From Gammaproteobacteria bacterium (GTDB taxonomy: Bacteria; Pseudomonadota; Gammaproteobacteria; Steroidobacterales; PWYM01), in NCBI GenBank assembly GCA_003567855.1, contig PWYM01000265.1, forward strand, positions 1 to 37,174: a stretch of 37,174 nt of DNA, written 5' to 3'. How positions within the stretch are numbered: position 1 is the first letter of the stretch; each line of letters opens with the position of its first letter. The notes below the pieces were generated by a model. That model was not told where the DNA came from and searched no databases. It worked only from the letters and a program-made list of their open reading frames with translations. The position numbers were made by a program, and so were the translations under genes. Positions 1 to 37,174 of the stretch are shown in pieces.

Positions 1-117
1 CACCTCGAAGGCAAGCTCTTCGTCGACTATCTCTCCGACCTCAAGCGCACCCGCATCCGCAAACGCCTCGAGAAGCAGCGCCGCACGGCGCCGGCCGAAG
101 CCGCCGGCCCCGCCTGA
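1..117 (+). CDS. def: Peptide deformylase, C-terminal end only (5' cut by window)
   Basis: The first 38 codons are open in frame 1 and end at TGA 115-117. They read [20 protein letters not shown] and continue with a basic, then Ala/Pro-rich tail. This matches the C-terminus of bacterial peptide deformylase, the iron enzyme that removes the formyl group from nascent proteins; the first His sits just after the HEXXH metal site in that family, but the metal site itself lies outside the window. The downstream neighbour is fmt, which makes the formyl-Met-tRNA that deformylase later acts on, and def-fmt is a classical gene pair. The identification rests on a short stretch plus context, but both agree. 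Confidence 0.85.
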
Positions 118-149
118 GTGACCCGGGCCGGCCTGCGGCGGACACGGGG

Positions 150-1085
150 GTGAGCGAGCGCCACCGGCTGATTTTTGCCGGCACGCCCGATTTTGCAGTG
201 CCCTCACTGGCAGCACTGCTCGAAGGGCCGTGGGACGTGGTCGCGGTGCTCACCCAGCCCGACCGCCCCGCCGGCCGCGGCCGCCGGCCGCAGGCCTCAC
301 CCGTCAAACGCGCCGCCGAAGCGGCCTGCGTCCCGATACTGCAGCCCGAGACGCTGCGCGATGCGCAGGTGCTCGACCGGCTGCGCGCGCTCGCCCCGGA
401 TGCGTTCATCGTTGCCGCATACGGGCTACTGCTGCCGCAGGCGGCGCTCGACCTGCCGCCGCACGGCTGCGTGAACGTGCACGCGTCGCTGCTGCCGCGC
501 TGGCGTGGCGCTGCGCCGATCCAGCGCGCGCTGCTCGCCGGCGACGCGCGCACCGGCATCAGCCTGATGCGGATGGTGCGTGCGCTCGATGCGGGGCCGG
601 TGTATTCGCGCCATGCGCTCGACATCACCCCGGCCGACACCGGCGGTACGCTGCACGACCGCCTCGCCGCGCTCGGCGGTGACGCGCTGCGCGAGCGGCT
701 GCCGGCGATCCTTGCGGGCGGCCTCAGCCCGGACCCGCAGGACGAGGCGGGCGTGACCTACGCGCCCAAGCTCGACAAGGCCGAAGCCCGCATCGACTGG
801 CGCGATCCGGCGGCGGCCATCGCGCGCCAGGTGCGCGCCTTCAACCCCTGGCCGGTCGCGGAAACCTCGCTCGACGACGTGCGGATCCGCATCTGGCGGG
901 CGCGCGCGCTCGCGATGGCACACGACGCGCCGCCCGGCACGGTACTCGATGCACCCGCGGCGCTGCGCGTCGCCACCGGCGACGGCGTGCTCGAGATCGA
1001 CGAGCTGCAGTGGCCCGGTCGGCGGCCGCTCGCCGCGGCGGCCTTCGTGCAGGGACGTCCGCTCGCCGGGACGCGGCTGACGTGA
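150..1085 (+). CDS. fmt: Methionyl-tRNA formyltransferase
   Basis: The 311-residue product is close to the usual family length. It transfers a formyl group from 10-formyl-tetrahydrofolate to Met-tRNA(fMet) in the cytoplasm. The N-terminal Rossmann domain opens with GTPDFAVPSL (11-20). The catalytic triad of the formyltransferase fold is visible as Asn109 and His111 in NVHASLLPRWRG and Asp147 in ALDAGPVY. The C-terminal OB-like domain begins around residue 207. The start is GTG at 150, 32 bases after the def stop, with only a weak G-rich ribosome-binding stretch. The stop overlaps the GTG start of rsmB by four bases (GTGA), which implies translational coupling. Confidence 0.96.
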   Translation: MSERHRLIFAGTPDFAVPSLAALLEGPWDVVAVLTQPDRPAGRGRRPQASPVKRAAEAACVPILQPETLRDAQVLDRLRALAPDAFIVAAYGLLLPQAALDLPPHGCVNVHASLLPRWRGAAPIQRALLAGDARTGISLMRMVRALDAGPVYSRHALDITPADTGGTLHDRLAALGGDALRERLPAILAGGLSPDPQDEAGVTYAPKLDKAEARIDWRDPAAAIARQVRAFNPWPVAETSLDDVRIRIWRARALAMAHDAPPGTVLDAPAALRVATGDGVLEIDELQWPGRRPLAAAAFVQGRPLAGTRLT

Positions 1086-2389
1086 GCGCCGCCGCGGGTG
1101 CGGCGCTGCGCGCGGCCGCGGCGCGCACGGTCCACCGCATCGCGGCCGATGGCCGGCGTCTCGACACCGCGCTCGCGCCCGAGCTCGACGCCTTCGACGC
1201 GCGCGACCAGGCCCTGCTCAAGGCGCTGGTCCACGCCACCGTGCGCGGCTACCCGCGCGTCGCGCGCATCGTCGAAGAACTGCTTGCGCGGCCGATGCGC
1301 CCCCGCGACCGGGTCCTCGCGAGCCTCGCCGCGGTCGGCATCGCGCAGCTCGATACGCTGCGCATCCCCGAGCACGCGGCGGTGCACGCGACCGTCGACG
1401 CCTGCACCGCGCTCGGCCGCCCGCGCGCCCGCGGACTCGTCAACGCGCTGCTGCGCCGCTACCAGCGTGAGCGCGACGCGATCCATGCCCGGCTCGCCGA
1501 CGACGTGGCGTTCGCGACCGCGCACCCGCGCTGGCTTGCCGCCGCGCTCGAGGCCGACTGGCCCGAGCGCTGGCGCGACATCTGCGCGGCCGGTAACGTC
1601 GAGCCGCCGCTGTGGTTGCGCGTCAACCGTCAGGTGCAGGGTCGCGATGCATACGCGGCGCGGCTCGCCGGCGCGGGGCTGACCGCCCACCCGCATCCCG
1701 AGGCGCCGGATGCGCTGTGCGTGGAGCCTGCGGTGCCGGTGTCGGCGCTGCCGGGCTTCGATGAAGGCGCGGTGTCGGTGCAGGACGCCGCCGCACAGCT
1801 GGCCGTGGAATGGCTCGCGCCGGCGCCGGGCCAGCGCATCCTCGACGCCTGCGCCGCACCCGGCGGCAAGACCGCGCACCTGCTCGAACGCGAGCCGGGC
1901 CTCGGGGAGGTCGTCGCCGTCGACATCGACGCGCGGCGGGTCTCGGAACTCGGACGTGGGCTCGAGCGTCTCAACCTGCGCGCGACGCTGCTCACCGCCG
2001 ACGCGACCCGCCCGGCCGACTGGGCCGGAGGCCGGCGCTTCGACCGCATCCTGCTCGACGCGCCGTGTTCGGCGACCGGCGTCATCCGCCGGCACCCCGA
2101 CGTGAAGCTGCTGCGTCGCGAGCGTGACCTCCCCGCATTGGCGCGCCTGCAGGGCCAGTTGCTCGATGCGCTGTGGCCGCTGCTCGCGCCCGGCGGCCGG
2201 CTCGTGTTCGCCACCTGCTCGGTGCTCAGGGTCGACAGCGAAGCGCCGCTTGCGGCATTCCTGCAACGCCGGCCCGACGCCCGGCCGGTGGCTCCCGGCG
2301 CGGCTATCCCGTCGGCACAGCGAAGAATTTTCCCGGGGGAGGCGAATATGGACGGCTTCTATTATGCTTGCCTGCAACACGTCGACTGA
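1082..2389 (+). CDS. rsmB: 16S rRNA (cytosine-967-C5)-methyltransferase RsmB
   Basis: This is a 435-residue SAM-dependent methyltransferase that modifies C967 of 16S rRNA. An N-terminal NusB-like RNA-binding domain covers roughly residues 1-140. The catalytic domain carries the SAM loop DACAAPGGKT (255-264). It has both cysteines of the m5C mechanism: Cys329 in DAPCSATGVIRRHPD and Cys379 in ATCSVLR. It ends with the conserved FPGEANMDGFYYA stretch. The reading frame is open further upstream, to 1010, but that part lies inside fmt. The GTG at 1082 overlaps the fmt stop by four bases and gives the normal family length. Fmt-RsmB adjacency is widespread in proteobacteria. Confidence 0.95.
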   Translation: MSAAAGAALRAAAARTVHRIAADGRRLDTALAPELDAFDARDQALLKALVHATVRGYPRVARIVEELLARPMRPRDRVLASLAAVGIAQLDTLRIPEHAAVHATVDACTALGRPRARGLVNALLRRYQRERDAIHARLADDVAFATAHPRWLAAALEADWPERWRDICAAGNVEPPLWLRVNRQVQGRDAYAARLAGAGLTAHPHPEAPDALCVEPAVPVSALPGFDEGAVSVQDAAAQLAVEWLAPAPGQRILDACAAPGGKTAHLLEREPGLGEVVAVDIDARRVSELGRGLERLNLRATLLTADATRPADWAGGRRFDRILLDAPCSATGVIRRHPDVKLLRRERDLPALARLQGQLLDALWPLLAPGGRLVFATCSVLRVDSEAPLAAFLQRRPDARPVAPGAAIPSAQRRIFPGEANMDGFYYACLQHVD

Positions 2390-2410
2390 CCACTTCCGCT
2401 GAGGGCCCGA

Positions 2411-3034
2411 ATGGCGTTCCTCCACAGTCCACCATGCGCGGGTGCGCCTGCTCCGGGTCCGCGGGCATCCCTGCGCCGTTTGCTGCCAGCGCTGTTCCTG
2501 GCGGTGGTGTCCGTATGGGTGGTGCCGGTCGCGTCGGGCGCCGAGGGCCGCTTCGAGGTGCGCTCGGCCGAGGCCGAGCTGATCGACGGGGTCTACTACC
2601 TCGATGCGCGCGTGCAGTACCGGCTCAGCGCCGATGCGCTGGATGCGCTGGAAGCCGGCGTCGCGCTGACGCTCGAGCTGCAGATCGAGGTCAATCGCCA
2701 GCGCCGTCTGCTGCCCGACCAGAACGTCGCGAAGCTCACACAGGCCTACCAGCTCCAGTACCACGCGCTGTCGGACCGCTTCGTCGTGCGCAACCTCAAC
2801 ACCGGCGAGCAGGAGTCGTTCGCGACGCTGTTCGCGGCGCTGAACCAGCTCGGGCGTATCGTCGACCTGCCACTCATCGACGCCGCGCTGCTCGATGACG
2901 GCGGGCGCTACCGGGCGCGGATGCGCGCGGTGCTCGACACCCGCGCCTTCCCCGGGCCACTGCGCCTGCTCGTGTTCTGGGCCGACGGGTGGCGTATCGA
3001 GAGCGACTGGTACTCATGGCGACTGGACCGCTGA
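2411..3034 (+). CDS. DUF4390 exported protein
   Basis: This is a 207-residue protein. A basic N-terminus and a hydrophobic stretch (about 22-41) ending in VASGAE suggest a signal peptide cleaved near residue 43. The mature part is a single beta-rich domain with features I recognise from DUF4390 proteins: EVRSAEAELIDGVYYLDARVQY, then LELQIEVNRQR, and a C-terminal ESDWYSWRL. The function of the family is unknown. It typically sits between rsmB and an NtrYX-type pair, as here, which suggests a periplasmic or membrane-associated link to the sensor. A GAGG ribosome-binding site lies six bases before the ATG. Its end overlaps the predicted start of the kinase gene. Confidence 0.88.
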   Translation: MAFLHSPPCAGAPAPGPRASLRRLLPALFLAVVSVWVVPVASGAEGRFEVRSAEAELIDGVYYLDARVQYRLSADALDALEAGVALTLELQIEVNRQRRLLPDQNVAKLTQAYQLQYHALSDRFVVRNLNTGEQESFATLFAALNQLGRIVDLPLIDAALLDDGGRYRARMRAVLDTRAFPGPLRLLVFWADGWRIESDWYSWRLDR

Positions 3035-5244
3035 GGCGCCATCTCGTCACGCTGCTGATGGTGCTGGGCGCGGCACTGTGGTTCGCCGCGCTTCTGCTGC
3101 TCGCGCAGACCGCGCAGAGCCCGACGCAGTTCGACCGGCTCCAGAACTGGATCCTGCTCGTCAACGCCGCCGGCGTCGTCGTGCTGCTCGCGCTGATCAT
3201 CGGCAGCCTCGCGCGGCTGGTGCGCGATTACCGGCGCCACGTCGCCGGTGCCCGGCTGAAGGCGCGCATGCTCGCGATGTTCGTCGTGCTCGCGGTGCTG
3301 CCCCTGGTGCTCGTCTACTACTACGCGGTGCAGTTCCTGAACCAGGGCATGGACAGCTGGTTCGACGTGGAGGTCGGCGCCGGGCTGGAGCGCGCGATAG
3401 AGCTGTCGCGGCTTTCTCTGGACATGCGCACGCGCGATTTTCTCGACCGCACGAACGCCATCGCCGACGAGCTCAGCGAGCTCGACGACATGTCGCTGGT
3501 AATGGCGCTGTCGCGACTGCGCCGCGAGCACGGTGCGCTGGAGGTCACGGTGTTCGGCCGCAGCAGCCGGATTATCGCGACCAGCGCCGCGGACCCGACG
3601 ATCAGCGTGCCGTCGCTGCCCGCCGACGAGGCGCTGCTGCAGGTGCGCCAGCAGCGCCCGCACGTGAGCCTGGAGCCGGCGCCCGAGGGTGGCTACCACG
3701 TGCGGATCATGATGCGCCTGCCCGACTACGAGCCCGGTGCACCGCCGCGTACGCTGCAGGCGTTCTACCCGGTCGCGCCGCGGCTTGCGTCGCTCGCCGA
3801 CAGCGTCGACGTCGCCTACACCCGCTACAGCGAGCTCGACTACCTGCGCACGCCGCTGAAGTACACCTTCACGCTCACGCTCACGCTGATCCTGCTGCTG
3901 TCACTGCTCGGCGCGGTGTATCTCGCGTTTTTCTTCGCGCGTCGGCTGGTGGCCCCGATCCAGGATCTCGTGGCCGGTACGCGCGCCGTTGCACAGGGTG
4001 ACTTCGACACGCGACTGCCGGTGCCGGCGCGCGACGAGATCGGCTTCCTGGTCAACTCGTTCAACGACATGACCCGCGGACTCGCGCATGCGCGCGAAGA
4101 GGCCCGCGACAGCGCCGCGCGGCTCGAGAGCGCGCGCGCGAACCTCGAGGTGATCCTCGCTCGCCTGTCGACGGGCGTGATCGCGCTCGGACCGGACCGG
4201 CGCATTCGCATCGCCAACTCGGCGTCGGGCGCGATCCTCGGCGTCGCGAGCGAGACGCTGGCCGGGCATGCGTTGCAGCAGGCCGGTGATAACGCGCTGA
4301 TGCAGCAGCTCGCCGAGGTCGTCGACAAGCGGCTCGACGCCGGCGAGTCGGAATGGCGCGAGGAGATCGTGCTGCGCGGCGAAGTCGGCCGTCGCATCCT
4401 GATGTGCGCGTGCACCGCGCTGCCCGCCGATCCCGGCGTGCCCGGCGGCCACGTGATCGTGTTCGACGACATCACCACGCTGCTGCAGGCGCAGCGCGAC
4501 GCCGCGTGGGGCGAAGTCGCGCGCCGGCTCGCGCACGAGATCAAGAACCCGCTCACGCCCATCCAGCTTTCGGCCGAGCGCCTGCGCCGGCGCTACCTCG
4601 ACCAGATGTCCGCCGAGGACGCCCAGCTGCTCGACCGGGCCACGCACACCATCGTGCAGCAGGTCGAGGCGATGAAGTCGATGGTCAATGCGTTCAGCGA
4701 CTATGCGCGCGCACCCGACATTGACATCTCGAGCTTCGACGTCAACGAACTGATCGTCGAGGTCGTCGACCTCTACCGGGTGCAGGAGGCCCCCGCGCGG
4801 CTGCTCGTGCAGGCCGACTCGCGGCTCGGGCGCATCGAGGCCGACGTCAACCGCATCCGCCAGATCCTGCACAACCTGATCCGCAACGCGCTCGAGGCCA
4901 TGGAGAGCCAGGCCGATGCTTCGATCCGCATCCGCACTCGCCTCGAAGACATCGGCGGCCAGCGTTTTGCCCGGATCACCGTCTCCGACAACGGCCCCGG
5001 CTTCCAGACGGAGCGCGCCGAACAGGTCTTCGACCCTTACGTGACGACCAAGCCCAAGGGCACCGGGCTGGGGCTTGCAATCGTCAAGAAACTCGTCGAG
5101 GAGCACGGCGGACGCATCGAGGCGGGAAACCGCAGGCATGGGGGAGCGCGGGTCAGTATACTGCTGCCTGTAGATGAGGCCGCCCGGGACACCACCGTAT
5201 CCGGATCGTCGCGGCGAAAGGAACAGCGTAGGGAGCGGGCATGA
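3016..5244 (+). CDS. ntrY: NtrY-type membrane sensor histidine kinase
   Basis: This is a 742-residue kinase from the ATG at 3016. An in-frame GTG at 2989 is possible but lies deeper inside the DUF4390 gene. Predicted membrane segments fall near residues 11-30, 45-65, 86-106 and 285-307, leaving a roughly 175-residue extracytoplasmic sensor region between the third and fourth. A HAMP domain (about 308-360), a PAS-like domain (about 375-490) and a complete kinase core follow. The phospho-acceptor is His507 in LAHEIKNPLTPIQLSAERL, with N-box NLIRNALEAM, DNGPGF and GTGLGLAIVK motifs. It should phosphorylate the regulator encoded immediately downstream, whose ATG overlaps its stop. NtrY is assigned by architecture; the signal is unknown and need not be nitrogen. 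Confidence 0.88.
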   Translation: MATGPLRRHLVTLLMVLGAALWFAALLLLAQTAQSPTQFDRLQNWILLVNAAGVVVLLALIIGSLARLVRDYRRHVAGARLKARMLAMFVVLAVLPLVLVYYYAVQFLNQGMDSWFDVEVGAGLERAIELSRLSLDMRTRDFLDRTNAIADELSELDDMSLVMALSRLRREHGALEVTVFGRSSRIIATSAADPTISVPSLPADEALLQVRQQRPHVSLEPAPEGGYHVRIMMRLPDYEPGAPPRTLQAFYPVAPRLASLADSVDVAYTRYSELDYLRTPLKYTFTLTLTLILLLSLLGAVYLAFFFARRLVAPIQDLVAGTRAVAQGDFDTRLPVPARDEIGFLVNSFNDMTRGLAHAREEARDSAARLESARANLEVILARLSTGVIALGPDRRIRIANSASGAILGVASETLAGHALQQAGDNALMQQLAEVVDKRLDAGESEWREEIVLRGEVGRRILMCACTALPADPGVPGGHVIVFDDITTLLQAQRDAAWGEVARRLAHEIKNPLTPIQLSAERLRRRYLDQMSAEDAQLLDRATHTIVQQVEAMKSMVNAFSDYARAPDIDISSFDVNELIVEVVDLYRVQEAPARLLVQADSRLGRIEADVNRIRQILHNLIRNALEAMESQADASIRIRTRLEDIGGQRFARITVSDNGPGFQTERAEQVFDPYVTTKPKGTGLGLAIVKKLVEEHGGRIEAGNRRHGGARVSILLPVDEAARDTTVSGSSRRKEQRRERA

Positions 5245-6602
5245 CGAGCGCACGGATCCTGGTCGTTGACGACGAAGCGGACATCCGCAACCTGATCCAG
5301 GAAATCCTTGACGAAGAGGGTTACGAGGTCGTGGTTGCCGCCGACGGCGAGCAGGCACGCGCCGCCGTGGCCGATGACGAGTTCGACCTCGTGCTGCTCG
5401 ACATCTGGATGCCCGACGTGGACGGCATCACGCTGCTGCGCGAATGGTCGGAAAGCGATGCGCTGCGCTGCCCGGTGGTGATGATGTCCGGTCACGGCAC
5501 CGTAGACACCGCGGTAGAGGCCACGCGGCTCGGCGCGGTCGACTTCATTGAAAAACCGCTGTCGCTGACCAAGCTGCTGCGCACCGTCGAGCGCGCGCTG
5601 GACGAGGCGCAGCGCCGGCGTGCGTCGCCGGGCCGCAACCTGCTCGCGACCATGCTGCTGCCGGTCGGGCGCAGCCGCACGATGCAGTCGCTGCGCGACG
5701 AGGTCCAGAAGCTCGCGCCACATGACGCGCCGGTGCTGATCACCGGCGAGCCGGGTACCGGTCGCGAGGCCTTCGCCCGCTACCTGCACTCGCAGAGCCC
5801 GCGTGCCAACGGCCCGCTGGTGGCCGTAGTCTCCACGTCGCTGACCCCGGAAACCGCCGAGCTGCAGCTCTTCGGCCAGGACCGCGACGCCGAGCGCCAC
5901 CCCGGTTACCTGCAGCAGGCGGCCGGCGGCGTGCTGTTCATCAACGACGTCGCGAGCCTCGACGAAACCGCGCAGGGCCTGCTGTTGTCGGCGCTCGAGC
6001 TCGGCAGCTTCAAGCCCGTGGGCAGCAACCAGGCCGTGGCGCTGGACGTGCGCCTGGTGTGCTCGGCGTCGCCCGACTTCGACGCCGGCCATCCGGGCTT
6101 CCGCCAGGATCTCTATTCACACCTTAACGTGCTCACTCTGCGTGTGCCGCCGCTGCGCGAATACGCCGAAGACGTCCCCGAGCTGCTGCGTTACTACATC
6201 GACATGCTCATCGACGCCGAGGGCCTGCCGTTCCGGCGCTTCGGTGTCGCCGCGCAGAACCGCCTGCGCAACTACCCGTGGCCGGGCAACGTGCGCGAGC
6301 TTCGCAATCTCGTGCATCGGCTGCTGATTCTCGGCGGTGACGAGGAAATCTCGCTCGAGGAAATCGAAGCCCAGCTCGAGGATGCGGTCTCCGACAGCGA
6401 ACCACTGGTCAAGCAGGATCTGCTGGCAATGCCTCTGCGCGAGGCGCGCGAGCATTTCGAGCGCGCCTACCTCCAACAGCAGCTCACGCTGTGCGGCGGC
6501 AAGGTCGGCCAGCTCGCCAAGCGCGTCGGCATGGAGCGCACCCATCTCTATCGCAAGCTGCGCTCGCTTGGCGTGGATTTCCGGCAGGCCTCCGACGACT
6601 GA
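5241..6602 (+). CDS. ntrX: NtrX-type response regulator with degenerate AAA+ domain
   Basis: This 453-residue regulator overlaps the kinase stop by four bases (ATGA). Its receiver domain (1-122) is intact: acidic pair Asp10/Asp11, phospho-acceptor Asp54 in LVLLDIWMPD, Ser83 and Lys105. The central domain (about 140-375) has the fold and sensor II segment (WPGNVREL, 347-354) of sigma-54 activators. Walker A reads GEPGTGRE with Arg175 in place of Lys, Walker B reads VLFIND instead of LFLDE, and the GAFTGA loop that contacts sigma-54 is missing after LQLFGQ (208-213). The Fis-type helix-turn-helix (about 400-445, GKVGQLAKRVGMERTHLYRKL) looks intact. It probably binds DNA under phosphorylation control without ATP-driven sigma-54 activation. 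This last point is inferred. Confidence 0.9.
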   Translation: MTSARILVVDDEADIRNLIQEILDEEGYEVVVAADGEQARAAVADDEFDLVLLDIWMPDVDGITLLREWSESDALRCPVVMMSGHGTVDTAVEATRLGAVDFIEKPLSLTKLLRTVERALDEAQRRRASPGRNLLATMLLPVGRSRTMQSLRDEVQKLAPHDAPVLITGEPGTGREAFARYLHSQSPRANGPLVAVVSTSLTPETAELQLFGQDRDAERHPGYLQQAAGGVLFINDVASLDETAQGLLLSALELGSFKPVGSNQAVALDVRLVCSASPDFDAGHPGFRQDLYSHLNVLTLRVPPLREYAEDVPELLRYYIDMLIDAEGLPFRRFGVAAQNRLRNYPWPGNVRELRNLVHRLLILGGDEEISLEEIEAQLEDAVSDSEPLVKQDLLAMPLREAREHFERAYLQQQLTLCGGKVGQLAKRVGMERTHLYRKLRSLGVDFRQASDD

Positions 6603-6620
6603 CGCCCGATCCGTCGGCGC

Positions 6621-7190
6621 TCAGTCCGGCATCCTGATCAGCAGCACCTCGACCTGCGCTTCGCGCAGCCGGTCGCGCACGCGGTTGAGGCGTTCGAGGT
6701 CGTCGAACGGCCCGATCCGTACCCGGTGGAAGGTGTCGCGGTCGATCTGCACGCGCTGGATTTCCGACTCGATGCCCTGCAGCGCCAGCGACGCCTTCAT
6801 GCGGTCGGCGTCCTCGTAGCGCGAGAACGACCCGGCCTGCAGCACGTAGCGACCGGGTGCCTCCACCGCCTCCGGTGTACGGTCGGGACGTGCCGGGCCA
6901 TCGGTTTCCGGTACGACGACCTCGAACTGCGGCAGCAGCTCGTAGAAGTCGAAACGACGGCCCGCAGGTTCCGCCGGCTGCGGCGTGATGACCTCGGTCG
7001 GCGGTTCGTCGACCACTGTCGCCGCGGGCTGCGGCGTTTCGGGGGTCGGCGCGTCACGGTGCTTGAGGTGGATCGCGACCGCGATCGCGAGCCCGACCGC
7101 GAGCCCGAACAGCATCCAGACCCAGCCGGGCGTCGACTGTGACTGGCGGCCGCGCCGCGATCGGGTCTTGCGCCTGCGACGTGTCGCCAT
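6621..7190 (-). CDS. SPOR-domain membrane protein (FtsN-like)
   Basis: This is a 189-residue single-pass protein. It has a very basic cytoplasmic N-terminus (1-18), one membrane helix (about 22-41), a Pro/Thr/Glu-rich periplasmic linker with a DFYELLPQFEVVVP segment (81-94), and a C-terminal SPOR domain (about 112-187, beginning GRYVLQAGSFSRYEDAD). SPOR domains bind denuded glycan strands of septal peptidoglycan, so a role at the division site is likely. The gene starts three bases after argS ends, and argS-SPOR adjacency is common in gammaproteobacteria, where the protein is often labelled FtsN-like. It lacks recognisable FtsN essential-domain sequence, so I do not assign the symbol. Its 3' end converges on ntrX. 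Confidence 0.88.
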   Translation of the reverse strand: MATRRRRKTRSRRGRQSQSTPGWVWMLFGLAVGLAIAVAIHLKHRDAPTPETPQPAATVVDEPPTEVITPQPAEPAGRRFDFYELLPQFEVVVPETDGPARPDRTPEAVEAPGRYVLQAGSFSRYEDADRMKASLALQGIESEIQRVQIDRDTFHRVRIGPFDDLERLNRVRDRLREAQVEVLLIRMPD

Positions 7191-7193
7191 CGC

Positions 7194-8942
7194 CTACATG
7201 CGCTCCGGTGCCGACACGCCGAGCAGCGCCAGCCCGTTGGCGACGACCTGGCGCAGCGCGATGCACAGCACCACCCGTGCATTGCGCTCGGCATCGTCAT
7301 CGACGAGAAAGAGCCGGGCGTTGTACCAGGTGTGGAATTCGTTCGCGACGTCGCGCAGGTAGTGCACCACGCTGTGCGGCGCGCGGTTCACCGCGGCCAG
7401 TTCGACGACCTCGGGGAAGCGGGTGATCGAACGCACCAGCGCCTGTGCCTGGGGCTCGGTCACACGGTCGAGCGATGCGAGGCCCATCGCGGTATCGAGG
7501 CGCCAGCCTTTCTCCTCGAGCTGGCGCAGTACGCTGCACACGCGCGCGTGTGCGTACTGGATATAGTAGACCGGGTTCTCGTTGCTGCGCGAGGTCGCAA
7601 GCTCGAGGTCGAAGTCGAGGTGCTGGTCGTTGGAGCGCATCACGTAGAACAGCCGCGCGGCGTCGCGACCGACCTCATCGCGCAGTTCGCGCAGCGTCAC
7701 GAACTCGCCGCTGCGCGTCGACATCTGCACCTTCTCGCCACCCCGGTACAGCGTGACGAACTGGACGAGGCGCACCTCGAGGCTGTCGCCGGGTTCGCCC
7801 ATTGCTTCCAGCGCACCGCGCACGCGTGCCACGTAGCCATGGTGGTCGGCGCCGAGCACGTCGAGCAGCAGGTCGAAGCCGCGTTCGCGTTTCTGGTGGT
7901 GGTAGGCGATGTCGGACGAAAAATACGTGCGCACGCCGTTGTCGCGGATCACTACGCGGTCTTTCTCGTCGCCGTAGTCGCTCGATCGGAACCACGTGGC
8001 GCCGTCGCGCTCGTAGAGCTGCTCGCGCGTGCGCAACCGCTCCAGTGCGGCGTCGACGGTGCCGTCGTCGGTGAGGCTGCGCTCCGAGAACCAGCGGTCG
8101 AATTCGACACCGAACTCGCCCAGGTCGTCGCGGATGTCGGCGAGCACCGCGTCGAGGCCGTGGTCATGCAGCGCGCGGAAATCGTCACCGAGCAGCGCGC
8201 GCGCGCGACCCACGAAGGCGTCGACGTAGGTTTCGCGGTCACCGCCGTCGGTGGCGTCCGCGGGCAGGCCGGCGAGCACCTCGCCCGCGTCGCGCTCGAA
8301 ACGCGCGCCGAGCGACGCGCGAAGCGCCTGCGCGACGTCGACGACGTAGTCGCCGCGGTAGGCGTTGTCGGGCAGCGGTACGTCCGCGCCGCCGGCCTGC
8401 AGGTAGCGCACCCACACGCTGATCGCGAGGATCTCCATCTGCCTGCCGGCATCGTTGACGTAATACTCGCGGTGCACGTCATGGCCGGTGGCGGCGAGCA
8501 GGTTCGCAAGTGATGCGCCGAACGCGGCGTGGCGGCCATGGCCGACGTGCAGCGGTCCGGTCGGGTTCGCCGACACGAACTCGACGATCACGCGGCGCCC
8601 GGCACCGGCGCTGCCGTGACCGTAGCGTTCACCGGCCGACAGCACCTCGGCGATCTGCTCGCGGTAGGCCGCGTCGGCGAGCCGGAAGTTGATGAAGCCG
8701 GGGCCGGCGATCTCCACGCCGGCGACCTGCGGCGATTCGGGCAGCTGCGCGACGAGCGCTTCGGCGAGCTCCCGCGGCTTGCGCCCCAGGGGCTTTGCGA
8801 GGCGCATCGCGACGTTGGTCGTGAAGTCACCGTGGCGGGCGTCGCGCGTGCGCTCCAGTTCCGGATCGGTCGAGGCGATGTCGCCGCCGGCGTCCAGCGC
8901 CGCGAGCGCGGCGCGCACCAGCGCGTCGAGGGGTGCTTTCAA
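7194..8942 (-). CDS. argS: Arginyl-tRNA synthetase
   Basis: This is a 582-residue class I synthetase that charges tRNA-Arg. The N-terminal Add1 tRNA-binding domain covers about 1-90. The HIGH motif is HVGH (132-135) in NPTGPLHVGHGRHAA, and the KMSKS-like loop is MSTR (407-410), as usual for ArgRS. The C-terminal anticodon domain ends in the family signature GLALLGVSAPERM. The reading frame stays open far upstream (to 10436), but ArgRS similarity begins at the TTG at 8940-8942. There is no ATG or GTG nearby in frame, and a GGGAT stretch sits about eight bases before it. TTG is therefore the most likely start. The gene precedes the SPOR protein by three bases. Confidence 0.94.
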   Translation of the reverse strand: MKAPLDALVRAALAALDAGGDIASTDPELERTRDARHGDFTTNVAMRLAKPLGRKPRELAEALVAQLPESPQVAGVEIAGPGFINFRLADAAYREQIAEVLSAGERYGHGSAGAGRRVIVEFVSANPTGPLHVGHGRHAAFGASLANLLAATGHDVHREYYVNDAGRQMEILAISVWVRYLQAGGADVPLPDNAYRGDYVVDVAQALRASLGARFERDAGEVLAGLPADATDGGDRETYVDAFVGRARALLGDDFRALHDHGLDAVLADIRDDLGEFGVEFDRWFSERSLTDDGTVDAALERLRTREQLYERDGATWFRSSDYGDEKDRVVIRDNGVRTYFSSDIAYHHQKRERGFDLLLDVLGADHHGYVARVRGALEAMGEPGDSLEVRLVQFVTLYRGGEKVQMSTRSGEFVTLRELRDEVGRDAARLFYVMRSNDQHLDFDLELATSRSNENPVYYIQYAHARVCSVLRQLEEKGWRLDTAMGLASLDRVTEPQAQALVRSITRFPEVVELAAVNRAPHSVVHYLRDVANEFHTWYNARLFLVDDDAERNARVVLCIALRQVVANGLALLGVSAPERM

Positions 8943-9029
8943 GGTCGGATCCCGTGACGGCGTGAGTGTGATGCGGCGCCCGTGCCGCCCCCGCGTGAGC
9001 AACGCGTGGCCAACGTGTGACCACCGGGC

Positions 9030-9054
9030 CACCGAAGCGCCGGTCGCTTCGGTG
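9030..9054. repeat. Perfect 10-bp hairpin in priA-argS gap
   Basis: CACCGAAGCG (9030-9039) and CGCTTCGGTG (9045-9054) form a perfect inverted repeat with a five-base loop. It lies between the priA stop and the argS start, both on the minus strand. No T-run follows on either strand, so a classic intrinsic terminator is not shown. It could lie in the argS leader, because a -10-like TAGAAT (minus strand) occurs just upstream at 9077-9082, or it could end priA messages in a factor-assisted way. Confidence 0.6.
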
Positions 9055-9076
9055 CGCGGCGGCAGCAAAGCCCGCG

Positions 9077-9082
9077 ATTCTA
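9077..9082 (-). promoter_or_regulatory. Candidate -10 element for argS-SPOR
   Basis: On the minus strand this reads TAGAAT, five of six matches to the sigma-70 -10 consensus, in a GC-rich setting 135 bases before the argS TTG. I find no convincing -35 hexamer at 16-18 bases, so it remains a weak candidate for a promoter separate from priA. Confidence 0.35.
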
Positions 9083-9103
9083 ACGCCGCAGCCGCGGGCC
9101 CGG

Positions 9104-11332
9104 CTACATGAGGTCGGCAGGGTCCACGTCGATGCTCCAGCGCGCGCGCCGCGCCTCGGGCGCAGTTTCGAGCACGGGGAGCAGGCGCGCGAGCAGGCGC
9201 TGCAGCGGACCGTGCGTATCGGCGAGCAGCAGCAGCTGCTGGCGGTAGCGACCGGCGCGGCGCTCCATGGCCGCGGGGGCGGGCCCGAGCAGCGTCACGC
9301 CCAGACGGGTGGCGTCTTCCTCGCCGGCGCGGCGCAGCGCCGTGAGCAGCCGGCCCGGCGCCGCGCGCGACGGCGCCTCGGCGCGCACCAGCGCCAGGCG
9401 CGCGTAAGGGGGCCAGCCGGTGGCCTCGCGCTCGCGCAGCAGCTCGCGCGCGAAGCCCTCGAAGCCGTCGGTGACGAGCTGCTGCAGCAGCGGATGGTCG
9501 GGGAAGCGTGTCTGGATCAGCACCTCGCCGGGGCGGTCGCCGCGACCGGCCCGTCCGGCGACCTGGATGATTGTCTGCGCGAGCCGCTCGCTGGCGCGGA
9601 AGTCGCTGGAGAACAGGCCCTGGTCGGCGTCGAGGATGCCGACCAGCGTCACGCCGGGAAAATCGTGGCCCTTGGCGAGCATCTGCGTGCCGACCAGGAT
9701 GCGCGTCGTGCCGGCGTGCACCGCGGCGAGGCTCGCCTCGAGCGCACCGCGCCGTCGCACGCTGTCGCGGTCGATGCGTGCGCACGCCACATCCGGAAAC
9801 AGCCGGCCGAGCACGTCCTCGATCCGCTCGGTCCCCTGGCCGACGGGCACCATCGCCGACGTGCACTCGGGGCACGTCGGCGGTGGCGTCGCCTCGCTGC
9901 CGCAGTGGTGGCAGCGCAGTCGGTCCTCGGCGTGGTGCAGCGTCATGCGTGCGTCGCAGCGCCGGCATTCGACGATGTGGCCGCACGACTCGCACCACAG
10001 CGCCGGTGCGAAGCCCCGCCGGTTGAGAAACAGCAGCACCTGTCCGTCGGCGTCGAGGTGGCGTTGCATCGCGGTCAGCAGCGGCGTCGACAGCCCCTGC
10101 TGGCGCGCGTGGTGGTCGATGTCGACGAGCCGCAGCGTAGGTGGCCGACGTTCGCCGGCGCGCTCGGGCAGGCGCTGGAGCGTGTACCGGCCATCGAGCG
10201 CATGGCGCAGCGACTCGAGCGACGGCGTGGCCGACCCGAGCACCAGCGGGAGGTTCAGCGACCGGGCGCGCATGACCGCGAGGTCGCGCGCCGAGTAGCG
10301 CACGCCATCCTGCTGGCGATAGGACGCATCGTGTTCCTCGTCGAGCACGATCAGGCCCGGGCGCGCGAGCGGCGTGAACAGCGCCGAGCGGGTGCCGACG
10401 ATCACCGCCGCGCGACCCTCGCGCGCGGCGCGCCACGCGGCGACGCGTTCGCCGTCGGAGAGCTGCGAGTGCATCACCGCGAGCAGGTCGCCGAAGCGCT
10501 CGCGCAGCCGGCCGACGAGCTGCGGTGTCAGTCCGATCTCGGGCACCAGCAGCATCGACTGGCGTCCGGCACGGACCTCGTGACCGATGAGCTGCAGGTA
10601 GACCTCGGTCTTGCCACTGCCGGTGACGCCGAACAGCAGGTGCACGCCGAAGCGCCGGCCATCAGCGAGGATCGCGTCGACCGCGGCGGCCTGCGCGGCG
10701 GCCAGCGGTGGGCCGGCCGCCGGGGCCGGCCACTCGGTGGGCCCGGGGTCCGGCTGCAGCACGCACGGCTCGGCGAGTTCGCGCGCGACAAGCGTTCGCA
10801 GCGCGCGCCGGCCGGGTTCGTCCAGCCCGGACGGTGCGACCGGGCCGGCATGGAGCCGCGCGAGCATTTCTCCCTGGCGTGGTGCGCGCCGCGAGAGCTG
10901 CCCGGGCTCGGTACCCAGGCCCTGCGGGGTCGCCCGGAACGCGGTGGTTTCCGTCGCCGCGGGCGCGCCCTGGCGCATCGCCGCCGGCAACGCCTGCCAG
11001 ACCATCTCGCCGGGCGGCTGGCGGTAGTAGTCGGCGGCCCAGGTCAGCAGCTCGAGCAGCGACGCGTCGATGACCGGTGCGTCGTCGAGGCGCTCGGTCA
11101 CGCGTCGGAGTTTCGAGCGCGGCAGCGCACTGTGTGCGCGCGCCGTGACCACGAGGCCAAGCCGCGTGCCGCGTCCGAAGGGCACGCGCACCCGCACACC
11201 GGGCGCGAATTCGTCGGCGGCGACGCCGGCCGGCGGGAGGTAGTCGAAGCGCCGGTGCAGCGGGACCGGCACGACGATCTCGAGCACCCCGGACGAGGGC
11301 GTGTCGCCGGTGGTCTGGCGGGGTCGGGTCAT
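9104..11332 (-). CDS. priA: Primosomal protein N' (replication restart helicase PriA)
   Basis: From the ATG at 11330-11332 the product is 742 residues, the normal PriA size. It is a 3'-5' DNA helicase that reloads the replisome at stalled forks. The N-terminal DNA-binding region (EIVVPVPLHRRFDYLPP) is followed by Walker A GVTGSGKT (235-242), DEEH box (331-334) and GSATPS. Between helicase motifs lies the zinc region with paired cysteines from CESCGHIVECRRC to CHHCG and CPEC (about 447-490). An in-frame TTG at 11362 would add ten residues, but it falls in the inverted repeat described separately and has no family support. No clear Shine-Dalgarno precedes the ATG. Confidence 0.94.
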   Translation of the reverse strand: MTRPRQTTGDTPSSGVLEIVVPVPLHRRFDYLPPAGVAADEFAPGVRVRVPFGRGTRLGLVVTARAHSALPRSKLRRVTERLDDAPVIDASLLELLTWAADYYRQPPGEMVWQALPAAMRQGAPAATETTAFRATPQGLGTEPGQLSRRAPRQGEMLARLHAGPVAPSGLDEPGRRALRTLVARELAEPCVLQPDPGPTEWPAPAAGPPLAAAQAAAVDAILADGRRFGVHLLFGVTGSGKTEVYLQLIGHEVRAGRQSMLLVPEIGLTPQLVGRLRERFGDLLAVMHSQLSDGERVAAWRAAREGRAAVIVGTRSALFTPLARPGLIVLDEEHDASYRQQDGVRYSARDLAVMRARSLNLPLVLGSATPSLESLRHALDGRYTLQRLPERAGERRPPTLRLVDIDHHARQQGLSTPLLTAMQRHLDADGQVLLFLNRRGFAPALWCESCGHIVECRRCDARMTLHHAEDRLRCHHCGSEATPPPTCPECTSAMVPVGQGTERIEDVLGRLFPDVACARIDRDSVRRRGALEASLAAVHAGTTRILVGTQMLAKGHDFPGVTLVGILDADQGLFSSDFRASERLAQTIIQVAGRAGRGDRPGEVLIQTRFPDHPLLQQLVTDGFEGFARELLREREATGWPPYARLALVRAEAPSRAAPGRLLTALRRAGEEDATRLGVTLLGPAPAAMERRAGRYRQQLLLLADTHGPLQRLLARLLPVLETAPEARRARWSIDVDPADLM

Positions 11333-11339
11333 GCGCGAA

Positions 11340-11362
11340 TTGTCCACAGAAGCTGTGGACAA
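11340..11362. promoter_or_regulatory. Inverted pair of DnaA-box-like sites upstream of priA
   Basis: TTGTCCACAG (11340-11349) and its exact reverse complement CTGTGGACAA (11353-11362) are separated by AAG. Each contains TTGTCCACA, one change from the E. coli DnaA box TTATCCACA; TTGTCCACA is the favoured form in some GC-rich actinobacteria. The pair sits seven bases upstream of the priA ATG. It could bind DnaA as DNA, or fold as a ten-base-pair RNA hairpin next to a start that lacks a Shine-Dalgarno sequence. The sequence match is direct; the function is inferred. Confidence 0.5.
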
Positions 11363-11546
11363 GTCTGTGGGTGAGATGGGGCCAGAGGACGCCAGGACTC
11401 GCAGTCACGGCGTGGGCGCCCGCTGATCAATTTTTGACCGACTCGAAAGAGTTCAAGAAAAACAAAGAGGTATGTGTAATCCGCCAGTCGGTCGTACGCC
11501 GACGACGCGGATTTTCGCAGTGCAGCACGCGACTGTGAATATCGCG
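11363..11546. other. Intergenic region upstream of priA
   Basis: This is the non-coding space between priA and the hairpins after pntB. It contains an AT-rich island (about 11420-11480), unusual for this genome, including TCAATTTTTGA and GTTCAAGAAAAAC. On the minus strand it should hold the priA promoter; a TTGAAC at 11450-11455 could be a -35 hexamer, but I cannot choose a -10 with confidence. I see no gene in it. Confidence 0.45.
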
Positions 11547-11584
11547 GGGCCCGAAGGGGCCCGGCCGCCACCCGCGGCGGCCGG
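11547..11584 (-). terminator. Tandem hairpins after pntB
   Basis: Two GC-rich inverted repeats directly follow the pntB stop. The first is CCGGCCGCC/GGCGGCCGG (11561-11569 with 11576-11584), nine base pairs with a six-base loop. The second is GGGCCC/GGGCCC (11547-11552 with 11557-11562) around GAAG, a six-base-pair stem whose arm overlaps the first by two bases. They lie 8-45 bases after the pntB stop codon in transcript order. There is no U-run, so termination is plausible but may need Rho or simply protect the 3' end. Confidence 0.5.
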
Positions 11585-11591
11585 GTCAGGC

Positions 11592-12971
11592 TCAGAGTTC
11601 CTTGACCGCCTGGATCAGCTCGCTGGCCATTTCCTGGCCGTCGCCGTAGAGCATCCGGGTGTGGTCCAGCAGGAACAGCGCGTTCTCGATGCCGGAGAAG
11701 CCGGTGCCGCGGCCGCGCTTGACGACGATGACATTCTTCGCCTTGTCGGCGTTGAGGATCGGCATGCCGTAGATCGGGCTCGACGGGTCGGTACGCGCGA
11801 CCGGATTCACGACGTCGTTGGCGCCCATCACGAGCGCGACGTCGGCGGTCTCGAACTCCTGGTTGATCTCCTCGAGGTCGTAGATGAGGTCGTAGGGCAC
11901 CCCGGCCTCGGCGAGCAGTACGTTCATATGGCCCGGCATGCGTCCGGCGACCGGGTGGATCGCGAACTTGACCGCGACATCGCGCTCGCGAAGCATCTGG
12001 CAGAGTTCCCAGACCTTGTGCTGCGCCTGCGCGACCGCCATGCCGTAGCCGGGGACGATCACCACCTTGTTCGCGAACGCCATCATCACGCCGACGTCGG
12101 AGGCGTCGATGGGCTTGAGCGTACCGCCGCTTTCGTCCCCACCCGCGGCCGCGGCCTGGTCGCCGAAGCCGCCGAACAGCACGTTGCTGATCGGGCGGTT
12201 CATTGCCTTGGCCATCAGCTGCGTGAGCAGCATGCCCGCCGCACCGACGACGGTACCGGCGATGATCATCGCCGCGTTGTCCAGCACGAAGCCCTTGAAG
12301 GCGACCGCGAGCCCGGTCAGCGCGTTGTACAGCGAGATGATCACCGGCATGTCGGCGCCGCCGATCGGCAGTGTCAGCGTGATGCCGAGCAGCAGCGTGG
12401 TGACGAAGAACAGCGTGACCAGCGTCAGGTTGCCGCCGCCGGTCGCGACGATCGCGATGCCGAGCACGACGGCGATCGCGGCCAGCGCGATGTTCAGGTA
12501 GTGCTGGCCCCCGAAGCGGGTGGCCTTCTTCAGGATGCCCTGCAGTACCGCGAAGGCGACCAGGCTGCCGGTGAACGCGACCGCGCCGATCAGGCCGCCC
12601 ACCACCGCGAGCGTGGTGATTACGGCGCCGTAGTCGGTTTCGCCGTAGAGCGAGATGGCCGCAATCGCCGCCGCGGCACCGCCGCCCATGCCGTTGTAGA
12701 GCGCGATCATCTGCGGCATGTCGGTCATCGCGACGCGCTTGCCGGTGACCCACGCGAGCGCGCCACCTATCGCGATCGCGAGCAGCATCAGGCCGTAGTT
12801 CTCCATCCCCGGCCAGAGGAAGGTGACCAGCGTCGCGAGCACCATGCCGGCGCCGGCCCAGACGATGCCGCCGCGCGCGGTGACCGGCGAGCTCATGCGC
12901 TTGAGCCCGACGATGAACAGGACGATCGCTACGAAGTAGCTGACCTGGATAAGCAGGTTGGTCGCGCTCAT
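11592..12971 (-). CDS. pntB: Proton-translocating NAD(P) transhydrogenase, beta subunit
   Basis: This 459-residue subunit belongs to the Re/Si-specific transhydrogenase, which drives hydride transfer from NADH to NADP+ with the proton gradient. Residues 1-265 are a run of about eight or nine membrane helices (domain II). They are followed by a linker and the NADP(H)-binding domain III (about 285-459). Domain III has the fingerprint VIVPGYGMAVAQAQ (304-317), the GRMPGHMNVLLAEA segment and GANDVVNP (383-390). Its ATG overlaps the pntAB stop by four bases. It is complete and unremarkable in length. Confidence 0.96.
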   Translation of the reverse strand: MSATNLLIQVSYFVAIVLFIVGLKRMSSPVTARGGIVWAGAGMVLATLVTFLWPGMENYGLMLLAIAIGGALAWVTGKRVAMTDMPQMIALYNGMGGGAAAAIAAISLYGETDYGAVITTLAVVGGLIGAVAFTGSLVAFAVLQGILKKATRFGGQHYLNIALAAIAVVLGIAIVATGGGNLTLVTLFFVTTLLLGITLTLPIGGADMPVIISLYNALTGLAVAFKGFVLDNAAMIIAGTVVGAAGMLLTQLMAKAMNRPISNVLFGGFGDQAAAAGGDESGGTLKPIDASDVGVMMAFANKVVIVPGYGMAVAQAQHKVWELCQMLRERDVAVKFAIHPVAGRMPGHMNVLLAEAGVPYDLIYDLEEINQEFETADVALVMGANDVVNPVARTDPSSPIYGMPILNADKAKNVIVVKRGRGTGFSGIENALFLLDHTRMLYGDGQEMASELIQAVKEL

Positions 12972-13261
12972 TTGCGGGGCTCCTTGCTGGACTTGAACAT
13001 CTCCAGCATGCGCTCGGTGACGACGTAGCCGCCGACCGCATTACCCGCCCCGAGAATCACGCCGATGAAGCCGATGGTCTGCTCCAGCGGGGTCTGTGCA
13101 TACCCGAGTGCCACCATCGCGCCGACGAGCACGATGCCGTGCACGAAGTTCGAGCCCGACATCAGTGGCGTGTGGAGGATCACCGGCACGCGGCCGATGA
13201 TCTCGTAGCCGGTGAAGGCCGCGAGCATGAAGATATAAAGTGCTATGAATCCGTCGATCAT
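12968..13261 (-). CDS. pntAB: NAD(P) transhydrogenase alpha subunit part 2 (membrane part)
   Basis: The 97-residue product has three predicted membrane helices and corresponds to the C-terminal membrane part of E. coli PntA. It contains GYEIIGRVPVILHTPLMSGSN, a sequence typical of this subunit near the proton path. In this genome the alpha subunit is split into two genes, as in Rhodospirillum rubrum, and this is the second. It starts 17 bases after pntAA ends and overlaps pntB by four bases, so the three genes are almost certainly co-translated. Confidence 0.94.
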   Translation of the reverse strand: MIDGFIALYIFMLAAFTGYEIIGRVPVILHTPLMSGSNFVHGIVLVGAMVALGYAQTPLEQTIGFIGVILGAGNAVGGYVVTERMLEMFKSSKEPRK

Positions 13262-13278
13262 CGTCGCGTCTCCCTCGC

Positions 13279-14412
13279 TCAGGCGCCGTCGCCGCCGATG
13301 GCCTCGGCGGTGCGCTGGTGGCGGATCTCACCGTCGTGGGTGAGCACTGCGCCGGCGAACACCTCGTCTTCCCAGTCGATCGCGAGCTCACCGTCGGTGA
13401 TCGCGGGCTGCAGGAAGTTCAGGATGTTGCGTGCGTACATGCTGCTCGCGTGCGCAGCGACCTGCGACGGGAGATTCACCGGGCCGACGATGCGCACGTC
13501 GCCATGCTCGACGGTCTCGCCGGCCTTCGTGAGCTCGCAGTTGCCGCCGCCCTCGGCGGCGATGTCCACGACCACCGACCCCGCCTTCATGCGCTCGACC
13601 GCCGCCTTCGAGATGATTTTCGGCGCCGGTCGGCCGGGCACCGCCGCGGTCGTGATCACCGCGTCCATCTCGGCGATGCGTGCGTCGAGGGCCTCCTGCT
13701 GCCGGGCCCTTTCCTCGTCGGTGAGCTCGCGCGCATAGCCGCCCTCGCCCTCGGCCGACACGCCGGTGTCGACGAACTTCGCGCCCAGTGACTGGACCTG
13801 CTCACGCGTCGCGGCGCGCACGTCGTAGGCCTCGACGCGGGCGCCGAGCCGCTTGGCCGTCGCGATCGCCTGCAGGCCGGCGACGCCGGCGCCGATGACC
13901 AGCACCTGTGCCGGGCGGATGGTGCCGGCGGCGGTGGTGAGCATCGGAAAGAACTTGTCGAGCGTGTCGGCGGCGATCAGCGCGGCCTTGTAACCCGCGA
14001 CGGCCCCCTGCGACGACAGCGCATCCATGGACTGCGCGCGCGAAATACGCGGCACGAGTTCCATCGCGAAACTGGTGATCCCGCCATCGCGAAGCTTCTT
14101 CACGAGCTCCGCCTGGGCGTGCGGCTGCAGGAACCCGACCACCACGGCATCCTTGGCAAGCCGCTCCACCTGCTCGGTGGTCGGCGGCTGCACCGTCACG
14201 AGGATATGGGCACCGTCGAGTACCGCCTCGGCGGTGTCGACGAGCTCACAGCCCTCCCAGGCCTCGTCCGGAATGCGCGCCGGCTGGCCCGCGCCGCGCT
14301 GGATGCGCACGGTGATGCCGAGTTTCGCGAATTTCGCGGCGACCTCCGGCACCAGTGCGACACGCCGTTCGTTGGCTGCGGTCTCGCGCAGCACGCCCAT
14401 GATCACTGGCAT
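13279..14412 (-). CDS. pntAA: NAD(P) transhydrogenase alpha subunit part 1 (NAD-binding)
   Basis: The 377-residue soluble domain I binds NAD(H). Its features are an alanine-dehydrogenase-like N-terminus (GVLRETAANERRVALVPE), the RAQSMDALSSQ loop (125-135) that positions the nicotinamide, the dinucleotide fold GAGVAGLQA (174-182) and ITTAAVPGRPAP (253-264). It ends before any membrane helix, which fits the split-alpha arrangement. A GGGAG ribosome-binding site lies eight bases before the ATG. The upstream leader contains two tandem hairpins. The operon makes NADPH, and the NADPH-dependent glutamate synthase is encoded in the same window. Confidence 0.95.
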   Translation of the reverse strand: MPVIMGVLRETAANERRVALVPEVAAKFAKLGITVRIQRGAGQPARIPDEAWEGCELVDTAEAVLDGAHILVTVQPPTTEQVERLAKDAVVVGFLQPHAQAELVKKLRDGGITSFAMELVPRISRAQSMDALSSQGAVAGYKAALIAADTLDKFFPMLTTAAGTIRPAQVLVIGAGVAGLQAIATAKRLGARVEAYDVRAATREQVQSLGAKFVDTGVSAEGEGGYARELTDEERARQQEALDARIAEMDAVITTAAVPGRPAPKIISKAAVERMKAGSVVVDIAAEGGGNCELTKAGETVEHGDVRIVGPVNLPSQVAAHASSMYARNILNFLQPAITDGELAIDWEDEVFAGAVLTHDGEIRHQRTAEAIGGDGA

Positions 14413-14442
14413 GCGAATCTCCCTTTGCTGCCGGGGCCTCGG

Positions 14443-14493
14443 GCGCCGCCACGCTGGCGGCGCGTCGGCGGCGCGTACCCCTGATACGCGCCG
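14443..14493 (-). promoter_or_regulatory. Two tandem hairpins in the pnt leader
   Basis: GCGCCGCCA/TGGCGGCGC (14443-14451 with 14455-14463, loop CGC) and CGGCGCGTA/TACGCGCCG (14469-14477 with 14485-14493, loop of seven) are both perfect nine-base-pair stems separated by only five bases. On the minus strand they lie 30-81 bases before the pntAA ATG and upstream of its GGGAG site. They could modulate translation or message stability. I recognise no known riboswitch class. Confidence 0.5.
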
Positions 14494-14611
14494 GCCAGGC
14501 GACTGTCACACGGTCTGGATGACGGTGCGCCCCTGAATCCTCCGGGAGCGCGAATCTATGCCATAACGGCGATCGAAGTCCAATCGGGAGGCGGCCTGCG
14601 CATCCGCACGC

Positions 14612-14639
14612 GTTTTATTTGTCATGCAATCGTGGTAAA
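14612..14639 (-). promoter_or_regulatory. Candidate sigma-70 promoter for pntAA-pntAB-pntB
   Basis: On the minus strand TTTACC (14634-14639) and TAAAAC (14612-14617) are spaced by 16 bases, each matching four of six consensus positions, within the most AT-rich part of the gap. A transcript starting just after it would have a leader of roughly 190 bases containing the tandem hairpins. Confidence 0.35.
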
Positions 14640-14732
14640 TGAACAGGGTGTGCGGTGCATGGCGTACGCGTGGTCGGGATTCTCCGCCCCGGCGTGCCGG
14701 TGCAGCTGCTGCCACACCCTGAAACGACGACC

Positions 14733-15383
14733 ATGGACACCGCCCTTACATCACAGTTGCTCGCACAGCAGGTTCTGCGCACCAACGTCGCCGGACAGCC
14801 GCTGGAGTGGATCGACTACCGCGAGGCCGCACGCCTCTATCACACCGAGCAGGTGCTCTACGCGTGCGGCAGCCTGCTGTACCGCGTCCGCGGCGGCTTC
14901 AACGCGCGCACTGGCCGGCGCAGCATCATCGAGATCAACTCGATCATCGCGACCACCGGGATGATGCACAGCGCCGACCGCAACGACCCGGCCTACGTGC
15001 CGCCGCTGAACAACAAGACCCTGTTCCGGCGTGACGCGTCGGTGTGCCTGTACTGCGCCGGCGTATTCCGCGTGTCGGACCTCACGCGCGATCACGTCAC
15101 GCCGATCAGCCAGGGCGGCGTCGATGTCTGGACCAACGTCGTGACCGCCTGTCGGCGCTGCAACAACCACAAGGGCGGCCGCACCCCCGAGCAGGCCGGC
15201 ATGGAGCTGATCGCAGTACCGTTCACGCCGACGTACGCGGAATACATCTTCCTCAAGGGTCGCCGCGTGCTCGCCGACCAGATGGCGTACCTGCTCGCCC
15301 ACTTTCCGCGCAGCAGCCCGCTGAGCCTCCGGCTTCGCGACGAACTCGCACGCGGCCGGCACCGCTTGCTGCCGGCGCGCTGA
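14733..15383 (+). CDS. HNH endonuclease family protein
   Basis: The 216-residue protein is counted from the ATG at 14733; an in-frame GTG at 14655 would add 26 non-conserved residues. The C-terminal half is a zinc-supported HNH nuclease: CLYC (105-108), the catalytic DH pair (Asp120/His121 in LTRDHVTPISQGG), Asn135 in WTNVV, CRRC (140-143) and NNHK (144-147). The N-terminal half (about residues 12-100) is a conserved-looking extension that begins by positioning 'WIDYREAARLY', as in stand-alone proteobacterial HNH proteins of about 200 residues. It presumably nicks or cuts DNA or RNA, but the substrate is unknown. It heads a run with a 5' nuclease gene whose start is 13 bases after its stop. 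Confidence 0.87.
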   Translation: MDTALTSQLLAQQVLRTNVAGQPLEWIDYREAARLYHTEQVLYACGSLLYRVRGGFNARTGRRSIIEINSIIATTGMMHSADRNDPAYVPPLNNKTLFRRDASVCLYCAGVFRVSDLTRDHVTPISQGGVDVWTNVVTACRRCNNHKGGRTPEQAGMELIAVPFTPTYAEYIFLKGRRVLADQMAYLLAHFPRSSPLSLRLRDELARGRHRLLPAR

Positions 15384-15395
15384 CCTGCCCGGCCG

Positions 15396-16307
15396 TTGAC
15401 CGGGACCCCCACCCCCGCCGCCACGCTGCTCGTCGATGCGAGCATCTGGGTGTTTCGCGCGTGGTTCTCGCTGCCGGCGACGATGACCGACCCCGCCGGG
15501 AGGCAGGTGAACGCGCTGTACGGTTTCGCCCGCTTTCTCGTCGAGTTGCTCGAGCGCGAGCGGCCCGCGCACCTCGCATGCGCATTCGACGAGAGCCTCA
15601 CGACCAGTTTCCGCAACGACCTCTACTCCGCTTACAAGGCCAACCGGGAGGAGGCGCCGGAGGCGCTGGTCGAACAGTTTCAGCGCTGCCGCGCGCTGTG
15701 CCGTGCACTCGGCGTACCCGAACTCGCCCACCCGCGCTTCGAAGCCGATGACCTGATCGGCAGCCTGATGCAGCGCCATCGTGCCCGGCGCGCACCGTTC
15801 GTGATCGTGACCCGCGACAAGGACCTCGCCCAGCTCCTGGAGCCGGGCGATGCGCTGCTCGACTGGTCCGGCGGTCAGCGCACCGCCTTCGACGAGGTCG
15901 CCGCGCGCTTCGGCGTGCCGCCGGCGCAGTTCGCCGACTATCTCGGCCTCGTCGGAGACAGCGTCGACAACATTCCCGGCGTGCCGCGCGTGGGTCCGGC
16001 GACGGCACGGGCGCTGCTCGCGCGGTTCGGGTCGCTCGACGCGCTTTACGAAGACCTCGCCTCGGTCGCCGGCGTCAAGGTGCGCGGCGCCGGCACGCTC
16101 GCGGCGCGGCTGGCCGAGCACCGCGAGCAGGCCTTTCTCAGCCGTGCGCTCGCGACCATCGCGCGCGATGCACCGGTGTCCGACGACGCCGATGCGCTGC
16201 GCCGCGGTGACGTCGACGCGGCGGCGCTTCGACACCTGTGCGATGAGGCGGGTTTCGGCGAAGGCCTCGGCGTGCGCGCCGCGCGGTTGGCACGGGACGC
16301 GTCGTGA
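15396..16307 (+). CDS. 5'-3' exonuclease / flap nuclease (stand-alone Pol I-type domain)
   Basis: The 303-residue protein is equivalent to the 5' nuclease domain of DNA polymerase I without the polymerase. The acidic metal-binding residues are all present: Asp14, Asp65, Glu116/Asp118/Asp119 (FEADDLIG), Asp141/Asp143 (TRDKDLAQLL) and Asp188/Asp191 (GLVGDSVDNIPG). A helix-hairpin-helix (VPRVGPATARALLARFGS) follows. It should trim 5' ends or flaps. The start must be the TTG at 15396: the preceding in-frame stop is the HNH stop itself at 15381-15383, and the next ATG (Met30) would delete the first catalytic aspartate. It ends in a GTGA overlap with the next gene. It resembles Xni/ExoIX-type proteins, but I do not assign that symbol. 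Confidence 0.88.
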   Translation: MTGTPTPAATLLVDASIWVFRAWFSLPATMTDPAGRQVNALYGFARFLVELLERERPAHLACAFDESLTTSFRNDLYSAYKANREEAPEALVEQFQRCRALCRALGVPELAHPRFEADDLIGSLMQRHRARRAPFVIVTRDKDLAQLLEPGDALLDWSGGQRTAFDEVAARFGVPPAQFADYLGLVGDSVDNIPGVPRVGPATARALLARFGSLDALYEDLASVAGVKVRGAGTLAARLAEHREQAFLSRALATIARDAPVSDDADALRRGDVDAAALRHLCDEAGFGEGLGVRAARLARDAS

Positions 16308-17182
16308 ACGCCGACGCCGCGCTGGTCGCGTCGCTTGCCGACGCGCTGGGGCTGGACGCGGGCCGCGTGCGCGCCACGCCCGTGTCCGGTGGCGACATCA
16401 ACGCCGCGGCCACCGTCAGCGACGGCCGGCGCGAGGTGTTCGTGAAATTCAACGACGCACCGGCGAGCGCGGCGATGTTCGAGGCCGAAGTCGACGGGCT
16501 GGCGGCGCTGGCCGCCACCGGTACGGTGCGCGTGCCCGAGGTGATCGGTCGCGGCGAGCATGCGGGCACCGCGTGGCTCGCGCTTGAACCACTGGCACTG
16601 CGCGGCGGAAACGCGCGCGCGGCGGCGAGGCTGGGCGCCGCGCTCGCGTCACTGCATCGGGTCACCGACCACACCCATGGCTGGCATTGCGACAACACGC
16701 TGGGCACGACGCCGCAGCACAATGCGCCGCTCGCCGACTGGCCGGCCTTCTGGGCACAGCGCAGGCTGGCGCCGCAGCTCGAGCTGGCCGCGCATCACGG
16801 CGCGCCCGTCGACCTGCTCGACGCCGGCCGGCGTCTGCTCGATCGGCTCGACGCGCTGCTCGACCATTCACCGCCGCCGTCGCTGCTGCACGGCGACCTG
16901 TGGGGCGGCAACTGGGGCGCGCTGCCCGACGGCACGCCGGCGATCTTCGATCCCGCGGTCTACCGCGGCGACCGCGAGGCCGATCTTGCGATGACCCGGC
17001 TGTTCGGTGGTTTCGGCTCGGCCTTTGACGAGGCCTACATGCGCGCATGGCCCCTGCCCGCGGGCTGGGAACGGCGGCTGCCGGTCTACCAGCTCTACCA
17101 CGTGCTCAATCACTTCAACCTGTTCGGCGGGGGGTACGCGGCGCACGCGCGTCGGCTGATCGACACCGCGCTGTCGGACTGA
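16304..17182 (+). CDS. Fructosamine/ketosamine-3-kinase family protein
   Basis: The 292-residue protein has an aminoglycoside-phosphotransferase-like fold of the fructosamine kinase family, which phosphorylates sugar adducts on glycated protein amines so that they fall off. Visible features are the N-terminal VSGGDINAAATV (27-38), the nucleotide-binding lysine FVKF (Lys48), LHRVTDHTHGWHCDNTLGTTPQ (about 117-138) typical of bacterial members, catalytic Asp198 in HGDLWGGNWG and metal-binding Asp216 in IFDPAVYRGDRE. The GTG start overlaps the exonuclease stop by four bases. The true substrate in bacteria is often unproven. It converges on hemH with a 17-base gap. Confidence 0.9.
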   Translation: MNADAALVASLADALGLDAGRVRATPVSGGDINAAATVSDGRREVFVKFNDAPASAAMFEAEVDGLAALAATGTVRVPEVIGRGEHAGTAWLALEPLALRGGNARAAARLGAALASLHRVTDHTHGWHCDNTLGTTPQHNAPLADWPAFWAQRRLAPQLELAAHHGAPVDLLDAGRRLLDRLDALLDHSPPPSLLHGDLWGGNWGALPDGTPAIFDPAVYRGDREADLAMTRLFGGFGSAFDEAYMRAWPLPAGWERRLPVYQLYHVLNHFNLFGGGYAAHARRLIDTALSD

Positions 17183-17199
17183 CTCCGGGTCGGTCGAGG

Positions 17200-18309
17200 T
17201 CAGCGCTCGGCGCCGCCGGCGAGCGCGCGCTGCCGGGTCGCCTCGCGGTCGCGTTCCAGCGCCTCGCGGTCGAGCGACGCGGCGGTTTCGGGCCAGCCGC
17301 TCGCGTGGCGCCGGATCAGTGTGGCGAGCAGCGCGACGTGGTCGTCGCCCTCGTTGAGCGCGGGGACGTAGCGCAGCTCACCGCCGCCGGCATGCTCGAA
17401 ACGCTCGCGGTTTTCTTCGGCGATTTCCTCGAGCGTCTCCAGGCAGTCACATGCGAAGCCCGGGCACATCACGTCGACGGTCGGCACGCCCTCTGCGCCC
17501 CACGCTTCGAGCGTCTCGTCGGTGTAGGGGCGCAGCCACTCCTCGCGGCCGACGCGCGACTGGAAGCTGAGCTGCCACCGGTCGGCTGCGAGCCCGGCAC
17601 GTTCGGCGACGAGCCGCGCGGTTTTCAGGCACTGGCAGTGGTAGGGGTCGCCGTTGAGAAAATAGCGCTTCGGGATGCCGTGGAACGAAAACAGCACGCG
17701 CTCGCCGGCGCCGTGCTCGGCCTGGTGGGCTGCCAGCCGCGATGCCAGCGCCTCGATGTACAGCGACTCGTCGTGGTAGGCGTTGATGAAGCGCAGCTCC
17801 GGCACCCACCGCTGGCCCGACAGCGCCTGCGATACGCGGTCGAACACCGAACCGGTGGTCGTGCCGCTGTACTGCGGGTACAGCGGCAGCACGACGAGCC
17901 GTCGGCAGCCGCGTTCGCGCAGCCGCTCGAGCGCGCTCGCGATCGACGGATTGCCGTAGGTCATGCCGACCTCGACCGCGCACGGCCCTGCGAGGCTGCG
18001 CCCGAGTTCGGCGGCAATGCCGTCGGCGAGCGCGCGCGTATGCACGAGCAGCGGCGAACCGGCCTCGGTCCAGACCGTCTGGTAGGCGCGCGCCGAGCGC
18101 TTCGGCCGCACGCGCAGGATCACGCCGTTGAGCAGCAGCCACCACAGCGGGCGCGGCAGCTCGATCACGCGCGGATCCCAGAGAAATTCACGCAGGTAAC
18201 GGCGCACGGGCGCGGTCTCGGGCGCATCGGGCGTACCGAGGTTCACGACCAGGACCCCGAGCCGCTCTTCGCTCCCGTGGGCGTATTCGCTGTCACCGCG
18301 GTAATCCAT
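17200..18309 (-). CDS. hemH: Ferrochelatase
   Basis: The protein is 369 residues from the ATG at 18307-18309. This start is chosen because GGAG lies nine bases before it; ATGs at 18324 and 18342 are in frame but less well served. It inserts Fe2+ into protoporphyrin IX in the last step of protoheme synthesis. The sequence shows GVLVVNLGTPDAP, LYPQYSGTTTGSV, the catalytic His210 in FSFHGIPKRYF, HCQCLKTARL and CPGFACDCLETLEEI with the conserved glutamates (about 291-294). It is somewhat longer than E. coli HemH because of an Arg/Glu-rich C-terminal tail. It stands alone between two convergent or divergent neighbours. Confidence 0.95.
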   Translation of the reverse strand: MDYRGDSEYAHGSEERLGVLVVNLGTPDAPETAPVRRYLREFLWDPRVIELPRPLWWLLLNGVILRVRPKRSARAYQTVWTEAGSPLLVHTRALADGIAAELGRSLAGPCAVEVGMTYGNPSIASALERLRERGCRRLVVLPLYPQYSGTTTGSVFDRVSQALSGQRWVPELRFINAYHDESLYIEALASRLAAHQAEHGAGERVLFSFHGIPKRYFLNGDPYHCQCLKTARLVAERAGLAADRWQLSFQSRVGREEWLRPYTDETLEAWGAEGVPTVDVMCPGFACDCLETLEEIAEENRERFEHAGGGELRYVPALNEGDDHVALLATLIRRHASGWPETAASLDREALERDREATRQRALAGGAER

Positions 18310-18389
18310 CCGCCGGTTCTCCATTGCCTTCCGCGATGTCATGATACCCGCGCGGCGCCACGGTCCGGCGCCGGAGACGGAATTTCGCG

Positions 18390-18830
18390 ATGCTCGGACT
18401 CGGAATAGGCCTGTCGATCGCCGGCGTGCTGTTTTCGCTGATGGCGATCATGGTCGTGTTCATGGGCAACGAGGGCGCGGCAGTGCCCGCGCTGCTCGTG
18501 CCGCTGCTCGTCGGTCTGCCGCTGACCGCGCTGCTCGCGGTCATGACGCTGCGCTACTGGCCCGGCATCGGGGTGAAGCGGGCGCTCGATGCATGCCCGG
18601 GCTGGGTCTACGTGATGCTCGGGGTGCTCGCGTCGGTGCTCGGCATCGCGCTGCTCGCGCTGTTCATCGCCGCGCACACGCTCGGTGAATCGATGCCACC
18701 GCGCTTCCACGTGCCGGTTGCGACGCTCGCCTGGTACGCGCTGTCGCTGGGGCTGTTCGCGGGCCTGGTGTCGCTGCGCTCGCAGCTCGGCGCCGACGAT
18801 GCCGGCGGCCCGCCGCTCGCGGGCGGCTAG
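18390..18830 (+). CDS. Small four-helix membrane protein of unknown function
   Basis: This 146-residue, very hydrophobic protein has four predicted membrane helices (about 3-25, 31-53, 71-93 and 109-127), a short loop RYWPGIGVKRALDACPGW between the second and third, and a short polar Gly/Ala-rich tail. A GGAGACGGA stretch before the ATG gives a good ribosome-binding site. It is divergent from hemH across about 80 bases and converges on the MFS gene. I recognise no family and no catalytic motif. Codon use and composition match the neighbours, so the gene is likely real; its role is unknown. Confidence 0.7.
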   Translation: MLGLGIGLSIAGVLFSLMAIMVVFMGNEGAAVPALLVPLLVGLPLTALLAVMTLRYWPGIGVKRALDACPGWVYVMLGVLASVLGIALLALFIAAHTLGESMPPRFHVPVATLAWYALSLGLFAGLVSLRSQLGADDAGGPPLAGG

Positions 18831-18867
18831 CGCGTCGCCACCGCGCCGGCGGGTGCCCGTACAGTGC

Positions 18868-20112
18868 TCAGGCCGGCGGCGACGCGGGCCTGTCGGCGGG
18901 CCACCGCGACAGCACAACGCTCGCGATCATTGCTGCAAACGCGCACCCGAAGATCACCGTGACCATCGGCCACGGCGTGTCGTTCTGCCACCAGCCGAGC
19001 AGCTGCACGATGCAGGCTCCGGCGGCCTGCTGCATGAAACCGGTGCTGCTCGACGCCGTGCCGCTCGCCTCGGGCACCGCCGAGATCGCGCCGGTCTGGG
19101 CGCTTGGCATCGCCATCCCGTTGGCGACCGTCAGCAACGCCATTGGCGCGAAGAACGCGAGCGGCACCCACCAGCCCACCGCGGTGAACAGCACCGGGAT
19201 CCACGCGACCGACAGCGCCAGCGCGGCACCGATCAAGATCATCCGGTCGAGACCGATGCGGCCCGAGAGGCGGCCCGACAGGTAGTTACCGACGATGTAG
19301 CCCGCGGCCAGGAACAGGAAGTACAGGCCGAACTCGGTCGCCGGCCTATCGAGGACGTTGACCATCAGGTAAGGCGAACCGGCCATGAACCCGTAGAACA
19401 TGCCGGCGATCAGCATCGCCTGCAGCGTGAACAGGTGAAAGCGCGGGCGCGACAGCACCCGGCGGAATTTCTCTACAACGCCCAGCTGGCGGCGGCTGGC
19501 CGGGACCGGCGGTTCGGGCAGGTAGCGCACGCAGAACACCAGCGTCGCGACCGCCGCGGCAAGCATCACCGCGAAGATCCAGCGCCAGCCGAGCGTGTCG
19601 ACGAGTACGCCGCCGATGATCGGCGCGAGCATCGGCGGCACGACCATTGCCATCGTCGTGTACGACAGCGCCGCGGCCATGCCGCGCGGGCCGTAGAGAT
19701 CCGACATCAGCGCGCGCGTGATCACCAGCCCCGCCGCCGAGCCCATCGCCTGCAGCGCGCGGCCGGCGACGAGCACCCCCAGCGTCGGCGCGAGCCAGCA
19801 CAGCAGCGTGCCGAGCGTGAACACCACGAGCCCGGCGACGAGCACCGGGCGTCGGCCGAAGCGGTCTGACAGCGGTCCGTAGAGCAGCAGCGAGGGCCCC
19901 AGCACGAACACGAAGACGCTGAACGTGAGCTGCGCCGACCCGGTCGACACGTCGAACTCTCGCTGCACCATCGGCAGCGCGGGCACGAAGATCTGCATCG
20001 TGAACGGGCCGAGCGCCGACACCGCGGCGAACAGCAGGATCAGCGCTCGCGTTGGTCCCTCGGGCGCCGCCGGCTCGCCGGGAGCGGCGTCCGGCGTCGC
20101 GACCCGGGACAC
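18868..20112 (-). CDS. Bcr/CflA family drug-resistance MFS exporter
   Basis: The 414-residue protein has about twelve membrane helices in two bundles. The first bundle has ALILLFAAVSALGPFTMQIFVPALPMVQREF and the MFS motif A variant GPLSDRFGRRPVL between helices 2 and 3, both typical of the Bcr/CflA drug-proton antiporters. It should export hydrophobic or small polar compounds using the proton gradient. The GTG start lies three bases after the gabD stop, so it is almost certainly co-transcribed. That could point to export of a metabolite or amine, but the substrate cannot be read from sequence. Confidence 0.88.
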   Translation of the reverse strand: MSRVATPDAAPGEPAAPEGPTRALILLFAAVSALGPFTMQIFVPALPMVQREFDVSTGSAQLTFSVFVFVLGPSLLLYGPLSDRFGRRPVLVAGLVVFTLGTLLCWLAPTLGVLVAGRALQAMGSAAGLVITRALMSDLYGPRGMAAALSYTTMAMVVPPMLAPIIGGVLVDTLGWRWIFAVMLAAAVATLVFCVRYLPEPPVPASRRQLGVVEKFRRVLSRPRFHLFTLQAMLIAGMFYGFMAGSPYLMVNVLDRPATEFGLYFLFLAAGYIVGNYLSGRLSGRIGLDRMILIGAALALSVAWIPVLFTAVGWWVPLAFFAPMALLTVANGMAMPSAQTGAISAVPEASGTASSSTGFMQQAAGACIVQLLGWWQNDTPWPMVTVIFGCAFAAMIASVVLSRWPADRPASPPA

Positions 20113-20115
20113 GGG

Positions 20116-21576
20116 TCAGTCGCCGCCGAGCCCGGCCATCGCGACGTACTTGATCTCGACGAATTCGTCGATGCCGTGGTGGCTGCCCTCGCGGCCGATG
20201 CCCGACTCCTTGACCCCGCCGAAGGGTGCGACCTCGGTCGAGATGATGCCGGTGTTGAGCCCGACGATGCCGCTCTCGAGCGCCTCGGCGACCCGCCATG
20301 CGCGTGCGAGGTCGCGGGTATAGAAGTAGGCCGCGAGGCCGAACTCGGTGTCGTTGGCCATCGCGATCGCCTCGGATTCGCTGCGGAAGCGGAACAGCGG
20401 CGCGACGGGGCCGAAGGTTTCCTCGCGCGAGACCTTCATCTCGGGCGTGACGTCGGCGAGCACGGTGGGCTGGAAGAAGTTGCCGCCGAGCACGTGGCGC
20501 TTGCCGCCGGTCAGGATGCGCGCACCGCGACCGACCGCGTCCTCGAGGTGCTCCTCGACCTTCTTCACCGCGTTGTCGTCGATCAGCGGGCCCTGGTCGG
20601 TATCGCCGAGCAGCCCGTCGCCGACGACGAGCCGTTCGCTCGCGTGCGCGAGCTTCTCGGCGAACGCGTCGTAGACGCCGTCCTGGACGAAGATGCGGTT
20701 CGCACACACGCAGGTCTGCCCGGTGTTGCGGTACTTGCTCGCCATCGCGCCTTCGACGGCGGCGTCGAGGTCGGCGTCGTCGAAGACGATGAACGGCGCG
20801 TTACCGCCGAGTTCCATCGACACCTTCTTCACGGTGTCGGCGCACTGGCGAAGCAGCAGCTTGCCGATCTCGGTCGAGCCGGTGAACGACAGCTTGCGTA
20901 CCGCCGGGTTGCCGGTGAGCTCGGCGCCGATCTCGGAGGCCTTGCCGGTGACGACGTTGAACACGCCGGCCGGCACGCCGGCGCGCTCGGCGAGTTCGGC
21001 CAGCGCGAGCGCCGAGTACGGCGTCTGCTGGGCCGGCTTGCTGACGACCGTGCAGCCGGCGGCGAGCGCCGGGCCGACCTTGCGCGTGATCATCGCAGCG
21101 GGGAAGTTCCATGGCGTGATCGTCGCGACCACGCCCACGGGCTGGCGCAGCACGAGCACGCGCTGGTCGGCGTGCGGGCTCGGGATGATCTCACCGTAGA
21201 TGCGCCGCGCCTCTTCGGCGAACCACTCGAGAAAGCTTGCCGCGTAGGCGACTTCGCCGCGTGACTCGTTGAGCGGCTTGCCCTGTTCGGCAGTCATCAG
21301 CCGCGCGAGGTCCTCGCGATGCTCGAGCATCAGCCCGGCCCAGCGGCGGATGATCACCGCGCGCTCCTTGGCGGTGAGCGCGCGCCACGCCGGCCATGCG
21401 GCCTCGGCAGCCTCGATCGCCTCGCGGGTCTGCTCCTGCCCGAGGCGCGGTACGGTGCCGAGCTCGCGGCCGGTGGCCGGGTTCAGCACCGGCGCGGTCG
21501 CGCCGTCGCTGGCGTCGACCCAGCGCCCGTTCACGTAGCACTGCTGGCGGAAGAGTTTTGCGTCCGAGAATTCCAT
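20116..21576 (-). CDS. gabD: Succinate-semialdehyde dehydrogenase (NADP+)
   Basis: The protein is 486 residues from the ATG at 21574-21576. This start matches E. coli GabD (which begins ...DSNLFRQQ) and has GGAG six bases upstream; an ATG two codons earlier would place GGAG only one base or so away. It oxidises succinate semialdehyde to succinate, the last step of GABA degradation. The catalytic Cys289 lies in NTGQTCVCANR and Glu255 in SMELGGNAP, with the fold motif FTGSTEIGK. Closely related aldehyde dehydrogenases, such as glutarate-semialdehyde dehydrogenase, cannot be excluded. Upstream (23 bases) is an amino-acid symporter gene, consistent with amino-acid catabolism. Confidence 0.88.
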   Translation of the reverse strand: MEFSDAKLFRQQCYVNGRWVDASDGATAPVLNPATGRELGTVPRLGQEQTREAIEAAEAAWPAWRALTAKERAVIIRRWAGLMLEHREDLARLMTAEQGKPLNESRGEVAYAASFLEWFAEEARRIYGEIIPSPHADQRVLVLRQPVGVVATITPWNFPAAMITRKVGPALAAGCTVVSKPAQQTPYSALALAELAERAGVPAGVFNVVTGKASEIGAELTGNPAVRKLSFTGSTEIGKLLLRQCADTVKKVSMELGGNAPFIVFDDADLDAAVEGAMASKYRNTGQTCVCANRIFVQDGVYDAFAEKLAHASERLVVGDGLLGDTDQGPLIDDNAVKKVEEHLEDAVGRGARILTGGKRHVLGGNFFQPTVLADVTPEMKVSREETFGPVAPLFRFRSESEAIAMANDTEFGLAAYFYTRDLARAWRVAEALESGIVGLNTGIISTEVAPFGGVKESGIGREGSHHGIDEFVEIKYVAMAGLGGD

Positions 21577-21582
21577 GGTCAT

Positions 21583-21586
21583 CTCC
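21583..21586 (-). promoter_or_regulatory. Ribosome-binding site deciding the gabD start
   Basis: On the minus strand GGAG is followed by six bases and then the ATG at 21576. The alternative ATG at 21582 directly abuts GGAG and cannot use it, so the shorter product is favoured. Confidence 0.6.
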
Positions 21587-21601
21587 GGGCCGAGCGGGTG
21601 C

Positions 21602-23332
21602 TCAGCGCACGTCGCGGCCGCTGATCAGGTCCTCCACGGACGGTGCCGCATGCCCCGGTCCGAGGCGCCCGTCACGCAGCCGGTTGATGTAGTTGCGATA
21701 GGCGCGCATCGCCTGGTAGCCGAAGAACAGCATGATGGGCACGTTCGCGATCAGCATCACGCCGGTGCCGACGCCCGTGAAGTTGTCGAGCTGTGCGTCG
21801 GTCTGGATGAAGCCCAGCGTCGCGACGATGATCAGCGCGCAGTAGCCGAGCTTGTAAGGCAACACGGCGCCCTTGCCCATCAGGTAGATGATGCCCTGTT
21901 CACCGTAGTAGCTCCACGAGATGATCGTCGAGATCGCGAACAGCCACGCGGCGATGGTGATCAGCCACATGCCCAGGCCGTCGACCACGCTGTCGAAGGC
22001 TTTGGCCGTAAGTGTGGCGCCCACGTACACGAAGTAGATGCCGCCGTCCTGCAGCTCGGGTGCCTGCGGCGAGCGCAGCGTGCCCCAGTCGATGAATACC
22101 GCGCCGTCGTCTTCGATGCGCACGCTGCCGTCGATGCGGTGCAGGCTGTTGCCCGACTGCACGTTCTCGTGGGCCTCGACGATCACGAACACGTTCTGGC
22201 CCTGCGTCCAGTCACCCGATGCGCGCGGCAGCTCCGGCGCCTCGGTGGAGGCGAGCGTCCAGCGCTGCTCGCCGGCCGATTCCACCGCCGGCGGGGTGTC
22301 GAAGTGCACCTCGGCGGGACGGTTCCAGATGCCGGTCGACAGGATCACGAGCGCGGTGAACGTGCACACGACCAGCGTGTCGATGAACGGCTCGAGGCCG
22401 GCGACGACGCCCTCGCGCACCGGCTCGTTGGTCTTGGCCGCGGCGTGCGCGATCGGCGCCGAGCCCTGGCCGGCCTCGTTCGAGAACAGCGCGCGCTTCA
22501 TGCCGATCAGGAACGCAAACGCCGCGGTGCCGCCGATGAATGCGCCGGTGGCCTCGCTCGCCGTGAACGCCGACGTGACGATCAGCACGAAAATCCCCGG
22601 GATCTGGTCGACGTTGACGATCAGCACGTAGCTGCCGCCGAGCAGGTACAGCAGGCACATCGCCGGCACCAGCCGCCCGGCGACCGCGCCGATGCGCTTG
22701 ATGCCGCCGATGATGACCATGCCGACCACGGTCGCGAGGATGATGCCCGACACGACGCCGGGCACGCCGAAGTAGGTTTCGGTGATCTGGCCCACGTTCC
22801 ACGCCTGGAACATGTTGCCGCCGGTAATCGCCGAGATCAGCAGCGTCACGCAGAAGATGCCGCCGATGATCGTGCCCAGCGGTGCGAGCCTTGGGAAACT
22901 GCGCCGCAGCCCCTTGCTGACCACCCACATCGGTCCGCCGTGCGGGTTGTCCGGGTCGTCGGTGTTGCGGTAGAGCATCGACAGCGTGACCTCGGTAAGC
23001 TTGATGCTCATGCCGAATACGCCGACGACCCACATCCAGAACACCGCGCCGGGGCCGCCGAGCGCGATGGCCAGCGCGACGCCGCCGATGTTGCCGAGGC
23101 CGACGGTGGCCGACAGCGCGGTCGACAGCGCCTGGAAATGGTTGATCGCGCCCGGGTCGTTCGGGTCGTCGTAGCGGCCGCGGATCACCGCCCAGCCGTG
23201 GGTCAGCGAGCGCCACTGGCAGAAGCCGCTCCAGAACGTGAACAGGATGCCGGTGCCGAGCAGCACGAATACGACGGTGTCGTGCCAGAGGATCGCATTG
23301 AGCGTCTCGAGGACGCTGTCCATCGTTTCCAT
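21602..23332 (-). CDS. Alanine/glycine:cation symporter (AGCS) with inserted domain
   Basis: This 576-residue sodium:amino-acid symporter carries the family motifs GNIGGVALAIALGGPGAVFWMW (81-102), NEAGQGSAPIAHAAAKT (285-301) and STIISWSYYGEQ (468-479). Typical members are about 440-500 residues. Here, after the helix ending ILSTGIWN (about 337), roughly 100 polar residues (about 338-440) with beta-like character precede GATLTAKAFDSV and the next helix. The insert reads as one small soluble domain with no cysteines. GGGAG four bases before ATG 23332 supports the start. It lies between the thiolase and gabD on the same strand, so it may feed amino acids to that catabolic run. The function of the insert is unknown. 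Confidence 0.9.
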   Translation of the reverse strand: METMDSVLETLNAILWHDTVVFVLLGTGILFTFWSGFCQWRSLTHGWAVIRGRYDDPNDPGAINHFQALSTALSATVGLGNIGGVALAIALGGPGAVFWMWVVGVFGMSIKLTEVTLSMLYRNTDDPDNPHGGPMWVVSKGLRRSFPRLAPLGTIIGGIFCVTLLISAITGGNMFQAWNVGQITETYFGVPGVVSGIILATVVGMVIIGGIKRIGAVAGRLVPAMCLLYLLGGSYVLIVNVDQIPGIFVLIVTSAFTASEATGAFIGGTAAFAFLIGMKRALFSNEAGQGSAPIAHAAAKTNEPVREGVVAGLEPFIDTLVVCTFTALVILSTGIWNRPAEVHFDTPPAVESAGEQRWTLASTEAPELPRASGDWTQGQNVFVIVEAHENVQSGNSLHRIDGSVRIEDDGAVFIDWGTLRSPQAPELQDGGIYFVYVGATLTAKAFDSVVDGLGMWLITIAAWLFAISTIISWSYYGEQGIIYLMGKGAVLPYKLGYCALIIVATLGFIQTDAQLDNFTGVGTGVMLIANVPIMLFFGYQAMRAYRNYINRLRDGRLGPGHAAPSVEDLISGRDVR

Positions 23333-23431
23333 GAGTCTCCCTGGCCCGCCGGCCCGACGGAACTGGACTGACGCCGCCCCCGTGCGGCAGCGTGCATGTT
23401 CGCTGCGGTCGGGCGCCGGCGCAAGCCGGTA

Positions 23432-24721
23432 TCAGGCGCGGGGGGCCTCGAGAATCGCGGTGACGCCCATGCCGCCGGCGGTGCAGATCGAGATCAGTCC
23501 GCGCCCGCCGCCGTTGGCGTGAAGCTGCTTGGCGAGTGATGCGACGATACGCCCGCCGGTCGCCGCGAACGGATGCCCCATTGCGAGGCTGCCGCCCCGG
23601 ACATTGAGTTTCGCCCGGTCGATCCTGCCCAGCGGCGCATCTCGGCCGAGGCGCTCGCGGCAGAACTCGGGTGACTCCCAGGCCGCCAGCGTGGCGAGCA
23701 CCTGGGCGGCGAAGGCCTCGTGGATCTCGTAGAAGTCGAAATCCTGCAAGCCGAGCCCGGCGTCGTCGAGCATTGCCGGTACCGCGTAGGCCGGTGCCAT
23801 CAGCAGCGTCTCGTCGCGGACGAAGTCGATCGCCGCGACCTTCGCGTGCGTGATCCACGCGAGCGGCTCGAGGCCGCGCTCGCGTGCCCAGTCTTCCGAT
23901 GCGAGCAGCGCGCATGCGGCGCCGTCGGTCAGCGCGCTGGAATTGCCGGCGGTCAGCGTGCCGTGGCTGCTGCGTTCGAACGCCGGCGGCAGCTTCGCGA
24001 GCTTCTCGACACTGGTGTCGCGGCGCAGCAGGTTGTCCTCGGTGACACCTTCGAAGGGGACGACGAGATCCTCGTAGAAGCCCTCGTCCCACGCCGCCGC
24101 GGCCCGGCGGTGGCTTTCCAGCGCCAGTGCGTCCTGGGCGTCGCGGGTGATGCCCCAGCGCTGCGCGGTGATCTCGGTGCTCTGGCCCATCGACAGCTTC
24201 GTGCGCGGCTCCGCGGTGCCGGGGAACGACGGCTTCAGGTGCTTCGGCCTGAACCGCAGCCACGGCCGAAGGCGCTGGCCGAGACTGCGGGCGCGAAAGC
24301 TCTCGAGCGCGATGCGCCGGAAACCGTCGCCGAACACGATCGGCGGGTCGCTGGTGGTGTCCGTACCGCCGCCGATGCCGACGTCGATCTGGCCGAGCGC
24401 GATCTTGTTCGCGACCATCACGACACCCTCGAGCCCGGTGCCGCAGGCGCGCTGCAGGTCCACGGCCGGGGTGCGCGCACCGAGGCCCGAGCCGAGCACC
24501 GATTCGCGGGCGAGGTTCCAGTCTCGCGAGTGCTTGATCACCGCACCGAGCGCGACGTCGCCGAGCGTCTGCCCCGCGAGGTCGAAGCGTTTGACCAGGC
24601 CCTTCAGTGCGGCGGTCATGAGCTGCTGGTTCGAACAGTGACGGTACGCGGTGTGCGAGCGGCAGAACGGAATGCGCGTGCCGCCGAGTACCGCGACGCG
24701 TCGGGCCTGGCCGTTGTTCAT
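23432..24721 (-). CDS. Acetyl-CoA C-acyltransferase (thiolase, FadI-like)
   Basis: The 429-residue thiolase starts at the ATG 24719-24721, chosen because GGAGG lies nine bases upstream; the frame is open nine codons further. It cleaves 3-ketoacyl-CoA with CoA, or condenses acyl-CoAs in reverse. The nucleophile is Cys93 in LQRACGTGLEG. The His of HEAFAAQV, GHPFAATGGR and the second catalytic cysteine of CTAGGMG near the C-terminus are all present. Length and the CRSHTAYRH region resemble FadI-type proteins. No FadJ partner is adjacent, so a role in ketoacid or short-chain acyl metabolism is equally possible. The gene is divergent from the MATE exporter. Confidence 0.9.
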   Translation of the reverse strand: MNNGQARRVAVLGGTRIPFCRSHTAYRHCSNQQLMTAALKGLVKRFDLAGQTLGDVALGAVIKHSRDWNLARESVLGSGLGARTPAVDLQRACGTGLEGVVMVANKIALGQIDVGIGGGTDTTSDPPIVFGDGFRRIALESFRARSLGQRLRPWLRFRPKHLKPSFPGTAEPRTKLSMGQSTEITAQRWGITRDAQDALALESHRRAAAAWDEGFYEDLVVPFEGVTEDNLLRRDTSVEKLAKLPPAFERSSHGTLTAGNSSALTDGAACALLASEDWARERGLEPLAWITHAKVAAIDFVRDETLLMAPAYAVPAMLDDAGLGLQDFDFYEIHEAFAAQVLATLAAWESPEFCRERLGRDAPLGRIDRAKLNVRGGSLAMGHPFAATGGRIVASLAKQLHANGGGRGLISICTAGGMGVTAILEAPRA

Positions 24722-24730
24722 GCGGGTGTG

Positions 24731-24735
24731 CCTCC
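24731..24735 (-). promoter_or_regulatory. Ribosome-binding site deciding the thiolase start
   Basis: A full GGAGG on the minus strand lies nine bases before the ATG at 24721. It falls inside the longer open frame that begins at 24748, so the extra nine residues (basic, non-conserved in type) are unlikely to be translated. Confidence 0.65.
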
Positions 24736-24795
24736 GGTCATGCCGCAATGCAGACGTCGAAGTTACACGACGCCGGCCGTGCGTGTCGCGTGCGG

Positions 24796-24824
24796 CTGAC
24801 CGCCCCGTCTCTTTGGCTCACAAT
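24796..24824 (+). promoter_or_regulatory. Candidate sigma-70 promoter for the MATE gene
   Basis: CTGACC (24796-24801) and CACAAT (24819-24824) are separated by exactly 17 bases, each with four of six consensus matches. The predicted transcription start (about 24831) coincides with the base of a perfect eight-base-pair hairpin, TGCACCGG/CCGGTGCA (24832-24839 with 24847-24854). That hairpin would sit at the extreme 5' end of the message. Confidence 0.45.
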
Positions 24825-24874
24825 GTCGGGCTGCACCGGAGCCGGTCCGGTGCACACGACCTCCGGGAGTTTCG

Positions 24875-26308
24875 ATGGCCCTGCCCCGCGACCTGCCCGC
24901 GCGAGCGCTGCGCGAAAGCGTGCAGCTGCTGCGCCTGGGTGCGCCGCTGGTGGTCAACAATCTCGCGATCGCCGGCATGGGCGTGGCCGACACGGTGATG
25001 GCGGGGCGCCTCGGTGCGCGTGATCTGGGCGCGGTCGCGGTCGGCAACAGCCTCTGGATCGTGTCGGTGCTGCTGGCGATGGGTACGCTGATGGCGCTGT
25101 CGCCGCTGACCGCGCACGCCTGGGGTGCACGCCACGTGCGCCGTGCAGGCGCGCAGTGGCGGCAGGGCGTCTGGCTTGCGCTGCTGCTGTCGGCGTTGCT
25201 GCTGGTGGTGGTGCGCGGCACCGGTCCGCTGATCACCGCGGTCGGCGTCGATCCGGAGATCGCGCCGCTGACCATCGGCTACATCCACATGATCGTGTGG
25301 GGTGCGCCGGGGCTGTGCCTCTACCTGACGCTGCGCTTCGTGTCCGAGGGCGTGGGCCGCACGCTGCCGGTGATGATCGTCGCGCTGTTCGCGTTCGTCG
25401 TGAACATCTTCGGCAACTGGGTGTTCATGTTCGGCAACCTCGGCGCGCCGGAGATGGGCGCGGTCGGCTGCGGCCTCGCGAGCGCGCTGACGATGTGGCT
25501 GATGCTCGGGCTGATGCTCGCGCTGGTCGCCGGCGACCGCCACTACCGTGCGCTGCGCCTGTTCGCGCGCGTCGACGCGCCACAGCCGCGCGAAATCGGG
25601 CGGATGATGTGGCTCGGTGTGCCGATCGCGTTCGCGATGATGGCCGAGGCGGGCCTGTTCACCGTCACCGCGCTGATGGCGGGCATCCTCGGCACCGTCG
25701 TCGTCGCCGGCCACCAGATCGCGATGAACTACACCGCGCTGATGTTCATGGTGCCGCTGGCGCTCAGTGCCGCGACGACGGTGCGCGTCGGGCAGGCACT
25801 CGGCAGGCGCGATCCGGCACGCGCGCGCTTCAGCGCGTGGACCGGGATCGCGACATGCACGGTGTTCATGGCCGCGTCGGCGGCGGTGATGCTGATCGCG
25901 CGCGAGGCCGTCGTCGGGCTCTACACTGACGACCCCGCGGTCATTTCGGTCGCCGTGTCGGTGCTGCTGATGGCGGCGCTGTTCCAGGTCGCCGACGGCG
26001 CGCAGGTCGGCGCCGCCGGCGCGCTGCGCGGTTTCCGCGACACCCGCGTGCCGATGGCGCTGTGCCTGGTCGCGTACTGGGCGATCGGCTTTCCGCTCGC
26101 GTGGTACTTCGGGCTGCACCTTGCGCTGGGGCCGGGCTACCTGTGGCTCGGACTGGTCGCGGGTCTGACGGTCGCCGCACTGCTGCTGGTCGCCCGCCTG
26201 GTCTTCACCGGCCGCGTGCCGCGCACGCCGTCGGTCCCCGACGCGGCCGACCCGGCCGCACTGCCGCCCGCTTATGCCACGCCGGCAAGCCACCGGCCCG
26301 AGGGTTGA
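24875..26308 (+). CDS. MATE family cation-coupled multidrug efflux protein (NorM-like)
   Basis: The 477-residue protein has about twelve membrane helices in two homologous halves. The first half begins LRLGAPLVVNNLAIAGMGVADTVMAGRLGARDLGAVAVGNSLW, the hallmark region of MATE transporters. Family-typical GHQIAMNYTALMFMVPLALS appears in the second half. It should export cationic drugs, dyes or metabolites in exchange for Na+ or H+. GGGAG five bases before the ATG supports the start. It is followed by the sulfurtransferase gene after 143 bases that contain an inverted repeat, so the two may be separate transcripts. The short polar C-terminal tail is unremarkable. Confidence 0.93.
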   Translation: MALPRDLPARALRESVQLLRLGAPLVVNNLAIAGMGVADTVMAGRLGARDLGAVAVGNSLWIVSVLLAMGTLMALSPLTAHAWGARHVRRAGAQWRQGVWLALLLSALLLVVVRGTGPLITAVGVDPEIAPLTIGYIHMIVWGAPGLCLYLTLRFVSEGVGRTLPVMIVALFAFVVNIFGNWVFMFGNLGAPEMGAVGCGLASALTMWLMLGLMLALVAGDRHYRALRLFARVDAPQPREIGRMMWLGVPIAFAMMAEAGLFTVTALMAGILGTVVVAGHQIAMNYTALMFMVPLALSAATTVRVGQALGRRDPARARFSAWTGIATCTVFMAASAAVMLIAREAVVGLYTDDPAVISVAVSVLLMAALFQVADGAQVGAAGALRGFRDTRVPMALCLVAYWAIGFPLAWYFGLHLALGPGYLWLGLVAGLTVAALLLVARLVFTGRVPRTPSVPDAADPAALPPAYATPASHRPEG

Positions 26309-26316
26309 TGACGCCT

Positions 26317-26366
26317 CGCCCGCGCGGGAATATGGTCATGCACAAGCAGTCTTTCCCGCGCGGGCG
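26317..26366 (+). repeat. 14-bp inverted repeat between MATE and sulfurtransferase genes
   Basis: CGCCCGCGCGGGAA (26317-26330) and TTCCCGCGCGGGCG (26353-26366) are perfect reverse complements around a 22-base, AT-richer spacer. It begins eight bases after the MATE stop, so it could be a strong 3' hairpin. There is no T-run after it. It could instead be an operator for the downstream gene, since a -10-like TATAGC follows at 26374-26379. Confidence 0.55.
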
Positions 26367-26451
26367 CGCGGGCTATAGCTTTGCCGTTCCCCGGGGTCAC
26401 CGACCCCGTTTCCCATGTCGGCGCGCCGCGCGCGCCGGGAGGCTGTGACCA

Positions 26452-27384
26452 ATGAGTACCCTGAGCAAGTCCCTGCGCCGCACCGCCGCGCTGCTGCTGG
26501 CGCTGCCACTGCTGGCGGCCGGGCAGGCCGTGGCTGACGGGCCGGTGGTGTCCACTTCGTGGCTGGCCGAGCGCCTCGGCGACGAGCGTATCCGCGTCGT
26601 CGAAGTCAGCGTCGAGCCCGGCAGGTTCGAGCGCGGCCACATTCCGGGCGCGGTGAATTTCCGCTGGCATACCGACCTCGTCGACCCGGTGCGCCGCGAC
26701 ATCGCGTCGCCGGAGGCGTTCTCGAAGCTCGTCTCCGAGGCCGGTATCGACGCCGACACCACGGTCGTGCTCTACGGCGACCACAACAACTGGTTCGCAG
26801 CCTGGGGCGCGTGGATTTTCGACCTCTACGGCCACGACAACGTGGTGCTGCTCGACGGCGGACGCGACAAGTGGCAGCGCGAGAACCGTGAAATGTCACG
26901 CCGTCCGGCGCGCCACGCGGCCACCGACTACCAGCTCGACGTCGCCAAGCCCGAGCTGCGTGCGCGGCTGGCCGACGTGCTCGAGGTCGTCGAGGGTGAG
27001 CACCGCGCCGCGCTGCTCGACATCCGCTCGCCGGCCGAGTTCGAGGGCCGCATCTTCGCGCCGCCCGGCATCCAGGAACTGGCGATCCGTGCCGGCCACA
27101 TCCCGGGCGCGAAGAACGTGCCGTGGGACCGCGTCGTGCGTGACGACGGCACCTTCCGCGACACCGAGGAGCTGCGCCGCCTCTATGCCGACATCGGCAT
27201 CGACGGCAGCGATCCGGTTATCGTCTACTGCCGCATCGGCGAGCGCTCGGCGCACAGCTGGTTCGTGCTGTCGCGCATCCTCGGCTACGAGGCCCGCCAG
27301 TACGACGGCTCGTGGACCGAGTGGGGCAACGCCGTCGGCGTGCCCATCGACAATCCTGCCGGCACCGTCTGGGGCGGCACCTGA
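26452..27384 (+). CDS. Exported two-domain thiosulfate sulfurtransferase (rhodanese)
   Basis: The 310-residue protein begins with a signal peptide: SKSLRR, then the hydrophobic stretch TAALLLALPLLAAG, likely cleaved after AVA near residue 28. The mature enzyme should therefore work in the periplasm. Two rhodanese domains follow. The N-terminal one (about 32-150) has FERGHIPGAVNF and LYGDHNNW, with Asp/His where an active domain has Cys, so it is the usual inactive half. The C-terminal one (about 165-300) has the active-site Cys260 in VYCRIGERSAHSW. It transfers sulfane sulfur from thiosulfate or similar donors. GGGAGG nine bases before the ATG is a strong ribosome-binding site. A YeeE/YedE transporter gene follows after 58 bases. 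Confidence 0.93.
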   Translation: MSTLSKSLRRTAALLLALPLLAAGQAVADGPVVSTSWLAERLGDERIRVVEVSVEPGRFERGHIPGAVNFRWHTDLVDPVRRDIASPEAFSKLVSEAGIDADTTVVLYGDHNNWFAAWGAWIFDLYGHDNVVLLDGGRDKWQRENREMSRRPARHAATDYQLDVAKPELRARLADVLEVVEGEHRAALLDIRSPAEFEGRIFAPPGIQELAIRAGHIPGAKNVPWDRVVRDDGTFRDTEELRRLYADIGIDGSDPVIVYCRIGERSAHSWFVLSRILGYEARQYDGSWTEWGNAVGVPIDNPAGTVWGGT

Positions 27385-27392
27385 CCGGTCGT

Positions 27393-27423
27393 CGCGCCGG
27401 TGACCGCCAGGGTCACCGGCGCG
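27393..27423 (+). repeat. Perfect 13-bp hairpin between sulfurtransferase and YeeE genes
   Basis: CGCGCCGGTGACC (27393-27405) and GGTCACCGGCGCG (27411-27423) form a perfect stem with a five-base loop GCCAG, eight bases after the sulfurtransferase stop and 19 bases before the transporter ATG. No T-run follows, and no Shine-Dalgarno separates it from the ATG. It could cap the upstream message, partly terminate it, or control translation of the transporter. Confidence 0.6.
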
Positions 27424-27442
27424 GCCACCCGCTTCACCCCGC

Positions 27443-28648
27443 ATGATCTTCCCTGCGCTGCGCGTACTGGTCCCGGTCGCGCTGGTCATCGCGCTCGTCG
27501 CCATCGGTCTGCGCATCGGCGACGCGCTCGGGATCGGCCCAGACCCTGCGTTCACGCTGCTCGCCGGCGCGCTCTTCGGCGTGCTGCTGCAGCGCTCTCG
27601 GTTCTGTTTCTACTGCATCCTGCGCGAGCTGTTCGAAGACCGCGACTCGCGCGCGAGCTACGGGCTGCTGGTCGCGCTCGCGGTCGGCAGTCTCGGCTAC
27701 GTCGCGATGTTCGGCAGCTGGGTCGCCGACCCCGGCGCCGGGCGCCTCCCGCCGGACGCGCACATCGGTCCGGTGTCGTGGGTACTCGTCGTCGCCGGGC
27801 TCGCGTTCGGCATTGGCATGACGCTGTCCGGGTCGTGCATCAGTGCCCACCTGTATCGGCTCGGCGAAGGCTCGGTGCTATCGCCGTTCGCGCTCGTCGG
27901 CGCGCTCGCGGGCTTCGTGCTCGGCTTCGCGAGCTGGGATCATCTTTACGTAGAGACGATCTCGCGGGCACCCACCGAGTGGCTGCCGGCGCGTTTCGGT
28001 TATGGCGGCGCGGTGCTGCTGCAGCTCGCCGTGCTCGGCGCGCTCGCGCTGCTGCTGATGCGGCGGCTACCGGCGCGGCCGGCGCGCGACGCGGCGGCAT
28101 GGCGGCTGCGCGCCGTGCTCGATGCGGTGTTCGTGCGCCGCTGGCCCGCGTGGGTCGGCGGCGCCGGCGTCGGCATGCTCGGTTTCATCGCGTACTTCCG
28201 GACCTCGCCGCTCGGCGTCACCGCCGAGCTCGGCAGCCGCGCACGCACGCTCGCCGAGCGACTCGATCTCATTCCGGGCCGCCTCGCGGGGCTCGACGGC
28301 TTCTCGGGCTGTGCGACGGTCGTCATCGACGCGCTGATGACCGAGAACGGCGTGTTCATCCTCGCGCTGGTCGCCGGCAGTCTCGCCGCCGCGATCGGCG
28401 CCGGAGCGTTCCGCCCGCGGCGCCAGCCGCTGCATCGCTACCCGCTCGCGCTGCTCGGTGGCGTGCTGATGGGGTGGGGCGCGATGGTCGCGCTCGGCTG
28501 CACCGTCGGCGTGCTGCTGTCGGGGATTTCGGCGTTCGCGCTGTCGGGCTGGGTATTCGGCGCCGCGGTGGTCGCCGGCGTCTGGGTGAGCCTGGCCGTC
28601 CGGAACCGGGTCAGGATGCGTCTGAGCGCGCGTCATCCGGCGGGCTGA
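27443..28648 (+). CDS. YeeE/YedE family (TsuA-like) sulfur-compound transporter
   Basis: This 401-residue membrane protein has about nine or ten helices. It matches the YeeE/YedE family, whose studied member TsuA takes up thiosulfate through a cysteine-lined path. The likely equivalents of the conserved cysteines are Cys132 in MTLSGSCISAHLYRLGEG, Cys290 in DGFSGCATV and Cys353 in ALGCTVGVLLSGIS. Cys55 and Cys58 in RSRFCFYCILRELFED are also characteristic. The ATG has no Shine-Dalgarno and follows a 13-bp hairpin. Pairing with an exported sulfurtransferase supports a role with thiosulfate or sulfane sulfur. Its 3' end runs 38 bases into the opposing DUF924 gene. Confidence 0.9.
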   Translation: MIFPALRVLVPVALVIALVAIGLRIGDALGIGPDPAFTLLAGALFGVLLQRSRFCFYCILRELFEDRDSRASYGLLVALAVGSLGYVAMFGSWVADPGAGRLPPDAHIGPVSWVLVVAGLAFGIGMTLSGSCISAHLYRLGEGSVLSPFALVGALAGFVLGFASWDHLYVETISRAPTEWLPARFGYGGAVLLQLAVLGALALLLMRRLPARPARDAAAWRLRAVLDAVFVRRWPAWVGGAGVGMLGFIAYFRTSPLGVTAELGSRARTLAERLDLIPGRLAGLDGFSGCATVVIDALMTENGVFILALVAGSLAAAIGAGAFRPRRQPLHRYPLALLGGVLMGWGAMVALGCTVGVLLSGISAFALSGWVFGAAVVAGVWVSLAVRNRVRMRLSARHPAG

Positions 28649-29279
28649 CGCCCTGCCCGAAGTCGTGGCCGTCATCGTCGAGGTAGATGCGCTCGTCGTC
28701 GGTATTCTCGCGGCCCAGCAGCCGGTTGCGATGCGGAAAGCGGCCGAAGCGCTCGACGATGTCACGGTGCAGCTCGGCGAACTCGGCCATCGTCTGGAAG
28801 GTCTCGCGCAGCGTGTCATCGACCAGCCGCGTGAGCCCGTTGAACGCCTTCACCGATAGCGCCTGCACCTTGGCGTGCTCGGCGTGCTGCATCGGCATGT
28901 AGAAGAACGCGCGCTCGACCGGGTTCAGCGCGCGGTCCATCCGCTGCTGGATGCCGTCGAGCGTGAGCTTCAGCGCCTGGCGGTCGCCCACGAAGGCGTC
29001 GGCCTGGCCGCGGTGGATGTTGCGGGTGAACTGGTCGAGCAGCAGGATCAGCCCCAGCCGGCCGCGCGGGGTCTCCGCCCAGTCGCGGTAGCCGCCGCCG
29101 AGCGCGTGTTCGACGTCGTCGGCGAAGCGCTCGCGTATTTCGGAATCGAACACCGCGTCGGTGCCGAACCAGAGCTTCATGCGGCTGTCGAGCACCGGGC
29201 CGTCGAACGCGCGCGCCGCGAACCAGAAGGCAAGAATTTCCTCGGCACGCTCGGGCGTGGCTGCGCTGCTTTCGCCCAT
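28611..29279 (-). CDS. DUF924 family protein
   Basis: The protein is 222 residues from the ATG at 29277-29279; the open frame runs 20 codons further but through the likely promoter. It is a soluble, mostly helical protein with the family features AEEILAFWFA, LWFGTDAVFD, GLILLLDQFTRNIHRGQADAF and AFFYMPMQHAE. The family is TPR-like in fold and has no established function. The last 38 bases overlap the 3' end of the convergent transporter gene, encoding the tail GVSPPDDARSDAS. The overlap is a direct consequence of both stop codons and needs no frameshift. Confidence is high for the family, none for function. Confidence 0.9.
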   Translation of the reverse strand: MGESSAATPERAEEILAFWFAARAFDGPVLDSRMKLWFGTDAVFDSEIRERFADDVEHALGGGYRDWAETPRGRLGLILLLDQFTRNIHRGQADAFVGDRQALKLTLDGIQQRMDRALNPVERAFFYMPMQHAEHAKVQALSVKAFNGLTRLVDDTLRETFQTMAEFAELHRDIVERFGRFPHRNRLLGRENTDDERIYLDDDGHDFGQGVSPPDDARSDAS

Positions 29280-29311
29280 GAATTCGGGTTCCGGGTCTGC
29301 ACCTGTGTTGC

Positions 29312-29340
29312 AATGTACCCGCCCCGGCGCCGGCCGCAAA
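29312..29340 (-). promoter_or_regulatory. Candidate promoter for the DUF924 gene
   Basis: On the minus strand TTTGCG (29335-29340) and TACATT (29312-29317) are 17 bases apart, with a transcription start predicted about 25 bases before the ATG at 29279. The -35 match is weak (three of six). Confidence 0.3.
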
Positions 29341-29376
29341 GCGCCGCGCGGGATGCGGGCGGGTGCCTGCGGGCGC

Positions 29377-29382
29377 TATGAT
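29377..29382 (+). promoter_or_regulatory. Candidate -10 element for the lipoprotein gene pair
   Basis: TATGAT matches five of six consensus positions and lies 58 bases before the lipoprotein ATG at 29441. No good -35 hexamer is visible at the right distance, so an activator may be needed or the call may be wrong. Confidence 0.35.
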
Positions 29383-29440
29383 CGACCTGCGGCGGCTGCG
29401 CTGCCCGCCCGACGTGCCCACGACGACGGAGAGAATGCCG

Positions 29441-29671
29441 ATGCGACACACGTGGACGATGTACACCTGCCTGCTGCTGCTCGCGGCCGCGCCGCTCGCC
29501 GGCTGCGAACGCGAGCCCACGCCCGAAGAGCGCCTCGAGCGCGCGCAGGACGCCCTCGAGGACGGTGATGTCGGCACTGCCGCCGAGGAAGCTGCCCGCG
29601 CCGGTGAGGACAAGGGCGAGGAGATCTACGAAGAGATCGAGGAGTACTACGATCAGGAGCGCGACGACTGA
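29441..29671 (+). CDS. Small acidic lipoprotein
   Basis: The product is 76 residues from the ATG at 29441, chosen because GGAGAG begins 13 bases upstream and because the frame before it lacks signal-peptide character; an ATG at 29435 is the alternative. The signal peptide MRHTWTMYTCLLLLAAAPLAGC ends in a lipobox (LAGC) with the lipidated Cys22. The mature part is about 55 residues, extremely acidic and probably one amphipathic helix (EERLERAQDALEDGD..., EEIYEEIEEYYDQERDD). I recognise no family. It lies five bases before a second lipoprotein gene. It is too small for catalysis and may be a tether, buffer or partner. Confidence 0.72.
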   Translation: MRHTWTMYTCLLLLAAAPLAGCEREPTPEERLERAQDALEDGDVGTAAEEAARAGEDKGEEIYEEIEEYYDQERDD

Positions 29672-29676
29672 ACGCC

Positions 29677-30183
29677 GTGCCTCCCGCCCGCAGCGCCGCT
29701 GCGGCGACTTCGTCCGGCCAAGGGCTGCGGGGCTGCAGCCTCGTGCTGGTCGTGGCTGCGCTATTGCTGACCGGGTGCGCGGCGATGACGCGCGACCTGC
29801 AGCCGCCGGGCGTCAGCCTGGCCGCGGTCGAGCTCGCCGAGATGGGGCTACGCTCGCAGCGGTTCCGGCTCACGCTGGAACTCGACAACCCCAACACCGT
29901 CGCGCTGCCGGTGCGAAGGCTGGACTACGACGTGCTGCTCGCCGGGCAGCAGCTGGCAAGCGGCTACTCGGAGGAGGCCTTCCGGGTGCCGGCCGGTGGC
30001 CGCGAGCGCATCACGCTGCTCGTCAGCACCGACCTGCTGTCGTCGGCGGACCGGCTCTACATGTTGTTTCAGCGTGGTGACCGCGCGGTGGACTACGACG
30101 TCAGCGGCCGCGTGCGCCTCGATCTGCCGCTGACGCCCTCGCTGCGCTATTCCGACCGCGGCGAGGTCCAGCTGCAGCGCTAG
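29677..30183 (+). CDS. LEA14-like (WHy domain) lipoprotein
   Basis: The 168-residue protein begins at the GTG 29677, five bases after the previous stop. Its N-terminal hydrophobic segment LVLVVAALLLTGC contains a lipobox, so Cys34 should be lipidated. The mature domain (about 40-165) is a beta-sandwich of LEA type 2/WHy character: GVSLAAVELAEMGLRSQRFRLTLELDNPN, LDYDVLLAGQQLASG, and FRVPAGGRERITLLVS. Such proteins are linked to desiccation or stress tolerance in plants and bacteria, but no activity is defined. It may work at the inner or outer membrane together with the small lipoprotein encoded just upstream. Confidence 0.82.
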   Translation: MPPARSAAAATSSGQGLRGCSLVLVVAALLLTGCAAMTRDLQPPGVSLAAVELAEMGLRSQRFRLTLELDNPNTVALPVRRLDYDVLLAGQQLASGYSEEAFRVPAGGRERITLLVSTDLLSSADRLYMLFQRGDRAVDYDVSGRVRLDLPLTPSLRYSDRGEVQLQR

Positions 30184-30260
30184 AACTTCGTCGAACGTGC
30201 CACGAAAAGCGCGCATCTTTTCCTCAGTTCGCCGCGTTCTCTGGCGCCCGGGTCCGGCGA

Positions 30261-30290
30261 TTGACGCTGTATACAACCGTGCAGTACTTT
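30261..30290 (+). promoter_or_regulatory. Candidate sigma-70 promoter of gltB
   Basis: TTGACG (30261-30266, five of six consensus matches) is followed after 18 bases by TACTTT (30285-30290). The predicted start of transcription, about 30297, falls inside a perfect palindrome at 30292-30311. The leader to the gltB ATG would be about 160 bases, GC-rich, ending in a short GGGCG/CGCCC hairpin (30435-30448) that abuts the G-rich ribosome-binding stretch at 30449-30453. Confidence 0.55.
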
Positions 30291-30291
30291 A

Positions 30292-30311
30292 GTCGGCCGC
30301 ATGCGGCCGAC
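30292..30311. promoter_or_regulatory. Perfect 20-bp palindrome at the gltB start site, candidate operator
   Basis: GTCGGCCGCATGCGGCCGAC is identical to its reverse complement over all 20 bases. It begins two bases after the predicted -10 element and covers the predicted transcription start, a typical position for a repressor site. The lack of a spacer makes it a poor RNA hairpin. I do not recognise it as the site of a known regulator. Confidence 0.5.
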
Positions 30312-30458
30312 GGGCTGGCGGCGCCACGCGAATCAGGAGGTCCGCGGCGTCTCCGGCCGCCGCGTCCGGGTCCGGCCGGGGCCGCAATGACCACGGCCGG
30401 TACCGGGTTTCCCCTCTAACGACTCCTGCACCAGGGGCGCGAGCGCCCGGGGGCCGCC

Positions 30459-36381
<5,923 letters not shown>

Positions 36382-36383
36382 GT

Positions 36384-36421
36384 CGAGCCGGCTCGCGCCG
36401 GCCGGCGAACGCGCCGGCGCG
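36384..36421. terminator. Three adjoining 12-bp palindromes after gltD
   Basis: CGAGCCGGCTCG (36384-36395), CGCCGGCCGGCG (36396-36407) and CGCGCCGGCGCG (36410-36421) are each perfect palindromes centred on GCCGGC, and they run almost end to end right after the gltD stop. As RNA they can pair with one another, for example GCCGGCG (36401-36407) with CGCCGGC (36412-36418) around AACG. This would give a strong GC structure between gltD and msrA. No T-run follows, so it may be a message-end barrier rather than a classic terminator. Confidence 0.45.
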
Positions 36422-36463
36422 GCGGCGGTCGAAACCTGCTGCACCCTCCCGGAGTACATCCCG

Positions 36464-37092
<629 letters not shown>

Positions 37093-37105
<13 letters not shown>

Positions 37106-37174
37106 CCCGTCTCGGCACTCAGGATGACGGCGCCGCGCTCGTCGACCATGGGGCGGTCGAGCACTGCGGTGGCG
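37093..37174 (-). CDS. C-terminal end of an unidentified gene (cut by window)
   Basis: On the minus strand one frame is open from the window edge to a stop at 37093-37095 and reads [20 protein letters not shown] and then ETGQEA. The residues look protein-like, and the other frames in this stretch do not. It would converge on msrA and overlap its stop by 13 bases. Twenty-six residues are too few to name a family. Confidence 0.4.

Follow-up and report, generated by a model that had tools for sequence, protein, structure and literature searches.

Does an NtrX-type response regulator with a degenerate AAA+ motor still activate sigma-54 promoters, or does it control transcription in some other way? 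This question is raised by a gene at positions 5241..6602 of the window, the whole stretch of 37,174 nucleotides analysed here, which is one contig of a 302-contig draft genome. By translation and Pfam the 453-aa product consists of a receiver domain (REC), a degenerate AAA+ domain, a lid and a Fis-type helix-turn-helix (HTH). It lies on the plus strand, like all genes and domains described below unless stated otherwise.

The gene stands at the end of a group assigned by Pfam to Fmt, a methionyl-tRNA formyltransferase (150..1085), an RsmB-type 16S rRNA methyltransferase (1010..2389, start codon provisional), which is a conserved neighbour, a DUF4390 protein (2411..3034; PF14334, 153 bits) and an NtrY-type sensor kinase (2989..5244, start codon provisional). 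The DUF4390 protein is a homologue of PlrP and the proposed third component of the system (PMC13001219). With rsmB and DUF4390 located 5' of the kinase-regulator pair, the locus has the gene order of DUF4390-linked (PlrPSR-type) NtrYX systems. The original prediction that the regulator is coupled by four bases to a full NtrY-type kinase is correct: the stop codon of the kinase and the start codon of ntrX overlap in an ATGA (5241..5244), a -4 spacing found identically in 142 of 259 loci scored, and the kinase has HAMP, PAS_4, HisKA, HATPase_c and NtrY_N domains with intact catalytic motifs (HEIKNP, N box, DNGPG, GTGLGL). Convergent with ntrX, on the minus strand, lies an ordinary SPOR-domain protein gene (6621-7190).

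Pfam finds four domains in the regulator. The receiver (residues 3-125, 5247..5615; Response_reg) has dN/dS values of 0.05-0.14 among near relatives and contains Asp54 (5400..5402), the predicted phosphorylation site, in the motif LLDIW; this Asp is present in all AAA+-bearing sequences scored, in every group. The Sigma54_activat match (119 bits) covers a series of altered motifs. Walker A reads TGEPGTGRE (168-176, 5742..5768) with Arg175 replacing Lys, and Walker B, within GGVLFIND, reads VLFIND (231-236, 5931..5948) with Asn235-Asp236 replacing Asp-Glu. By sequence comparison the L1 loop segment (205-230, 5853..5930) has no GAFTGA after LQLFGQ; the stretch is replaced and not simply excised, as its span is 26 residues versus 28 in the NtrC-like protein of the same genome. 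The sensor I region is VRLVCSASPDF (270-280, 6048..6080). In the arginine-finger helix FRQDLYSHL (287-295, 6099..6125) the first finger, R288, is present and the second is lost, His294 standing where NtrC and alphaproteobacterial NtrX carry Arg. The lid (305-378, 6153..6374; AAA_lid_14) keeps the sensor II motif WPGNVREL, and the HTH (403-441, 6447..6563; HTH_8), with the core MERTHLYRKL, is the slowest evolving domain. All residue changes named in the original prediction (Arg175, Asn235-Asp236, the absent GAFTGA and the sensor I sequence) as well as the parts it took as intact (Asp54, WPGNVREL and the HTH) are thus found in the translation and by Pfam; the loss of the second finger comes in addition.

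The protein shares with the NtrX family the adjoining NtrY-type kinase and the REC-AAA+-Fis HTH fold, and it lacks the GAFTGA loop, the Walker A Lys and the Walker B Asp-Glu of sigma-54 enhancer-binding proteins. Its best NCBIfam match is NtrX (NF051870) with 414.5 bits, which is below the curated equivalog cut-off of 600 bits. Judged by its sequence, the regulator is therefore NtrX-like, outside the NF051870 equivalog, and belongs to a gamma/beta branch apart from the alpha type.

A search of 59 relatives revealed orthologues in most of the window's order, with 50-78% identity. After removal of duplicates and fragments, Arg is found at position 175 in 47 of 47 usable same-order sequences, the window included, which rules out a lesion peculiar to the source genome. 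Two divergent f13 sequences (L058, L059), tallied outside the 47, both have Lys within a broken P-loop. Sampling was widened to 80 named gammaproteobacterial loci (Steroidobacteraceae, Woeseiaceae, Chromatiales, Competibacteraceae, Methylococcales and others) and to loci anchored on DUF4390. In the resulting FastTree tree the window protein falls into a clade of 77 members (branch support 79, the exact edge not being firm), all 77 of which have Arg; elsewhere in the tree Arg is uniform in two groups, of 16 and 6 members, and occurs in three single rows. Within the clade R180 after the P-loop is kept in 70 of 77 members and the first finger, R288, in 69; residue 294 is H, R, Q or L, Walker B residue 235 varies between N, D, S and R, and residue 236 between E, G and D.

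Two further groups of the window's order deserve mention. The f13 genomes (L058, L059, L332) have about 1.4 Mb and retain DUF4390-NtrY-NtrX, with no rpoN detected; their NtrX proteins are very divergent (about 35% identity) and have altered P-loops such as GEAGTDKE. In the f12 genomes G015, G028, G039 and G050 no NtrX match, rpoN or canonical activator was detected.

A comparison of some 250 NtrX relatives places the window protein in a wider picture. None of the NtrX examined, alphaproteobacterial ones among them, has GAFTGA; the sole similar string, IFTGA in L198, is probably due to chance. Because the motif is missing in all NtrX sampled, the alpha type included, its loss is the default, ancestral state of the family, which is partly known already. 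In the NtrC-like control, Lys, GAFTGA or GSFTGA, and the second finger are each present in 30 of 30 proteins. Alphaproteobacterial NtrX is without GAFTGA, yet Lys, the Walker B Asp and both arginine fingers are conserved in 27 of 27 sequences. Most gammaproteobacterial NtrX outside the window's clade retain Lys and have mostly lost the second finger: among those with Lys (n = 79), Walker B Asp-Glu is found in 27 and the second finger in 13. The other end of the series is formed by the order of G254, labelled beta-type here from its gene order and the short regulator form. Of its 43 loci 36 keep a decayed AAA+ domain with an unrecognisable P-loop and without a single Lys; the first finger is changed to Asp or Glu in 33 of these, and the L1 span is reduced from 26 to 14 residues. 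In the remaining seven (L220, L256, L263, L270, L272, L281, L287) the AAA+ domain is deleted and a REC-linker-HTH protein of 218-266 aa occupies the NtrX position, with linkers that vary in length and sequence. On the tree these deletions amount to four changes. Several independent deletions are nevertheless not established, since a single-origin tree survives the AU test (p 0.36).

By these comparisons the window protein is one stage of a graded motor loss over gamma- and beta-type proteobacteria. Scoring Walker A Lys, Walker B Asp-Glu and GAFTGA in NtrX orthologues, as had been suggested, yields losses that are clade-wide and, for GAFTGA, family-wide. The idea that this one protein "has become" a different regulator is therefore not upheld, as the change is an ancient family trait.

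Rates of evolution were compared in 29 genomes holding both NtrX and the NtrC-like control, each total tree length being divided by that of the receiver. The ratio of the AAA core is 2.21 in NtrX versus 0.36 in the control, whereas the NtrX lid (0.76) and HTH (0.69) evolve more slowly than the receiver. In a separate rate comparison the K-gamma HTH rate is unreliable, because L217, and perhaps other rows as well, carries a truncation or a frameshift. The conservation pattern is thus reversed: the motor is the slowest part of the NtrC-like control and the fastest part of NtrX. Lid and receiver are equally conserved in the 77-member clade. Between near relatives the AAA core has dN/dS values of 0.08-0.34, which are rough with synonymous sites near saturation; the core is therefore under purifying selection, neither a pseudogene nor drifting freely. 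Receiver, HTH and kinase are strongly selected, in agreement with the proposal that the pathway is under selection.

Conservation within the core is very uneven. Of its 163 columns only five never vary in the clade; the P-loop supplies four of these (G169, E170, G172 and R175), while Walker B residue 235 ranks 106 and sensor I residue 278 ranks 111. The description of the engine as dead hence fits Walker B, sensor I and the second finger, which have decayed, and does not fit the P-loop: with Arg175 invariant in 77 of 77 members this site has not been abandoned. The conserved P-loop argues that the pocket keeps some role, of which nucleotide binding may be one.

The AAA+ domain is predicted with confidence to fold. 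An AlphaFold2 model has a mean pLDDT of 80 and about 90 in the AAA core; with a pTM of 0.53 the arrangement of the domains is untrustworthy. Over its full length the model most resembles NtrC4 and Brucella NtrX, the latter in ADP-bound, nucleotide-free and ATP-bound form (Z 29-30). For Brucella NtrX 5m7p, Z is 29.7 with 425 residues aligned, and the whole-chain rmsd of 16.7 reflects domain placement. FleQ and VpsR AAA+ domains are also among the matches.

The window's genome carries RpoN plus activators in which Lys is kept along with GAFTGA or GSFTGA, and RpoN is present in 51 of the 59 relatives. Two adjoining Sigma54_activat genes of this genome (G000:C177:36024-38036) both match the P-loop Lys and GAFTGA patterns. 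The presence of PF00158 alone is uninformative, as each of the 14 control genomes, archaeal ones among them, has a match. Among 249 DUF4390-bearing genomes of the class, rpoN was undetected in six (G093, G328, G133, G141, G408, G218). G093 (99% complete), whose NtrX (L193) belongs to the all-Arg clade, was not accepted as proof that sigma-54 is dispensable. An NtrC-like protein with Lys and GAFTGA persists there, which makes it probable that the assembly has missed rpoN; a second enhancer-binding protein of this genome reads GAFTDA. G328 and G133 retain many strong Sigma54_activat matches and are probably incomplete, and G548 was excluded from the tally for an NtrC-like protein with GAFPGA. 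Neither rpoN nor a canonical activator besides NtrX was detected in seven genomes keeping the NtrX locus, namely G408, G218, G591 (beta-type order) and G016, G029, G040 and G051 (window's order, very divergent NtrX); the DUF4390-NtrY-NtrX order was verified in G408, G218, G591, G051 and G016. None of the seven belongs to the all-Arg clade, and completeness is 85-92% in four; they support sigma-54 independence for the wider family and not directly for the Arg clade. For the window protein, whose own genome has RpoN, independence is suggested by its residues and its relatives.

Among known systems, Brucella abortus NtrX (PDB 5m7n/5m7o/5m7p) shares the REC-AAA+-Fis HTH layout, with 42% identity in the structural alignment; unlike the window protein it has been crystallised with ATP and ADP. 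The alphaproteobacterial NtrX sampled share the partner NtrY and the missing GAFTGA, and differ in retaining Walker A Lys, Walker B Asp and both fingers. Alpha ntrYX adjoins ntrBC, whereas the window system adjoins rsmB-DUF4390 (PMC13001219). The latter order, together with a HEIKN-type kinase, is shared by Bordetella PlrPSR, whose regulator is PlrR (PMC13001219). From Bordetella genetics, PlrP (DUF4390) seems to keep the phosphatase activity of PlrS, the NtrY homologue, in check, and PlrR seems to be essential in its phosphorylated form (PMC13001219). Beta NtrX has been reported as AAA+-less (PMC13001219), while the window protein retains a degenerate domain. NtrC and PspF have the AAA+ and lid fold, WPGNVREL and the first arginine finger in common with it; their catalytic Lys, Asp-Glu Walker B, GAFTGA and second finger are gone, and the conservation pattern is reversed. 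VpsR and the NtrC proteins of Rhodobacter capsulatus and Caulobacter, although from different families, are relatives of enhancer-binding proteins that lack GAFTGA and are active at sigma-70 promoters (PMC10274813). Caulobacter NtrC requires its Walker A Lys and Walker B Asp for function; the window protein has neither. Published NtrX proteins bind their promoters and control them depending on phosphorylation (PMC9223101, PMC7240162), and they both activate and repress: Sinorhizobium NtrX needs the receiver Asp for DNA binding and regulates cell-cycle promoters (PMC9223101), and Rhodobacter sphaeroides NtrX mostly activates envelope genes and maybe represses some (PMC7240162). The missing GAFTGA of Caulobacter NtrX was known (PMC10274813), as were AAA+-less beta NtrX (PMC13001219). 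Searches of the open-access literature turned up no gamma NtrX described as having Arg in its P-loop. Relative to the literature searched, three findings appear to be new: the gamma stage of the graded loss, the Arg P-loop throughout an order, and the exceptional conservation of this P-loop.

Taken together, we consider it probable that this DNA-binding regulator is controlled by phosphorylation, acts independently of sigma-54 and carries a pseudo-ATPase domain in graded loss, working in an fmt-rsmB-DUF4390(PlrP)-NtrY-NtrX system. By homology NtrY, probably tuned by periplasmic PlrP, would phosphorylate Asp54, and the phosphorylated regulator would bind DNA by its conserved Fis HTH and regulate promoters, be it as activator or as repressor, without opening sigma-54 complexes. 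The AAA+ domain would fold and be kept as a pseudo-ATPase scaffold with a strongly selected Arg P-loop. With catalytic Lys, Walker B Asp-Glu, sensor I, second finger and GAFTGA gone, the domain is very unlikely to hydrolyse ATP or to remodel sigma-54 complexes, although Arg in the P-loop taken alone would leave room for slow hydrolysis. In the least certain step, the Arg P-loop probably holds a nucleotide or phosphate or relays the receiver signal to the HTH.

Other explanations have to be weighed against this one. The draft state of the assembly might suggest an assembly error or a pseudogene; the chance of this is negligible and we regard it as ruled out, given an open frame, dN/dS well below 1 and 46 orthologues from other assemblies with the same Arg, which also excludes sequencing error as the source of the substitutions. 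That the protein is still a sigma-54 activator, with an ATPase site of unusual type and another loop for contact with sigma, would agree with the retained AAA+ fold and with RpoN in its genome and most relatives. We hold this to be highly improbable, as GAFTGA, catalytic Lys, Walker B and the second finger are all gone and related loci persist where neither rpoN nor other activators were detected. Hardly better is the prospect that the Arg P-loop region serves to sense some ligand different from ATP, such as the c-di-GMP sensed by FleQ or VpsR. The structural matches to these two proteins and the conserved R180 speak for it; however, activators often have an Arg after the P-loop, and FleQ also requires an LFRS motif before its AAA+ domain, where the window protein reads MLLPVGRS.

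The remaining alternative is a variant of the phosphorylation-controlled regulator and differs from it on the P-loop. Here the AAA+ domain is an inert relic, only a spacer or dimer scaffold heading for deletion and binding nothing. The AAA core is indeed the fastest-evolving part of NtrX, and in the beta-type order the P-loop is unrecognisable or the whole domain gone, so that REC and HTH suffice there. In the window's clade, on the other hand, the P-loop with its unvarying Arg175 is the best conserved part of a core whose dN/dS is well below 1, and a relic is for us rather doubtful. Slightly ahead of it, and still tentative, we place a stronger form of the phosphorylation-controlled regulator, in which selection actively keeps a pseudo-ATPase in the Arg clade: the change from Lys to Arg would have become fixed and been held in all 77 lineages as the remainder of the catalytic site decayed, nucleotide bound without hydrolysis would set the oligomer or DNA-binding state, and phosphorylation and nucleotide would be read together.

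Annotation based on PF00158 labels such proteins as sigma-54 activators, and a survey of Acidithiobacillia counted NtrX among them by this criterion (PMC12194929); the NtrX family should not be read in this way. The statement that beta NtrX lack the AAA+ domain is refined, since a decayed domain is present in most sampled loci of one beta-type order. The lineage represents a natural series from a motor with Lys to no motor, in which receiver and DNA-binding parts stay constant, and comparing its stages makes testable what the AAA+ domain of enhancer-binding proteins does besides sigma-54 remodelling.

Follow-up and report, generated by a model that had tools for sequence, protein, structure and literature searches.

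FadR-subfamily GntR regulators bind operators with the consensus GTM-N0-1-KAC and TKGT/ACMA boxes, according to the operator description in PMC4494728. Atu1419 (PDB 6Z74), as described in the structural account of PMC7797058, binds ATGTATACAT via Ser44, Arg45, Thr46, and Arg49, among other residues, and its sites either overlap the -10 element or lie between the -35 and -10 elements. As for glutamate synthase, the passages of PMC5343134 on the proteobacterial regulators of gltBD give ArgR in some taxa and NtrC in others and do not name a GntR protein, and the string GTATAC is absent from the main text of that article.

The locus that we compared with these systems lies in a 37,174-nt stretch of DNA (the window) from Gammaproteobacteria bacterium PWYM01 (assembly GCA_003567855.1, contig PWYM01000265.1), which is called G000 in our genome comparisons. 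An earlier note had proposed that a perfect 20-bp palindrome over the predicted transcription start of gltB is the site of a dimeric repressor. We consider it likely, from sequence comparisons, that the control element in this interval is not the 20-bp palindrome but CTGTATACAA, a shorter palindrome in the promoter spacer, and that it is the operator of an FCD-type GntR protein linked to hyuAB genes. The shorter palindrome is probably a switch site through which a regulator of a known type would control genes for nitrogen assimilation and nutrient uptake. The features are listed in Table 1.

Table 1. Features of the gltB promoter and of the genes that follow it; coordinates are positions in the window.
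Feature	Coordinates	Strand	Remarks
Putative -35 hexamer of gltB, TTGACG	30261..30266	+	ATTGAC (30260-30265) is invariant in 5/5 genus leaders
Candidate operator CTGTATACAA, consensus TTGTATACAA	30267..30276	.	In the -35/-10 spacer; main element
Putative -10 hexamer, TACTTT	30285..30290	+	3/6 consensus bases; missed by promoter scan
Reported 20-bp perfect palindrome GTCGGCCGCATGCGGCCGAC	30292..30311	.	Single genomic copy; congeners lack it; comparative support for function: none
gltB, glutamate synthase large subunit, 1490 aa	30459..34931	+	NCBIfam NF008730 equivalog, 2551 bits (cut-off 1047); Pfam
gltD, glutamate synthase small subunit	34969..36381	+	TIGR01318, 771 bits (cut-off 483)

The 20-bp palindrome lies in a 275-bp intergenic stretch between the end of a LEA_2-domain gene (30183) and the start of gltB. 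The interval reads TTGACG, the 18-nt CTGTATACAACCGTGCAG, TACTTT, a single A, and then GTCGGCCGCATGCGGCCGAC; the shorter palindrome falls inside this interval as the earlier note had marked it. Just 3' of the LEA_2 gene, a stem and a T-rich tail form a weak terminator-like structure (30196-30213; one found versus 0.4 expected), as would fit transcription of gltB from a promoter of its own. A scan of the whole window against Rfam gave no match, and a promoter scan gave no sigma-70-type promoter at gltB. The plausible -10 element that had been described before the palindrome does exist, as TACTTT, but it shares just three of six bases with the consensus and the scan is blank there; because of these two facts, the predicted start of gltB is uncertain. 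At the usual distance from this hexamer, transcription would start at about 30296-30298, which is inside the left arm of the 20-bp palindrome.

The palindrome itself is present as described: it is perfect and has no spacer, and no other perfect palindrome in the window is as long (two reach 18 bp and three 16 bp). That it should be very rare by chance was overstated. By chance, a window of this composition should contain 0.16 perfect palindromes of 20 bp or longer under a mononucleotide model and 0.33 under a first-order Markov model, or one per three to six such windows. Only the location is unusual, with a chance of about 0.0012-0.0018 for the gltB intergenic stretch. In bases that had been retrieved for other purposes, and are a nonrandom sample, we counted one 20-bp and two 18-bp perfect palindromes for the same genome (108,526 bases, including the window) and zero and three, respectively, for its congeners (161,851 bases).

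A search of the 3.5-Mb draft genome for further copies, as the earlier note had suggested, found GTCGGCCGCATGCGGCCGAC just once, and it was still single copy at up to 3 mismatches. Among the congeners, the search at 3 mismatches hit one place in G003 and one in G004, neither of them on the gltB contig; the reversed control pattern hit ten places. Over the first 314 residues of GltB, the matches in the four congeneric genomes are 78-80% identical, and none of the four congeners has the palindrome at its gltB promoter; such absence from close relatives is one of the two observations that the note had named in advance as together refuting its proposal. In an alignment of the five leaders, the position pairs of the palindrome match at 10 of 10 in the window species versus 5, 5, 5, and 3 of 10 in the congeners, where the counterpart is a related GC-rich stretch. 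The palindrome thus shows neither orthologous conservation nor recurrence in the genome.

A dimeric repressor specific to the window species could still use it as an operator at the transcription start. The symmetry is perfect, the palindrome is placed over the predicted start, and a palindrome of at least 20 bp has a chance of about 0.002 in the 275-bp stretch; against this, 0.16-0.33 palindromes of such length are expected per window, its own genome holds no near copy, and all four congeners do without it. We consider such an operator very improbable. We also rejected a dispersed element or regulon motif, as there is a single copy and no other at up to 3 mismatches.

The same letters could act in RNA, as a 5'-terminal hairpin of the gltB mRNA that stabilizes the transcript or shapes its leader. 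The 20-mer folds at -14.9 kcal/mol with an 8-pair stem, and it would head the transcript if the start were 30292. However, the full 8-pair hairpin is possible only if transcription begins at or upstream of that position, and from the usual start, in the left arm, the stem would be just partial. Also, the 167-nt leader does not exceed its shuffles in stability (z = -0.97), a U-run is missing downstream, and the inverted repeat is not conserved in the congeners, so that we find this explanation unlikely. With the same z score versus shuffles, we set aside leader RNA structure as the main feature. Overall, the 20-bp palindrome is probably not the control element of gltB. Most likely it arose in the window species from a homologous GC-rich stretch that was not palindromic, and in our view it is a local inverted repeat made perfect in one species.

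Another small structure is found in the leaders of all four congeners (L003-L006): a hairpin whose loop contains GGA lies just 5' of the ribosome-binding site for gltB, and in G002 one of its pairs is changed from C-G to T-A. This hairpin resembles a CsrA/RsmA site. The window has a different GC-rich hairpin at 30420-30458, without GGA.

What is conserved at gltB lies just 5' of the 20-bp palindrome: ATTGAC-N2-TGTATACAA (30260-30276 in the window) is invariant in every one of the five genus leaders. The coding end aside, TGTATACAA (9 bases) and ATTGAC (6 bases) are the two longest invariant runs in the five-leader alignment, which has 342 columns, 97 of them invariant. Allowing up to one mismatch, TTGACNNTGTATACAA (30261-30276 in the window) is found once in each of the five genomes, always at gltB. 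Compared with the 10-bp consensus, the gltB site has one mismatch in the window, G002, and G004 and none in G001 and G003. We thus find support for a dimeric repressor acting on gltB, but by way of CTGTATACAA at 30267-30276 and its counterparts in 5/5 genus members and not with the 20-bp palindrome as the site.

This gltB site is confined to the genus. We examined 110 gltB leaders (five from the genus, 25 from the order, and 80 from named records, including a few possible duplicate genomes and three leaders of less than 500 bases), and GTATAC was found in all five from the genus and, outside it, in L057 alone, far upstream at -318. Just one of the other 105 leaders (L047) comes within one mismatch of TTGTATACAA. 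Besides the five genus members, none of these leaders, from the wider order or from other Gammaproteobacteria, has the spacer operator.

Within the genus, the motif is enriched and recurs before the same genes. Across the five genomes, TGTATACAA has 71 oriented matches, versus 3 for the reversed pattern, and these matches correspond to 54 distinct sites. One base beyond the 8-bp core, the 54 sites prefer T/A on both sides, a preference that is partly built in because the sites were picked by TGTATACAA. The genes around the sites were called by a crude script, and several sites lie inside called ORFs. In each of the five genomes, an HMGL-like gene and a family III CoA-transferase gene diverge from a region with a pair of sites 63-64 bp apart. 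Also in 5/5 genomes, a site precedes ilvC (in G000) or a gene for a PALP-fold enzyme, followed by leuA where the sequence was read that far, and at these promoters too the site is behind TTGACA. A third site found in all five lies 3' of an acyl-CoA dehydrogenase gene and ahead of DUF3450-MotA/ExbB genes, with ExbD and TonB next where the stretch was long enough. A site at TRAP DctM/glutathione S-transferase-like genes was found in three of the five genomes, and several sites precede genes for TonB-dependent receptors. These positions suggest that the energy supply of TonB may be controlled together with TonB-dependent receptors.

We also noticed several details of individual loci. The run DUF3450-ExbB-ExbB-ExbD-TonB, with the same operator ahead, can be read in L136 (1441-5276) and L134 (5989-12123). 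In G004 (contig C57; L182, 2036-2062), two TTGTATACA sites before a glutathione S-transferase-like gene are 19 bp apart, unlike the pairs at 63-64 bp. In G000, two very similar copies of the ilvC promoter and gene start are on separate contigs (C25, L134 near 15956, and C232, L140 near 520), as the result either of a duplication or of strain variation within the assembly.

The recurrence also bears on whether TGTATACAA at gltB might be part of the core promoter, such as a -10 element read as TATACA, rather than an operator. TATACA does resemble a -10 hexamer, and many Pseudomonas gltB leaders have a -10-like TGTACAAT at a similar distance. But the element is symmetric and is paired 63-64 bp apart in divergent promoters, its distance behind TTGAC varies (2 nt at gltB versus 9 nt at ilvC/PALP), and by eye there is no -35-like hexamer 16-18 nt 5' of TATACA. 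A core promoter element seems quite improbable to us.

The candidate regulator for the operator is encoded in a cluster of HMGL, HyuA, and HyuB genes (in the window's genome, G000:C25:15263-15907, minus strand). In the genus, the order behind the double site is HMGL-HyuA-HyuB-GntR. The gene is in the HMGL-HyuAB cluster in four genomes; in G004, it is on a separate contig from the HMGL gene. Every genus genome (5/5) has one close orthologue, with 64-100% identity. The proteins from G003 and G000 have a GntR winged-helix domain (PF00392) and an FCD domain (PF07729), both above cut-off. None of the named NCBIfam GntR equivalogs (PhnR, NanR, CsiR, LldR, FadR, and others) was matched: the best, phnR_burk, scored 104 bits versus a cut-off of 271.5. 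The best PDB match is 6z74_A, which is Atu1419 (E = 4.3e-17, 66 bits), and the segment SRTPVR is identical in Atu1419 and all five genus proteins. The operator form GTM-N0-1-KAC is present, as GTATAC, in the 54 genus sites, which were picked by TGTATACAA. The HyuAB proteins resemble subunits of caprolactamase and acetophenone carboxylase, with scores below the family cut-offs. As the regulator gene is not near gltB, the shared motif is the sole tie between the two.

Outside the genus, the motif is linked to the regulator gene across families. At E ≤ 1e-20, the regulator has a match in 60 of the 296 genomes of the order, including the five genus members. Among regulator-carrying genomes from outside the genus, the 25 with the best loci have 35 occurrences of exact TTGTATACAA and 6 of the reversed control. 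For 20 listed genomes with no regulator match, the counts are 18 and 17, and the two groups of genomes differ in their family make-up. Fourteen of the 35 exact sites, in 8 of the 25 genomes, are no more than 10 kb from the regulator gene, compared with an expectation of about 0.2. At 31 regulator loci (107,760 bases; six of the loci are from the genus), the core TGTATACA is found 5 times, at 4 loci, versus zero times for ACATATGT and two in total for eight other 8-bp palindromes.

TTGTATACAA sites from the order's other families often adjoin orthologues of the regulator. We inspected ten regions near the regulator, which were selected for already having a site there. Five have sites in the HMGL/CoA-transferase divergent promoter, one has sites that flank the GntR gene on both sides, and one has a site just 5' of GntR; in two others the sites are about 2.7 kb beyond the GntR gene, and in the last the site is within the HMGL coding match. 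Two findings speak against the link: 8 of the 25 regulator-carrying genomes lack exact TTGTATACAA, and G018 has four exact TTGTATACAA sites with no regulator match.

The operator could also be real and be bound by some other protein, either a second FCD-type GntR of the genus or a factor from outside the GntR family. Each genus genome does encode at least one further FCD GntR besides the one linked to HyuAB, which makes two or more FCD regulators per genome, and G002 has five FCD matches. We searched around one second FCD gene per genome, leaving out three other matches in G002, and found no TGTATACA within 1.5 kb on either side in any of the five genomes, whereas in several families the sites cluster near the HyuAB-linked GntR. 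We consider another binder rather doubtful.

Returning to the HyuAB-linked GntR as the candidate regulator, we infer from the pattern of sites that it binds them, that it represses rather than activates, and that an effector releases it. At the gltB promoter, a GntR dimer would occupy the spacer that separates the -35 and -10 hexamers and would exclude RNA polymerase; repression is the likeliest mode because a dimer bound in the spacer would compete with the polymerase. The effector that releases the dimer may be a metabolite from the HMGL/HyuAB/CoA-transferase pathway. Other targets of the same protein would be the divergent promoter in its own cluster, the promoter of ilvC or PALP-leuA, the TonB-ExbB-ExbD operon, and several genes for TonB-dependent receptors. 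Glutamate synthesis would thereby be switched together with uptake and the synthesis of branched-chain amino acids. A broader scenario, which we offer tentatively as one possibility, is that a GntR regulator of the HyuAB/HMGL/CoA-transferase pathway became in this genus a multi-pathway regulator of nitrogen and uptake: through copies of its 10-bp operator it may have taken over gltBD, ilvC or PALP-leuA, TonB-ExbBD, and TonB-dependent receptors, and displaced the usual nitrogen regulators at gltB.

If the model holds, a GntR protein with ties to HyuAB-type catabolism and to TonB-dependent uptake controls glutamate synthase in this lineage. Attention moves from the 20-bp palindrome to CTGTATACAA, and in place of a vague "unknown repressor" there are now a named candidate protein, an exact site of 10 bp, and a regulon open to testing.

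This appears to be a system of a known kind, and in the literature on the motif, on GntR proteins, and on gltB control we found no paper that describes a GntR regulon with gltBD, ilvC/leuA, TonB-ExbBD, and HyuAB. Among the matches listed for TTGTATACAA, no title concerned a GntR regulon, and a search for an operon joining hydantoinase, CoA transferase, GntR, and hydroxymethylglutaryl-CoA lyase found no paper. We considered regulation of the HypR type because HypR has the GntR family in common with our candidate, and rejected it because the Streptomyces HypR motif, as given in PMC6608401, differs; section 11 of PMC5343134 gives no motif for proteobacterial HypR.

With ArgR and NtrC, as covered in PMC5343134, the target operon gltBD is the same as here and the protein families are different. 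The FadR-subfamily consensus of PMC4494728 fits TTGTATACAA, whereas a regulon of gltBD, ilvC/leuA, TonB-ExbBD, and HyuAB was not found in that operator description, and the main text of the article lacks the strings "hydantoin" and "glutamate." Atu1419, an FCD/VanR-group GntR protein from Agrobacterium fabrum, differs from the genus regulator in several respects: it controls the degradation of hydroxycinnamates, and it is a tetramer whose sites are 190 bp apart (both as described in PMC7797058). The overall similarity of the two proteins is low (66 bits), and they need not have an effector in common. The likenesses, by the same account of Atu1419 (PMC7797058), are in how DNA is recognized: its operator ATGTATACAT has the core TGTATACA, like the genus sites; the DNA-contacting segment SRTPVR, four of whose residues contact DNA in Atu1419, is common to the genus proteins; and Atu1419 has two sites in one intergenic region, like the double site of the genus.
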